A DNA stretch of 64,000 nucleotides. Origin: Microbacterium sp. No. 7. GTDB lineage: Bacteria > Actinomycetota > Actinomycetes > Actinomycetales > Microbacteriaceae. Of this stretch, positions 1-64,000 are shown piece by piece; position 1 is the first letter of the stretch, and every line of letters starts with the position of its first letter. The notes below the pieces were generated by a model, which had not been told where the DNA came from, did no database searches, and saw nothing but the letters and a program-made list of their open reading frames with translations. Both the position numbers and the translations under genes were made by a program. The stretch covers positions 1 through 64,000 of the forward strand of contig NZ_CP012697.1 of NCBI RefSeq assembly GCF_001314225.1. The letters are read 5' to 3'.

Positions 1-299
1 CGGGTCACCCGAACGCTCTAGACCGGGGACACAGGGGTACAAGGGGAGTCTGCCCGGTGTGGGCAGACGTCAACCGATACAGGTTACGTCGAGTAGACCC
101 CTATTGCCAAACCGCGTGTGCCTGACCGATCATTATCCACAGCCGCTACATCGTCGACCGCGACGACACGCGGGTCATCACGAGGGTGCGGCTTGCTCTT
201 GCCACCCGACCTGATTAGCGTGTCTGCGATGGTTATCCACAGGCTTCGCGGTACGGGTCGGATGGGGTGGGTGCCCGCACGACCGAGCCGGGGGGGCCG
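1..299. promoter_or_regulatory. dnaA upstream region with two DnaA boxes
   Basis: No gene is visible here. Two perfect DnaA boxes TTATCCACA lie at 133-141 and 233-241, which suits autoregulation of dnaA or an extension of the origin. rpmH and rnpA, which usually sit upstream of dnaA on the other strand, would lie outside the window. Confidence 0.6.
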
Positions 300-1703
300 A
301 TGACACCACAGGATATTCCAGACGTGCCCGTCTGGCGCGCCGCGCTCGAGGTGCTCCAGACCGACGATCGCGTCACGCCGCAGCTGCACGGCTTCCTGAA
401 TCTCGCGATCGCGCAGGGGGTGATGGCGGGCACGCTCTATCTCGACGTCCCGAACGAGTTCACGGCGGGGCAGTTCACGAAGAGACTGCGGATGCCGATC
501 ATGGAGGCGCTGTCGCAGGTCACCGCCGAGCCGGCTGCCACGTCGTTCAAGGTCGTCGTCAACCCCGAGCTGGGAGACGACGCCTTCGGCGTCGCCTCCG
601 CTCCGCCGGCCTCACCGCCGCCGCGTCCGACCGAGACGTACGTCGAGCCGATCGCGCACGCCGGCCGCGGCGACACCCGCCTGAACCCGCGCTACAGCTT
701 CGACAACTTCGTCATCGGCCAGTCGAACCGCTTCGCGCACGCCGCGGCGGTCGCCGTCGCCGAGGCTCCCGCCAAGGCGTACAACCCGCTGTTCATCTAC
801 GGCGACTCCGGTCTCGGCAAGACGCACCTGCTGCATGCGATCGGCGACTACGCGATGACCATGTACGCCGGCATCACCGTGCGGTACGTGTCGAGCGAGG
901 AGTTCACGAACGACTTCATCAACTCCATCGCGAACAACCGCGGCGCCGCATTCCAGGCGCGCTACCGCGACGTGGACATCCTGCTGATCGACGACATCCA
1001 GTTCCTGCAGGGACGCGCCGAGACGCAGGAGGCGTTCTTCCACACGTTCAACCAGCTGCACGATCACGACAAGCAGGTCGTGATCACGAGCGACGTGCCG
1101 CCGCGTCACCTCACGGGCTTCGAGGACCGCATGCGCAGCCGCTTCGAGTGGGGTCTCATCACCGACGTGCAGGCGCCCGACCTCGAGACGCGCATCGCGA
1201 TCCTCCGCAAGAAGGCGCAGTCCGAGCGGCTGCAGGTGCCCGACGACGTGCTCGAGTACATCGCGACGAAGGTGTCGAGCAACATCCGCGAGCTCGAGGG
1301 CGCCCTCATCCGCGTCTCGGCGTTCTCGAGCCTCAACCGTTCGACGCTCGACATCTCGCTCGCCCAGACGGTGCTGCGCGACATCGTGGACCAAGACGAG
1401 ACGAACATCATCTCGCCGACCGACATCATCACCGCGACGGCGCAGTACTTCCGGCTCACGGTCGACGACCTCTACGGCTCCAGCCGTTCGCAGGCGGTCG
1501 CCACGGCACGGCAGATCGCGATGTACCTGTGCCGCGAGCGCACGAACCTCTCGCTGCCCAAGATCGGCCAGCTCTTCGGCAACCGCGACCACACGACGGT
1601 CATGTACGCCTACAAGAAGATCAGCGAGCTCATGAAGGAGCGGCGCTCGATCTACAACCAGGTCACCGAGATCACGACGCAGCTGGGACGCAACGGCCGC
1701 TGA
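300..1703 (+). CDS. dnaA: Chromosomal replication initiator protein DnaA
   Basis: DnaA binds DnaA boxes at oriC, melts the origin and recruits the replicative helicase. The 467-residue product has a domain I-like N-terminus, a Pro-rich linker, an AAA+ domain with Walker A GDSGLGKT near residue 168 and Walker B LLIDDIQF near residue 228, and a C-terminal domain IV ending in the DNA-binding signature [12 protein letters not shown] near residue 430. I chose the ATG at 300 ([10 protein letters not shown]). An in-frame upstream start at 267 would add 11 residues with no good ribosome binding site. The flanking DnaA boxes on both sides support autoregulation. Length and motifs are normal for actinobacteria. 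Confidence 0.97.
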
Positions 1704-2109
1704 CGATTGTCGCTTTCCACAGCCTCGCCACCGACGTGGCGGGGCTGCTCTCGTACGTTCTGCACAGTGTGGACAACCTGTGGATAAATCCTCAGCGGGC
1801 GCGGGTTTCTGTGAACGGATGCCGGTGGCGCTGTGGATGATCGCCGCGGCGATCCGTCCGCGAGAATCCGCGGCTCTCGAGACATCCCCAGCCGGCCCAC
1901 AACTTACACGCGTGTGGTTTCGGTGTCCCGACTGGCATCCACGGAGTTATCCACAGTTTCCACAGGAGAGATGAAGATGACAGATATCTCTCTTCTCTCT
2001 GACATCCGATCACCCTGTGGGTGAACATCTGTGGATGCCGGTGCCCCTGCAGCCTTCGCTGACAAGGGCACTAGCATGGGAAGCCAACCCCGACGTCAAG
2101 GGAGCGCCA
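1704..2109. other. Putative chromosomal origin oriC (dnaA-dnaN spacer)
   Basis: This 406-bp spacer has no convincing gene and a cluster of DnaA-box-like sites. Perfect boxes lie at 1779-1787 (TGTGGATAA, reverse) and 1947-1955 (TTATCCACA, forward). Near matches include TGTGGATGA at 1832-1840, TGTGGATGC at 2030-2038, TGTGGGTGA at 2015-2023 and TTTCCACA at 1714-1721 and 1957-1964. The dnaA-dnaN spacer is the established oriC position in actinobacteria. A relatively T/C-rich stretch around 1975-2010 could be the unwinding region, which is inference. Confidence 0.85.
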
Positions 2110-3249
2110 GTGAAGTTCCACGTGAATCGCGATGTGTTCAGCGAGGCCGTGTCATTCGTCGTCAAGCTCCTGCCGCAGCGCAACCCGCAGCCGATCCTGG
2201 CCGGTGTGCTGATCGAGGCATCCGATGAGGGGCTGTCGCTCGCCGCGTTCGACTACGAGGCCTCGGCCCGCACGCTCATCGAGGCGACGGTCGACGAGCC
2301 CGGCACGATCCTCGTGCACGGCCGGCTGCTCTCCGACATCGCGAGCCGGCTGCCGAACGCACCGATCCAGATCCAGCAGGACGACGACGGCATCGTGCTC
2401 ACGTGCGGTTCCGCACGGTTCACCCTGGCATCCATGCCGGTGCAGGAGTACCCCGCGATCCCCGAGGTCTCGGGCGACGCGGGCCTCGTTCCCGGCGACG
2501 ACTTCTCGACCGCGATCTCGCAAGTGGCCTTCGCCGCGTCGCGCGACGACGTCACCCCCGTGCTCACGGGCGTGCAGCTCGAGGTCAAGGGCACCGAGCT
2601 GAGCCTCGTCGCGACCGACCGCTACCGCGTGGCGCTGCGCGACGTGCAGTGGGACGGCGGAGGCGTGGCCGGCGATGAGACCGCGACCGCGCTCGTGCCG
2701 GCGCGCACGCTCACCGAGGTCGGCAAGACGTTCGCGCACTCGGGCGACATCCAGGTGACGTTCTCGGGATCGGGCGATCGCGAGATCATCGCGTTCACGG
2801 CGGGCAACCGCACGGTGACGTCGCTGCTCATCAAGGGCAACTTCCCGCCTGTGCGCCGGCTGTTCCCCGAGCAGACCGACCACTACGCGGTCGTGAACAC
2901 GGCCGAGCTGGCCGAGGCGGTGCGTCGTGTGTCGCTCGTGCTCGACCGGTCGGCGCCGCTGCGCTTCACGTTCACGGGCGAGGGCGTGTCGATGGATGCC
3001 TCGGGCACCGAGCACGCCCGCGCGACGGAGTCGGTGGACGCGACCCTCACGGGCGAGGAGGTCACGCTCGGCCTCAACCCGCAGTACCTGCTCGAGGCGC
3101 TCACGGCCGTGAAGAGCGAGTTCACGCGCATCACGTTCACCTCGAGCGAGAACTCCAACAAGCTGAGCCCCGTGCTCATCACCCCGCAGACCTCCGGCAC
3201 CCCCGAGAGCTTCCGCTACCTGCTGCAGCCCAACCTGCTCCTCCGCTGA
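2110..3249 (+). CDS. dnaN: DNA polymerase III beta subunit (sliding clamp)
   Basis: DnaN forms the ring-shaped processivity clamp of the replicative polymerase and a hub for repair and lagging-strand enzymes. The 379-residue product begins VKFHVNRDVFSEAV at a GTG (2110), preceded by an AAGGGAG ribosome binding site. A longer in-frame reading from 2017 would run into the origin region and is unlikely. The sequence covers the three repeated clamp domains, including conserved stretches such as LVATDRYRVALR and GNFPPVRRLFP. It follows dnaA in the usual order. Confidence 0.97.
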   Translation: MKFHVNRDVFSEAVSFVVKLLPQRNPQPILAGVLIEASDEGLSLAAFDYEASARTLIEATVDEPGTILVHGRLLSDIASRLPNAPIQIQQDDDGIVLTCGSARFTLASMPVQEYPAIPEVSGDAGLVPGDDFSTAISQVAFAASRDDVTPVLTGVQLEVKGTELSLVATDRYRVALRDVQWDGGGVAGDETATALVPARTLTEVGKTFAHSGDIQVTFSGSGDREIIAFTAGNRTVTSLLIKGNFPPVRRLFPEQTDHYAVVNTAELAEAVRRVSLVLDRSAPLRFTFTGEGVSMDASGTEHARATESVDATLTGEEVTLGLNPQYLLEALTAVKSEFTRITFTSSENSNKLSPVLITPQTSGTPESFRYLLQPNLLLR

Positions 3250-3706
3250 CCGCACCGCCACCGCCACCCGCACACACCCCTGCTGGTTGAGTAGCCGCCG
3301 GAGGCGGCGTATCGAAACCCAGGTAACGGACCGTGGCAAGGGTCTCGATACACCGCCGGCTCCGCCGACGGCACTCGACCAGCGGGGTGTGATGCGGTCG
3401 GTCTGCGGGGTGGGAAGCAGTCGGTCTGCGGGGTGCTCACCCACATCACCCCCACCCCCGCTGGTTGAGTAGCCGCCGCAGGCGGCGTATCGAAACCCAT
3501 GTAGCGGTCCGTGGGAAGGGTCTCGATACGCTCGCGGCTTCGCCGCGAGCACTCGACCAGCGGAGGGGGAGGCGGGCCTTCGGCCGGCGGGGTGTGGACA
3601 AGCACCCACGAACCCCGCTGGTTGAGTAGCCGCCGGAGGCGGCGTATCGAAACCCGTCCCACGGACCGGCGGGCGGGGTGTCGGGGGCAGAGCATAGGCT
3701 GATGCG
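3250..3706. repeat. Spacer with three copies of the GGTTGAGTAG/GTATCGAAACCC inverted repeat
   Basis: The spacer between dnaN and recF has no gene. It carries two full paired units (3277-3387 and 3456-3563) and one half unit (3613-3655). Each left arm reads CTGGTTGAGTAG, a small GC hairpin, then GTATCGAAACCC. The opposing arm reads GGTCTCGATAC ... ACTCGACCAGCGG. Related copies lie at 11127-11280 and 23120-23224 and inside recF. They resemble REP-type intergenic repeats. Confidence 0.85.
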
Positions 3707-5251
3707 GTGATCGTGGAGCAGCTGAGTCTCGCCGACTTCCGCAACTATGCGGCCGTCGACGTGGCGCTGGTGGCGGGGGCGAACGTGTTCGTCGGCCGCA
3801 ACGGTCAGGGCAAGACGAACCTCGCCGAGGCGATCGCGTTCCTCGCGACGCTCGGATCGCATCGCTCCGCGACCGACGCGCCCCTCGTGCGCGACACGAC
3901 GGATGCCGCGTTCGTGCGTGCGCGTCTCGCGCACGGCGAGCGTCGCGTGCTGCTCGAGGTGCAGATCAATCGCGCCGGCTCGAACAAGGCCCGCGTCAAC
4001 GGATCGCCGGTGCGCACGGCGGAGCTGCCGCGCTATGCGCAGGTCGTGCTCTTCGCACCGGAGGATCTGCAGATCGTGCGCGGAGACCCGTCGTCGCGTC
4101 GCCGGTTCGCCGATCAGCTGCTGGTGCAGCGCGCGCCGCGCATGGCGGGCGTGCTCGCCGACTACGACCGCGTCGTGAAGCAGCGCAATGCGCTGCTCAA
4201 GTCGGCGCGGGCGCGCGGCGTCCGCGGTGAGGGACTGTCGACGCTCGAGGTGTGGGACGACAAGCTCGTGCAGCTCGGCACGGATGTCGTCCGCGCGCGG
4301 CTCGCGCTGGCCGACGCCCTCGCGGTGCCGGTGGCGGAGGCCTACGCGTCGATCGCCGGCGCGGACCACCGACCCGAGCTCGAATGGGCGCTGAGCATCG
4401 CGGGCGTGGACGCCGAGGACGACGAGGCGGGTTTCGATACGCGGCCTGCGGCCGCTACTCAACCAGCGGGGGTTCCTGCCCAACCATCGGGGGGGTCTGT
4501 TCGATCAACGGGGGATGCTGCTCACCCCTCCGGGGGTCCTACCCAGTCCCCCGGGGGTCCTGCCCAACCAGCGGGGGTTCCTGCCCGATCAGCGGGGGAT
4601 GCCGCTCACCCCTCCGGGGATGTTGCTCACCGCCCCGGGGATGCTGCTCACCCCTCCGGGGTTCTTGCCCAACCACCAGGGGTTCCTGCCCAGTCCTCCG
4701 AGGTTCCTGTCCAGCCAGCCGGGGGGCCTGCTCGATCACTGGGGGATGCTGCCGGATCGGGGTTGGGGTTCGCGGGGGAATTCGCTGATCGAGTGCCGTC
4801 GTGGAGCGACGGCGTATCGAGATCGCCGCTCCCGTCGGCCGACGACATCGCGGCGCAGTTCCGCACCGCTCTCGCGGCGCGGCGCTCGAGCGAGCTCGAG
4901 CGCGGGGTGACGCTCGTCGGCCCGCACCGCGACGACCTGCAGCTGCGGGTGCGCGGTCTGCCGGTGAAGGGCTATGCGTCGCACGGCGAGTCGTGGTCGG
5001 TCGCCCTCGCGCTGCGCCTGGCATCCGCCCGGCTGCTGCGGGAGCAGTCGGTGCTCGGCGATCCGATCGTCATCCTCGACGACGTCTTCGCCGAGCTCGA
5101 CGCCGATCGCCGCGACCGGCTGGCGGGCATCGTCGCCGACTTCGAGCAGGTCATCGTCACGGCCGCCGTCGAGAATGACGTGCCGCCGGCGCTGCGCGCC
5201 CGCACGGTGTGGGTCGAGGCGGGCACGATCCGGGAGCCGTCCGATGACTGA
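3707..5251 (+). CDS. recF: DNA replication/repair ATPase RecF with a repetitive internal expansion
   Basis: RecF is an SMC-like ATPase that helps RecOR load RecA at gapped DNA. The 514-residue product has Walker A GRNGQGKTN near residue 30, the RecF signature around GPHRDDL, and Walker B VILDDVFAELD near residue 455. It starts at GTG 3707 (MIVEQLSLADF). The normal family length is roughly 370-400. The excess comes from residues about 242-370, a low-complexity Pro/Gly/Ala/Ser stretch of near-repeats such as VPAQPSG and DAAHPSG. That stretch is bounded by the two arms of the chromosomal inverted repeat, translated as GFDTRPAAATQPAG at one end and a GVSRSPLPS-like segment at the other. The catalytic motifs on both sides stay in frame. 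The gene overlaps dciA by 8 bp. Confidence 0.95.
   Translation: MIVEQLSLADFRNYAAVDVALVAGANVFVGRNGQGKTNLAEAIAFLATLGSHRSATDAPLVRDTTDAAFVRARLAHGERRVLLEVQINRAGSNKARVNGSPVRTAELPRYAQVVLFAPEDLQIVRGDPSSRRRFADQLLVQRAPRMAGVLADYDRVVKQRNALLKSARARGVRGEGLSTLEVWDDKLVQLGTDVVRARLALADALAVPVAEAYASIAGADHRPELEWALSIAGVDAEDDEAGFDTRPAAATQPAGVPAQPSGGSVRSTGDAAHPSGGPTQSPGGPAQPAGVPARSAGDAAHPSGDVAHRPGDAAHPSGVLAQPPGVPAQSSEVPVQPAGGPARSLGDAAGSGLGFAGEFADRVPSWSDGVSRSPLPSADDIAAQFRTALAARRSSELERGVTLVGPHRDDLQLRVRGLPVKGYASHGESWSVALALRLASARLLREQSVLGDPIVILDDVFAELDADRRDRLAGIVADFEQVIVTAAVENDVPPALRARTVWVEAGTIREPSDD
4429..4823 (+). repeat. Inverted-repeat arms plus tandem GC repeats inserted inside recF
   Basis: One repeat arm (GTTTCGATAC, GC hairpin, CTACTCAACCAGCGGGGG) occupies 4429-4473. 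The opposite arm (GATCGAGTGC ... GCGTATCGAGA) occupies 4787-4823. Between them lie many imperfect units of roughly 20-30 bp built on GTTCCTGCCCAACCAGCGGG and GATGCTGCTCACCCCTCCGGG. The total keeps the recF frame open. Confidence 0.85.
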
Positions 5252-5753
5252 CGGGATGCCCGCATCCGGCGCCGAGCGCGTTCCGGAGACCGTCGCGACC
5301 TATCTGCGGCTGCGCGGCCTCGAGCCGTCGTCACGGTCGTCGCGCCGCCGCCGGCGCCGCAGCGATCCCGATGACGAGAACCAGCCGTTCACGGCCGGTC
5401 GCGACCCGAAGGGCGTCGGCGACGTGCTCTCCGACCTCACCCGCAGCGCGGGCTGGGAGTCGCAGCTGGCGCGCGAGGATCTCGTGCGGCAGTGGTCCGA
5501 GGTCGCCGGCGCCGAGACGGCGCAGCACTCGTCGCCGGTCGGCCTCACCGACGGCATGCTCACGGTGCGCTGCGACTCGACGGCGTGGGCGAAGAACCTG
5601 CATCTCATGCGCGCCGTGATCCTCACCGAGATCATGCGGCGCTTTCCGGAGGCGGGCGTCACCGGCATCCGTTTCATCGGGCCGGACGTCCCCTCCTGGA
5701 AATGGGGGCCGAGAGCCGTTCCAGGGCGGGGCCCTCGCGATACCTACGGATGA
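5244..5753 (+). CDS. dciA: DUF721 / DciA-family protein
   Basis: DUF721 (DciA) proteins act with the replicative helicase DnaB in bacteria that lack DnaC, and the gene sits beside recF and gyrB in actinobacteria. The 169-residue product has a basic N-terminal segment (SSRRRRRRSDPDDENQ) and the C-terminal DUF721 domain, with the characteristic core SEVAGAETAQHSSPVGLTDG and WAKNLHLMRA. The ATG at 5244 overlaps the recF stop, which suggests translational coupling. No unusual feature is seen. Confidence 0.88.
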   Translation: MTDGMPASGAERVPETVATYLRLRGLEPSSRSSRRRRRRSDPDDENQPFTAGRDPKGVGDVLSDLTRSAGWESQLAREDLVRQWSEVAGAETAQHSSPVGLTDGMLTVRCDSTAWAKNLHLMRAVILTEIMRRFPEAGVTGIRFIGPDVPSWKWGPRAVPGRGPRDTYG

Positions 5754-5873
5754 GGTACGTGCGGGGGTATCGGGAAAGTTTTTCGGGCCCCACAGGGCCG
5801 ATTACGAGCCTTTCAGGGCGCGTTCACGATAGAATCGAATGTCCCTGAAACCGATGTGGAGCGCTCGAGATCT

Positions 5874-7916
5874 ATGACGTCTGAATCCCCTGACAGCGTT
5901 CGCGACGAATCGGCTGCAGCCTCCGCGGAAGAAGAGACGAACGAATACGGGGCCGACGCCATCCAGGTGCTCGAAGGCCTCGAGGCCGTGCGCAAGCGGC
6001 CCGGCATGTACATCGGATCGACGGGCGAGCGCGGCCTGCACCACCTCGTCTACGAGATCGTCGACAACTCCGTCGACGAGGCGCTCGCCGGCCACTGCGA
6101 CACGATCGACGTCACGATCCTCCCCGACGGCGCGATCCGCGTCATCGACAACGGCCGCGGCATCCCCGTCGACCCGCATGCCTCCGATCCGAGCAAGTCG
6201 ACCGTCGAGGTCGTGCTCACCGTGCTGCACGCGGGCGGCAAGTTCGGCGGCGGCGGGTACGCGGTGTCGGGCGGTCTGCACGGCGTCGGCTCGTCGGTCG
6301 TGAACGCCCTGTCGGCGCGCTTCGAGGTGGAGATCCGGCGGCAGGGATACGTGTGGCGGCAGGCGTTCGCCGACGGCGGCAAGCCGCAGGGCCCGCTCGA
6401 GCGCGGCGAGGCGACGGACGAGACCGGCACGATCATCACGTTCTGGCCCGATGACACGATCTTCGAGACCGTGCAGTTCGAGTACGACACCCTGCGCACG
6501 CGCTTCCAGCAGCAGGCGTTCCTGAACAAGGGCCTGCGCATCCGGCTGCGCGACGAGCGCGCCGACTCGGCCTATGCGGAGGACGGCCCCGACGGCACGA
6601 CCGTCGAGCGGCAGCCGCACAACGACTTCCTCTACGAGCGCGGCCTGGTCGACTACGTCGAGTACCTCAACCGGGTGCGCAAGGCGGAGGTCGTCAACGA
6701 CGAGATCATCGAGCTCGAGGCCGAGGACACCGTGCGGCACATCGCCCTCGAGCTCGCGATGCAGTGGACGACGGGCTACACCGAGAACGTCTTCACTTTC
6801 GCGAACACGATCAACACGCACGAGGGCGGCACGCACGAAGAGGGCTTCCGCGCCGCGCTCACGACCCGCATCAACACGTATGCGCGCGCGAACAACCTGC
6901 TCAAGGAGAAGGACGACAACCTCACGGGCGACGACATCCGCGAAGGGCTTACCGCCGTCATCTCCGTCAAGCTCAGCGAGCCGCAGTTCGAGGGCCAGAC
7001 CAAGACGAAGCTCGGCAACACCGAGGCGAAGGCGTTCGTGCAGAAGATCGTCGGCGATCAGCTCGCCGACTGGCTGGACCGCAATCCCGCGCAGGCCAAG
7101 CGCGTGATCACGAAGGCGATCGAGGCGGCGACGGCGCGGCTCGCGGCGCGCAAGGCGCGCGAGACGGCGCGGCGCAAGAGCGTGTTCGAGTCGGCGTCGA
7201 TGCCCGACAAGCTCAAGGACTGCACGAGCAAGGATCCGTCGATCAGCGAGATCTTCCTCGTCGAGGGAGACTCGGCCGGCGGCTCGGCCGTGCGCGGCCG
7301 CGACCCCGAGACGCAGGCGATCCTGTCGCTGCGCGGCAAGGTGCTCAACGTCGAGAAGGCGCGACTCGACCGTGCGCTCGGCAACAACGAGATCCAGGCG
7401 ATCATCCAGGCCTTCGGCACCGGCATCGGCGAGGACTTCGACGTCGAGAAGGCGCGCTACCACAAGATCGTGCTGATGGCGGATGCCGACGTCGACGGCC
7501 AGCACATCACGACGCTGCTGCTCACGCTGCTGTTCCGTTACATGCGGGGGCTCATCGAGGCTGGCTTCGTCTATCTCGCGCAGCCTCCGCTGTACCGGCT
7601 GAAGTGGTCGAACGCGGAGCACGAGTACGTGTTCAGCGACCGCGAACGCGACGCGCTGCTCGAGCACGGGCTCGCGAACGGCAGGCGGATGCCGAAGGAC
7701 AGCGGCATCCAGCGCTACAAGGGTCTCGGCGAGATGAACCCGAAGGAGCTGTGGGAGACCACGATGGACCACAACACCCGCACGCTCAAGCAGGTGACGA
7801 TCGACGACGCGGCCGCGGCCGACGAGATCTTCTCCGTGCTCATGGGCGAAGACGTCGAGTCGCGCCGCACCTTCATCCAGCGCAACGCCAAAGACGTCCG
7901 CTTCCTCGACATCTGA
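5874..7916 (+). CDS. gyrB: DNA gyrase subunit B
   Basis: GyrB is the ATPase subunit of gyrase, which introduces negative supercoils. The 680-residue product has the GHKL ATPase site ([10 protein letters not shown]), the ATP lid [15 protein letters not shown], and TOPRIM motifs EGDSAGGSA and DADVDGQH. It ends in [12 protein letters not shown], the usual GyrB C-terminus. I chose the ATG at 5874 (MTSESPDS). An in-frame GTG at 5856 would add six residues. It is followed by gyrA after a spacer with a perfect hairpin. Confidence 0.97.
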
Positions 7917-7987
7917 TACACACCACACCACTACACAAGCGAAGGCTGCCGGTGAGGCACCGCACATCGGCCGAGGCGAAGGGCGAA

Positions 7988-8062
7988 GGGATGCTCCGTT
8001 CAGGACAATCGGGGTGCCGCGAAGCGGCGGGGTCCCCGCTCTTGTCCTGAACGGAGCATCCC
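7988..8062. repeat. Perfect 20-bp inverted repeat between gyrB and gyrA
   Basis: GGGATGCTCCGTTCAGGACA (7988-8007) is perfectly complementary to 8043-8062. An inner GC-rich loop has its own GGGG ... CCCC pairing. The hairpin lies in the gyrB-gyrA spacer, with no poly-T tail, so it may be an attenuator, an RNA-stability element or a mobile palindromic repeat. Confidence 0.8.
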
Positions 8063-8104
8063 GCAGCCCGAAAACCCCCAGCCGGCCCACAAGAAACGAA
8101 GAAC

Positions 8105-10710
<2,606 letters not shown>

Positions 10711-10714
<4 letters not shown>

Positions 10715-11112
10715 GCACGGTAGCCGACAAGCTCGCGAAGAAGTCGTCGAGCCGCACGAACGCCAAGCAGGTGCGCCTGCGCCTCGTCTACGTCGACTTC
10801 TGGTCGGCGGTGAAGCTGTCGTTCCTGGCCGGCGTGGCGCTGGCGATCGTGACGGTCGTGTCGATGTTCCTCGTCTACATGATCCTGCAGGCCACGACGC
10901 TGCTCGCGCAGCTCGACGAGCTGCTCACGGCGTTCAACGAGAACTTCGTGCTCTCCAACGTCATCAGCCTGCCGCAGGTGATGGCGTTCGCGGCGATCGT
11001 CGCGATCCTCAACCTCGTCGTCGTCACGGTGCTCGGCGCCGTGGTCGCCGGCATCTACAACCTCATGGTCAAGGTGACCGGCGGCCTCCTCGTCGGCTTC
11101 ACCTCCAACTGA
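10711..11112 (+). CDS. DUF3566 membrane protein
   Basis: This 133-residue protein has a basic, cytoplasm-like N-terminus ([16 protein letters not shown]) followed by two predicted membrane segments, about residues 40-60 and 90-115, separated by a short extracytoplasmic loop. It fits the DUF3566 family, which is conserved directly after gyrA in actinobacteria; function is unproven. The ATG overlaps the gyrA stop by 4 bp, so it is probably co-translated. Confidence 0.88.
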
Positions 11113-11126
11113 TCGCCCCGGCACGT

Positions 11127-11280
11127 CCCCCGCTGGTTGAGCAAGACCAACCCCGCTGGTTGAGTAGCGCGCGCAGCGCGCGTATCGAAACCCGTGTATC
11201 GGTCCGTTACACGGGTTTCGATACGCCGCCTGCGGCGGCTACTCAACCAGCAGGGGTTGTTACTCAACCAGCGGGGGTTG
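11127..11280. repeat. Inverted-repeat cluster upstream of tRNA-Ile
   Basis: This is a GGTTGAGTAG/GTATCGAAACCC repeat pair with very long arms (left CTGGTTGAGTAGCGCGCGCA, right GTTTCGATACGCCGCC...), flanked by extra half arms (GCTGGTTGAGCAAG at the left, TACTCAACCAGCGGGGG at the right). It lies downstream of the DUF3566 gene and could fold into a terminator-like structure. Confidence 0.85.
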
Positions 11281-11352
11281 CGGCGGCCGCGATTTCGATT
11301 TGGCCGACGAATCCTGTACAGTCTTGGAGGTTGACAGCCGCATGGCTGGCAC

Positions 11353-11426
11353 GGGGCTATAGCTCAGGCGGTTAGAGCGCTTCACTGATAATGAAGAGGT
11401 CCCAGGTTCAAGTCCTGGTAGCCCCA
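11353..11426 (+). tRNA. tRNA-Ile (GAT)
   Basis: This 74-nt cloverleaf has acceptor GGGGCTA paired with TAGCCCC plus discriminator A. The D-arm is GCTC...GAGC, the anticodon loop CTGATAA reads anticodon GAT, and the T-arm is CCAGG TTCAAGT CCTGG. No CCA is encoded. It sits just after gyrA/DUF3566, a common actinobacterial position. Confidence 0.97.
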
Positions 11427-11434
11427 CCCCGAAC

Positions 11435-11462
11435 AAGGCCAAGCGAGACATCGCTTGGCCTT
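11435..11462 (+). terminator. Hairpin terminator after tRNA-Ile
   Basis: Perfect 12-bp arms AAGGCCAAGCGA (11435-11446) and TCGCTTGGCCTT (11451-11462) with a 4-nt loop lie directly after the tRNA. A second hairpin, CCCCGCGTCGCT/AGCGACGCGGGG, follows at 11472-11498. Confidence 0.8.
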
Positions 11463-11498
11463 CGTCATTTCCCCCGCGTCGCTCGGAGCGACGCGGGG

Positions 11499-11754
11499 CG
11501 GAACGAACGACCTCCTGCAACGATGCGGACGAAACGTCGTTCTCCGGCGCGTTCTCGAGCACTTCTCGGGTTTTGTGGCACGTAACCGCACCGTCATCTT
11601 CCCGACAGCAAACTAAGTGCCAGCGCGACGAAGCCGACGCAGAACTGCGCGACCTGATCCTTCAACATGCTGCGAACGCGCACGGCACGAGAGACGCCCA
11701 GCGTATCGCGGTTCCCGCTTCCCTTCCGGAAAACCGACACATTGCAGGTGGACA
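11499..11754 (+). promoter_or_regulatory. Spacer upstream of dctP
   Basis: No convincing gene is present. The promoter of the TRAP transporter operon should lie here, but no clear -35/-10 pair or operator can be picked by eye. An AGGTGG ribosome binding site precedes the dctP ATG. Confidence 0.4.
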
Positions 11755-12891
11755 ATGACTCCGTTTACGAACAAGACCCGCTTCCGCACCTGGAAGCTCG
11801 CGGCCGTGGGCGCGACCGCTTCCGTGCTCCTCCTCGCCGGCTGCAGCGGCGGCTCGGAGGGCTCCGAAGGCGGTGAGGGCGAGACCTTCACGCTCAAGTA
11901 CAGCACCGTGCTCAACGAGAACCACTTCTACTCGAAGGCCTTCCAGAAGTGGATGGATCGGGTGACGGAGGCGACCGACGGCCAGGTGCAGTTCGAGGCC
12001 TTCTACAACGCCTCGCTCTGCAGCCAGGCGGACGCCGTCGACTGCGCCGAGTCGGGCACCGCCGACATCGTCTTCGTGGCCGCCAACCAGCACCAGGAGC
12101 TGGCGGCCAACAACGTCGGGTTCATCCCGTTCCAGACCCTCGACTATCGGGCCATCCCCGTCGCGCTGACGCAGCTCGCCGAGGAGTACCCCGAGATGGA
12201 CGAGGAGTACGCGCAGCGCAACCAGAAGCGCCTGTTCTTCACGAGCGGCGACCCCGTGATCGTCGCGATGAACAAGCAGACGACGCCCGAGAAGCTCAGC
12301 GATCTGGCCGGCATGCAGATCGGGGCGAGCTCGCTCATCGGCATCGCGATGGACCAGCTCGGCGCCTCGCCGGTCGCCGTCGCTCCCGAGGACATCTACG
12401 ACAGCCTGGAGCGCAACCTCATCCAGGGCCAGGTGTACACGCTGTCCACCGTCGCCGCGCAGGGCATCCTCGAGGTCGCGCCCAACGTCTACGGCCTCAA
12501 CGACGCGGGCATCCAGGCCGCGAACAACTTCAACATCAACCTCGACACGTACGAGCGCCTGCCGGAGAGCGCGCGCAAGGCGATGGACGATGCGAGTCGG
12601 GCGATGCACGACGACGACATCCTCGGCAGCGAGATCGACGCGGCGCTCGTGACGTCGTGCCAGGCCGTCGCCGACCTCGGCGGCACCGTCGGCACTCTTG
12701 GCGGCGACGCGACCGGCGAGCAGTGGAAGGAGGACTCGCTGAAGGTGATCGTCGAGCGCTTCAAGGAGAACGCGACGGGCAAGATCAGCGACGTGGACGC
12801 CTTCGTCGCCCGCTACATGGAGCTCGTCGCCGAGTACAAGGATCCTGACGCCCTGTCCCTGGAGCAGCACTGCGAGGCCGCAGGAGTCTGA
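11755..12891 (+). CDS. dctP: TRAP transporter substrate-binding lipoprotein (DctP family)
   Basis: This is the extracytoplasmic binding protein of a tripartite ATP-independent periplasmic transporter, which delivers an organic acid to the DctQM permease. The 378-residue product has a basic N-terminus, a hydrophobic core and a lipobox LLLAGC at about residues 26-31, then a Gly/Ser/Glu linker and the DctP fold starting FTLKYSTVLNENH. I chose the ATG at 11755, which has a good ribosome binding site and a typical lipoprotein signal. A 46-residue in-frame extension upstream looks non-coding. The ligand is unknown. The adjacent decarboxylase-like gene hints at an aromatic or dicarboxylic acid. Confidence 0.92.
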   Translation: MTPFTNKTRFRTWKLAAVGATASVLLLAGCSGGSEGSEGGEGETFTLKYSTVLNENHFYSKAFQKWMDRVTEATDGQVQFEAFYNASLCSQADAVDCAESGTADIVFVAANQHQELAANNVGFIPFQTLDYRAIPVALTQLAEEYPEMDEEYAQRNQKRLFFTSGDPVIVAMNKQTTPEKLSDLAGMQIGASSLIGIAMDQLGASPVAVAPEDIYDSLERNLIQGQVYTLSTVAAQGILEVAPNVYGLNDAGIQAANNFNINLDTYERLPESARKAMDDASRAMHDDDILGSEIDAALVTSCQAVADLGGTVGTLGGDATGEQWKEDSLKVIVERFKENATGKISDVDAFVARYMELVAEYKDPDALSLEQHCEAAGV

Positions 12892-12914
12892 GCGTCGCCG
12901 CCGCTCCGCTTTTC

Positions 12915-12956
12915 GTCTGGAACGGGGACGGGCCGTGAGGACGCCCCGTTCCAGAC
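12915..12956 (+). terminator. Hairpin between dctP and dctQ
   Basis: Arms GTCTGGAACGGGG (12915-12927) and CCCCGTTCCAGAC (12944-12956) are perfectly complementary over 13 bp. Its position after the binding-protein gene fits partial termination or mRNA stabilisation, so that DctP is made in excess over the permease. Confidence 0.6.
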
Positions 12957-12996
12957 ATCCCATCCTTCTCGCCTCTCTACGCAGGGTTTCACACCA

Positions 12997-13500
12997 ATGG
13001 ACACTCTCAACAAGGTCCTGGCAAAGGTCTCCGACGTCACCGCCGTGCTCTCGGCGATCGCGGTCGTCATCATCATGGTGCTCATGGTGGCCGAGGTGCT
13101 CGCCAGGAACGTCTTCACCCACCGATCGGTGCCCGGCTCGTACGAGCTGACCGAGACGCTCGTCGTGCTCGTGATGGCGTTCGGCCTCATGAGCGCCGAG
13201 CGCTTGCAGGCCAACCCGCGCGTCACGCTGCTCACCGACGCCCTCTCTCCGTTCAAGGCGCGCCGGGTGCGGTTCCTCGGCCAGATCCTCTCGACCGTGG
13301 TGGTCGTCTGGTTCGCGTACGGAACGGTGCTCGAAGCCATCAAGTCGACCCAGCGCGGCCAGGTCATCCAGGGTCTCGTCGTCTTTCCCGTCTGGCCGAC
13401 CAAGATCGTGCTGGCGCTCGGGTTCGTCCTCCTCTCCGTGTACTTCGTCAGCCTGCTGATGAACTCCGTCGCCGAGCTCGTCAAGGAGAAGCGGTCGTGA
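12997..13500 (+). CDS. dctQ: TRAP transporter small permease (DctQ family)
   Basis: This 167-residue integral membrane protein has four predicted helices (around residues 14-36, 47-65, 90-110 and 130-152). The DctQ-like segment VLARNVF followed by a Glu-rich helix start (YELTETLVVLVMAFG) is typical. It pairs with DctM in the membrane complex. The GTGA junction with dctM (4-bp overlap) shows tight coupling. Confidence 0.92.
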   Translation: MDTLNKVLAKVSDVTAVLSAIAVVIIMVLMVAEVLARNVFTHRSVPGSYELTETLVVLVMAFGLMSAERLQANPRVTLLTDALSPFKARRVRFLGQILSTVVVVWFAYGTVLEAIKSTQRGQVIQGLVVFPVWPTKIVLALGFVLLSVYFVSLLMNSVAELVKEKRS

Positions 13501-14846
13501 GCACCGACATCATCGTCCTCCTCGTCACGGGGGCCTTCCTCGTCATGCTCGCGCTGGAGATGCCCGTCGCCCTGGCGCTCGCCGGCTCCGGCGGACTCGG
13601 CATCCTCCTCCTCGGCAACTGGACCCAGGCCAACGCCGCGATGGCCGGCACGCCCTACTCCTCGATCGCGGCGTACAGCCTCGCCATCATCCCGTTGTAC
13701 GTGCTCCTCGGCATGTTCGCGGTGCACGGCCGGCTCGCGGAGCGGGTCTACGCCGTCGGCGCCGTCGCGCTCCGGTCGTTGCCGGGCGGACTCGGCATCG
13801 CCACCGTCGCGGCCTGCGCCGGGTTCTCCGCCGTGTCGGGCTCGAGCGTCGCCACGGCCGCCACGGTCGGCCGCATCTCGATCGAGGAGATGCGCCGAAA
13901 CGGGTACCCCGCCGCGTTCGCGACCGGCATCGTCGCGATGGGCGGCACTCTCGGCATCCTCATCCCGCCGAGCGTGGCGATGGTGCTCTACGGCATCATG
14001 ACGGGTGAGTCCATCTCGCAGCTGCTCGTCGCGGGCATCATCCCGGGCGTCATGAGCGCCGTCGCCTACGCCGTCTTCGCCTCCCTTCGGGCGCGCAAGC
14101 TCGTGCAGAAGCCCGAGCTGAGCCTCGAGGAGGCGCTGGCGGACGCGCACGGCGACGCGGCGCCTCGCAGCCGGCTGCCGAAGGGCAGCTTCCGGGCCGT
14201 TCTCTGGCTCGCGGCCATCTTCACGGCGATCATGGTCGGCATGTTCACCGGTATCTTCACGGTGATCGAGTCCTCCGCGATCGGTGCCCTGATCGCCCTG
14301 CTGATGCTGTTCTTCGAGAACTTCCGCAGCGGCATCAAGGCGATCTGGAAGCTCATCGTGATGTCGGCCCGGGAGACCGCGGCCACGTCGACGATGACCA
14401 TGATCCTCATGGTGGGCGCGACGGTGTTCTCGACGTTCCTGGTGCTGTCGCGCATCCCGTTCAAGATGTCGGAGTTCGTCGCCGACCTCGATATGCCGCC
14501 GATGGTGATCATCATCCTGATCCTGCTCATCCTGATCCCGCTCGGCATGTTCCTCGACGAGCTCTCCGTGATGATCATCGTCGTCCCCCTCGTGCACCCG
14601 ATCGTCACGGATCTCGGCTTCAGCGGCGTCTGGTTCGCCGTGCTCTTCGTGATCCTGCTGCAGATCGGCCTGGTCGCACCGCCGGTCGGCATGAACTGCT
14701 TCGTGATCTCGTCGGTGGCGAAGGTCCCGCTCGCCACCGTCTACCGGGGCGTGATCCCCTTCATGATCCCGGCGTTCGTCGTCGTGGTGCTGATCATGGT
14801 CTTCCCCGACATCGCACTGTGGCTGCCGTCGCTGACGGTCGAGTAG
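13497..14846 (+). CDS. dctM: TRAP transporter large permease (DctM family)
   Basis: DctM carries the sodium-coupled transport channel. The 449-residue product is almost entirely hydrophobic, with 11-13 likely membrane segments and conserved family stretches such as GGTLGILIPPSVAMVLYG and GLVAPPVGMN. It starts with GTG at 13497, overlapping dctQ. The length matches the family (about 425-450). Confidence 0.94.
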   Translation: MSTDIIVLLVTGAFLVMLALEMPVALALAGSGGLGILLLGNWTQANAAMAGTPYSSIAAYSLAIIPLYVLLGMFAVHGRLAERVYAVGAVALRSLPGGLGIATVAACAGFSAVSGSSVATAATVGRISIEEMRRNGYPAAFATGIVAMGGTLGILIPPSVAMVLYGIMTGESISQLLVAGIIPGVMSAVAYAVFASLRARKLVQKPELSLEEALADAHGDAAPRSRLPKGSFRAVLWLAAIFTAIMVGMFTGIFTVIESSAIGALIALLMLFFENFRSGIKAIWKLIVMSARETAATSTMTMILMVGATVFSTFLVLSRIPFKMSEFVADLDMPPMVIIILILLILIPLGMFLDELSVMIIVVPLVHPIVTDLGFSGVWFAVLFVILLQIGLVAPPVGMNCFVISSVAKVPLATVYRGVIPFMIPAFVVVVLIMVFPDIALWLPSLTVE

Positions 14847-14948
14847 CGCCACGCCCCAGCAGACGTACGACGGCAACGCGTACGCCGCGATCCTCTGCGC
14901 TCGCGGCAACCCCGAACCCCGGAAACCCGGAAAGGAACTCGAATCATC

Positions 14949-15929
14949 ATGTCGAACGAGCATGTCGAACTCACCCTCGCGACGGGCAGTCTGCCCGATG
15001 TCGGGCCGCGTCGCCGCGCCAGGCTGGAGGCGGAGAACCTGGGCATCAACCTGATCATGGAGCAGCGCGCCGCGTCGCAGGAATGGATCAGCATCTCGAG
15101 GCGTGTGATGGACGATCCGACCATCGCGGGCGGTGAGACGTCGTTCTCCTCGCATCTCGCGCGGATCAGCCAGGGCGACCGCAGCCTGGTCGCGCTGCCG
15201 GTCTTCTTCATGCGCGAGTTCTCGGCGCGCGACGTCTACGTGCGCACGGGCAGTGCGTTGCGCAGCCTGTCGCAGCTGGAGGGCGCCCGGGTCGGGATGC
15301 TCGCCTATCAGACGAGCGGCACCCTGTGGTACCGCCACTTCCTGGAGAGCCAGGGCGTCGACACCTCGAAGATCACGTGGGTGGTCGGCGGCGTCGACGT
15401 GAAGGGCGGTCCGCAGTTCGGCGTGCTCCCCGACGGGGTCGAGGTCGCCCCCGACGACAAGAGCCTCTCCGACCTGCTGCTCGAGGGCGAGATCGAAGCG
15501 CTGCTGTGCTATCCGCCCAGCGAGCGCTACGACGCGGAGAACGGCCCGATCGTCGACTTCTTCGACGACGTGAAGGCCGTGGAGTCCGCGTACCACCGCT
15601 CGACCGGCATCGTGCCGATCAACCATCTGCTCGTCGTGCGTCGTGAGGTGTGGGAGCGCCATCCGTGGCTCGCCCGCACGGTGACCGAGACGTTCAAGAA
15701 GTCCGACGAGGACTATCGCGCGATCCTGCCCACCTTCCTCGGCGGCGGATGCTGGGCCCGCTTCGACATCTTCGACTCGCTCGCACTGCTCGGCGGCGAC
15801 TTCCACACGCACGGCATCGAGACGAACGAGAGGACGATCGAGGCGTTCATGGACATCGCCCATCGCACCGGGGTCACCTCCGAGCGGCTGACCATCCCGC
15901 AGGTCTTCGCCGAGTACCTCGAGTCCTGA
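14949..15929 (+). CDS. 4,5-dihydroxyphthalate decarboxylase-like / type 2 periplasmic-binding-fold protein
   Basis: This 326-residue protein has no signal peptide and resembles the 4,5-dihydroxyphthalate decarboxylase family, whose fold is related to ABC-type binding proteins. Segments such as ARVGMLAYQTSGTLWYRHFL, EALLCYPPSERYD and GIVPINHLLVVRRE fit that family. It follows dctM by about 100 bp on the same strand, so it is probably in the TRAP operon. A likely role is decarboxylation of an imported aromatic acid; a soluble binding or sensing role is the alternative. A strong bidirectional hairpin follows at 15956-16000. Confidence 0.7.
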   Translation: MSNEHVELTLATGSLPDVGPRRRARLEAENLGINLIMEQRAASQEWISISRRVMDDPTIAGGETSFSSHLARISQGDRSLVALPVFFMREFSARDVYVRTGSALRSLSQLEGARVGMLAYQTSGTLWYRHFLESQGVDTSKITWVVGGVDVKGGPQFGVLPDGVEVAPDDKSLSDLLLEGEIEALLCYPPSERYDAENGPIVDFFDDVKAVESAYHRSTGIVPINHLLVVRREVWERHPWLARTVTETFKKSDEDYRAILPTFLGGGCWARFDIFDSLALLGGDFHTHGIETNERTIEAFMDIAHRTGVTSERLTIPQVFAEYLES

Positions 15930-15955
15930 GTCCGGGAACCGGCATCCGGTCCTTC

Positions 15956-16000
15956 GCGCCGCAGGGCCCGCCTCGTCTGACGGGGCGGGCCCTGCGGCGC
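15956..16000. terminator. Bidirectional hairpin terminator
   Basis: Arms GCGCCGCAGGGCCCGCC (15956-15972) and GGCGGGCCCTGCGGCGC (15984-16000) are perfectly complementary over 17 bp with an 11-nt loop. It lies between convergent genes, the decarboxylase-like gene and the Lrp-type regulator. Confidence 0.85.
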
Positions 16001-16029
16001 GATCCTCCGCCCTCGCGGGGAGCCGGCCC

Positions 16030-17031
16030 TCATACCGTCGGGCCCGCCTGCGGAGGGACGTGCCCGATCGCCCTCCCATCGGCACCGATGAGATAGTCGA
16101 GGTGCTTGAACCTGCGCAGCGCCGTGGCCCGATCGGTCACCCGCGCACCGGGCAGGCCCCGCTCGAGCACGGCCTCGAAGAGGTGGCTCTCCTCGTACGT
16201 CTTCAGCCACGCGCAGATGAGGATGTTGTGCCGGTCGGTCGCCGACATCACGACGCGCGACTCGGGCCGCTTGATGATCGACTCGTTGATGTTGGCGGCC
16301 ACCTGCGGGGGCGCCTCGATGAAGTACCAGGCGGTGACCGGGCGGTTGGTCGCGGGCCTCGCGACGTCGATGCGGAACTCGAGCATCCCGGCCTCGCGCA
16401 TGCGCCCCAGACCCCGTGAGATGCGATGCGGCGAGATGCCGTGGCGCTCGGCGATCACGTTCACGGGCACTCTGCCGTCGACCCAGACCTCCCGCAGGAT
16501 CGCGTCGACGACCTCGGGGGACACGTGGGTGGACGATCCGGGTCGTGACGATGACAGCTTCGTGACCATGCTCTCCTCGTGCGGCGTCAGCGCCTGCAGC
16601 TTCCACTCGACCCCTCTGAGGTAGATGTGGTCGACCGCGTGGATGCGGGTGGCGCCGATGCCGTCGATCGCCGAGAGCCGCGTCATGAGGAAGTCGGAGA
16701 GCTCGTTGCGGTTGGTGAGCAGCACGTGGGCCAGCAGCGAGCGGTCTCCCGTGCAGTGCTCCAACAGCTTGATGGCCGGCTCGATCGTGAGCGCGGCGGC
16801 GACGCCGGGCAGCTTGCTGGCCTCGCACAGGACCTCGATGATCGTGTAGCTCTGCGTCTGGGGGTATCCCGTGCTGTAGGCGACGCCCTCCTCGGTCAGC
16901 CGATCCCAGCGCCTCGCCAGCGTGGTCTGGTCGACGCCGACGATGGGCGCCAGGCTCCGCCAGGTCGCCCTCGGATAGATCTGCAGCGCATGCAGCAGCC
17001 GCTGATCGAGGATGTCCAGTTCGATGTCCAT
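16030..17031 (-). CDS. Tandem Lrp/AsnC-type transcriptional regulator
   Basis: This 333-residue protein is about twice the length of an ordinary Lrp/AsnC regulator. It has an N-terminal helix-turn-helix (LDQRLLHALQIYPRATWRSL then VDQTTLARRWDRL), a ligand-binding-like domain, a second helix-turn-helix (VNVIAERHGISPHRISRGLGRM) and a second sensing half. The start is ATG 17031, preceded by GGGAGGG. It is convergent with the TRAP operon and lies downstream of the aldehyde dehydrogenase on the same strand. It resembles the regulator at 18869-19849. The effector is unknown. Confidence 0.85.
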   Translation of the reverse strand: MDIELDILDQRLLHALQIYPRATWRSLAPIVGVDQTTLARRWDRLTEEGVAYSTGYPQTQSYTIIEVLCEASKLPGVAAALTIEPAIKLLEHCTGDRSLLAHVLLTNRNELSDFLMTRLSAIDGIGATRIHAVDHIYLRGVEWKLQALTPHEESMVTKLSSSRPGSSTHVSPEVVDAILREVWVDGRVPVNVIAERHGISPHRISRGLGRMREAGMLEFRIDVARPATNRPVTAWYFIEAPPQVAANINESIIKRPESRVVMSATDRHNILICAWLKTYEESHLFEAVLERGLPGARVTDRATALRRFKHLDYLIGADGRAIGHVPPQAGPTV

Positions 17032-17158
17032 CACACTCCCTCCCACAATTCGAGCACGATACGGGATCGGAATGTGCGGGGCGGCTCAGAGACCGGCGGC
17101 CGGCGGCATCCGTGTGCCGCCGGCCGAGGTCGGTGCGGGATCGCCTCCCGCGAGCGGG

Positions 17159-18640
17159 TCAGGCCCAGATGCGCGTGACCACCGACTTGGTCTCGAGGAA
17201 CTCCTCGAGCCCCTCGGGTCCGCGCTCGCGACCCCAGCCCGACTGCTTGTAGCCGCCGACGGGCACCTGCACGCCGCCTCCGCCGTGGATGTTGATGGTC
17301 ACCTGTCCGGCGCGGATCCGCTTCGCGACGGTGAGCGCGTTGTTGACGTCGCGCGTCCACACGCTGGCCGCCAGGCCGTACTCGGTGTCGTTGGCGACGC
17401 GGATCGCCTCGTCGAGGTCGTCGAAGGCCATGACGCCCAGCACCGGTCCGAAGATCTCCTCGCTGACCACCTTCATCGACGGGGTCACGTCGGTGAGCAC
17501 CGTGGGTGCGTAGAAGTAGCCCTCGTCGCCGACGCGACCACCGCCGCTGACGACCGTCGCGCCGTCCTGGACGCCGCTGGCGACGTAGCCGTCGACGCGG
17601 TCGAGCTGGCGCTGGGAGATGAGGGGGCCGAGCTGCGTGTCCGCGTCGCTGCCGTGCCCGAGCCGCAGCGACCGGCCGACCTCGGCGATGCCCTGCGCGA
17701 CCTCGTCGGCGATCGAGCGGTGCACGAGCAGGCGCGTGCCCGCCGTGCAGATCTGGCCGGTGTTCCAGAAGTTCGCGTTCGCGAGCGCGGGGATCGCGGT
17801 GTCCAGATCGGCGTCGGGCAGCACGACCATGGGCGACTTGCCGCCGAGCTCGAGGCACACCTTCTTGAGGTTGCCGCCCGCCGCGTCGAGGATCTTCTTG
17901 CCGACGCCGATGGAGCCGGTGAAGCTCACCTTGTCGACGTCGCGGTGTGCGGCGAGTGCGGCCCCTGCGACGCCGCCGAGCCCGGGCACCACGTTCACGA
18001 CGCCCGCGGGGATGCCCGCCTCGAGCGCGAGCCGGCCCAGGGCGATGGTCGTGAGCGGGGCCTCCTCCGAGGGCTTGAGCACGCACGTGCAGCCGGCGGC
18101 GAGGGCGGCGGGGAGCTTCATGGCGTTGCCCAGCATGGGCGCGTTCCATGAGGTGATCAGGGCGGCGACGCCCACCGGCTCCTTGCGCGTGAAGCCCTGG
18201 TAGCGCAGCTGCGAGGTGCCGATCTCGATGCTGTCCCCGTACAGCTTGTCGGCGAAGCCCGCGTAGTAGCGGTACATCGTCACGGCGCCCGCGATCATTC
18301 CCCGGGCCTGCGCGATCGGCATCCCGACGTCGAGGCTCTCGAGGCGCGCGAGCTCTTCGGCGTTCTTCTCGATGATGTCGGAGAGCCGCCAGATGAGCAC
18401 GGAGCGCTGCTGGCCCGACAGGCCGCCCCAGCGATCGTCCTCGAACGCGCGCCGTGCGGCGGCGACCGCTCGATCGACCTCGGCCTCGCCGGCGGCGCCG
18501 ACGCGGCCGATGGTGCGACCCGTGCCGGGATCCTCGACGGTCAGGGTCGCGCCGTCGGCCGGCGTCACCCATTCCTCCTCGATGAGCACGCCGGCGGTGT
18601 TCACCAGCGGCCCCAGAACGTCGGTCTCGTTCGTCGTCAT
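17159..18640 (-). CDS. NAD(P)-dependent aldehyde dehydrogenase
   Basis: This enzyme oxidises an aldehyde to the acid. The 493-residue product has all ALDH landmarks: the cofactor segment SWNAPMLGNAMKLPAALAAG, FTGSIGVGK, the general base glutamate in LELGGKSP, and the catalytic cysteine at about residue 298 (GQICTAGTR). EEIFGPVLGV follows toward the C-terminus. I chose ATG 18640 because an AAGGAG site precedes it. The next upstream in-frame start lacks one. It lies between two tandem Lrp-type regulators that may control it. The substrate is not evident. Confidence 0.94.
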   Translation of the reverse strand: MTTNETDVLGPLVNTAGVLIEEEWVTPADGATLTVEDPGTGRTIGRVGAAGEAEVDRAVAAARRAFEDDRWGGLSGQQRSVLIWRLSDIIEKNAEELARLESLDVGMPIAQARGMIAGAVTMYRYYAGFADKLYGDSIEIGTSQLRYQGFTRKEPVGVAALITSWNAPMLGNAMKLPAALAAGCTCVLKPSEEAPLTTIALGRLALEAGIPAGVVNVVPGLGGVAGAALAAHRDVDKVSFTGSIGVGKKILDAAGGNLKKVCLELGGKSPMVVLPDADLDTAIPALANANFWNTGQICTAGTRLLVHRSIADEVAQGIAEVGRSLRLGHGSDADTQLGPLISQRQLDRVDGYVASGVQDGATVVSGGGRVGDEGYFYAPTVLTDVTPSMKVVSEEIFGPVLGVMAFDDLDEAIRVANDTEYGLAASVWTRDVNNALTVAKRIRAGQVTINIHGGGGVQVPVGGYKQSGWGRERGPEGLEEFLETKSVVTRIWA

Positions 18641-18868
18641 TGAGAGTCTCCTTGGGCGAGAAGCGGGGTGTGATGTCATTATCTTTTTCCCGTCGGGTCA
18701 CCACACGGCCGGCGGAAGAGTCGCGACACTTTGGATGCCGGGGGCGGGATCACGCAGCTTTCCGGCGATCCGTGAGCTTCTAGCGCTGCATGTCGGCGCA
18801 GACGATCGAGAGCTCCATCCCGGTGGACGACGCCTCCGTCCGGCGTCCGGTGGTCGAGCCGGCCGCGC

Positions 18869-19849
18869 TCAGCGGCGCCGGCGTCCGTCGTCGTCGATCA
18901 CCCTCCAGGCGACCTTGCTGGATCTCAGCACGAGATCCCGTTCGCGGATCGAGAGCGCGGGAGCCGCGCGCTCGAGACGGGTCTCGAAGCCGCCGACGTC
19001 GCGCGCGGACTCCAGCCACGCGGTGAACGTGAGGTCGTACGCGCCGAGCAGCACGAGGCACGATCTGACGTCGGGAAGGCCGGCGATCGTCGCGATGGTC
19101 TGCTCCGCGTGCCGGCGTTCGACCGAGCCGAAGAACCGCACGGTCACCGGGTTGTCCGACAGGGGTCTCGAGAGCTCGCAGCGGATGATGAGGCCCCCGC
19201 TGCGCAGCAGATGCCCGAGGTGGCGCTTGACGGTGTTGACGGATGTCGCGGTGCGCTTCGCGAGCATCGTCAGACTCATCCGCGGGTCCTCCCGGAGCAG
19301 CTCGACGAGCTCGACGTCGATGTCGTGGTGACACGCCTGCGCGTCCGCGTCGGCGAGCGACCTGTCCGCCTCGCGCTGCAGCAGGCTCTCCTGTTCGGCG
19401 GTGAGCGCGCCGATGCGCCAGGTGGAGCCCTCGCGGGGCGTGTCGAGCACGAGGAACGAGCGGAGCGCTTCGATGCCCTCCACGCCGGCGAGCCGTTCGC
19501 TGACGAACCGCTCCAGCGCGGCGATGTCCTTCCCCCGCCAGTGCAGCGACAGGTTCCAGTGCCCCATGCAGCTCTGCACCATGGCCACGTCGTCCATGTC
19601 GCACAGCGCATCGGTGATCGGGGCCACGGCGGCCGGTGCGGCGCGCAGCTCGACCACGGCGTCGGTGGACGAGGCGCGATCCGCCGGGTAGGCGCTGAGC
19701 CACGCGATCCCGGCGCTCGAGAGCCGCGCCCACCGGCGGGCCACGGTTCTCGAGTCGACGTAGAGCAGGCTCGCGACGAGCGCCCACGGTGCGCGCGGCC
19801 AGACCTGCAGGGCGTGGACGATCTGAGCATCGAGCCTGGTCAGCCGCAT
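18869..19849 (-). CDS. Tandem Lrp/AsnC-type transcriptional regulator
   Basis: This 326-residue protein has the same two-module layout as 16030-17031. It starts with helix-turn-helix 1 (LDAQIVHALQVWPRAPWALV, then DSRTVARRWARL), followed by an effector-like half, helix-turn-helix 2 (MLAKRTATSVNTVKRHLGHL) and a second half ending in basic residues. I chose ATG 19849 because the homologous N-terminal motif begins there. The open frame upstream continues to 20383 through low-quality sequence. It is transcribed divergently from the M20 amidohydrolase, which it probably regulates. Confidence 0.82.
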   Translation of the reverse strand: MRLTRLDAQIVHALQVWPRAPWALVASLLYVDSRTVARRWARLSSAGIAWLSAYPADRASSTDAVVELRAAPAAVAPITDALCDMDDVAMVQSCMGHWNLSLHWRGKDIAALERFVSERLAGVEGIEALRSFLVLDTPREGSTWRIGALTAEQESLLQREADRSLADADAQACHHDIDVELVELLREDPRMSLTMLAKRTATSVNTVKRHLGHLLRSGGLIIRCELSRPLSDNPVTVRFFGSVERRHAEQTIATIAGLPDVRSCLVLLGAYDLTFTAWLESARDVGGFETRLERAAPALSIRERDLVLRSSKVAWRVIDDDGRRRR

Positions 19850-20081
19850 CTCGACCCCGCGCTTCCCTCCCGCCGTGTGCGTCAAGCGTAGTCGCGAAGG
19901 CGCGCCGCCTCTCGGCCTGACAGCAAAAAACGGCGCCGGTGACGGCCTGGATCGCAAATCCCGGCACGTCCTCCCGCCGCGCGCTCCCACGGTCTCGCGG
20001 TTGCGCACAATGGCCTTGCGGCGCCCGCCACGACGGCCCGGCCGCCGCATCCATCCGGTGACGCAGCAGAGGAGTCCCGCC

Positions 20082-21302
20082 ATGTCGCTTGCCAGCGCAG
20101 CAGAGTCGATGCAGAACGATCTCGCCGACCTCAGGAAGAGGCTGCACCAGGTTCCCGAGGTCGGGCTGGACCTGCCGCAGACGCAGGCGCTCGTGCTGGA
20201 GGCCCTCGAGGGCCTGCCCCTCGAGATCACGACCGGCAAGAGCCTCACGTCGGTCGTCGCCGTGCTCCGCGGCGGTGCCCGCGACGACGCGAGCCCCCGC
20301 ACCGTGCTGCTCCGCGGCGACATGGACGGCCTGCCGATCGTCGAGGAGACGGGGCTGGACTGGGCGTCGACGAACGGCAACATGCACGGCTGCGGTCACG
20401 ACATGCACACGGCCGGGCTCGTCGGCGCGGCGCGCCTGCTGTGCGGCATCCGGGACGAGCTCAAGGGCGACGTGGTGTTCATGTTCCAGCCGGGCGAGGA
20501 GGGCTGGGACGGCGCGGGCCACATGCTCGAGGAGGGCCTGCTCGAGGTCTCGGGCCGCAAGCCGGACGCCGCCTACGCGATGCACGCCCACGCCTTCGAC
20601 CAGACCGGCATCTTCTCGACGCGTCCGGGTCCGTTCATGTTCGCGTCCCACGCCCTGCACGTGACCGTCAAGGGAGAGAGCACGCACGGCACCATGCCCT
20701 ACCGCGGCAAGGATCCCGTCGTCGCGGCGGCCGAGATGATCACGGCGCTCCAGGTGATGGTGACCCGCAACTTCACGCTGTTCGACCCCGTGGTGCTCTC
20801 GGTCGGCATGATCAAGGGCGGCTCCACCAACAACACGATCCCGCCGGAGGTCACGTTCAGCTGCACCGTGCGCAGCCAGACCAACGACACCTCGCCCCAG
20901 CTCGAGAAGTACGTCGACCAGTACCTCACCGGCATCGCCGCCGCGCACGGCGTCGAGGTCGACTATCGGTTCATCCGCCAGTACCCGGCCACCATCAACG
21001 ATGCCGACGAGGCCGCCTTCGCGGAGGAGACCATCCGCGCCGTGCTCGGCGACGAGGCCTACACGCCGCAGGTCAACCCCATCACGGGCTCCGAGGACTT
21101 CTCGCGCGTGCTGCTCGAGGTGCCGGGCGCCTACATCGGCTACGGGGCCTCGGAACCGGGGCTCGATGCGAAGACCGCGCCGATGAACCACTCGCCGTAC
21201 GCGCTGTTCGACATGGCGATGCTCTCGAAGGCGTCGCTGGTCTACGCGGAGCTGGCGGCCCGCCGGCTCGAGCGCTTCGCACGGGAGGCCGCCGGCGCCT
21301 GA
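20082..21302 (+). CDS. M20 family amidohydrolase (hippurate/N-acyl-amino-acid hydrolase-like)
   Basis: This 406-residue zinc hydrolase belongs to the M20D group, which cleaves N-acyl or carbamoyl amino acids. Metal-binding residues are visible in GCGHDMHT (about residues 103-110), the EEG at about 139-141 and MHAHAF. The dimerisation domain carries STHGTMPYRGKDPV and the C-terminal end has GSEDFS. ATG 20082 follows GAGGAG. It is divergent from the long Lrp-type regulator. The substrate is unassigned. An indole-3-acetyl-amino acid or hippurate-type substrate is possible. Confidence 0.88.
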   Translation: MSLASAAESMQNDLADLRKRLHQVPEVGLDLPQTQALVLEALEGLPLEITTGKSLTSVVAVLRGGARDDASPRTVLLRGDMDGLPIVEETGLDWASTNGNMHGCGHDMHTAGLVGAARLLCGIRDELKGDVVFMFQPGEEGWDGAGHMLEEGLLEVSGRKPDAAYAMHAHAFDQTGIFSTRPGPFMFASHALHVTVKGESTHGTMPYRGKDPVVAAAEMITALQVMVTRNFTLFDPVVLSVGMIKGGSTNNTIPPEVTFSCTVRSQTNDTSPQLEKYVDQYLTGIAAAHGVEVDYRFIRQYPATINDADEAAFAEETIRAVLGDEAYTPQVNPITGSEDFSRVLLEVPGAYIGYGASEPGLDAKTAPMNHSPYALFDMAMLSKASLVYAELAARRLERFAREAAGA

Positions 21303-21321
21303 GCCGCCGGCGCGGCGCGCG

Positions 21322-21771
21322 TCATCCCAGCGGGAGCCCGCGCGGGGCGACGGCCTGCTTCATGACGATCGTGGAGTTGAGGGAACGCAGGCTCGGCAGC
21401 CGCGTGAGGGTCTCGTCGTACAGGCGCTGGTAGGCGTCGCGGTCGGTCGTGACGATGCGCAGCAGGTAGTCGGGCTCGCCGAACAGCCGCTGCGCCTCGA
21501 TCACCTCCGGCACGGCGGCGAGGGCGGCGTCGAACTCCGTGACGACGTCGGGCCGGGCGAGGGTCGCGAAGGCGATCACCTCGAACCCGAAGCCCGCGGC
21601 GGCGGGATCGACAACGGCACGGTACCCGCGGATGACGCCGCTCGCCTCGAGGTCGCGCACGCGGCGCTGGCAGCGCGAGACGCTCAGGCGCACGCGCGTG
21701 GCCAGCTCGGTGAGCGTGATGCGCCCCTCTGCCTGCAGCTGAGCAAGAATCTTGCGGTCAACGGCATCCAT
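21322..21771 (-). CDS. Lrp/AsnC family transcriptional regulator
   Basis: This single-module Lrp regulator of 149 residues has the N-terminal helix-turn-helix (DRKILAQLQAEGRITLTELATRVRLSVSRCQRRVRDLE) and a C-terminal RAM domain with GEPDYLLRIVT. Two starts are possible, ATG 21771 (MDAVDRK) or ATG 21789 (MNRIQRMDAVDRK). Neither has a clear ribosome binding site, so the message may be leaderless. It is divergent from the patB-like gene, a common regulator-target layout. Confidence 0.88.
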   Translation of the reverse strand: MDAVDRKILAQLQAEGRITLTELATRVRLSVSRCQRRVRDLEASGVIRGYRAVVDPAAAGFGFEVIAFATLARPDVVTEFDAALAAVPEVIEAQRLFGEPDYLLRIVTTDRDAYQRLYDETLTRLPSLRSLNSTIVMKQAVAPRGLPLG

Positions 21772-21853
21772 GCGTTGGATTCTATTCATGGATGCCGCCG
21801 TCGGCGCGAATGTCAGGAACACCTTGCCGCGGCGTCGGCCTAGTGTCCTGGGT

Positions 21854-23080
21854 ATGTTCCAGAGCACGCACGCCGCACCGGCCCGGACGCCGTTCGACGA
21901 GGTCGTCGAGCGCCGGGGCTCGAACTCGATGAAGTGGTCGTACGACCTGCTCCCGCCCGAGGCGGCGGCCGCCGAGCCGCTGCCGATGTGGGTCGCCGAC
22001 ATGGACGTCCGCGCCCCCGAGCCCGTGATCGAGGCGCTGCACGACGCCGTCGCGGCGGGCGTGTTCGGCTACCCCGCGGGCGCGCCCTCGAGCTACCTCC
22101 GGGCGATCTCCGAGTGGCAGGCGCGCCGGCACGGCTGGGACGTGCCGCACGAGTGGATCGTGCAGACGTCGGGCATCATCGCGGCGCTCAAGACCATCGT
22201 TCAGGCGTTCACGTCGCCCGGCGACTCGGTGCTGATCCAGCCGCCCGTGTACGCGCACTTCCGCGACGACGTGCTGCTCAACGGCCGGCACCCGGTCGCG
22301 GCGCCGCTGCGCCGCGAGGGCGACCGGTACGTGTTCGACCCCGCGGTGTTCGAGGCGGCGATCCGGCCCGACACCACGCTGTTCATCCTCAGCAACCCGC
22401 ACAATCCGACCGGCAACGCGTGGTCGGAGGACGAGCTGCGCACGATGGGCGAGATCTGCGCGCACCACGGCATCCTGGTCGTCGCCGACGAGATCCACCA
22501 GGATCTCGTGCTGCATCCCGAGCGCCGTCACGTGCCGTTCGCGTCGCTCGGCACGGCGTACGCCCGTGGCAGCATCACGTGCACGGCGCCGAGCAAGACG
22601 TTCAACCTGGCCGGGCTGCAGAGCGCGAACGTGTTCATCCCCGACGCCCGCGTGCGTGCGGCCTTCGCACGCCAGTACGAGCGCAACACGTTCCCGCTGG
22701 TGAACGTGCTCGGCATGGTCGCCGCCGAGGCCGCCTACGCGCATGGGGAGCCGTGGCTCGACGGGCTGCTCGGACATCTGCGCGGCAACCACGAGAGATT
22801 CGCGGATGCCGTGAACTCCGGCATCCCCGGTCTGCACGTGCTGCCCGCCGACGCGCTGTACCTCGCCTGGATGGACTGCCGCGGTCTCGGCCTCGCACCG
22901 GCGGAGCTGGAGCGCTTCCTGCTCACGGAGGCGCGGGTCTGGTTCGACGACGGCCCGAAGTTCGGCCCCGAGGGCCACGGCTACATGCGCGTCAACCTCG
23001 GCTGCCCGCGCAGCACCGTCGACGAGGCGATCCGCCGCCTCGCGAGCGCCGTCGGCGCCGCGCGCCCTGCCTCCCGCTGA
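21854..23080 (+). CDS. PatB/MalY family C-S lyase or aminotransferase (PLP)
   Basis: This 408-residue PLP-dependent enzyme of fold type I is related to MalY/PatB cystathionine beta-lyases and class I/II aminotransferases. Landmarks are WVADMDVRAPEPV near the N-terminus, NPHNPTGNAW, DEIHQDLV, and the PLP lysine in APSKTFNLAGLQ. The ATG at 21854 lies 82 bp from the divergent Lrp regulator. Likely roles are sulfur amino acid breakdown or synthesis. The exact substrate cannot be read from sequence. Confidence 0.88.
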   Translation: MFQSTHAAPARTPFDEVVERRGSNSMKWSYDLLPPEAAAAEPLPMWVADMDVRAPEPVIEALHDAVAAGVFGYPAGAPSSYLRAISEWQARRHGWDVPHEWIVQTSGIIAALKTIVQAFTSPGDSVLIQPPVYAHFRDDVLLNGRHPVAAPLRREGDRYVFDPAVFEAAIRPDTTLFILSNPHNPTGNAWSEDELRTMGEICAHHGILVVADEIHQDLVLHPERRHVPFASLGTAYARGSITCTAPSKTFNLAGLQSANVFIPDARVRAAFARQYERNTFPLVNVLGMVAAEAAYAHGEPWLDGLLGHLRGNHERFADAVNSGIPGLHVLPADALYLAWMDCRGLGLAPAELERFLLTEARVWFDDGPKFGPEGHGYMRVNLGCPRSTVDEAIRRLASAVGAARPASR

Positions 23081-23119
23081 CCCCGAGCGCCCGCCCCGCG
23101 CTGACTTTGCGCGCCCCAT

Positions 23120-23224
23120 CCCCGCTGGTTGAGTAGCGCGCGCAGCGCGCGTATCGAAACCCATGTATCGGTCCGTTACACGGGTTTCGATACGCCGCCT
23201 ACGGCGGCTACTCAACCAGCGGGG
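23120..23224. repeat. Inverted repeat between patB-like and glutamate dehydrogenase genes
   Basis: This is a full GGTTGAGTAG/GTATCGAAACCC pair. Left arm CCCCGCTGGTTGAGTAG with a GCGCGC hairpin and right arm CGGCTACTCAACCAGCGGGG form a structure of about 100 bp. It sits between two convergent genes and may act as a bidirectional terminator. Confidence 0.85.
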
Positions 23225-23290
23225 CGTGTGGGGCGGGGGTGCGGGGTACGGAGGTATGGGGCGAGGATGGCGGCAGGCGGCGCCGAACCC

Positions 23291-26200
23291 CTACCGCACC
23301 AGCGAGCGGAGGCGGCGCAGCGCGACGGAGAGGGTCGCGAGGGCCTCGCCCTGGTCGGCGCGCACGGCCGCGACGGCCTCGTCGAGCGCCCGCTGCGCCG
23401 ACGCGCCGCCCTGCTCGAGCCATTCCGCGATGCGCGCGTCGGTCGTGCCCGCCGAGGTGCGCTGCATGACGGATGCGGTGAGCCCGATCATCACGGTGTA
23501 CAGGTCGTCGCGCATCGCGGCGCGCGCCATGGATCCCCACCGGTCGTCCTGGGGCAGCGCCGACGCGTTCGCGAGCATCTCGTCGAAGTGCACGAGCACC
23601 GACAGCGCGTAGTAGACCTCGGCGACGTCGTCGGCATCCCCGTCGTTCTGGCGCGACAGCTCGACGATGTCGAGCAGCGGCAGCGACCGGAGCAGTCCCG
23701 CGCCGCGGCGCGCGAGCGCGTTCGGCACGTTCGCGGCCTCGAGCTCGTGCACCCGCGCGGTGAAGCGCTCGCACTCGGCGTCGCGGAGCAGTTCGTCGAG
23801 CCGGGCGGTGAAGCGTGCGACGGGCTCGGCGAACGCGTCGATCTCGGCGCCGATGTCGACGCCGTCGACGCGACGCTGCACGAACCAGCGCGTGGCCTGG
23901 TCGAGCAGGTGCCGGAACGCGAGGTACAGCTCGGTCTGCACGTCGGTCGACACGATGTTGTCGGTCGCCTCGATCTGCTCGACGAGCCCGCGCAGGTCGA
24001 AGATCTCGCGTGCGACGACGAAGGCGCGGGCGATCTGCTCGCTCGAGGCGCCCGTCTCGTCGGCCGCGCGGTAGGCGAACGTGATGCCGCCGCGGTTGAC
24101 CATCGAGTTGACGACGGTGTTGACGATGATCTCGGTGCGCAGCGGATGCTGGGCGAGATCGTCGGCGTAGGCGTCGCGGATCGCCGTGGGGAAGTAGCCC
24201 GCGAGCGTGCGCGCGAACCACGGGTCGTCGGCGAGGTCGGTGATCGCGAGGTCGGCCTTGAGGGCCAGCCTCGCGTAGGCGACGAGCACCGAGAACTCGG
24301 GGCGGGTAAGCCCGCGGCCGGCGGCGATGCGCTCCTGGATCTCGATCGCGCTCGGCAGGAACTCCAGCTCGCGGTCGAGCTCGTCGCGCTGCTCGAGCCA
24401 TTCGATGAGTCGCTCGTGCGACGGCAGCATCTCGGCGGCGTTCGACCGGGAGTTGCCGAGCAGCACGTTCTGCTCGTAGTTGTCGCGCAGCACCTGCACC
24501 GCGACCTCGTCGGTCATGGAGTGCAGCAGCGCGTTGCGGGCCTCCCGGTCGAGCCGGCCCGAGCGCTCGACCGCGCCGAGGAGGATCTTGATGTTCACCT
24601 CGCGGTCGGAGGTGCCGACGCCGGCGGAGTTGTCGATGGCATCCGTGTTGATGCGCACGCCCGCGAGCGCCGCCTCGATGCGGCCGCGCTGGCTGACGCC
24701 GAGGTTGCCGCCCTCGCCGACGACCTTGAGCCGCAGCTCGTCGCCGTTCACGCGGATCGCGTCGTTGCCGCGGTCGCCGATCTCGGCGTGCGTCTCGCCG
24801 GAGGCTTTGATGTACGTGCCGATCGCGCCGTTCCACAGCAGGTCGACCGGGGCGAGCAGCACGGCCCGCTTGAGCTCGAGCGGGGTGAGCCTGGTCACGG
24901 CCGGGTCGAGGCCGAGGGCGCGCGCCATCTGCGGGGTGACGTCGATCGACTTGGCGCCGAGCGGGAACACGCCGCCGCCCTCGGAGATGACGGCGCGGTC
25001 GAAGTCGTCCCACGACGACCCGGGCAGCTCGAACAGGCGGCGGCGCTCGGCGAACGTCGTGGCCGGGTCGGGATCGGGGTCGACGAACACGTGCCGGTGG
25101 TCGAACGCCGCGACCAGGCGGATGTGCTCGGAGCGCAGCATGCCGTTGCCGAACACGTCGCCCGACATGTCGCCGATGCCGACGACCGTGAAGTCCTCGG
25201 CCTGGGTGTCGTGGCCCATCTCGCGGAAGTGCCGCTTCACCGACTCCCACGCGCCGCGGGCCGTGATGCCCATGCCCTTGTGGTCGTAGCCGGCCGATCC
25301 GCCCGACGCGAAGGCGTCGGCGAGCCAGAACCCGTAGTGCTCCGAGATGCCGTTGGCGATGTCGGAGAACGACGCCGTGCCCTTGTCGGCGGCGACCACG
25401 AGGTAGGAGTCGTCGCCGTCGCGCCGCACGACGTGCTCGGGCGGGACGATCTCGGTGCCGTCGCGATTGTCGGTGATGTCGAGCAGGCCGCGGATGAAGG
25501 TGCGGTAGGCGGACTTTCCGGCATCCAGCCAGGCGGCGCGGTCGCTCGGCGCGGGGAGACGCTTGGCCACGAACCCGCCCTTGGAGCCCGTCGGCACGAT
25601 CACCGCGTTCTTCACCATCTGCGCCTTCACGAGGCCCAGCACCTCGGTGCGGAAGTCCTCGCGGCGGTCGCTCCAGCGCAGGCCGCCGCGTGCGACCTTG
25701 CCGAAGCGCAGGTGCACGCCCTCGACCTCGGGGGAGTAGACCCAGATCTCGGCCATGGGATGCGGCTTGGGCAGTCCCGGCACGCGACCGCAGTCGAGCT
25801 TCATCGACACCCAGTGCTTGGGCGTGCCGTCGGCGGTGCGCTGGTAGAAGTTGGTGCGCCAGGTCGCCTCGATCACGCCGACGAACGAGCGCAGGATGCG
25901 GTCGTGGTCGAGGCTCGACACCCGCTCGAGCTTCTCGAGGATCGCCGCGGTGAGGTCGGCGATCGCGGGCTCGCGGTCTCCGCTGAACGCGGGATCGAAG
26001 TGCAGCTCGAACAGCCGCACGAGGTCGGCGGCGATGTCGGGGTTCGCGACGATCGCCTGCTCGATGTACTCGACCGAGAAGGCCGATCCGATCTGGCGCA
26101 GGTACATCGCGATCGCGCGCAGGATGACGATGCGCCGCCAGTCGAGCCCGGCCAGCAGCACGAGCGCGTTGAGCTGGTCGCTCTCGGCCTCGCCCGTCCA

Positions 26201-28069
26201 CACCGCGCGGAACACGGCCTCGAACGCGGCGCCCCACGCGGCATCCTCCCACTCGTCGGTGCCGGCGGCGGTGAGGCCGAAGTCGGAGATGTGGTGCACC
26301 TCGCCGCCGGCCGTCTTCACGGTGTAGGGGCGCTCGTCGACGACGTCGACGCCGAGGTCGGTGAGGATCGGCAGCACCTGGGTGAGCGGGTAGAGGCGGT
26401 TCGATGCGATCGTGAGCACGCGCTTGGCAGGGTTGTCGCGCTCCGGCGCGTTCAGGCGCACGGCGAACTCGCCGCCGTCTTCGAGCGCCTCGAGCAGGGT
26501 GATGTCGCTCACGGCCTCGGCGGGCGGGACGTTCTCCTTGTAGGCCTCCGAGAACGCCTCGCCGTAGCGGGCGAGCAGCTGGGCGGCGCGGTCCTCGCCC
26601 AGCTCGTGGTGCAGCAGGTCGATGAGCGCCTCGTCCCAGCCGCGGATCGCCTCTTCGACGCGTGGCTGCAGCTCGGCCTCCGACACCTCGGGCAACGGGG
26701 TGCCCTTCGGCGCGCGGATGACGTAGTGCAGCTGCGCGAGCGGCGAGTCGCCGACGCGCGTTGTGTAGTCGATCTGGTCGGCGTCGAACGCCTCGCGCAG
26801 CAGGGCCTCGATGCGCTGGCGCACGGTGGTGTTGTAGCGGTCGCGGGGGAGGAAGACCATCGCGGAGGCGAAGCGGCCGAACTCGTCGCGACGCAGGTAG
26901 ATGCGGGCGCGGCGGCGCTCGCGCAGCCGGCTGACCTCGCTCGCGACCTCGAGCAGGTGCTCGGGCGTGTCCTGGAAGAGCTCGTCGCGCGGGTACTGCT
27001 CGAGGACCTGCAGCAGGTCTTTGCCGGAGTGCGACGTCGCCGTGAAGCCCGACGCGTCGAGGATGGCTCGCACCTTCGACTCGACGATGGGGAGCGTGAG
27101 GACGGATGCTGCGTACGCGGCCGACGTGAACATGCCGAGGAAGCGGCGCTCGCCCGTGACGTTGCCCTGCTCGTCGAACGTGCGCAGGCCGATGTAGTCG
27201 AGGTAGACGTCGCGGTGCACCGTCGCGCGCGAGTTCGCCTTCGTGATCGTGAGCAGGCGCGGCTCGCGGGCCGTGCGCCGCGCCTCGGGGGTGAGGTGGG
27301 CGATCGCCTCGGGCAGGCCGCGCAGGATGCCGAGGCCGGTGTGCGGCAGCGCGCGCAGCACGTCTTCGCCGTTCTCGTCGGTGACGAGGGCCTGCTCGCG
27401 GTAGCCGAGGAACGTGAAGTGGTCGTCGGCGAGCCAGCTGAGGAACTCGACCGTGCGGGCGATCTCGGCGCGGTCGACGGTGGGGGGCGCCTCCGTGCGC
27501 AGGTCGGTCACGATGTCGAGGCAGGCGCGGCGCATCTTCTGCCAGTCGTGCACGGCGGCGTGCACGTCGCCGAGCACGTGCTGCAGGCGCTCCTCGAGCT
27601 GGGCGCGGCCCTCCTCGGTGGGCACGCGGTCGATCTCGAGGTGGATCCACGACTCGAGGTCGCCGCCGTGCGCGTCGATGTCGAGCAGGATGCCGTCGTC
27701 GTCGCGCAGCACCGAGACGACGGGGTGCACCAGCAGGTGCACGGCGGGGCCCTGGCGGGCGATCGCCGCCGTGACGGAGTCGACGAGGAAGGGCGCGTCG
27801 GCCGTGCAGATGTCGATGATCGTGCGCCGCGAGGTCCAGCCGTGCTCGCGCAGCGTGGGCGTGAATACGCTGATCAGCGTCTCGTCGCGGCCGCGCCGCG
27901 TGGCCAGCGAGCGAAGGGAGGCCAGGGCGCCCACGACGTCGCGGGGCTCGCGCGCGGCGATCTCCTCGGCGTCGACGTGTCTGACCAGCCGCTCGATGTC
28001 GTGCCGGAGCGGCGGGTCGACGGTCTCCAGCGCGTCGCGGAGTGAGGCGAGTGCGGTCGCGTCGGTCAT
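23291..28069 (-). CDS. NAD-specific glutamate dehydrogenase, large (about 180 kDa) type
   Basis: This enzyme catalyses oxidative deamination of glutamate to 2-oxoglutarate. The 1592-residue product has a long N-terminal ACT-like region, then the catalytic core with RGGLRWSDRREDFRTEVLG, PTGSKGGFV (substrate lysine region), the NAD-binding part VVGIGDMSGDVFGNGM, and a long C-terminal helical domain. The length matches the large NAD-GDH class (about 1600). ATG 28069 is preceded by AGGAAGG; a longer frame to 28282 has no good start. It stands alone, convergent with the patB-like gene. Confidence 0.96.
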   Translation of the reverse strand: MTDATALASLRDALETVDPPLRHDIERLVRHVDAEEIAAREPRDVVGALASLRSLATRRGRDETLISVFTPTLREHGWTSRRTIIDICTADAPFLVDSVTAAIARQGPAVHLLVHPVVSVLRDDDGILLDIDAHGGDLESWIHLEIDRVPTEEGRAQLEERLQHVLGDVHAAVHDWQKMRRACLDIVTDLRTEAPPTVDRAEIARTVEFLSWLADDHFTFLGYREQALVTDENGEDVLRALPHTGLGILRGLPEAIAHLTPEARRTAREPRLLTITKANSRATVHRDVYLDYIGLRTFDEQGNVTGERRFLGMFTSAAYAASVLTLPIVESKVRAILDASGFTATSHSGKDLLQVLEQYPRDELFQDTPEHLLEVASEVSRLRERRRARIYLRRDEFGRFASAMVFLPRDRYNTTVRQRIEALLREAFDADQIDYTTRVGDSPLAQLHYVIRAPKGTPLPEVSEAELQPRVEEAIRGWDEALIDLLHHELGEDRAAQLLARYGEAFSEAYKENVPPAEAVSDITLLEALEDGGEFAVRLNAPERDNPAKRVLTIASNRLYPLTQVLPILTDLGVDVVDERPYTVKTAGGEVHHISDFGLTAAGTDEWEDAAWGAAFEAVFRAVWTGEAESDQLNALVLLAGLDWRRIVILRAIAMYLRQIGSAFSVEYIEQAIVANPDIAADLVRLFELHFDPAFSGDREPAIADLTAAILEKLERVSSLDHDRILRSFVGVIEATWRTNFYQRTADGTPKHWVSMKLDCGRVPGLPKPHPMAEIWVYSPEVEGVHLRFGKVARGGLRWSDRREDFRTEVLGLVKAQMVKNAVIVPTGSKGGFVAKRLPAPSDRAAWLDAGKSAYRTFIRGLLDITDNRDGTEIVPPEHVVRRDGDDSYLVVAADKGTASFSDIANGISEHYGFWLADAFASGGSAGYDHKGMGITARGAWESVKRHFREMGHDTQAEDFTVVGIGDMSGDVFGNGMLRSEHIRLVAAFDHRHVFVDPDPDPATTFAERRRLFELPGSSWDDFDRAVISEGGGVFPLGAKSIDVTPQMARALGLDPAVTRLTPLELKRAVLLAPVDLLWNGAIGTYIKASGETHAEIGDRGNDAIRVNGDELRLKVVGEGGNLGVSQRGRIEAALAGVRINTDAIDNSAGVGTSDREVNIKILLGAVERSGRLDREARNALLHSMTDEVAVQVLRDNYEQNVLLGNSRSNAAEMLPSHERLIEWLEQRDELDRELEFLPSAIEIQERIAAGRGLTRPEFSVLVAYARLALKADLAITDLADDPWFARTLAGYFPTAIRDAYADDLAQHPLRTEIIVNTVVNSMVNRGGITFAYRAADETGASSEQIARAFVVAREIFDLRGLVEQIEATDNIVSTDVQTELYLAFRHLLDQATRWFVQRRVDGVDIGAEIDAFAEPVARFTARLDELLRDAECERFTARVHELEAANVPNALARRGAGLLRSLPLLDIVELSRQNDGDADDVAEVYYALSVLVHFDEMLANASALPQDDRWGSMARAAMRDDLYTVMIGLTASVMQRTSAGTTDARIAEWLEQGGASAQRALDEAVAAVRADQGEALATLSVALRRLRSLVR

Positions 28070-28340
28070 GACGTCACCTTCCTGTGAGCCCTGCGCGTGC
28101 ATCGTCGCAGCCCAGGGTGAACAACTGTGTGCGCTTCGCAGGACACGTCGTATCCCCCGATTATCGTCCCGATCGGACGGGGGCGGGTGGGGGCTGTCGG
28201 GGTGTCGGCGGGGTGTCGGCGGGGTGTTCGCGGCGTGTTGTCGGCGTCCGGGGGACGGGTGGTGCGGGGCTGTGCTGCGCACGCGTGCAGGTACGGATCC
28301 TGTTAAGCTTGACGTCTGTCTGCGCGGGCTGCCGCGCGAC
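28070..28340. promoter_or_regulatory. Spacer with short tandem repeats and tRNA-Ala promoter region
   Basis: No gene is visible. About 28200-28232 carries near-perfect tandem units of roughly 11 bp (GGTGTCGGCGG). A TTAAGCTT stretch at about 28308-28315 is a plausible -10 region for the tRNA. Confidence 0.4.
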
Positions 28341-28413
28341 GGGGCCTTAGCTCAGTTGGTAGAGCGCCTGCTTTGCAAGCAGGATGTCAGGAGTTCGAAT
28401 CTCCTAGGCTCCA
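28341..28413 (+). tRNA. tRNA-Ala (TGC)
   Basis: This 73-nt tRNA has acceptor GGGGCCT pairing with AGGCTCC plus A. The D-arm is GCTC ... GAGC, the anticodon stem CCTGC/GCAGG has loop TTTGCAA (anticodon TGC), and the T-arm is AGGAG TTCGAAT CTCCT. Mobile DNA begins right after its 3' end. Confidence 0.97.
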
Positions 28414-28433
28414 CAATTTCAGACGTAGTCACA

Positions 28434-28578
28434 TGCCTGACATGGGTTTGGCGGCTTGACGCAACGGTGAACGGCTCCGCAAGGCGGAGCATCGCGTGCT
28501 CCTCGTCTTCGTCGATCTCGATGCCGTTCGTGATGGTCTGGTTCGCCAGGCGCTTCCCGTGGGCATCGGTGGTCTTGT
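28434..28578 (-). pseudogene. C-terminal fragment of an unidentified (recombinase-like) protein reading into tRNA-Ala
   Basis: A minus-strand frame reads KTTDAHGKRLANQTITNG, then an acidic segment and LRLAEPFTVASS, and continues without a stop through the tRNA-Ala gene. It is cut at its N-terminal side by the IS3 left end (28579). Its position at the tRNA suggests the tail of an integrase or large serine recombinase, but I do not recognise the family with certainty. Confidence 0.4.
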
Positions 28579-28630
28579 TGAATCGCCCTGGGTCTGATGG
28601 AGGCTCTCAAACCTGTGAAGGATGAGGGTC

Positions 28631-28951
28631 ATGGCAGCACGACGGAAGTACAGCGAGGAACTAAAGGAGCGGGCGACGCGGCTGGCGTTGGACGCGCGCC
28701 GCGACCCGGCGAGCAAGGTCGGGGCGATCAAGCGGATCGCGGACCAGCTCGGCATTCACCCGGAGGCGCTGCGCACGTGGGTGCGCCAGGCTGAGGTCGA
28801 CGCCGGTGAGGCGCCGGGGGTGACGACCGCGGACGCTGCGCGAATCGCGGAGCTTGAGCGGGAGGTCAGGGAGCTGCGTCGCGCGAACGAGATCCTGAAG
28901 ACCGCGTCGGCGTTTTTCGCCGCGGCGGAGCTCGACCGCAAACTGAAGTAG
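28631..28951 (+). CDS. IS3-family transposase OrfA
   Basis: This 106-residue product has an N-terminal helix-turn-helix (RKYSEELKERATRLAL ... ADQLGIHPEALRTWV) and a C-terminal leucine-zipper-like coiled coil (IAELEREVRELRRANEIL), the standard OrfA layout. The start used is ATG 28631; an in-frame ATG at 28622 would add MRV. In intact elements OrfA and OrfB are fused by frameshifting. Confidence 0.88.
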   Translation: MAARRKYSEELKERATRLALDARRDPASKVGAIKRIADQLGIHPEALRTWVRQAEVDAGEAPGVTTADAARIAELEREVRELRRANEILKTASAFFAAAELDRKLK

Positions 28952-31078
<2,127 letters not shown>

Positions 31079-31429
31079 CGCAGGCAGTATCGAGCGATTC
31101 GCTACACCGAGCGGCTCGTTGAGGCCGACGTCGTCGCATCCGTCGGATCCAAGGGCGACAGCTACGACAACGCGATGACCGAGGCGTTCAACTCGCTGTT
31201 CAAGGCCGAGTGCATCCGCAACCCGGTCATGCGTCCCAAGGGCGGGTGGGCGTCGATCCGCGACGTCGAGATAACCGTCACCGAATACGTCGACTGGTTC
31301 AACCACAGGCGCCTGCACGGCGAGATCGGACTCATCCCGCCCATCGAGCTCGAGGCCCTCCACCGGGCATCAGCCAACACAGCCGGATACGCTCAAGAGA
31401 ACGTCCCCGCCGGGGCCGGAACCAACTAA
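31079..31429 (+). pseudogene. IS3 transposase OrfB, C-terminal part
   Basis: The frame QYRAIRYTERLVEADVVASV continues OrfB after the IS30 insertion. It includes the final catalytic Glu region (GSKGDSYDNAMTEAFNSLFKAE) and the end YVDWFNHRRLHGEIG. The in-frame start given by a methionine within IS30 is not meaningful. Confidence 0.88.
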
Positions 31430-31459
31430 CCGGGCCTCCACAAAACCCGGGGCGATTCA

Positions 31460-31825
31460 CAGCGCCAGCGAACTTGGCATGAACATCGCCGCACCTGCTC
31501 CTTGTAGTGCGCGGGCGGCGATGAGCACGGCAACCGTTGGAGCGACCGCGCAGACGAGCGACGCGGCGAGGAATACGACCATGCCCGCGATGTAGAGCCT
31601 GCGACTCCCCAAACTTGTCGCGAGGCTGCCACCGAGGAGGAGTAGCGAGGCGAAGGTCAGAACGTAGGCGTCAACGACCCAAGTCAGCTCGCTGAGCGAA
31701 CCGCCAAGATCGCGCCCGATCGAGACTGTCGCGACGTTGACGACTGTCGAGTCGATCGATGCCATCACGAACCCTGACGCGAGTGCGGCCAGGGTTGCGA
31801 CGGAACGCAGACGAGTTCCACTCAT
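31460..31825 (-). pseudogene. MFS drug-efflux transporter, N-terminal fragment truncated by IS3
   Basis: About 122 residues remain of a DHA2-type major facilitator, with helix 1 LAALASGFVMASIDSTVVNVA, motif region SELTWVVDAYVLTFASLLLLGGSLATSLGSRR and PSSLAL at the break. The ATG at 31825 follows GGAG. The rest of the gene is not found on the far side of IS3, so it was deleted. A TetR gene reads divergently, as is usual for such exporters. Confidence 0.85.
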
Positions 31826-31839
31826 TCCCACTCCTAATC

Positions 31840-31890
31840 GGACGATAGACTTCCGCTTGCAGCCATACTCCAAACGGAAGATTATCGTCC
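31840..31890. promoter_or_regulatory. TetR operator, large inverted repeat
   Basis: GGACGATAGACTTCCG (31840-31855) and CGGAAGATTATCGTCC (31875-31890) are complementary at 14 of 16 positions. They lie in the 85-bp divergent spacer between the MFS fragment and the TetR gene. Confidence 0.7.
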
Positions 31891-31910
31891 ACTTGCGTTA
31901 CGATGGGTCC

Positions 31911-32504
31911 ATGACCGGAAGCTCTCACGCCCTCGCCCTCCTCCTCGGCGAGCGACCTCCGAGGGCAGACGCTGAGCGCAACGTCAGTGCGCTGCTGGAA
32001 GCGACTCGAGAACTTGTCATCGATGGAGACCTCAACCCGTCGGCCGCGCAGATCGCGGGTGCCGCGGGTGTGGGCGTCGGGACGCTGTACCGCCGTGCGC
32101 TCAGTAAGGAAGCACTCCTCGCTGCTGCCGTCATCGACCTCCTCGATGACGTTTGTGAGGCCGCCGATGCTCACGACACCAGTGCTTCGTGGGAGGGCTT
32201 CGAGGCGTTCGCGATCGAGTACCTGAGAATCCGAGAGATCACCTGCTCCATCACCCACGCTCTCGAAGAGGAGTTTGACGGCGGGGTGTCTGCCGCCAAA
32301 GAACGAACCAGAGCTGCCTTCACCCGCCTGACGCAACGACTGCGTGACGGCAACTACCTCGACAAAGCAGTGGACGCCGCCGACCTCATGGTGCTCATGG
32401 CCTCCATAGACATCACCGATGAAACCCTGGGGCTCGACCCGGACAACGCCCGTCGCCAGCGCGTCGTCAGAAGACTGCTCAGCAGCCTGCGGTTCACCAA
32501 GTGA
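31911..32504 (+). CDS. TetR/AcrR family transcriptional regulator
   Basis: This 197-residue regulator has an N-terminal helix-turn-helix (SAAQIAGAAGVGVGTLYRRALSKEALLAAAV) and an all-helical ligand domain. ATG 31911 lies just after the inverted repeat that it probably binds. Its likely target, the divergent MFS exporter, is truncated by IS3, so the regulator is now probably an orphan. Confidence 0.88.
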   Translation: MTGSSHALALLLGERPPRADAERNVSALLEATRELVIDGDLNPSAAQIAGAAGVGVGTLYRRALSKEALLAAAVIDLLDDVCEAADAHDTSASWEGFEAFAIEYLRIREITCSITHALEEEFDGGVSAAKERTRAAFTRLTQRLRDGNYLDKAVDAADLMVLMASIDITDETLGLDPDNARRQRVVRRLLSSLRFTK

Positions 32505-32630
32505 ACCGTCCCGCGCAGACAATCACGGAGGCGCAAGCCGAGCGTTTCGTCGATGCTGCCACGAAGCGCTCCCCAGGGCTGCCACGCGTCTTGCAAACGA
32601 GGAATGAATGCTTCGTGAGAGCTTTGATGC

Positions 32631-33167
32631 ATGGCCTCTCCGCAGACACTCGACGACGCCGATCGCCGTCTCGTCGCCCTGTGGGCAGCGGACTGCGCCG
32701 AGCGAGTCTTGCCGCTCTTCGAGGCGGAGGCTCCGGACGATGACCGAGCACGAGACGGCATCGAGCGGACTCGCGCGTACGCGCGTGGTGAACTCGATGC
32801 CGCTGGCGAGATCAAGCGAAGGCTCCTCGCGGGGCGCGCAGCTCAGTCCGTCACGTCTCCTGCGGCGATCGCGGCTGCCCGAGCTGCTGGCCAGGCGTCT
32901 GCTGTTGCGCCCATGGGTGCTCACGCGCTGGGTGCCGCCGCCTACGCAGCGAAGGCCGCGTCACTTGCTGCCGACGACCAGGAAACCGCGCGTTACAGCG
33001 AGGTTCGCTGGCAGCTGGATCACCTGACGCCAGCCACTCGTACCGCGTTGGCCCGCCTGCCGCTCTTGGGCAAAGACTCATCCGGGCCACTGGGTGCGGG
33101 GCTCCTTGCGTCTGGCGTGCTCGCCCAGACGATTCGCGAGATCCAAGCGGACCTGGCCACCGCCTGA
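32631..33167 (+). CDS. Imm-5-like putative immunity protein
   Basis: This 178-residue, Ala-rich, all-helical protein has the layout of Imm-5-like immunity domains: LWAADCAERVLPLFEAEAPDDDR, then IERTRAYARGEL and Ala-rich helices (SPAAIAAARAAGQASAVAPM, AAYAAKAASLAA). Such proteins neutralise partner toxins in polymorphic toxin systems, but no toxin gene is seen nearby. The family call is by sequence resemblance only. It lies between a TetR gene and the Gabija-like operon. Confidence 0.55.
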   Translation: MASPQTLDDADRRLVALWAADCAERVLPLFEAEAPDDDRARDGIERTRAYARGELDAAGEIKRRLLAGRAAQSVTSPAAIAAARAAGQASAVAPMGAHALGAAAYAAKAASLAADDQETARYSEVRWQLDHLTPATRTALARLPLLGKDSSGPLGAGLLASGVLAQTIREIQADLATA

Positions 33168-33422
33168 TAGCCGAGGCTCTACCTCGACCTGCAAGAGGCG
33201 TGCCGTCTCAACAGCGGGCCTGCTCGGAAGGCCGCAGGAGTGGCGCAGTCTTCGGCAGCGAAGCGTTGCGAACCGGCAGGGAGCAGCGGCACTGAGTGGC
33301 CGCGCGCGTCTTCTGAAAGACGTGTGACACGACTGTGCTCGACTCAGTATGAGCTTCAGAGGAGAATCATAAGACTCAGACTCAGGTCGCCGATCGGAGC
33401 GAGAACCGCAAAGGAGCAGCTG
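33168..33422. promoter_or_regulatory. Spacer upstream of the Gabija-like operon
   Basis: This spacer of 255 bp has no convincing gene and should hold the operon promoter. Stretches such as GACTCAGTATGAGCTTC around 33343-33359 are less GC-rich than the flanks. No operator could be assigned. Confidence 0.4.
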
Positions 33423-33530
33423 ATGGCAGCCTGTCTTGGTGATGCGATGTGCAGAATTCACGGCCATTCGTCAAGAATCGGAGAGGGGCTGGCCGAAGCG
33501 ATTGAGCTCCAAGTGGAGAGGACGCACTGA
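33423..33530 (+). CDS. Small ORF (35 codons) overlapping the gajA start
   Basis: ATG 33423 is preceded by AAAGGAG at ideal spacing. The frame encodes 35 residues (MAACLGDAMCRIHGHSSRIG, then EGLAEAIELQVERTH) and its TGA overlaps the gajA ATG (TGATG). It could be a translational-coupling leader or a real small protein. No family is recognised. The same frame stays open further upstream, but without a good start. Confidence 0.45.
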   Translation: MAACLGDAMCRIHGHSSRIGEGLAEAIELQVERTH

Positions 33531-35515
33531 TGCGTGTCGTATCGGCGTCGGTCCACGGTTTCCGCCTCCTGGACGGCGAAACGGTCACGTTCGAGGAGTC
33601 GACCACGATCGTCGTCGGGCGGAACAACAGCGGGAAGACCTCCTTCGTCGAGGTCTTCGTTAAGTTCCTCGGGGTGGAGAAGAACCAGTTCTCGATCGAT
33701 GACTTCACGCTGTCGCGCCTGACTGACTTCGCTGAGGCGGGCTTGCTCTGGAAGCAGATGGTCGACAAGCGAGCCAAGGGAGACGACAGGACTGAGATCG
33801 AGCGCCTCGAAGCCGAAGCGCTCGACAAGCTTCCGAGCATCTCGCTCGAACTGGAGTTCAGCTACGAGGAGACAGAATCGCTGGCTCCGATCTCGAAGCT
33901 CGTCCTTGACCTCGATCCCGCACGGCACGATGCGGTGCTGGTCTGCAACTACTCGCTGGAGCGGCCACGGGAGTTCATGCGAGCCTTCGAGAAGTCCGGC
34001 ATGGAGGACATTCTGGCCTTTGCCCGAAAGCGCATGAGCTTCTTCGAGCGGAAGTTTCGAGCGGTCGACAAGGCGGATCGAAAAAACGTCCACGAACTGA
34101 AACCGGGTGAGGTCAAGGATGCGATTCTCTGCGACTTCATCTATGCACAGAACCTCTTTGATGACACTTCTCTCGATACCGGGCACGGCCTCTCGAAAGG
34201 CTTCGAGAACTACTACCGCGCAATTGCCAATACCGACGGAACCGTCGCTAGCCTCGAGGAAGCGCTCGCGAAAGTTGCCGAGAACTTGGACGGTGAGTAC
34301 TCCACCCTGTTCGCTTCCGTTTTCGGCGACTTGAAGATATTCGGGGCCGGAACCGGATCGAGCTTGCAAGAGGTCAAGGTGGTCTCGGAGTTCCGAGCCG
34401 CTGACTTACTCAAAGGCAGTACACGGGTCATCTACGCGCACGATTCCGGAGCCGAACTGCCCGAGGCGCATAACGGCCTCGGCTACAGCAAGCTCATCTT
34501 CATCGTCCTGCAGTTCGTCGCCTTCTTCGAGAGTTACCAAAAGCGTGAGCCCCGCTCGGGCATGGAGCTACTCTTTCTCGAAGAGCCGGAGGCGCACCTG
34601 CACCCTCAGATGCAGGCGCTCTTCATCAAGAATATTAACGACTATCTGAAGTCGAAGCCGGAGTGGAACGTCCAACTTGTCGTGACGACCCACTCTTCGC
34701 ATGTGGTTGCGGAAAGCGGCTTCCGGGCGCTGCGCTACTTCGACGTTCGAGACGGAAAGCTCACCGTCAAGGACCTGCACCACTTCCGCAATGAGTTGGA
34801 GAGTACCGAGAAGGACTCGTTGCGCTTCTTAGAGCAATACATGGTGCTGCACCGCTGTGACATGTTCTTCGCTGACAAGGTCGTCATGGTCGAGGGCACC
34901 GTTGAGCGCCTGCTCTTGCCTGAGATGATTCGGCGGGTGGCTTCCAACCTTCAGTTCCAGTACGTCTCGGTAATCGAGGTCGGCGGAGCGTATGCGGTGA
35001 AGTTCCGGAAACTCCTCGAATTCCTCGAAGTTCAGACGCTCATTGTGACCGACATCGACTCTGCCGAAGCGAACGGATACCACAAGAAGGCGCCCACGGA
35101 TACACCTGGAGCGGTCACGACGAACGTGACGCTCAAGAGCTGGCTGCCACAGGCGAGCACCATCTCCGAGCTCCTCGGCAAGGCCGACACGGACAAGATT
35201 GACACCAACGTGCGGGTCGCCTACCAGGTACCGGAGTCCGAAGGGGCGCGGACTGGGCGGAGCTTTGAGGAAGCGTTCATCCTCGCCAATGCCGAGCATC
35301 TTGTCGCGGATTCGGATCTCGCTTCGGCAAATGCGTTCGTTGATGAGCGCGGCGTGACTCGCGATGCAGCGGCGATCCGAGCCGACTCCTACGCGGTAGC
35401 CGGGCGGATCGACAGCAAGTCGGACTTTGCCTTCGACATCCTGACGCTCAATACATGGGAGATCCCGAACTACATCAAGGAAGGCCTGGAATGGCTAGCA
35501 CCTCCGAGCGAGTAG
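33530..35515 (+). CDS. gajA: GajA-like OLD-family ATPase/TOPRIM nuclease (Gabija-type)
   Basis: GajA is the ATP-gated DNA nicking subunit of the Gabija anti-phage system. The 661-residue product has an N-terminal ABC-type ATPase: Walker A GRNNSGKTS at about residues 30-38, Walker B LLFLEEPEAHLHP near 346 and TTHSSHVV near 385. A C-terminal TOPRIM domain follows, with VVMVEGTVERLLLPE near 451 and the acidic motif VTDIDSAEANG near 504. It is longer than the first-described GajA (under 600 residues). Its stop lies 25 bp inside the helicase gene, the tight gajA-gajB layout. A standalone OLD nuclease is the alternative, but the partner helicase argues against it. Confidence 0.85.
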   Translation: MRVVSASVHGFRLLDGETVTFEESTTIVVGRNNSGKTSFVEVFVKFLGVEKNQFSIDDFTLSRLTDFAEAGLLWKQMVDKRAKGDDRTEIERLEAEALDKLPSISLELEFSYEETESLAPISKLVLDLDPARHDAVLVCNYSLERPREFMRAFEKSGMEDILAFARKRMSFFERKFRAVDKADRKNVHELKPGEVKDAILCDFIYAQNLFDDTSLDTGHGLSKGFENYYRAIANTDGTVASLEEALAKVAENLDGEYSTLFASVFGDLKIFGAGTGSSLQEVKVVSEFRAADLLKGSTRVIYAHDSGAELPEAHNGLGYSKLIFIVLQFVAFFESYQKREPRSGMELLFLEEPEAHLHPQMQALFIKNINDYLKSKPEWNVQLVVTTHSSHVVAESGFRALRYFDVRDGKLTVKDLHHFRNELESTEKDSLRFLEQYMVLHRCDMFFADKVVMVEGTVERLLLPEMIRRVASNLQFQYVSVIEVGGAYAVKFRKLLEFLEVQTLIVTDIDSAEANGYHKKAPTDTPGAVTTNVTLKSWLPQASTISELLGKADTDKIDTNVRVAYQVPESEGARTGRSFEEAFILANAEHLVADSDLASANAFVDERGVTRDAAAIRADSYAVAGRIDSKSDFAFDILTLNTWEIPNYIKEGLEWLAPPSE

Positions 35516-37050
35516 TCGAGTGCCTGGAAGCGAACCAGAGCTTCGTCATCGAGGCCGGTGCGGGTTCAGGTAAGACGACAACCCTGGTGGACGCGCTTAG
35601 CTATCTTCTCGGCTCCAAAGCGCGACAGCTCCTTCAAAGCGGGCAGCGGATCGTCTGCATCACCTACACGAACGTGGCCGCAAACGAGATCATGTCCCGC
35701 ATCAACCGTGACCCGCTTGTCCAGGTCGCCACTATCCACGACTTCCTGTGGTCGGTCATTGGGCCGTTCCAGTCGGAGCTTCGCGCTGCAATTCTCGCTG
35801 CGAACGCTGCTGCCGAGGCGAGGAAGCAGATCCCTGACCTCGACCTCACGGGCGTGCCGATTACCTATTGGCAATACCCGCGCAAGTGGGAGAAGGGCAA
35901 GATTAACCACGACGACGTGATCGCGCTGTCGGCATGGATGTTCGAGAACTTTCCGAAGCTGGCTCGACTGATCGCGGACAGGTTTCCGATCATCTTCGTG
36001 GATGAGTACCAGGACACCCACGAGAAGACCATTGGGCTACTTCTTGACGTGCTCGTCGCTGGCAATCCGCACCGCATCACGGTCGGACTCTTCGGTGACT
36101 ACATGCAGAAGATTTATAACACCGGAGTCGGCAGGGTTGAGCGCGAGGGACTCGTGGTCATCCAGAAGGAAGAGAACTATCGCTGCTCGGTCGCGGTAAT
36201 CGAGGTTCTGAACAGGCTGCGCCCGACGCTGCAACAGATACCAGGTGGCGACAACAGCGCGGGGACCGCGCGTTTCTTCCACGCCGATCCGAACGACAGC
36301 GGCGCAGTCTCGACGCTGCGCGCGCAGCTTCGAACTGAAGGCTGGGTTGAGGACAATGAGAAGGTGCTGATGCTCACGCGCCGTGGAATCGCGACGGACC
36401 AGAAGTGGCCGGACCTGCTTGCTGCATATCAAGCGCGAAGCCAGCTCAGCGCAGAAGACTTTGGGCGAGGCGACGATGAGTTTGGAGAACTGTTCGCTGG
36501 CATCGAGTCTTTGGTTCAGGCATTCGAGGAAGGGCGCTTTGGCGACTTCCTCGCGCAGCGCGCCACGAGCACCGGGCCGATCCAGAGCCACAGCGACAAG
36601 GAGAAGGCGGTCGCACAGATCACGAGGCTTAACGAATTGCGTGACACGGCCACGATTGGCGAGGTGCTGGACTTCGTCTGGGGCGACGGTATTCTTCGGA
36701 AGCCAAGTCGCGTGAGCAATCTCGAAGAGCGCATCAGGATCGCAGAGGATCCAGAGCGAGCAGCCAGGGATCAGACCTTCCTCGACTCGCTCTACGCCGT
36801 GCCCTACGAGCAAGTCGCAAACTTCGAGAAGTTCCTCAACGACGAAACTCCCTTCTCGACTCACCACGGAGTTAAGGGCGAGGAATACGAGAACGTTCTC
36901 GTGGTGCTAGACGACCGGCTCTGGAACAACTACAGGTTTGAAGCTGTGCTCGTGGGCGACAACAGCAGGTCCCAGTATGGACGGACTCTGAATCTGTTCT
37001 ACGTGTCGTGCTCCCGAGCGATGCGGAACTTATCCTCGATCCACCGATGA
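35491..37050 (+). CDS. gajB: GajB-like UvrD/PcrA-type helicase, C-terminus replaced by IS1380 sequence
   Basis: GajB is the helicase-like partner of GajA. The 519-residue reading has the Q-motif region, Walker A EAGAGSGKTT (about 21-30), motif Ia ITYTNVAANEI, motif II FVDEYQDTH (about 169-177), motif III GDYMQKIYN, HHGVKGEEYENVLVV (about 458) and motif VI FYVSCSRAMRNL (about 503-514). The last five codons (SSIHR) come from the IS1380 terminal repeat. Excising IS1380 at its CTTA duplication joins NL to 28 further residues beginning VVLATSALSTDAL, giving a 542-residue ancestral protein. All helicase motifs survive, so partial function is possible. Confidence 0.85.
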   Translation: MASTSERVVECLEANQSFVIEAGAGSGKTTTLVDALSYLLGSKARQLLQSGQRIVCITYTNVAANEIMSRINRDPLVQVATIHDFLWSVIGPFQSELRAAILAANAAAEARKQIPDLDLTGVPITYWQYPRKWEKGKINHDDVIALSAWMFENFPKLARLIADRFPIIFVDEYQDTHEKTIGLLLDVLVAGNPHRITVGLFGDYMQKIYNTGVGRVEREGLVVIQKEENYRCSVAVIEVLNRLRPTLQQIPGGDNSAGTARFFHADPNDSGAVSTLRAQLRTEGWVEDNEKVLMLTRRGIATDQKWPDLLAAYQARSQLSAEDFGRGDDEFGELFAGIESLVQAFEEGRFGDFLAQRATSTGPIQSHSDKEKAVAQITRLNELRDTATIGEVLDFVWGDGILRKPSRVSNLEERIRIAEDPERAARDQTFLDSLYAVPYEQVANFEKFLNDETPFSTHHGVKGEEYENVLVVLDDRLWNNYRFEAVLVGDNSRSQYGRTLNLFYVSCSRAMRNLSSIHR

Positions 37051-38700
37051 GCCTCGGGCGGCCCGGGCCGGGGTGGTCGGCGGGCGGTGATGTGTCGGGG
37101 GCAGGGGTGAGTTCCGGGCGTCGCATCCCGGTCGTCCACGTGGTCCTCGGTCGTGCCGCGGTCGCGGCGGTGGTCAGGCGAGAGCGACTGGTGGCGGCGC
37201 GTGCGTGATCGCGAAGAGCCGCGCGAACGCTGTCTGCCATGGCCAGGCCTTCGGGAGGTGTAGCGTGATCCGGCGCGCGGACCGCGCCAGCCGTGCGGGG
37301 ACGTGGATGAGGGTGCGGCGGATGGTCGCGGTCGTGGCTCTCGTAAGGCGTCCCGTGTGGTCGGCGATCACGCCGGCGGCGCGGGTGAGGTTGAAGGCGA
37401 TCACGGCGAGGACCAGCCAGGCGCTGTTCGCGGTGAACACCCCGGAGGGCAGGTGCGCGAGCGGGCCGTTCTTGAGGTCGGCGTGGACCTGTTCGATGAT
37501 CGCGTGACCGCGGTGAGTCTTGTCCGCGACGACGGTGCCCATGTCGTCGTTGCTGGTGGTGGTGAAGAACGCGTGGTGCCGGTAGACGTCGAACAGTGTC
37601 GGCTGCTCCACCTTGTTCGGGTTCAGATCGGGGATACGGCGCACCACCAGCCGCCCTTCGATGCGCTCAGCCTTGCGCCTCGATCGGAACGCGGTGAACG
37701 GAACCTCGGCGACCTCGGCTTTGGAGATCAGTTGCCCGGTGCTCTCGTCACGGATCGAGTCGGTGTACTCGATCATCGTCCACGCATCCTCGGGGATCGT
37801 CGCGATCGCGGCCCTCACCGCAGGGTCCATCCGGACAGTCACCGACACGTCGGCGCCGGCCGTGATCGCGGTGCCGATGGTGGCGTACCCGTAGAAGGCA
37901 GAGTCCGCACGAAGTAACGGCCGAGCCCCGGCGGCGACGCCGGTGCGGCGCAGAGTCGCCAGGGCGTCGCCGACGATCCGTGCGGCGCCTTTCGGGGATC
38001 CTGTCTTCCCCTGCCGCAGCCGCTGGGCGAGGACCACCGGCGCCGACGAGGTCGTCGACGCGGTCGCGAGCAGCGCGTTCAGGCCGCGGACGCCGGAGTA
38101 TCCGAACGAGGCGCCCTGCTTCTGGTAGCCGTGGACCTCGATGATGGTGTCGTCCAGATCGACCATCACCCGTGCGTCATCGTTCGCTCGGAGCAGCGGC
38201 GTGTCGACAGTGAGATTGGCGAGGACCCGGGAGGCGACCGCGTCGAGCTGTCGGACGTGCCCGAACCGGAACTCCCGCAGGAACGACCCGAGTGTCGACG
38301 GGGCATACGTCCGGTCGAACAGGCGGCCCATCCCGCCATGGCGGATCAGGTTCATGTCGTCAATCGAGTCCGCCCCCGCGAGCATCCCCGCCACCAGCGC
38401 CATCACCTTCGAGCCGGCGTTGGCGCCTCTGTCCGTCGGGACGCTCAACCGGACTTGAGCCAGCTGCGCGAGCCCCGCGCGCTGCGCGAGCCGGAGCATC
38501 GGGACCAGCCCGGCCGCGGACACGAGATTCGGGTCATCGAAGACCGCTGACACCGCGGCCGGAGCGTGCTTGAATTGCATCTACGAGATGCCTCTCGTTT
38601 CTGGGACTTAGAACCTTGACAAGCTCTATTTTCCCTGATCCGAGGGGCATTTCCGTGTCACGACGCCCGTTCCTCACCCCACCACATCGGTGGATCGAGG
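37033..38700 (-). mobile_element. IS1380-family element inserted in gajB
   Basis: Terminal repeats CCTCGATCCACCGATG (37034-37049) and CATCGGTGGATCGAGG (38685-38700) are perfectly complementary over 16 bp. The 4-bp duplication CTTA flanks the element (37029-37032 and 38701-38704). It carries one intact transposase gene on the minus strand. Confidence 0.93.
37174..38580 (-). CDS. IS1380-family transposase
   Basis: This 468-residue DDE transposase of the IS1380 type has DLDDTIIEVHGYQKQGASFGY (first Asp region), LRADSAFYGY (second Asp) and the late KTHRGHAIIEQVHADLKNGP (Glu region). The ATG at 38580 is used. It reads opposite to the gaj genes. It appears intact and full length. Confidence 0.93.
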   Translation of the reverse strand: MQFKHAPAAVSAVFDDPNLVSAAGLVPMLRLAQRAGLAQLAQVRLSVPTDRGANAGSKVMALVAGMLAGADSIDDMNLIRHGGMGRLFDRTYAPSTLGSFLREFRFGHVRQLDAVASRVLANLTVDTPLLRANDDARVMVDLDDTIIEVHGYQKQGASFGYSGVRGLNALLATASTTSSAPVVLAQRLRQGKTGSPKGAARIVGDALATLRRTGVAAGARPLLRADSAFYGYATIGTAITAGADVSVTVRMDPAVRAAIATIPEDAWTMIEYTDSIRDESTGQLISKAEVAEVPFTAFRSRRKAERIEGRLVVRRIPDLNPNKVEQPTLFDVYRHHAFFTTTSNDDMGTVVADKTHRGHAIIEQVHADLKNGPLAHLPSGVFTANSAWLVLAVIAFNLTRAAGVIADHTGRLTRATTATIRRTLIHVPARLARSARRITLHLPKAWPWQTAFARLFAITHAPPPVALA

Positions 38701-38791
38701 CTTAGTCGTCCTCGCGACATCGGCGTTGAGCACCGACGCGCTCTCAGGCGCGAAACGACTTTTCGGAGATGACAACGTCTCTCAGCTGTAG
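38701..38791 (+). pseudogene. Displaced gajB 3' end
   Basis: After the CTTA duplication the frame continues as L, VVLATSALSTDALSGAKRLF, then GDDNVSQL and TAG at 38789-38791. Joined to position 37032 it restores the gajB frame exactly. Confidence 0.85.
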
Positions 38792-39011
38792 GCGAGAAGG
38801 GGAGCCCTCCGGTCTCTCCGAATGGAGCATCGTCAAGGCGCATGTTGCATGCCAAGTGCATCGACTTGAACACAAGTACCTGCGCCTTACGGGGCGGAGG
38901 TCGTCGTTTCCTGCGTTAGAGGTTCCGTCAGACACAACCTGACTGCCGCTGAGTAGAGAACGAACAACCTCACCTGGCTGTCGGACTGCGTTACTGGGAT
39001 ATGTCGTCTTG
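38792..39011. other. Spacer without recognised genes
   Basis: These 220 bp hold no convincing gene, hairpin or promoter pair. Confidence 0.4.
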
Positions 39012-39239
39012 CTAACCCGGTAATGAAGTCTTCTGCCACACCGTCATCCGGCTGAGCCCGAAGCGTCGGGCGATCGACATGACGCTCTCGCCGTTGTCGC
39101 GCGCCATGCGAATAGCGTCTATCTGGTGAGGCGTCAAAGGAGTTCGACTTCGTCTCGTTGGTTCCGTCACCGCCTCAACAAGCTCCGCAGCAGGCGTCTC
39201 CACAGGCGCGTCGTTACCCCGTCTCGCCTGTTCCCACAT
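39012..39239 (-). pseudogene. Helix-turn-helix remnant of a Hin-type serine recombinase
   Basis: The 75-residue frame ends in a Hin-like C-terminal domain (RSRTPLTPHQIDAIRMARDN then SVMSIARRFGLSRMTVWQK). The catalytic resolvase domain is missing. The ATG at 39239 has GGAGG six bases upstream, so expression as a small DNA-binding protein cannot be excluded. The open frame extends about 17 codons further upstream (LQSHALKRVERLEA). Confidence 0.6.
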
Positions 39240-40023
39240 GGCCTCCAGCCGCTCGACCCGCTTCAGCGCATGTGATTGGAGTCCGCCAACATCTCACCCC
39301 GAGAGGCTTATTAGAAACACCATCCAACGAAGAGGTGGTGAAGAGATAAGCCCAAGCCGCTGTCGCGCCAGTTGGAACAGGAAGACCGCCCTTTCGGGCG
39401 GCCTTCTGCTTTGTGGCGGTGTTGGTGGTGTAGGCGCCCTGGAAGGCTGCCTGGATTGCCGGGTCCGGCAGCCCGGCGGATGCTGCCTCGTAGGAAGCGC
39501 CAGAAGGACTGGGACGCCGCGCAGACCGAAGACGAACCGGATGGCGGAAGCCGCGCCGCCTGAGCCTAGTCCTTGCGACGCCATCCGCTTTGTCCTGCGA
39601 GCGCGCGGCGTCACCGGCTCAATGTCGGAGATCTTCGGTAGAATCGATGTATCGAAATTCAATAGTGCTCGTTGGTTGAGCTTGGCCAGCGGTGCGACGT
39701 TCGATTCGTTGCATCTGTCAAGCGTGCTTGCGGCTTTCCTGGCTCTTGCCGTCACCCGGATGCTCACTGAGCTGACGCCCGGCAGCACGACAGCGAACTG
39801 GAGGTTCCCGATGAAGCAATTCCCTCTGAAGATGCAAGCAATCCGATTCCCACGGCGATTCTGGCAGTACGCGCTCGAAACAGTCTGGGTGCTCGGCACC
39901 GGGGCCATGGTTGGCCCGCTGGCATGCTGAGCCAACGATCAACTTGAAAAACCCGCTGGTATGCGCCACGCAGGTTTCTTCGTGCAATTGACCGGTTTCC
40001 GCATTCACTCCTATGGTGGGGTT
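39240..40023. other. Long spacer without recognised genes
   Basis: In 784 bp no gene can be supported. Open frames on both strands have poor composition and no homology I can name. A clear hairpin, CCGCCC-TTTC-GGGCGG followed by CCTT, lies at 39386-39401 and looks like a terminator. The region may be decayed phage or island DNA. Confidence 0.4.
39386..39405 (+). terminator. Short hairpin terminator
   Basis: CCGCCC (39386-39391), loop TTTC, GGGCGG (39396-39401), then CCTTCTGCTTT. This is typical of a phage or island terminator. The gene it served is not recognisable. Confidence 0.55.
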
Positions 40024-40763
40024 ATGTCCGACGTTCCAAAAGCAGCTCTCGAGGACTGGATCCGCGCCTGTGTATCGAGCCTTCGCAACGTCGATGGCTT
40101 CACCATCGACAAGGCGCACGCCGACGAGTTCCTGCTGCTCTATGGTCTGATTGCGCGGACGTTCCGCTACAGCAACGCTTACCTGACGCTGGTGGAGGCA
40201 GAGATGGAAGGAGAGGCGGTGCCGTTGGCGCCTGCCGCCCTGGAGCACGCCGTCACGCTGCAGTGGGTCTTCGTCGTCGACGGTGGCGTGAGCAAGTACC
40301 GGAACTCCGTCGCGCATGACCGCGTCGAGCACTATACAAAGCTCGCAGAGTGGCTCGACAACGACGAGTTCCGCGATGCCCTCGCTGAACTCGAACCGCT
40401 CCCGGGCGGCAGTCGCCTCGGTAAGTTCATGGCCATGGTTCGCGACTTTGACCAGGGCACCTTCCTCGAAACGACCTACCACGTGCTCTCCCAGCACGTG
40501 CACGTTACGCACAGCGCCTGACGTCGTTTCTGCAGCCCGGTGAAGACGAGCTCCACATCCTCTACGAGCAGGAGTATGCCTACCGCTTCCAGTGCACGTA
40601 CGCCAGCGCGGTCGCCTGCATGTTGGCGCTATGGGTGCTCGCACGGTTGACTGATGACACGGCGTTGCTGGCGGACCTTGACCGCAAGTCGGACGAGCTC
40701 CAGCTCCCCACGGAACTTGCTCAGCATCTCAAGCCGCCCCGCAAGCGGCGCGTCGGCATCTGA
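40024..40763 (+). pseudogene. Hypothetical alpha-helical protein, frameshifted
   Basis: The frame from ATG 40024 gives 165 residues (MSDVPKAALEDWIRACVSSL ... VLSQHVHVTHSA) and stops at 40521. A second frame from 40518 continues as LTSFLQPGEDELHILYEQEY and ends at 40763 (KPPRKRRVGI). One missing base near 40517 would give a single protein of about 246 residues. It resembles the DUF5677 style of helical island proteins, but the family is uncertain. Confidence 0.6.
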
Positions 40764-41030
40764 TCTCGTGGGAACCGGGTGCTACACAACAGAGCTCCTT
40801 ACGGTCACGACCGGAGGCAGTAAATGCTTGGGCGATACGCCGCGATGACAGCCTGCCCTGCCATCGTGGCGGTGACGTGCGTCTCGCAGCGCCGCTCTCG
40901 TCGAGCGAGACGAGCACATCGTCCACCTCGGCCCAGCGTGCACTACCTCGTGCAACATCCAGCCCCTAGTTTGGCGCAGGGCATGGCGGGGCGGTAAGCC
41001 GCGCTGTCCACAGCGCGACCGACTTGACGC
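40764..41030. other. Spacer without recognised genes
   Basis: These 267 bp lie between the frameshifted helical protein and the DUF4365 gene end. Nothing is recognised. Confidence 0.4.
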
Positions 41031-41180
41031 TTACTCGAACTCGAGCGGTGCCTTCGTAAGTCTCGCTCGCCGATGTAGTTCTTCGTAGGTCCGTGGGATG
41101 GCAGTCAAGCTCGAGTACCCCGCGTGCGCGAAGAAGAGCTCTCTTGACATCTCGGCATAACGTCGCTCCGCATTCTCCGC
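41031..41180 (-). pseudogene. DUF4365 gene, C-terminal piece
   Basis: The minus-strand frame NAERRYAEMSRELFFAHAGY ... RLTKAPLEFE ends at a TAA (41031). It begins at the IS21 target duplication CTCCGC (41175-41180) and is in frame with the middle piece at 43308-43695. Confidence 0.8.
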
Positions 41181-41242
41181 TGTCGGCGGCGCTCGAACTC
41201 TGGACGCTTTCGGCGCTCGAAAAGTGAACGGTTGCGGGCAGT

Positions 41243-43242
<2,000 letters not shown>

Positions 43243-43307
43243 TCTCCAATCGTTGAGTGTCCACTTTTCGAGCGCCGCTATCGATCAGTTCTCAAGCGCC
43301 GTCGACA

Positions 43308-43695
43308 CTCCGCAGAGAGAAGAGTCGGATCGATGTCCTTGAACGTGTTCCGTGCCCGATCCAGGTGAGGGCGAGCATGGGCGAGCCAACGCTCCACCGG
43401 TTGGAAAAGGCCAGAGTACGGTGAATCAGATGCACTCAGCTCCTGCGCTATTGCCGCGGAGCAAGCGGAAATCGCTTGATCGAAAGCTGTCATGCATCGG
43501 TCGAAATCGGACGCGATACGTGCGTGTCCGGAGCCCGAGGCCGCTGATACCCGAAACCCATCCAGCGCGTAGTCGAGTTCGACGCCGGTGTGCTGGAAGG
43601 CGATGCTTACGCTGTACAGCTTCGCGCGAAAAGCGAGCCCTTTGAAGTACTGCCAATGTGCTTCCATCCTGGCAGGAGCATCGGCATCGAGACGG
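43308..43695 (-). pseudogene. DUF4365 gene, middle piece
   Basis: The frame NRLDADAPARMEAHWQYFKG ... DIDPTLLSAE lies between the IS256 insertion (TTTTTAGT duplication at 43696-43703) and the IS21 insertion (CTCCGC at 43308-43313). It continues from the N-terminal piece at 45129 and into the C-terminal piece at 41174. The three pieces total 975 bp, an exact multiple of three. Confidence 0.82.
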
Positions 43696-43703
43696 TTTTT
43701 AGT

Positions 43704-45128
43704 GGTCAAGCCCCGGGACGTGGTGTAGCGGACGGTGATCCTTCTGTTGTTGATTTCGGTTAGGCGCTGAGCTCGAGGACGGTGTCGGTGTTCACCTCCT
43801 CTCCGGTGTCGGCGACGAGGGTGAGGCGGGACTTGGCAAGGATCTCGAGGCCGAGGTAGCGGCGGCCCTCGACCCATTCGTCAGTCTGCTCGGCGAGGAC
43901 CGCGCCGACGAGGCGGATGATCGCGTCGCGATTGGGGAAGATGCCCACGGAATCGGTGCGGCGGCGGATCTCCCGGTTGAGGCGCTCGTTCGGATTGTTC
44001 GACCAAATCTGCTGCCAGAGCCCGTCGGGGAACCCGGTGAACGCGAGGATGTCCGCCCTCGCGGCGTCGAGGTGCTCGAACGCGTCGGGGAGTTTCCCGT
44101 CGACGTAGTCCAGCAGCCGGTCGAACTGGGCGTGCACGGCGTCCTTGTCGGGCTGGTCGTAGACGGAGTGCAGCATCGCTTTCACCGCCGGCCACATGGC
44201 CTTCGGTGTCACGCTCATCAGGTTCGCCGCGTAGTGGGTTCTGCATCTCTGCCAGACAGCTCCGGGCAGGTTCGCCGAGATCGCTTCCACCAGCCCGGCG
44301 TGCGCGTCGGAGGTGACCAGGCGGACCCCGCCGAGGCCGCGGGCGACGAGGTCGGCGAAGAACGAGTTCCAGGCCGCCCCGGTCTCGCTGGTCGCCACGC
44401 GCAGGCCGAGGACTTCGCGATGCCCGTCCCCATTCACGCCGGTCGCGATGAGCACGACCGCGTTGATCACGCGGCCGCCTTCGCGGACCTTCATGGTGAG
44501 CGCGTCGGCGGCGACGAACGTGAACGGGCCTGCATCATCGAGCGGGCGGTGACGGAACTGGTCGACGTGCTCGTCGAGGTCCGCCGCCATCCGCGAGACC
44601 TGCGACTTCGACAGCGAGTGGATCCCGAGAGTCTTCACGAGCTTGTCCATCCGTCGGGTGGAGACGCCGGCGAGGTAGCAGTCCGCGACCACGGTGATCA
44701 GCGCCGTCTCGGCCCGCTTACGGCGCTCCAGCAACCACTCCGGGAAGTAGGTTCCGGTGCGCAGCTTCGGGATCTGAACGTCGATCGTGCCGACACGAGT
44801 GTCCAGGTCGCGGTGCCGGTAGCCGTTGCGTTGGGCGGTGCGGTCGGGGCTGGGCTTGCCCCATTCGGCGCCGACAACAGCGTCCGCGTCGGCGGACAGC
44901 AGCGCGTTGATCATCGTCTGCAGCAACTGCCGCATCAGATCGGGAGATCCGTCGGCAAGGGCTTCACCGAGCAGGCGGGCAGGGTCGACAATATGAGGTG
45001 CGGTCATCGTGATGATGCCTTTCGAGTGGGATGTGAGAGTTTCCTCGAAGGATCACACGGTGACCGCGCCCACGTCCAAGACAGGACCGGCAGCCACCGC
45101 GCGCTACACCACGTTAAGGGGCACTACT
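43704..45128 (-). mobile_element. IS256-family element inserted in the DUF4365 gene
   Basis: The ends share GCCCC...ACGTGGTGTAGCG in inverted orientation (43704 on, and to 45128) over about 34 bp with mismatches. An 8-bp duplication TTTTTAGT flanks it (43696-43703 and 45129-45136), as expected for IS256. It carries one transposase gene. Confidence 0.92.
43760..45007 (-). CDS. IS256-family transposase
   Basis: This 415-residue Mutator-type transposase (Transposase_mut) has [14 protein letters not shown] (first Asp), [16 protein letters not shown] (second Asp) and [19 protein letters not shown] (Glu). The ATG is at 45007. It appears intact. It is related to, but clearly different from, the second IS256-type transposase at 46602-47834. 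Confidence 0.94.
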
Positions 45129-45571
45129 TTTTTAGTCGGGATCTCCAGGGTCACCGACCCCTGCGACCGCCATGCAGACCCCGCGCCATCGAGCACGTAC
45201 GGTATGTAGTCAGTGAGGCAGAGGTAGTAGAGATCACGGGTCTCCCGGTCGACCAGCAGGAGAACTAGCGGTGCGCTGGCGCCCATCGTCTCCGCGAGTA
45301 GGAGATCCGTGGTCGATGCCGAAAACACGACGGTATCGCTCTTGGTTCTGACTGACTCCTGGGTCTTCACCTGACAAGAGAAGTGGCCGCCGGTAGCCCG
45401 GTATCGTTGCCGCTCTTTGCTGTCGGGTGGGAGCTCCTTGAAGACTTCAACCTGGAGGTCAATACCGAAATCATGTGGGAGCGGGCGCACTATCCAGTGA
45501 GCAGGAAAGGCGAAGGCAGCCACGAGCTCTCCCCATCGCCCCTTGAGCTGAGCCTCGGTCTGAGTCTTCAT
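45104..45571 (-). pseudogene. DUF4365-domain protein, N-terminal piece truncated by IS256
   Basis: The 155-residue reading holds a DUF4365 domain: LKGRWGELVAAFAF, HDFGIDLQVEVF, GHFSCQVKTQESV and LVLLLVDRETRDLYYL, a pattern like PD-(D/E)XK nucleases with the Asp in FGIDLQVEV and QVK. The last residues (KVVPLNVV) come from IS256. Without IS256 and IS21 the gene would encode 324 residues: this domain plus a helical C-terminal part. The gene starts 22 bp after the hypothetical gene at 45594-46436, so the two were probably an operon. Confidence 0.82.
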
Positions 45572-45593
45572 AGAGTCTCTTCTCGGTCAGGTG

Positions 45594-46436
45594 TCACTTG
45601 TCGTGATCCGTGCGAGGTGTGATCTCAGCCTCGAGTCGCGCGGTCGCAGTGTCCCAGAGGCTCTGCCATTCGTCCCGCCGGCCAGAGCGAATAGCGAGGA
45701 GAATCACGCCGGCGGACAGGAACTTCTCGGCAACATCGACGATCTCGGCCATCGCTATGTGGTTAGGCACCAGGTACTCGATACCGCCGGGTTCCTCTTC
45801 GACGTTGGAGTACTCCTGCTCAGGCCACTGCTTGCCATGTGCGGCGCCCGCTGCGGAGCGCCAGAGACGCTCTACGCGATCAGGGTCCATCCACGGCTGC
45901 TGCGCCTGCTCTTCTGCGTCCTGGCCCAGGAAGGTCGACGCGGCGCGCACCATGTCTATGTAGCGGGGCGCTTTGAACGTGCGGGCAGTCAGTCCCAGAG
46001 TTTCGAAGCACTCGTTGAGAGTATGTCTGAGCCGGAGCTTTTCATCAGGCTGATCAGCGGCCTTCATCTGTTCGGTGAGGTCTGCGAGTCCGAGCATGAT
46101 ATAGCGGCGGGCGGACTCGATAGGTTCCGCCGGGCTGAGGATCCAGATCGCTTGGGCCGCTGATTCCATCGCGGCGCGCGCGAGCGTGAGCGAGGGGCGG
46201 AGCGTGTGCACGATCGTGGCTTCGAGGTGGAACTTGAGCGGCGCCACGTGATCGGACCACAACATCATGTGGTCGGCAGCCGACTCCAGATAACCTCGAC
46301 ACCACGCCGCCATGTTCTGGAGTCCCGCCGAGTCGTCAGTGGGCCCCAGCAACGAGCCGGCAAGTGGCGGGCCAAGAAGTTCAAGAGCGTAAGCGTTCAG
46401 GCGAACACCCTGCGCAGCCTCAATCCAGGGCATCAT
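45594..46436 (-). CDS. Hypothetical alpha-helical protein upstream of the DUF4365 gene
   Basis: This 280-residue soluble protein is rich in helices (LTLARAAMESAAQAIWILSP, YIMLGLADLTEQMKAADQ). It has no transmembrane segment or catalytic motif that I recognise. Its layout resembles other accessory-region helical proteins at 40024 and 48497. It precedes the DUF4365 gene closely on the same strand, so the pair may have acted together. The start used is ATG 46436. Confidence 0.6.
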   Translation of the reverse strand: MMPWIEAAQGVRLNAYALELLGPPLAGSLLGPTDDSAGLQNMAAWCRGYLESAADHMMLWSDHVAPLKFHLEATIVHTLRPSLTLARAAMESAAQAIWILSPAEPIESARRYIMLGLADLTEQMKAADQPDEKLRLRHTLNECFETLGLTARTFKAPRYIDMVRAASTFLGQDAEEQAQQPWMDPDRVERLWRSAAGAAHGKQWPEQEYSNVEEEPGGIEYLVPNHIAMAEIVDVAEKFLSAGVILLAIRSGRRDEWQSLWDTATARLEAEITPRTDHDK

Positions 46437-46489
46437 CTCGTCTCGTGACAGCGGCGCCCGGTCGGGTCTCGGAGACTCGGCCAGCCTGA

Positions 46490-47887
46490 GTCCCGTTGAG
46501 TGGTGGACTTTCCGGTCTTGAGCGTCGTGTCATTGACGTGGGGGGCCACCGTGCGATGGTCAGTGAGAACGACCAAGTTACTCACGACAGGAGATCGCAC
46601 GATGGCCCTCAATCAGTCTGCCCTGCTCGAGCTGCTCGCCGAGCTGAAACTCACCGACACCACCGACCGGATCCGTCAGATGACCGAACGGCTCTACCAA
46701 GAACTCATCGACGCTGAAGCCGCGTCGGTGATCGGTGCCGGACCCTACGAGCGCACCGTCGAGCGCACCGCTACCCGCAACGGGGCGAGGCTGCGCACCC
46801 TGTCGACCACTGCGGGAGATCTGGAGTTACGAATCCCGAAGCTACGGGCCGGCAGTTTCTTCCCGTCGCTGTTGGAGAGGCGCCGTCGGGTTGATCAGGC
46901 GCTGTTCGCCGTCGTGATGGAGGCCTACCTGCACGGCGTGTCCACCCGCAAAGTCGACGACCTGGTCAAAGCGCTCGGCGCCGACACCGGCATCTCGAAG
47001 TCCGAGGTGTCGCGCATCTGCGAAGGCCTTGACGCGACGGTTGCGGCATTCCGCGACCGCTCCCTGTCCCAGATCGCCTACCCCTACGTCTTCCTGGACG
47101 CCACCTACTGCAAGGTTCGCATCGACGGTCGGGTGGTGTCCCAAGCGGTTGTCGTCGCGATCGGGATAACCGCTGACGGGCACCGTCAGGTGCTCGGCTT
47201 CGACGTGGGCGACAGCGAAACCGAGGAGTTCTGGAAAGCATTCTTACGGTCCCTGAAAGCCCGAGGCCTTGGCGGGGTGAAGCTGGTGATCTCCGACGCA
47301 CACGCTGGCTTGAAAGCAGCCGCCGCAGTGGTGTTGCAGGGAGCCAGTTGGCAGCGGTGTCGCGTGCACTTCATGCGCAACGTGCTCACCGCCTTACCCA
47401 AGGGTCGGCAGGAGATGGTCGCCTCGATCATCCGCACGATCTTCGCCCAACCCGACGCTGAGCACATTGATGCACAGTTCGATGAGGTTGCACGCATGAT
47501 CGACCGCGTTCACCCCAAGGCGGCTGAGATGCTCCACGATGCCCGAGCCGACGTGCTGGCGTTCAAGCACTTCCCAGCCCGGCATTGGCGGCAGATCTGG
47601 TCGACGAACCCGCTGGAACGGCTGAACCGGGAGATCAAACGTCGCACCGACGTCGTCGGAGTGTTCCCGAACGCTGCCAGCCTGCTGCGCCTGACCGGCG
47701 CCGTTCTGATCGAGCAGCACGACGAATGGGAAGCCGGCGACCGCCGCTACTTCTCCGAAGCGTCTATGGCCGAACTCGCCGCCACCAACTCGGTCGAGGA
47801 CGCGGTGATGCTGCCCGAGATCACGGCCGCCTAAACTGCAACCAGCTGATCATCGAGTGGAAACGAAAGACCACCACTCAGCGGGAC
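46490..47887 (+). mobile_element. Second IS256-type element, without target duplication
   Basis: Terminal repeats GTCCCGTTGAGTGGTGGACT (46490 on) and, at the right, a sequence reading inward GTCCCGCTGAGTGGTGGTCT (to 47887) are near-perfect inverted copies. Flanking octamers (CAGCCTGA and GTGGCCCT) do not match, which suggests recombination or deletion next to the element. Confidence 0.88.
46602..47834 (+). CDS. IS256-family transposase
   Basis: This 410-residue Mutator-type transposase has YVFLDATYCKVRIDG (first Asp), VKLVISDAHAGLKAAA (second Asp) and IWSTNPLERLNREIKRRTD (Glu). I chose ATG 46602 after ACAGGAG. An in-frame GTG at 46500 lies inside the terminal repeat. It is intact. Confidence 0.94.
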   Translation: MALNQSALLELLAELKLTDTTDRIRQMTERLYQELIDAEAASVIGAGPYERTVERTATRNGARLRTLSTTAGDLELRIPKLRAGSFFPSLLERRRRVDQALFAVVMEAYLHGVSTRKVDDLVKALGADTGISKSEVSRICEGLDATVAAFRDRSLSQIAYPYVFLDATYCKVRIDGRVVSQAVVVAIGITADGHRQVLGFDVGDSETEEFWKAFLRSLKARGLGGVKLVISDAHAGLKAAAAVVLQGASWQRCRVHFMRNVLTALPKGRQEMVASIIRTIFAQPDAEHIDAQFDEVARMIDRVHPKAAEMLHDARADVLAFKHFPARHWRQIWSTNPLERLNREIKRRTDVVGVFPNAASLLRLTGAVLIEQHDEWEAGDRRYFSEASMAELAATNSVEDAVMLPEITAA

Positions 47888-47989
47888 GTGGCCCTCGGCC
47901 ATACGTGCGTCCGTACCTTTCCCCGAACAGGAGTAGCTTACACTCACTTCACTCCGATCACCGGTCTGTGCTAGAGACTGGCTGTGTGC

Positions 47990-48459
47990 TCAGCGCCCCA
48001 CGGCATCTCGTGCTCCTCTTTTCGATCTGAACACCACGAGTGGAGTGTGATGCGCACCCTCTGCGTGCGGACAAAATGTCCCGCCCGCCCTAGTGTGGAA
48101 CGCTTCGGCAATCTCGCTCGGGAAGGTGAAGAAGGCTCCGTACTGGTCTTGCAGCACCCCGAGTGCCTGCCGACCCCATCCGTTGCGATGTTGATCGCGG
48201 TGAAACTCTAGGTAGACCAGCTGCACCATGCCTGCGGTATCAGCGTCGGGGTAGTCGGTAGTGCGAGGTGGGTACGTGCCCGCCCGACTTCAGCGCGACC
48301 CGAGCGGATCGAATAGAGCACCCAATGTGCCTTGTTCTGCGCCTTGTACGCGAGTTCTGGCCAGTTGAAACGCGAGTACGAGTCGTCCGGGGCGAGTTCT
48401 GTGCGCGCGTCTGCTGCTTCGAGAGGCACGAGGGTGACAGGCATAGGAGCAGTATTCAT
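47990..48459 (-). pseudogene. Frameshifted small protein, possibly GNAT-like
   Basis: The N-terminal frame MNTAPMPVTLVPLEAADART ... LYSIRSGRAEVG and the C-terminal frame YPDADTAGMVQLVYLEFHRD ... VVFRSKRGARDAVGR overlap near 48230-48290. A one-base shift there would give about 155 residues. The GMVQLVYLEFHRDQHRNGWG segment looks like the acetyl-CoA loop of GNAT acetyltransferases, but this is tentative. Confidence 0.45.
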
Positions 48460-48496
48460 CCGGGCAGAGCTCTGCGGCAATCTTGGCGCCTAGCTG

Positions 48497-49384
48497 CTAC
48501 TCCAGGATCGTGCTGCCGTCTCGTTCCCAGACCATCGCCCAGAATTGTTGGCTCCAGTTGGTTTTGTGCCCATCGAGATAGCGGGACTTGCCTAGTGCAT
48601 CGCCGAAACGTGCCATGAGCTGCTGGAGGTCTGCGTCGTTGGGCCGGGTCGCCATCGTTATCCTGCCGAGGATATAGACCACGAGCGTGTTGAAGAGCGT
48701 GATGCGTGTCTCCTTCTGCGCGTCGTACGCGCGCGGGGCGATCTCGATAACGGCTCGCAGGTCGCCCGTGGCTATGTCTACTGCAGGGGCTTCGGGGAGT
48801 GAAAGACGGTGGAGTCGGTACTGCCACTGTGCGAGCGGACTGCTGTAGTGAGCGTAAGGCTGGACTGCTGCCGCGAACTCTCGCATGAAGATGGACCAGG
48901 GTTCGCTCCAGAGCCCCGTGCCGTACTGAGGCCAGACATTGGCGTGCAGCCATGCGCGGAGCTTCCCGGGTGGTAGTTCGTCTGCCTCCCACTTCAGCAG
49001 CGTTGCTTCTGCTCCGGGGTGTCCGCAGATCCCGAGCTCGATCACGCTGATGGCCTCGACGCATTGCCTGGTCAGCGCGAGAGCGTTCGCATGCATACCT
49101 TCGCGGTTCGCTTGGTTGGCAAGCGAGAGCGAGTCGAGGACGAACCAATGCGCGAGCGTGGGTAGGTGTTGCACCTGCTGTGACATTTCGTTCGCCGTCA
49201 CGGCTTTAGTGACGCGATGCATGACTTCCGTCGTGGCGCTGTCGGTGTGCTGGAACCACTCGGGAGTGGGACGGGCCGGCATCGCCTCAGCATATGAGGC
49301 AACGTCAGTCTGAGACGCGCCTAGCCAGGTGATCGCATAACAAGTCGGCGCCGTTCTGGCTGTTTCGTCTAGCGTTCGCGCCAT
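48497..49384 (-). CDS. Hypothetical alpha-helical protein
   Basis: This 295-residue protein has no recognised family. It is soluble and helical, with NALALTRQCVEAISVIELGI and a Trp-rich C-terminus (NWSQQFWAMVWERDG). The start is ATG 49384, with AAGG just upstream. Size and helical style recall the proteins at 40024 and 45594. It is apparently intact. Confidence 0.6.
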   Translation of the reverse strand: MARTLDETARTAPTCYAITWLGASQTDVASYAEAMPARPTPEWFQHTDSATTEVMHRVTKAVTANEMSQQVQHLPTLAHWFVLDSLSLANQANREGMHANALALTRQCVEAISVIELGICGHPGAEATLLKWEADELPPGKLRAWLHANVWPQYGTGLWSEPWSIFMREFAAAVQPYAHYSSPLAQWQYRLHRLSLPEAPAVDIATGDLRAVIEIAPRAYDAQKETRITLFNTLVVYILGRITMATRPNDADLQQLMARFGDALGKSRYLDGHKTNWSQQFWAMVWERDGSTILE

Positions 49385-49464
49385 CACACCTTGAGTGAGT
49401 CTCCGGGCTGCCTAGTGATGCGCAAGACAGACTCGCCGTCTTCCTCGAGGTGACCAGCCCGTGC

Positions 49465-49696
49465 TCAGAGGTGCGGAGCTGACTCGGTCCGTCTCCTCAC
49501 GCGGATCGCGACGCCGCGCCGTTCCAGGTGCTTCAGGACCGTGGTGCGATGGATCCCGAACCGCCGAGAGAGGGTGTGCGTGGAGTCATCGGCCTCGTAT
49601 ATGGCGACGAGTTCATCGATCTCGTCCGGCGTCAGGGCACGCACTTGTTGCCGCGCCGGGGTTCTATTCTCTTCAGGTCTCGTGTTTCTGTTCTCG
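49465..49696 (-). pseudogene. Serine recombinase helix-turn-helix remnant cut by IS1182
   Basis: The frame carries a recombinase C-terminal helix-turn-helix (QVRALTPDEIDELVAIYEAD then THTLSRRFGIHRTTVLKHLE). It is open through the IS1182 border (49697). On the far side of IS1182 the same minus-strand frame stays open from 51429 upward, but that part has no recognisable catalytic domain. Confidence 0.55.
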
Positions 49697-49700
49697 CTAG

Positions 49701-51424
49701 GTGCGCGGGTCAGAATCGGGTGGCGTGGCGCGCGGCGTTGACTCTGGCATCGCGCGCTGACGGTCGCGAACGGGAACGGGCGGGCCGTTGCGGTGTGAGA
49801 GCGTGCGGGATCGCACGGCGAGGGGCTCGTGGCGACTGTCGGTGCGTGCTGTGACGCCCCGGGACCCCTGGGGAGGCCTATGCGGGCGCCAGCCCGGCGG
49901 CTGTAGCGACGCGGAGCTTGCGGAGGTTGTGGCAGATCGTGTGGAGTAGCCATTCGCCTTGGGCGCCGGCGAGTCCGCGTAGCCGGAGCTGTCCGGCGTT
50001 TTGCCGGGTCTTCATCTGCCCGAACGCGGGTTCAACGATGGCTTTGCGGCGCGCGTAGTCGGTGCGGCCCTGCTCGGTGCGCAGCGCGTGCGCCATCCGC
50101 TCCCGCCGGCTCGCGTCCTCTGGGGCCGGGTCCGGGGCGCCGGCGGTAGGGAAGCTCTCGCCGTGACGTTGCCGTCCCGTCGCGATCAACACCTGTGCGT
50201 CCAGATCGTCGGCGGCTTCGAGGTTGGCTTCCGAGCAGTAGCCCGCGTCAGCGAGGACGACCTCTGGGGAACGCTCGATTCCTGCCGCGTCGAGGTTCCG
50301 TAGGGTCTGCTCGGCCATCGGGACGAACTGCTGGATATCGGTGGCCTGCTGGGTGACCTCGGCGCTCAGCACGATCTGGTGGCCCTCATCGACAACGGCC
50401 TGCGCGTTGAACGCGTAATCGAAGCCGCGGACCGTCTTCATCATCCGCGCCTCAGGATCGGTGAAATTGCGTTGCGCTTTCGGCTTCGGCGCCGCCGTGT
50501 CCACTGCAGTCGCGACGGCCGCGTCGGCCTGTTCAGGGGGCTGACCGGCGGCGTCGGCCTTCTTCCGCGCTACGGCTGCCGCCTTCTCGGCGGCGTCGGC
50601 CTCGATCGCGTCCTTCGCGGCACGTAGTTTTGCCAGGCGCCCCTCACGGCGGGCCAGCTCCGGGGCGACCTCGTCCCCGCGCCGGTCCTGGCCGAACTGC
50701 TGATCCTCGGCCTCATCGACCGCCTCCGCCTCGGCGAGCAGCGCAGCGACCTCGGCTTGGAGCTGATCGATCTTCGGCACGATCCGGTCGTAGCTCATCG
50801 CCTTATGCCGCGACGCGTTCGCGGCCAGCTTCGTGCCATCCAGCGCGACACGCCCCAACCGCACCAGCCCCGCCTCCGCGCAGACCCGCAGCACCTGCAG
50901 GAACAACCCCGGCAGGGCATCCAGGTGACGCCGACGAAACCGGGCCAGCGACCGGTAGTCGGGCGCCTGGTTGCCCGACAGCCACCGGAAGGCGATATCG
51001 CGCTTGCAGCGCCGCTCCAACTCACGAGACGAGGTCACGCCCGTCGCGTACGCGAACAGCAGCAGCTTCAACATCATCCGCGGGTCATACGGAGGCGCAC
51101 CCGAGGCGGACGCGTACGACGCGTAGACCGGCGTCAGATCCAAGAGCTCTTCGACGACCTCGGAGATGAACCGGGCCTCATCATCCTCGTCCAGCCAGTC
51201 ATCCAGACTCGGCGGGAGCAGGAAACACTGCCCCTGGTCATACCCACGGAACGTCTTGCCCGCACCCGCCGGTGCAGCCGAGCCCGGCGCCCGCGCCTCA
51301 CCCGGCTCGACCTCGAACAGACCCTCCAGGCTGGCAGTCACCGTCATGAATCGATTCTCCCAGCACCCCGCGCTATCCACCGGATTCACCCCGGCGCGTT
51401 AACGGAAGGATCTGACCCACGCAC
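49701..51424 (-). mobile_element. IS1182-family element at a CTAG target
   Basis: The ends GTGCGCGGGTCAGA (49701 on) and TCTGACCCACGCAC (to 51424) are inverted copies with one mismatch. Both are flanked by the palindrome CTAG (49697-49700 and 51425-51428), taken as a 4-bp duplication. It carries one transposase gene. Confidence 0.8.
49878..51347 (-). CDS. IS1182-family transposase
   Basis: This 489-residue DDE transposase has the DUF772 N-terminal domain (PYDPRMMLKLLLFAYATGV ... DIAFRWLSGNQAPDYRSLAR), RVALDGTKLAANAS (first Asp), an Ala/Lys-rich coiled linker, VVLADAGYCSEANLE (second Asp) and RKAIVEPAFGQMKTRQ (Glu). The ATG at 51347 is used. It is intact. Confidence 0.92.
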   Translation of the reverse strand: MTVTASLEGLFEVEPGEARAPGSAAPAGAGKTFRGYDQGQCFLLPPSLDDWLDEDDEARFISEVVEELLDLTPVYASYASASGAPPYDPRMMLKLLLFAYATGVTSSRELERRCKRDIAFRWLSGNQAPDYRSLARFRRRHLDALPGLFLQVLRVCAEAGLVRLGRVALDGTKLAANASRHKAMSYDRIVPKIDQLQAEVAALLAEAEAVDEAEDQQFGQDRRGDEVAPELARREGRLAKLRAAKDAIEADAAEKAAAVARKKADAAGQPPEQADAAVATAVDTAAPKPKAQRNFTDPEARMMKTVRGFDYAFNAQAVVDEGHQIVLSAEVTQQATDIQQFVPMAEQTLRNLDAAGIERSPEVVLADAGYCSEANLEAADDLDAQVLIATGRQRHGESFPTAGAPDPAPEDASRRERMAHALRTEQGRTDYARRKAIVEPAFGQMKTRQNAGQLRLRGLAGAQGEWLLHTICHNLRKLRVATAAGLAPA

Positions 51425-51428
51425 CTAG

Positions 51429-51827
51429 GTGTCTGGCGAGCGAGTGCCTCGTCGCGACACCTCACAGCCGCCTGAAGTAGCAAGACCACTGATTCCGTGC
51501 GGCTTCGCGACCCCTGTTGTTTCGAGTAAGTTCCTGCAAGCTCCGTCCAAAGTGTCTTACGGGAACACGCGACATCCGTAGAAGCCGCCACCGCTGGCCG
51601 TACCGCAGAGGAAGCGTGCAAAGAAGTCGCCCAGCTCCGAGGTATGCCGGTGCGGGAGGCCGCGAGACACAACGCGACGCGGCAGAACGGGCGCGTCTCG
51701 CGCGTGAGGCTTGCGCCCGCAAGCTCAGCGGTTCCCATGATCCACTCGACCACGACCTCGGGCACAGCGCCTTGCGCCGCGACGGCCCAACGCTCGGACT
51801 CTGACCTGATCAAGGTGCTGCCGTCAC
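51429..51827. other. Spacer without a supported gene
   Basis: About 400 bp right of IS1182. Open frames on both strands exist, but none shows a family motif. The minus-strand frame is continuous with the recombinase remnant if IS1182 is removed, which may be chance. Confidence 0.35.
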
Positions 51828-51852
51828 GTATATGTATGCGTTTCGCATATAC
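51828..51852. promoter_or_regulatory. Nested palindromic operator upstream of the SnoaL-like/MarR pair
   Basis: Outer arms GTATATG (51828-51834) and CATATAC (51846-51852) enclose an inner palindrome TATGCG-TTT-CGCATA (51835-51849). It lies a few bases before the first gene and suits a MarR dimer site. Confidence 0.65.
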
Positions 51853-51859
51853 TGGAGGC

Positions 51860-52240
51860 GTGGAATCGACCCTTGAAGCAGCGATCAATGAGTGGCACGA
51901 GAGCGTGAACACGGGTGACCTCCGCCGGGCAGCGGCAGCAGTGGGCGACCCCGTTGTCGTGCTCGGCCCGAAGGGGGCCGGCCCGATCACGCCACCATCG
52001 TTCGCGGATTGGGTGGAGCGGTCGGGGATACGACTGGTGCCGCGCTCATGGCACCCGGTGAGCGACCGTCTCATGGTCGTCGAGCAAGACGCGACCTGGC
52101 CAGATGCACCGAAGCCCGTCAGAGTTGCCACCGTGTTCCGGGTAACGGGAGGAAAGGTCACAGCCGCACTGCGCCTCCCTGATCTGCGGGCCGCTCTTGA
52201 TCTCGCCTTTATCTGTCGAGAGATGGCCGCGACGGAATGA
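51860..52240 (+). CDS. Small SnoaL/NTF2-like protein
   Basis: This 126-residue protein starts ESTLEAAINEWHESVNTGDL, followed by VGDPVVVLGPKGAGPI and late beta strands (RVATVFRVTGGKVTAALRLP), the pattern of NTF2-like/SnoaL proteins. The GTG at 51860 is the only fitting start. A GGAGG lies too close to it, so the message may be leaderless. It overlaps the MarR gene (ATGA), forming a two-gene operon. Function unknown. Confidence 0.65.
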   Translation: MESTLEAAINEWHESVNTGDLRRAAAAVGDPVVVLGPKGAGPITPPSFADWVERSGIRLVPRSWHPVSDRLMVVEQDATWPDAPKPVRVATVFRVTGGKVTAALRLPDLRAALDLAFICREMAATE

Positions 52241-52677
52241 GCACGTCGGGCACCGGGCAACTGCTGTTCGCATTCGTGCGTCACTGGTCGCGCAGACCAA
52301 TGACCTCGGATGCGATGACGGATGGTCACGGAAGGCTGATGCAGGCAGTTGAGGCGGTGGCGTCACTGCATGCCCGCCAGGAGCGTGCGACGGTGAACGC
52401 GGTCGCCGCTGAAATCGGGATCGACCAGAGCGGAGCATCCAGGCTCATCAAGGAGGCCGCCGAAGCGGGCTATTTCATGATGACCAGCCAGACGGTTGAT
52501 CGACGCAAGCGTGAGGCGTCGTTGACGGATGCCGGACGAGAGGTGCTGGCGCAGGCACACGCCTGGCAGGAAAGCGTTTTCGACGCTCTGACGACGGACT
52601 GGAGCACCCGCCGACGAGACGAGTTCCGGCGTGCGATGCACGACCTCATCACGCAGTCGCATCTCATCACCAAGTGA
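52237..52677 (+). CDS. MarR family transcriptional regulator
   Basis: This 146-residue regulator has the winged helix-turn-helix (ATVNAVAAEIGIDQSGASRLIKEAAEAGY then DRRKREASLTDAG) and a helical dimer region. It is coupled to the SnoaL-like gene. It probably binds the palindrome at 51828-51852 and so autoregulates the pair. Confidence 0.88.
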   Translation: MSTSGTGQLLFAFVRHWSRRPMTSDAMTDGHGRLMQAVEAVASLHARQERATVNAVAAEIGIDQSGASRLIKEAAEAGYFMMTSQTVDRRKREASLTDAGREVLAQAHAWQESVFDALTTDWSTRRRDEFRRAMHDLITQSHLITK

Positions 52678-52689
52678 AGAGCGTGGTCG

Positions 52690-52850
52690 CCCGTAGCGCG
52701 AGCGGGGATCACCGAGTCGGGGTCGATCTCGACGGTGCGGTGCTCGCGTCCCTCCGGGGTGTGCCGCCGGACGTTGAGGCAGCCCAGCGGCGCTTCGCCG
52801 GGGTTCCGCCGGTCGCGGTCTTCTGAGTGAGGCCCTTGTTGATCGCTCGG
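52690..52850 (-). pseudogene. Serine recombinase fragment, frameshifted
   Basis: The pieces INKGLTQKTATGGTP and GEAPLGCLNVRRHTPEGREH then RTVEIDPDSV lie in two frames joined by a one-base shift near 52795. Together they match the region just after the resolvase domain in actinobacterial large serine recombinases. No start or C-terminus remains. Confidence 0.65.
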
Positions 52851-53001
52851 CGACGCGGCGAGCAGGGTCCGGCTCGGAGCGGAACACCCAGCCAGCCTTC
52901 TCGATGGATTCGCCCGGCCATCCCCCGGCTGATCTCCGGCCTCAGAGGATCGGACACCCTGCACGATGTGATGTCGTCAACGTGCCATATCGACGCGAGT
53001 C

Positions 53002-53586
53002 TCAGGCGCGTGTTCCGGTGGTCAGTCCATCCATCAAGACACCCAGCAGGCGTGTGGTCTGTTGCTTGTCCGGTGAGAACTGCGTGACCCAGGCGATTCC
53101 GCTGGCTTGCGCCGTCACGTCGACGATGTTGATGTCTGCTCGCAGAGAGCCGTCCTCCTGTGCCCGTTTGATCAGGCGGCCGGCGACGATTCGCAGGGCG
53201 TCGCACGACTCATAGAGCGCCGATGTCTCGTCATACAGTGCTGCGACGATCGGCTCGGGCAACTGGACGTAGGACTGCGAGAAGTCGATGAAGGCCCTTA
53301 GCCACCGTTCGACCGCATTGACTGCGGGGGTCTCTGTCATGAGTTGTTCGGCGAGCAGGATGAGCTCTTGGTATACGTCCCCCAGCACCGCTTCCAGCAG
53401 CGCTTCTCGGGTCGGGAAGTGACGGTACATGGTGGCGTTGCCGATGCCGGCAGTGCGGGCGATCTTGTCCAGAGGGGCGTTCGCACCCTCCGCGGAGAAC
53501 ACGGAGATCGCGGCGGCGAGCAATCGCTCTCGGTTGCGGCGCGCGTCCGCTCGATGCGGGACTGCCGTTCCCGCGTCCGTGGTCAT
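53002..53586 (-). CDS. TetR/AcrR family transcriptional regulator
   Basis: This 194-residue regulator has the helix-turn-helix APLDKIARTAGIGNATMYRHFPTREALLEAVL and a helical effector domain. The ATG at 53586 follows GGAG. Palindromes of CCCC/GGGG type lie upstream at 53641-53665. It is transcribed in the same direction as the TetR gene at 53757 and may co-regulate the LLM cluster. Confidence 0.9.
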   Translation of the reverse strand: MTTDAGTAVPHRADARRNRERLLAAAISVFSAEGANAPLDKIARTAGIGNATMYRHFPTREALLEAVLGDVYQELILLAEQLMTETPAVNAVERWLRAFIDFSQSYVQLPEPIVAALYDETSALYESCDALRIVAGRLIKRAQEDGSLRADINIVDVTAQASGIAWVTQFSPDKQQTTRLLGVLMDGLTTGTRA

Positions 53587-53640
53587 GGTGTCTCCGTGCT
53601 CCGAGGCTCGCTGGGCAGGCCAGTCTATCCGGCCATAGTT

Positions 53641-53665
53641 GGGGATCATCCCCATTTATATGGGG
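53641..53665. promoter_or_regulatory. Overlapping palindromes upstream of the first TetR gene
   Basis: GGGGATCATCCCC (53641-53653) overlaps CCCCATTTATATGGGG (53650-53665). The first resembles GGGGATACTCCCC at 54369-54381, so the two TetR regulators may read related sites. Confidence 0.65.
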
Positions 53666-53756
53666 TCCGTCCGGCTCTTCGGTCATTTCGTCGGGTGAAC
53701 CGCGGCGGGTTCTTTGCTGCCGCCAAGCGGGGAGCGGTTTCCCCGTGACGAGGTGC

Positions 53757-54311
53757 TCAGCGCGGAGCGACTCCCGCATACGCGAGGTCGAGCAGACGCT
53801 CGGTTGCTTTCGGATCGGCCTCGCAGGCGCCGGCGATCGCATTCGCGAGCGTCAGAAGGTCCGCGGCGGTGATGTCCGGGCGAGCTTTCCCGTGCTCTCG
53901 GGCATCGGCGAGCAGGAAGGCCGCTGTCTTCTGGAGCTCCTCATGGAACGCGCACGTGGGCGTGGTGCTCTCCGTCCCGGTGGTCAGGGCGGCGATCGCA
54001 AGCCCTCGGCATTCGGCGATGCTCGACGCCAGGAAGCTCAGCCACGCGCGCAACGCGCGACCATCGCGATACTCCGCGAGCAACCGACGCCCGACTTCCG
54101 CATACTCCTCCGCGACACCGGAATAGGCCGCCACCAGGAGTGCGTGCCTGGTCGGGAAATGGCGGTACAGCGTGCCGCTGCCCACGCCCGCCCGCCGGGC
54201 GATGTCGTCCATGGCGATGTCCGTGCCGTTCTGACCGATCGCCTCGCGTGCCGCGTTCACGAGCAGGTCGTAGTTGCGACGTGCGTCGGCGCGCTGAGTC
54301 CGCTCGGGCAT
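53757..54311 (-). CDS. TetR/AcrR family transcriptional regulator
   Basis: This 184-residue regulator has the helix-turn-helix IAMDDIARRAGVGSGTLYRHFPTRHALLVAAY followed by a helical domain of the type found in actinobacterial TetR proteins (SSIAECRGLAIAALTTGTES). The start is ATG 54311; the frame upstream continues as a shadow of the LLM gene. It is divergent from that gene and shares a promoter region with two palindromes. Confidence 0.9.
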   Translation of the reverse strand: MPERTQRADARRNYDLLVNAAREAIGQNGTDIAMDDIARRAGVGSGTLYRHFPTRHALLVAAYSGVAEEYAEVGRRLLAEYRDGRALRAWLSFLASSIAECRGLAIAALTTGTESTTPTCAFHEELQKTAAFLLADAREHGKARPDITAADLLTLANAIAGACEADPKATERLLDLAYAGVAPR

Positions 54312-54330
54312 CGGACACCTTCTTCTTGTG

Positions 54331-54381
54331 AAACGGGGACTTCTCCGTTTAGTGTAGTGGCAACAAGTGGGGATACTCCCC
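54331..54381. promoter_or_regulatory. Divergent TetR-LLM operator region
   Basis: AAACGG...CCGTTT (54331-54350) and GGGGATACTCCCC (54369-54381) lie between the TetR gene and the LLM gene. Both are likely binding sites of the divergent regulator. Confidence 0.65.
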
Positions 54382-54402
54382 GTTTCACGAAGAGGAGACC
54401 CG

Positions 54403-54432
54403 ATGCCCGCACAGTTCACGCCGGTCGCATGA
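54403..54432 (+). CDS. Possible nine-codon leader peptide overlapping the LLM start
   Basis: ATG 54403 has an excellent GAGGAG site, while the LLM ATG at 54429 has none of its own. The short frame MPAQFTPVA ends in TGA overlapping the LLM ATG (ATGA). It could couple translation, or it could be a remnant of a longer N-terminus after a base change. Confidence 0.35.
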   Translation: MPAQFTPVA

Positions 54433-55577
54433 CCGCCGCGCGCACACTCAGGTTCGCGTCGATCGTGCTCCCGCCCGGCGTCGGCCCTGCACCTTCGCGC
54501 GATCCGTCGCCGCAGCTCAGGCATGAGCAGGGGCTTGCCGCAATCGCCGCATACGCACGTCGGCTGGAGGATGCAGGGTTCTCCGCGCTGATCCTCGGGG
54601 ATGACGGCTTCGCGACGAGCGACCGGTTCGGCCCGCCGGCTCGGACCACGCAGGCGGTCTCCTTCGAGCCCCTGACTCTCGCGTCCGCCCTCGCGGCACT
54701 CACCGAGAGGATCGGGCTCGTGCCGACGACGACGGACGTCAACGAGCCCTTCCACGTCGCTCGTCGCCTCGCCACCCTCGACCACATCTCCGGCGGCAGA
54801 GCCGGCTGGAACATCAACGCCAACGCCGTGTGGAAAGCCCCAGGCGGCTTCGCCCGAGGCGCGCACGCTGCACATCCCGACAGCGATGAGCTCGCGGACG
54901 AGTTCCTGGCGGTCGTGCGCGGCCTCTGGGACAGCTACGCCGATGACGCCCTCGTCGCCGACAAGTCCTCTGGACTGTACTTCCGGCCCGGCGGGCGACG
55001 CCCGCTCGATCACGCCGGCACGCACTTCCAGGTCGCCGGCCCGCTGAACCTGTCACGATCGCCCCAAGGTCACCCCGTCATCTTCCACACGATCGGGAAC
55101 CCGGCGGCGCGAGCATTCGCAGACCGATCCGCCGACGTCGTCCTCACCGAAGATCGATCGATCGATGCCGCGCTCGCGACCCGGGCGCGGCTTGCCGACT
55201 CACTCCGCGCCGCTCGCACGGGCCCGATGAACGTTCAGATGTGGCCGAGGATCACTCCCGTCGTCGCCTCCACCGAGGCTGAGGCGACGACGCTGCGAGA
55301 CGAGCTGCGCGCATCGCCCCTCGGCGACGCGGCAGACGCGAGCGCGGCGTTCCTCATCGGCACACCCGAACAGGTCGCCGACCGGATCAGCGCGTGGCAT
55401 CAGGCCGGGGCCGCGGACGGGTTCGCTGTGAGTCTTCCGTCCAGCCCCGCCGACGCCGACCCTTTCCTGAACGAAGTCCTGCCGCTGCTTGCCCGACGGG
55501 GCCGCTTCGCCCCGACCGAAGGCGCCACCCTGCGCGACGTCCTCGGCCTGTCCCGACCTGAGAGGAATGCCAGGTGA
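54429..55577 (+). CDS. LLM-class flavin-dependent monooxygenase (NtaA/SnaA/DszA group)
   Basis: This 382-residue luciferase-like TIM-barrel enzyme would use FMNH2 supplied by a separate reductase. It has LRFASIVLPPG, the segment AALTERIGLVPTTTDVNEPFH, DHISGGRAGWNINAN (FMN and dimer region) and FHTIGNPAARAFADRSADVV. The substrate is unknown. ATG 54429 is the chosen start, and the stop overlaps the next LLM gene (GTGA). It heads an operon under the divergent TetR regulator. Confidence 0.88.
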   Translation: MTAARTLRFASIVLPPGVGPAPSRDPSPQLRHEQGLAAIAAYARRLEDAGFSALILGDDGFATSDRFGPPARTTQAVSFEPLTLASALAALTERIGLVPTTTDVNEPFHVARRLATLDHISGGRAGWNINANAVWKAPGGFARGAHAAHPDSDELADEFLAVVRGLWDSYADDALVADKSSGLYFRPGGRRPLDHAGTHFQVAGPLNLSRSPQGHPVIFHTIGNPAARAFADRSADVVLTEDRSIDAALATRARLADSLRAARTGPMNVQMWPRITPVVASTEAEATTLRDELRASPLGDAADASAAFLIGTPEQVADRISAWHQAGAADGFAVSLPSSPADADPFLNEVLPLLARRGRFAPTEGATLRDVLGLSRPERNAR

Positions 55578-56734
55578 GCACGAAGAAGCAGGCGCACCTC
55601 ATCGCCGCGACCCACTCGACCGGCTCCCATCTGCGCGGATGGCGGCACCCGAGCGCCCCGGCCCGACCGGCAACCGACGCCCGTGCGTTCATCGACGCCG
55701 TCCGGGAGTTGGAGAACGCCCTTTTCGACGCGGTGTTCATCGGTGAGACCACCGGGGTCATGCCGGGGCCGGACGAGATGCACCAGCACGACTCGATGGT
55801 CAACGACTCGCCGGACCCGACACTGCTCCTCGCCGCCGTCGCGGCTGCGACCAGTCGCATCGGGCTCATCACCACCGCTTCGACCAGCCTGACCCAGCCC
55901 TCCTCGCTGGCACGGCTGCTGGCATCGCTCGACCATCTCTCCGCGGGTCGCGCCGGTTGGAACGTCGTCACCTCCCGCTTCGAGACCGAAGCGCGCAACT
56001 TCGGCATCGATCCGCGGATGCTGCGCTCACCGATCCGGTACGAGATCGCCGACGAGTTCGTCGCGATCGTCAAGGAACTGTGGGACAGTGTCGGCGATGA
56101 GGCGATCACCACCGACCAGGAGGGCCGCCAGACAGTCGACCTGGCCAAAGCCCGGCACCTCGATCATCGCGGAAAGCACTTCCAGGTATCGGGGATGCTG
56201 GATATCACCCGCCCACCGCAAGGCCACCCCGTCATCCTCCAGGCGGGGATGAGCGAGGAAGGTCGCGAGCTCACTGCACGTGAGGCCGATCTGGCGCTCG
56301 CTCCCGGCGGTGGCTGGCAGGCGAAGGAGACTCGCGAGGACCTCCGGAGGCGTGCTGCAGCGCATGGCCGCGATCCCGACAGCCTCCTCGTGCTCGCCGT
56401 GTTCCCCGCCGTCCTCGTCGCAGACACCCGCGCTGAAGCCGAGTCGCGGGTACGCGAGTTCGCGGCCCTGCTGAGCCCGGCGGAGCAGCAGCGCCCCAGC
56501 ATCCTCGCGGCCACCGCCACCGACATCGCGGACATCATCGAGAACTGGCTCGACGCGGGTGCCGCGGACGGTTTCGCGATCGGGTTCCCCTATCTCCGGG
56601 GACCGATCGAGGCGTTCGGGCGACTGGTGATCCCAGAACTGCAACGGCGTGGAATCTACCGGACCGCGTACGAGGGCACCACCCTGCGAGAGAACCTCGG
56701 TCTGCCCCGGCCACCCGGCAGCCGACCGCGGTGA
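55574..56734 (+). CDS. LLM-class flavin-dependent monooxygenase (NtaA/SnaA/DszA group)
   Basis: This 386-residue paralogue of the preceding gene has the family segments TSRIGLITTASTSLTQPSSL, DHLSAGRAGWNVVTSRFE, and HPVILQAGMSEEGRELTAR. It starts at GTG 55574, overlapping the upstream stop, so the two are co-translated. The pair may act on successive steps or form a heteromer. No flavin reductase gene is seen in the window. Confidence 0.9.
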   Translation: MSTKKQAHLIAATHSTGSHLRGWRHPSAPARPATDARAFIDAVRELENALFDAVFIGETTGVMPGPDEMHQHDSMVNDSPDPTLLLAAVAAATSRIGLITTASTSLTQPSSLARLLASLDHLSAGRAGWNVVTSRFETEARNFGIDPRMLRSPIRYEIADEFVAIVKELWDSVGDEAITTDQEGRQTVDLAKARHLDHRGKHFQVSGMLDITRPPQGHPVILQAGMSEEGRELTAREADLALAPGGGWQAKETREDLRRRAAAHGRDPDSLLVLAVFPAVLVADTRAEAESRVREFAALLSPAEQQRPSILAATATDIADIIENWLDAGAADGFAIGFPYLRGPIEAFGRLVIPELQRRGIYRTAYEGTTLRENLGLPRPPGSRPR

Positions 56735-56944
56735 GCCGATGACCGTTCCCGCGCGACGGCGCCCGAGCCCATGGAGTGGCGGATGGGAACGCCGACGCGT
56801 TGAGTCGCCCATCCGGCGACGGCCGTTCATGCGTCCGAGCAGCGACCGGTAGTCGAAACACGTCTGAGTCTCGGCGAACGCGGTCGTGACTGCGAGCCTT
56901 CATTCGATCGCCCCGACCGAGGGCGTCACGGACGAAGGAGTGTC
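56735..56944. other. Spacer between LLM and E2 genes
   Basis: These 210 bp have no supported gene. GAAGGAG precedes the next start. It could hold an internal promoter. Confidence 0.4.
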
Positions 56945-57655
56945 ATGACGGAGACCCAGAATGCCGAATCCCCGAACCCCGAGGGCACGCTGGTCAGGCT
57001 GCGCGGCATCAGGCGGACAGCGGCGAAGCGGATGGTGGCGGCCTGGGAGGCGCCGATGTTCCACCTCACCGTCGAGCCCGATGTGACGGCGGTGCTCCGG
57101 TTCTCATCGGAACGGGAGGGAGTGACGCTGACCGACTGCTTCATCGCTGCCGCTGCCCACGCGCTCCGGCAGGTTCCAGACGTCAACGTCCATGTCGGCG
57201 ATGGGCACGTGATCATGTTCGACCGTGCGCACATCGGCGTCGCCGTGGCCACGGACGCCGGGCTGATCGTCCCGGTGATCAGGGATGCCGACCTCTTGAC
57301 CCTGACGGAGATCAGCGATCGCCGACGAGAGCTGGTCCTGCGGGCCCGTCGGGGCGAGCTCGCGATCGATGACGTGACCGGAGGCACGTTCACCATCTCG
57401 AACCTCGGGATGACGAGCGTCACCCGATTCGACGCGATCGTGAACCCGCCAGAGGCGGCGATCATCGCCATCGGCACCACGCGACGGGTGCCCGTGCCGT
57501 CCGACGGCGGTGCGCTGGACTGGCGGCAGACAGCGGCCGTCACGCTGACGGCGGATCACCGGGCTCTCGACGGTGCGACCGGCGCACGGTTCCTCCAGGC
57601 CTACGAGACCTGGCTGTCCGCTCCCACGGCGTCTGCTCCGCTCGGGAGTGCCTAG
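56945..57655 (+). CDS. 2-oxoacid dehydrogenase E2 catalytic domain, lacking a lipoyl domain
   Basis: This 236-residue protein is only the acyltransferase catalytic domain of an E2. It begins RLRGIRRTAAKRMVAAW, contains RAHIGVAVATDAGLIVPVIRDAD and GGTFTISNLGM, and ends with the catalytic motif DHRALDG. Normal E2 proteins carry one or more N-terminal lipoyl domains and a peripheral subunit-binding domain, both absent here. A separate 80-residue lipoyl protein at 61164 could supply the swinging arm. It lies upstream of E1-alpha and E1-beta on the same strand. Confidence 0.9.
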   Translation: MTETQNAESPNPEGTLVRLRGIRRTAAKRMVAAWEAPMFHLTVEPDVTAVLRFSSEREGVTLTDCFIAAAAHALRQVPDVNVHVGDGHVIMFDRAHIGVAVATDAGLIVPVIRDADLLTLTEISDRRRELVLRARRGELAIDDVTGGTFTISNLGMTSVTRFDAIVNPPEAAIIAIGTTRRVPVPSDGGALDWRQTAAVTLTADHRALDGATGARFLQAYETWLSAPTASAPLGSA

Positions 57656-57744
57656 ACGCCTTTGGTCTAAGTGCCGCCCGGCGCTGCATCCACCTGTTGG
57701 ACTACGCGTGTTCGGGGCACCGAACACCAATCGAGAGGACAAAG

Positions 57745-58728
57745 ATGTCGACACTCAATGACGAGGAAGCCCTTCGCGTGATGCTCCGTATCCGGATCTT
57801 CGACGAGCAGGCGCTGAGACTGTTCAACGAAGGCAAGATCCCGGGTGGGATACACCTCACGATCGGCCAGGAAGCGGAGGTCGCCGGTTCGGGGCTCGCT
57901 CTGAACCCGGACGACTACACGCTCGGCAATCACCGATCTCACGGACACCCGATCGGGCGAGGCGCCGACCTCAACCCCCTCATGGCCGAGCTCTTCGGCA
58001 AGGCCACCGGCGTCTGCCGGGGACATGGCGGCTCGATGCATCTGGCCGACTTCTCGGTGGGCAGCCTCGGTGAGTCCGGCATCGTCGGCGCAGGCATGCC
58101 GATCGCCGTGGGCGCCGGACTCAGCGCCCAGCTGCGTGGCAGCGACCAGGTCGCGCTCACGTACTTCGGCGATGGTGCCGCCAACAACGGACTCTTCCAC
58201 GAGTCGCTCAACCTGGCATCGGTATGGAAGCTGCCGGTCATCTTTCTCTGCGAGAACAACGGCTACGGCGTGACGACGCCAGCCGCCGAAGTCACCGCCG
58301 TCGAGGATATCGGCGTCCGCGGCGTGGCCTACGACGTGCCGTACGAGATCGTCGACGGGCAGGACGTGCAGGCGGTGTTCGAGGCGACGACGCGTGCCGT
58401 CGAACGCGCTCGGGCCGGGGAGGGGCCGACGTTGCTCGACGTGAAGACCTACCGCTATCGCCACCACGCGGAGTTCGGCGGCGTGGAGTTCAGCCTCGCC
58501 CCCTACCGGACCGACGAGGAGGTGCAGGCGTGGCTCGCGCGCGACCCGATCAAGCTGTTCACGGAGAAGGTCATCAAGACGGGGGCGCTCTCTGCAGCTC
58601 GAGTCGACACGATCACCGAAGAGGTCACGGCGGAGGTCGCCGAGGCTGTCCGCTTCGCAGAGCAGAGCCCGCTGCCCGACGTGTCGAGCGCATACGAGGA
58701 TCTCTACGCCAACCCCATCCCGGTTTGA
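57745..58728 (+). CDS. 2-oxoacid / acetoin dehydrogenase E1 alpha subunit
   Basis: This 327-residue TPP-binding subunit has the TPP motif GDGAANNGLFHESLNLASVWK followed by LPVIFLCENN, and the segments GKATGVCRGHGGSMHL and YRYRHHAEFGG. Its size suits acetoin dehydrogenase (AcoA) or pyruvate dehydrogenase E1-alpha. ATG 57745 follows GAGAGGA. The intended partner E1-beta is broken by ISL3, so the complex is probably inactive in this clone. Confidence 0.92.
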   Translation: MSTLNDEEALRVMLRIRIFDEQALRLFNEGKIPGGIHLTIGQEAEVAGSGLALNPDDYTLGNHRSHGHPIGRGADLNPLMAELFGKATGVCRGHGGSMHLADFSVGSLGESGIVGAGMPIAVGAGLSAQLRGSDQVALTYFGDGAANNGLFHESLNLASVWKLPVIFLCENNGYGVTTPAAEVTAVEDIGVRGVAYDVPYEIVDGQDVQAVFEATTRAVERARAGEGPTLLDVKTYRYRHHAEFGGVEFSLAPYRTDEEVQAWLARDPIKLFTEKVIKTGALSAARVDTITEEVTAEVAEAVRFAEQSPLPDVSSAYEDLYANPIPV

Positions 58729-58752
58729 ACTCCGAAAGGAACCCCATTCACC

Positions 58753-59322
58753 ATGACGAAAATGACCTACCTCGCTGCTATCAACGCCGGAATCGTCGAG
58801 GAGATGCGACGCGACGACTCCGTGTTCACGATGGGCCAGGACATACGAAGCGGTACCTACGGCGTCTACCCCGTAGAGGAGTTCGGCTCGCGCATCAGGA
58901 ATCTCCCCATCTCAGAGGCCGCCAACGTCGGCACCGCCGTCGGGGCGGCGCTGGCCGGGCTGAGGCCCGTGCTCGACATCACCTTCTCCACCTTCCTGTA
59001 CTCCGCTGCGGATCAGATCGTGAACCAGGCGGCAAAGAGCCGCTATATGTTCGGCGGTCAGGCCGATCTTCCACTCGTCATCCGCGCGACCATGTACTAC
59101 GGCGGCTCGCAAGCGGCGCATCACACCGACCGCCCCTATCCGATGTTCATGAACGTCCCCGGCCTGAAGATCGTTGCACCAGCGAGCGCGGCGGATGCCA
59201 AGGGCTTGATCAAGGCGGCGATCAGGGAACCCGATCCCGTGCTGGTCTTCGAGGACGGGAATCTTTGGGGGCTCTTCGCAGTTGAGGGTGTAGTCGAGGT
59301 TCGCGGGTCGATTGCCGGATAG
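58753..59322 (+). pseudogene. 2-oxoacid dehydrogenase E1 beta subunit, N-terminal part cut by ISL3
   Basis: The frame MTYLAAINAGIVEEMRRDDS has MGQDIRSGTYGVYPVEEFG, ISEAANVGTAVGAALAGLRP and HTDRPYPMFMNVPGLKIVAP, standard E1-beta segments. Genuine sequence ends at 59269 (FEDGNLWG). Residues after that come from ISL3. Excising the element at the TCTTTGGG duplication joins it in frame with 60701-61164, giving 326 residues. Confidence 0.9.
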
Positions 59323-60692
59323 GCGTCGAGGTCTTCCAGGATGGAAGTTCCTACACTGCCCATCCGAAAGACCTCGACGTGCTCCAAACTACCTTCGCCG
59401 CGCCCTGCCTGACCACGTTCTGCCGTCTCGACGAGCTCGGCCTCGAGGCTGTAGGTCAACATCTCGAGGCGGATCGGGCGGTGATCGAGTGCCGCGTCGT
59501 CGAGAACGATCCCTGGTGCCGGAAGTGCGGCGCGGAAGGCGTCCCGAGAGACACCGTGGTGCGTCGGCTCGCGCATGAGCCGTTCGGGCACCGGCCCACG
59601 ACACTGCTGGTCCGGGTGCGCCGCTACCGGTGCGCGCACTGCGGGAAGACGTGGCGGCAGGACACCACGAAGGCCGCCGCGCCGCGGGCGAAGATCTCGC
59701 GTGGCGGGCTCGGGTGGGCGCTGACGGCGATCGTGGTCGACCATCTCACGGTGACCCGCGCCGCGGCCGGTCTGGGGGTGTCCTGGCATACCGCGAACAG
59801 TGCGATTCTCGCCGAGGGTCGGCGTCGTCTGATCGACGCTCCCGGCCGGTTCGACGGGGTCACGACCCTGGGCGTCGATGAGCATGTCTGGCGTCACACC
59901 CGGTACGGCGACAAGTACGTGACCGTGATCATCGACCTCACGCCCGCCCGCGAGAAGACAGGCCCGGCCCAGCTGCTGGACATGGTCGAGGGCCGTTCGA
60001 AGGCCGTGTTCAAGCAGTGGCTCGCGGCACGGCCCAAGGAGTGGTCCAAGCGGATCGAGGTGGTCGCGATGGACGGGTTCAGCGGCTTCAAGACGGCCGC
60101 CGCCGAAGAGCTGCCCGACGCGGTCCCGGTGATGGATCCGTTCCATGTGGTCCGTCTCGCCGGCGATGCGCTCGATGTGTGTCGCCGCCGCGTTCAGCAG
60201 GATCTACACGGACACCGCGGGATGAAGGGCGACCCGCTCTATCAGGCGCGCCGCACCCTGCACACCGGCGACAAGCTACTCACCGACCGGCAACGCGCTC
60301 GGCTGGAGGCGCTGTTCGCGACCGAGGAGCACGTCGAGGTCGAAGCGACCTGGGGCATCTACCAGCGCATGATCGCCGCGTATCGCGAACCCGACAAGAA
60401 GAATGGCAAGCAGATGATGCAGACCCTGATCGACGCGGTCAGCACCGGGGTTCCTGCCGCGCTCGTCGAGATCCGCAAGCTCGGCCGCACCCTCAAGCAG
60501 CGCGCCGCCGACGTGCTCGCGTTCTTCGATCGGCCCGGCACCTCGAACGGCCCAACGGAGGCGATCAACGGACGACTTGAACACCTCCGCGGCTCCGCGC
60601 TCGGCTTCCGGAACCTCACGAACTACATCGCAAGAAGCCTGCTCGAAGCCGGAGGATTCAGACCCCAACTACACCCCTAATTCCGAAGAGCC
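59270..60692 (+). mobile_element. ISL3-family element inserted in E1-beta
   Basis: Terminal repeats GGCTCTTCGCAGTTGAGGGT (59270 on) and a right end reading inward GGCTCTTCGGAATTAGGGGT (to 60692) match closely. The 8-bp duplication TCTTTGGG flanks it (59262-59269, 60693-60700), as expected for ISL3. Confidence 0.94.
59379..60680 (+). CDS. ISL3-family transposase
   Basis: This 433-residue transposase has the N-terminal zinc-finger region (CRKCGAEGVPRD ... RYRCAHCGKTW), a helix-turn-helix, and the DDE core: TTLGVDEHVWRH (Asp), VAMDGFSGFKTAAAEELPDA (Asp) and GPTEAINGRLEHLRGSALGF (Glu). ATG 59379 (MLQTTFAAPC). It is intact. Confidence 0.95.
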   Translation: MLQTTFAAPCLTTFCRLDELGLEAVGQHLEADRAVIECRVVENDPWCRKCGAEGVPRDTVVRRLAHEPFGHRPTTLLVRVRRYRCAHCGKTWRQDTTKAAAPRAKISRGGLGWALTAIVVDHLTVTRAAAGLGVSWHTANSAILAEGRRRLIDAPGRFDGVTTLGVDEHVWRHTRYGDKYVTVIIDLTPAREKTGPAQLLDMVEGRSKAVFKQWLAARPKEWSKRIEVVAMDGFSGFKTAAAEELPDAVPVMDPFHVVRLAGDALDVCRRRVQQDLHGHRGMKGDPLYQARRTLHTGDKLLTDRQRARLEALFATEEHVEVEATWGIYQRMIAAYREPDKKNGKQMMQTLIDAVSTGVPAALVEIRKLGRTLKQRAADVLAFFDRPGTSNGPTEAINGRLEHLRGSALGFRNLTNYIARSLLEAGGFRPQLHP

Positions 60693-60700
60693 TCTTTGGG

Positions 60701-61164
60701 GCGCCCGCGACGAGGTCCCCGACGACGAGGACTTCTTCGTGCCGCTCGGCAAAGCCGCCGTGAAGCGGGAGGGCACCGACGTGACGATCATCGCCATCGC
60801 CGCAGCCGTGCGGTACACCGAGCAGGCGGCGAAGGAGCTCGACAAGGACGGCATCTCTGCCGAGGTCATCGACCCCCGCACCCTGGTGCCGATGGACTGG
60901 GATGCGATCTTCGCCTCGGTGCGGAAGACCGGCCGGCTCGTCGTGGTCGATCCCGCCTTCCGAACCTGCGGCGCGGCGAGCGAGATCGTCACGCGGGTGA
61001 TCGAGAACTGCTTCGAGGATCTCAAGGCAGTGCCCGTGCGCGTCACCGCACCTGACATGCAGGTTCCGTTCAGCCCGGAGTTGGAGAGGGAGATCCTGCC
61101 GAACAAGGAGAAGGTGCTCGCGGCGGTCCGCGGGGTCTTCACGAGGGCAGAGGCGCTCGGCTGA
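60701..61164 (+). pseudogene. 2-oxoacid dehydrogenase E1 beta subunit, C-terminal part
   Basis: The frame ARDEVPDDEDFFVPLGKAAV continues with VKREGTDVTIIAIAAAVRYT, EVIDPRTLVPMDWDAI and the transketolase C-terminal domain, ending EILPNKEKVLAAVRGVF ... LG. It has no start of its own. The stop overlaps the lipoyl protein gene (TGATG). Confidence 0.9.
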
Positions 61165-61406
61165 TGCCGATCAAGGTGACGCTCCCGCAGTGGGGCATGG
61201 GTATGAGCGAAGGCACGATCGTCGAGTGGCTGGTGTCCGTCGGCGACGAGGTGGCAGCGGGCGATGGGCTCGTCGAGATCGAGACCGCGAAGGCCAGCGA
61301 CACCGTCACGGCCCCCGCCGCCGGCACGGTGAGGGAGCTCATCGGCGAGGTCGACGATGATGTTCCGGTGGGTGAGGTCCTCGTCGTCATCGACGAGCAG
61401 GAGTAG
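61164..61406 (+). CDS. Stand-alone lipoyl-domain protein
   Basis: This 80-residue protein is a single biotinyl/lipoyl domain. It begins KVTLPQWGMGMSEGTIVEWL and has the lipoylation lysine K43 in IETAKASD and the end EVLVVID. It is probably lipoylated and carries acyl groups between E1 and the separate E2 catalytic domain at 56945. The ATG overlaps the E1-beta stop. A perfect 25-bp hairpin follows. Confidence 0.92.
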   Translation: MPIKVTLPQWGMGMSEGTIVEWLVSVGDEVAAGDGLVEIETAKASDTVTAPAAGTVRELIGEVDDDVPVGEVLVVIDEQE

Positions 61407-61413
61407 CTCGGCA

Positions 61414-61466
61414 GAGGAGGTGGCCAGCCCCGGGGACGCACCGTCCCCGGGGCTGGCCACCTCCTC
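61414..61466. terminator. Strong bidirectional terminator
   Basis: Arms at 61414-61438 and 61442-61466 are perfectly complementary over 25 bp (GAGGAGGTGGCCAGCCCCGG ...), with a 3-nt loop CAC. It separates the dehydrogenase operon from the convergent LysR gene. Confidence 0.9.
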
Positions 61467-61508
61467 GCGACCGGGGGGACTTCGCCGGAGCCGTGATGGG
61501 GGCGGTCG

Positions 61509-62510
61509 TCACATGCCCAGCTGCGTCGGCTGGTGGTGGCGAGACTGCAGGATCTTCCACAGCAGCTCGGCATTCCGATTGATCGTGTGCTCGGCCATGA
61601 TCCACCACACTCCGATGAAGATCGGGCGCGGCCCGAGCGGTCGGCTGACCAAGCCGTCGGGAAGGCGTACGGTGCTGGAGATCGGGGAGAGCACGAGGTT
61701 CTCCCCGCCGGCGGCCGCGAGGAGGGTGTTCCGCATGGTGGTGTTCGGGACGGACACGACCTCTGTGCCCGACTTCTGCATGGCACCGTAGACGTGGTCG
61801 TACAGCTGGGGGTGAAGACTGCGCGGCGGGGCACCGACCCTGCGATTGGCGAGGTCGCGGAGGGTGAGCGTGGATCGCTGCGCCAAGGGATCGGCGGCGT
61901 CCATCACGACGACCAGGGGCTCTGCGTGCACGAGGAGGCGCCGCAGCCCACCCGCCGCTATCGGTCCGAGGCACAGAGCGACGTCGCAGAGCCCCAGACG
62001 CACGCGTTCCACCGTGCCGGTGTGGTTGATCGTCGTGTCGATGCGCATCTCGACATCGGCGGCGAACTCCGTGAGCACGTCGAGCCCGGTCGCCTGGATC
62101 GGCATCTGGAGCGAGTAGATCGTGAGCTCGCAACGAGGCGTGTCCATCTCGGCCGGCATGAGCTCTCCGGACGGTCGCTCCTTGATGCCCTTCAGCGTCC
62201 CCGCGACGGACTTCGCCTCGCGGAGCAACCGGTCGGCACGCACGTACAGCGCGGCCCCGGCCTCGGTCAGGCGGAGCGGCGACGAGCGCTCGACGAGCGC
62301 ACGTCCCGCGCGTTCCTCCAATCGGCGCACCTGCGCCGACAGCCAGGGCTGGGCGACGTGCAGCGACTCCGAGGCGCGGGAGAACGAGAGATGGTCGACC
62401 ACGGCGCAGAAGTAGAACAGCTGGCGAAAGTCGAACGAGGAGAGGAGGTCCTGATCGAACCGGGGGGACGGCGACGTGGACCCGGATTCTGCTTCTTCCG
62501 CGAAGCCCAT
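61509..62510 (-). CDS. LysR family transcriptional regulator
   Basis: This 333-residue regulator has the N-terminal winged helix-turn-helix (FDFRQLFYFCAVVDHLSFSR then ESLHVAQPWLSAQVRRLEER) and the periplasmic-binding-like effector domain. I chose ATG 62510 (MGFAEEAESG). A GTG at 62558 would add 16 residues, and no ribosome binding site decides between them. It is convergent with the dehydrogenase operon, and upstream of it lies the LLM pseudogene on the same strand. It may respond to a substrate of the cluster. Confidence 0.9.
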   Translation of the reverse strand: MGFAEEAESGSTSPSPRFDQDLLSSFDFRQLFYFCAVVDHLSFSRASESLHVAQPWLSAQVRRLEERAGRALVERSSPLRLTEAGAALYVRADRLLREAKSVAGTLKGIKERPSGELMPAEMDTPRCELTIYSLQMPIQATGLDVLTEFAADVEMRIDTTINHTGTVERVRLGLCDVALCLGPIAAGGLRRLLVHAEPLVVVMDAADPLAQRSTLTLRDLANRRVGAPPRSLHPQLYDHVYGAMQKSGTEVVSVPNTTMRNTLLAAAGGENLVLSPISSTVRLPDGLVSRPLGPRPIFIGVWWIMAEHTINRNAELLWKILQSRHHQPTQLGM

Positions 62511-62606
62511 AGGCGGATTGTAACGACTTCGCTGCAGCGCCTCAATCAGAGGGCTCACTCGTGCCGGCGCTGATCCCGACGATCCGGAACGGGGCCTCCC
62601 CGAGGC

Positions 62607-63768
62607 TCATGCGAACCTCGGCATCCGCGCGGGCCTGGCCGGGTCGCTGTCGAGATACGGCAGCGGTCCCGAGGTGTTGTCGCCCGTGTTCGGTCGCGGG
62701 CGGGCCTGCCGCGTCTCTCCGTCTCCGTACGCCGCCGCGACGAGCGTGGCGTGGGTCGGAGCGTCCGGCACGCCCGGCGCCCGGCGGCCGGCCATCTCCC
62801 TGCGCAGGACCGGCACGACCTCCGTGGCGAGCAGCTCGACCTGCTCCAGTGCGACCTCGACCGGCATCGACCCGATGTCGATCGCCCACAGCTGTCGCTG
62901 GTAGTCGCCGAACCCCTCCTGGAAGGTGAGGGTCTTGTCGATCACCTCCTGCGGCGATCCGACCGACAGCGGAGTGCCCTCGGCGACCTGTTCCAGGGTC
63001 GTGCCCTGGAACATCGGGTACGACTCGAAGTACGGCCGGAACCGCGTGTAGGCGTCCTGGGACCTCGCCGCGAGAAGGCCTGCCCGCCCAGGCCCACGAT
63101 GGCGTCCTGCGCGCGGCCGTGCCCGTGGTGCTCGAACCGCTGCCGGTAGAAGTCCACCAGCGGTGTGAAGTGGAAGTTCGGCGCGAGGATGTGGTTCGCG
63201 AAGTAGCCGTTGCCGTAGAACGCGGCCTGCTCGGCGATCTCCGGGGTGCGGATCGCCCCGTGCCACACGAACGGCGGTACCCCGTCCAGCGGCCGCGGGG
63301 TCGCGGTGAAGCCCTGCAAGGGCGTGCGGTACTTCCCTTCCCAGTCCACGACGTCCTCCCGCCAGAGGCGGTGCAGCAGGTTGTAGTTCTCCAACGCGAG
63401 CGGGACTCCCTCGCGGATGCTCTGTCCGAACCACGGGTAGACCGGCACCGTGTTCCCGCGACCGAGCATGAGATCCAGGCGACCGTCGGCGACGTGCTGG
63501 AGGAACGCGTAGTCCTCGGCGATCTTCACCGGATCGTTCGTCGTGATCAGGGTGATCGAGGTGGACAGCAGGATGTTCTCGGTCTCCGCCGCGATGTAGG
63601 CCAGCAGCACCGGGGGCGCGGATGCCACGAACGGCGGGTTGTGGTGCTCGCCGAACGCGAACACATCCAGCCCCGACTGGTCGGCGGCCTTCGCGACCCG
63701 GATGGTGTCCCGGATGCGCTGCGCCTCCGAGCGCGGGATGCCGGTGGCGGGATCGGGGGCGATGTTGA
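62607..63768 (-). pseudogene. LLM-class flavin-dependent oxidoreductase, frameshifted
   Basis: The N-terminal frame (NIAPDPATGIPRSEAQRIRD ... LDVFAFGEHHNPPFVASAPP ... IVGLGGQAF) and the C-terminal frame (AARSQDAYTRFRPYFESYPM ... GSPQEVIDKTLTFQ ... VLRREM) belong to one luciferase-like protein. They are separated by an apparent one-base loss near 63072. No start codon precedes NIAPDPATG; an in-frame stop lies just upstream at about 63774, so the first residues are lost or shifted as well. Real decay and sequencing error are both possible. Confidence 0.8.
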
Positions 63769-63905
63769 CGTGTCAACTCCGGCGCTGACGGGCAAGGGCG
63801 GCCGCGCTGGGCATCCCGCTCGCCAGTGCGGCGGAGAACAGAGCGCGGTACAGAATAGGCAGTGGCCCCGATCGCCCGGGCCGAGTCCCCTTGCTGGAGG
63901 TCGCG

Positions 63906-64000
63906 ATGACGATGCAGGCACGCGCTGTGGAGACCCGTCGCGCGATCGTGCGCGCCGCCGCGGACGTCTTCGTCGCGCACGGCTTCGCCGGCGCGAGCCT
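63906..64000 (+). CDS. TetR family regulator, N-terminal part (runs off the window)
   Basis: About 31 codons are visible. The frame MTMQARAVETRRAIVRAAAD, then VFVAHGFAGAS, is the start of a TetR helix-turn-helix domain and recalls ScbR/ArpA-like gamma-butyrolactone receptors. GGAGG lies upstream. An in-frame ATG at 63912 is an alternative start. It is divergent from the LLM pseudogene. Confidence 0.8.
   Translation, partial: MTMQARAVETRRAIVRAAADVFVAHGFAGAS

Follow-up and report, generated by a model that had tools for sequence, protein, structure and literature searches.

The recF gene of Microbacterium sp. No. 7 in all likelihood carries coding palindromes which work in the manner of the RPEs of Rickettsia, are tolerated in the linker of RecF and were enlarged there by duplication of the tail of a REP-like repeat, with recurrence in MetH, Lhr and DusB of the same genome. 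The window, i.e. the whole stretch of DNA analyzed, comprises positions 1 to 64,000 (64,000 nucleotides) of contig NZ_CP012697.1. Its recF region contains the following features:

3282..3656, no strand assigned: five REP arms clustered in the dnaN-recF spacer, ending approximately 50 bp before recF
3707..5251, plus strand: recF, 514 amino acids, GTG start, open frame, TIGR00611
4430..4825, plus strand: REP-derived insert from arm to arm, recF residues 242-373, open in the recF frame
4428..4471, minus strand: REP arm 1 in recF, GGTTGAGTAG type, exact strict match at 4434-4464
4460..4731, plus strand: tandem array of the REP tail in recF, 13 units of 21 bp (7 codons), detected by TRF
4789..4822, plus strand: REP arm 2 in recF, TCGAGTG type, in inverse orientation to arm 1, read as DRVPSWSDGVSR in translation, exact pattern match

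Both arms of the insert are REPs and lie in frame. A chance match can be dismissed for arm 1, since the strict arm pattern (GGTTGAGTAG...CGTATCGA) occurs at 165 exact places in the 4.83 Mb genome and at none when it is read backwards. Over 44 nt, arm 1 is 93% complementary to the REP at 3613-3656. For the array TRF gives 13.0 copies of 21 bp with 70% matches and 0% indels; weaker 21-bp units may extend it to about 4752, and heptads such as PAGVPAQ and PSGDVAH are read from it. An earlier note had placed a repetitive block with repeat arms at its edges at 4429..4823. This is correct within a few bases, and arm 1, the 21-bp array and the inverted arm 2 were found there. A search of 3200-5300 against Rfam gave no match.

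The insert is exactly in frame and leaves the conserved motifs of both RecF halves intact. The product matches TIGR00611 with 275.9 bits (cut-off 172) in two stretches, and the conserved columns GRNGQGKT and LDDVFAELD are retained, so that the repeat-derived in-frame expansion between both ATPase halves, with translation staying open through the block, stands as the note had described it. While one must keep in mind that all three forward frames run open through most of the array, if not its whole length, which makes the frame weak evidence for our explanation and led us to reject the open frame as coding evidence for the insert, the same openness would be expected if RecF were decaying and the insert persisted under relaxed selection, its frame open as a GC-rich repeat has few stops. 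The RecF tree points in this direction as well: the root-to-tip distance of this RecF is 0.88 compared to a median of 0.80 (241 of 269 tips are nearer to the root), and this rather long branch, which also counts against the explanation favored by us, may reflect a partial relaxation of selection on this RecF. Decay is nevertheless unlikely in view of the intact flanking motifs, the lack of indels over 13 units, and the like inserts in metH, lhr and dusB, all of which score above their NCBIfam cut-offs.

An assembly artefact appears very improbable. The exact RecF protein is listed on a single contig, as one might expect from an artefact, but the site is located in a 4.60 Mb contig of a three-contig genome with an estimated completeness of 99.99%, the array units differ from one another, the frame is kept, and the same kind of insert is present in three other genes.

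Between the EW and QFR motifs, the RecF linker comprises 158 aa in the window compared to a median of 34 aa and a maximum of 71 aa in 328 others. These stem from 129 other loci of the genus (29 loci and 100 stretches), 80 GTDB r220 loci listed and 119 protein matches from the best 120 of 8000, and some genomes may appear in more than one of the three sets. A recF match was obtained in 192 of the 198 genus genomes searched, including the present one. The earlier note had proposed an alignment of relatives' RecF as a check of whether residues 242-370 occur elsewhere, and none of the 328 linkers is longer than 71 aa. The estimate of about 130 added residues holds for the insert itself (242-373) but not for the net gain, which amounts to 113 aa compared to the nearest RecF (P0002, 401 aa) and to 79-130 aa compared to the 119 homologues listed (384-435 aa); the net gain is smaller because relatives already have a short variable linker at that site. 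The expansion was also said to be unusual, which is true of its length, unmatched in the 328 other linkers, but it is no isolated oddity, as REP-derived peptides and inserts recur. For the recF insert we identified neither a close strain with an empty site nor a target duplication, a point against the explanation favored here; with respect to the MITE criterion (TIRs and target-site duplication), the linkers of the relatives have diverged too far for an empty site to be defined.

We aligned 550 peptides, translated from REP arms of this genome, to 266 distinct RecF linkers of at least 12 aa, the first 12 framework residues being left out. Scores of 43 or more were reached by 13 of the 266 linkers, with a maximum of 42 in 1064 shuffles. 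As controls, 600 N-terminal RecF segments of 30 aa gave a maximum of 34 and 103 distinct DnaA linkers a maximum of 46. The threshold was raised from 43 to 47 because two of the DnaA linkers score 45 and 46; the test depends on composition, and DnaA linkers score up to 46 without evident REPs. At 47 and higher, above all controls, 11 of the 266 RecF linkers remain, namely P0062 (Microbacterium sp. bgisy203), P0003, P0020, P0006, P0037, L039 together with P0042, P0065, the P0075 group, P0100, P0115 and P0111. P0102 (M. lacticum, score 43) and P0031 (45) are above the shuffles and below the stricter line of 47. In several further lineages of Microbacterium, REP-derived peptides are present in this very linker of RecF.

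On a tree of RecF calculated with FastTree from 272 rows with the linker removed, the REP label at threshold 43 (23 rows, including the present one) requires 9 changes, gains and losses not being told apart, and at least five of the changes are forced by well-supported branches. P0003 and P0006, which are 0.04 apart on the tree, have quite different linkers. When DNA was compared, 2 of the 201 RecF loci were conspicuous, one from Microbacterium (L039, genome G169, score 54) and one from Agromyces (L182, Agromyces sp. Marseille-P2726, score 46), the maximum of 201 codon shuffles being 30; L182 does not stand out in the peptide comparison (score 34). The Curtobacterium locus L190 has a DNA score of 32, just over that maximum, and is not claimed as REP-bearing. 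A DNA pattern for REPs in recF gave one match each in 7 of 366 genus genomes, none of them recF by sequence and those in G001 and G034 not by position either; this pattern added no case to those found with DNA, gave two matches in its reversed control, and assumes a spacing other than that of recF in the window.

The in-gene survey covered 68 clusters with 270 arms from the window and fetched stretches. In a codon-usage test, 5 of these clusters were classed as in-gene, 56 as intergenic and 7 as in the same frame with an intervening stop. Cluster 695338, called intergenic, was found on inspection in the lhr reading frame, which changes the counts to 6, 55 and 7 and leaves 62 of the 68 clusters outside genes. 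We thus count at least six REP-derived in-frame inserts in four genes, recF, metH (two), lhr (two) and dusB. This number is a minimum, since the test missed the real case at 695338 and may miss others, and since the survey drew on approximately 100 of 165 and 100 of 147 listed places. The inserts outside recF are:

C1:3586718-3586933: metH insert 1, consisting of an arm, tail repeats and an inverted arm, 72 aa
C1:3584474-3584608: metH insert 2, made up of three 39-nt arm units
near 697390 and near 695338: the two lhr inserts
near 2442432: dusB insert

The three genes are identified by matches over the cut-off (metH by TIGR02082 with 1308 bits, lhr by NF007284 with 1807 bits, dusB by TIGR00737 with 361 bits). 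Their inserts are located at or adjoining breaks in these NCBIfam matches, which for lhr and dusB are what homology shows of the inserts, and the Pfam Dus match bridges the dusB insert. The plan of arm, tail array and inverted arm is common to recF and metH insert 1. Both of these and the two lhr inserts are read in the [LF]DTx frame, metH insert 2 and the dusB insert in other frames. Among TCGAGTG-type arms, a 32-nt core is present in 7 of 7 arms in genes compared to 13 of 114 elsewhere (Fisher p 1.2e-6; before the correction of 695338, 6 of 6 compared to 14 of 115, p 1.0e-5) in a non-random sample, as one set of stretches was chosen for listed places that the sample still lacked, with arms of both lengths. 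The arm at 896689, which was also checked by eye, was not called by the codon-usage test and is not counted as in-gene, and the same holds for the other fetched REP clusters not named here.

The comparison of MetH included 119 other proteins. At site 1, four of 51 distinct linkers of at least 8 aa score 50-66 (the P0137 group, P0233, P0122 and P0124), the maximum of 255 shuffles being 43. Of 66 distinct sequences, 59 have a site 2 of 25-26 aa, and no relative tested there has the REP family of this genome above shuffles. The array at site 2 of the present MetH itself scores 46 compared to a shuffle maximum of 47, and the REP nature of metH insert 2 therefore rests on the DNA. We further observed what seems to be another translated repeat family in P0125 and P0163 at site 2 and in the P0165 group and P0125 at site 1, with GDVSSRSARSTPG in tandem and VVERGAQRRDETE as examples; more than one repeat family may enter MetH. 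Site 1 of the Agromyces terreus MetH (P0221) contains a tandem 8-residue repeat similar to APASLPPRPAG.

The family itself is abundant in this genome. In addition to the 165 places of the strict arm pattern, the partner pattern TCTCGATAC...GCACTCGA is found at 147 places genome-wide and at none when read backwards. The arms have a core of 28-35 nt and are arranged as inverted pairs and clusters. Folding of four arms as DNA gave z-scores of -1.9, -0.3, -1.4 and -3.3, the last for arm 2 in recF, and one of the four is not distinct from shuffles. GTAG stands beside the stem in TTGAGTAG arms, where TCGAGTG arms have GTGC. Within the genus the strict pattern occurs in 18 of 198 genomes including this one, the next richest having 25 copies. 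No gene for a RAYT (Y1_Tnp, PF01797) was detected in this genome, for which reason we call the family REP-like, and this lack of a transposase of the REP kind counts against the explanation preferred here. PF01797 is present in one of the 198 genus genomes (G041, C15:20980-21342), which has no strict REP copy. Two further pairs are located between genes of the window:

11158..11280, no strand assigned: intergenic REP pair including two copies of a 21-bp tail repeat at 11240-11280, from REP patterns and TRF
23127..23217, no strand assigned: second intergenic REP pair, from REP patterns

A candidate ORF at 11260-11562 on the minus strand takes its last codons (PPLVE and stop) from the REP tail, which supplies the stop codon.

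Tail arrays of 21 bp are not restricted to genes. They also occur at the intergenic REP clusters L269, L270, L283, L304 and L306, and other periods are found at intergenic clusters, e.g. 14, 19, 20, 23 and 24 bp. We therefore reject the idea that coding selection made the 21-bp period; the step appears to belong to the REP tail and happens to suit the reading frame. The changes among 14 array units in recF fall on the three codon positions in a ratio of 22/20/29, and 48 substitutions are non-synonymous and 23 synonymous (32% synonymous compared to 27% expected). This is no clear signal of purifying selection on the array peptide, a notion which is left unsupported and whose failure weighs against our explanation. 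While the frame is preserved, no preservation of the peptide is visible, and the unit changes look near-neutral. This near-neutral pattern, the like arrays between genes and the restriction of the long array to one genome among the RecF linkers compared make it quite improbable that the array was selected for a function beyond tolerance, e.g. as a RecF linker with a regulatory or spacing role, even if the repeated use of the same linker in several lineages and the exact periodicity of 7 residues would agree with such a role.

Other arrays were seen in addition. In L026 at 1593-1873 (near C1 410.4 kb) a 24-bp unit (GCGGGGGTGGCGCGACCCCGGCCG) is repeated 11.4 times, with REP pairs on either side; this array is intergenic by the codon-usage test. 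A different pair of 21-bp arrays is located at L284 1869-2167 (approximately C1 1261368-1261666) and L280 3044-3258 (approximately C1 3338543-3338757). One of these comprises 8.7 copies with 100% identity (AGCACCCTCGCGGGGACAACC), and each lies beside a partner array, seemingly partly inverse.

A hint as to how RecF could bear the insert arises from the AF2 model, in which pLDDT is below 50 at residues 236-284, 286-356 and 363-368, a stretch between the strand 223-228 and the helix 378-391. The linker is probably disordered according to this model, which is weak elsewhere too (residues 25-102 are equally low, mean pLDDT 60) and is no proof of the fold. The note's suggestion that the block could change the folding or regulation of RecF is conjectural, with such low pLDDT values over most of the insert and near-neutral changes among the array units.

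We propose the following course of events. A pair of REP-like palindromes, moved by some agent, would have entered the naturally variable RecF linker in frame, and the sequence between the arms could then have grown as the REP tail was duplicated in tandem; each such duplication adds 21 bp, exactly seven codons, and so leaves the frame undisturbed. This growth might be due to slippage or to template switching from one tail to another, perhaps helped by the REP cluster ending approximately 50 bp before recF. Changes or units breaking the frame would be lost by selection on a RecF that presumably still works, with the inserted residues drifting almost freely in a loop made tolerant by its probable disorder. 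A like process may have acted on MetH, Lhr and DusB in this genome and also, in relatives, on RecF and MetH.

The best-known coding palindromes are those of Rickettsia, a genus of obligate intracellular bacteria for which genome decay is an easy excuse. Microbacterium is known as a free-living genus. The same process would here concern proteins of repair, methionine synthesis, tRNA modification and a helicase in an actinobacterium with a large genome. The RecF linkers provide a natural series of alleles with no REP, one arm, two arms, and two arms with an array, which makes it testable how an important fold tolerates a load of selfish DNA, and the spread of REP-like repeats without the usual transposase becomes testable as well. 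It is conceivable, if rather doubtful, that a RAYT-free REP family of Microbacterium and its relatives includes the 32-nt TCGAGTG arm as a gene-entering subtype, a portable maker of disordered linkers that time and again remodels the same loops in the core enzymes RecF, MetH, Lhr and DusB, with tail minisatellites giving fast in-frame changes in length. If true, coding palindromes would be a means of protein evolution in bacteria other than the Rickettsiales.

Among the matches listed from the open-licence literature on REPs and coding palindromes in Actinobacteria and Microbacterium we recognized no description of this family, and Microbacterium is absent from the main text of the RepRanger paper. 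Both ATPase halves align with those of the solved RecF structures (2o5v, 5z67-5z69, 5zwu, 8a8j), residues 5-205 and 385-493 with 8-197 and 227-331 of 2o5v_A; the difference is in between, where this RecF has 179 residues (206-384) and 2o5v has 29 (198-226). The cited sections on GTAG REPs and BIMEs describe, as here, short high-copy palindromes in inverted pairs and clusters, mostly extragenic, with GTAG beside the stem as in one arm type of this genome.(PMC3733652) The same sections name GTAG repeats for Proteobacteria, Cyanobacteria, Chloroflexi and the PVC superphylum.(PMC3733652) In contrast to these, the present family has a second arm type with GTGC, no Y1_Tnp/RAYT in the genome and some translated copies. 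In-frame palindromes in genes are known from the Rickettsia RPEs.(PMC10969869, PMC3733652) The present family differs in its phylum, in inserts where two inverted arms may enclose a tandem tail array, and in that most arms in our sample are intergenic. What it has in common with the RPEs and other protein-coding palindromes, at the level of description, is that palindromes lie in frame in unrelated genes and are tolerated by the host proteins, as set out in the cited parts of these reports.(PMC10969869, PMC3733652)
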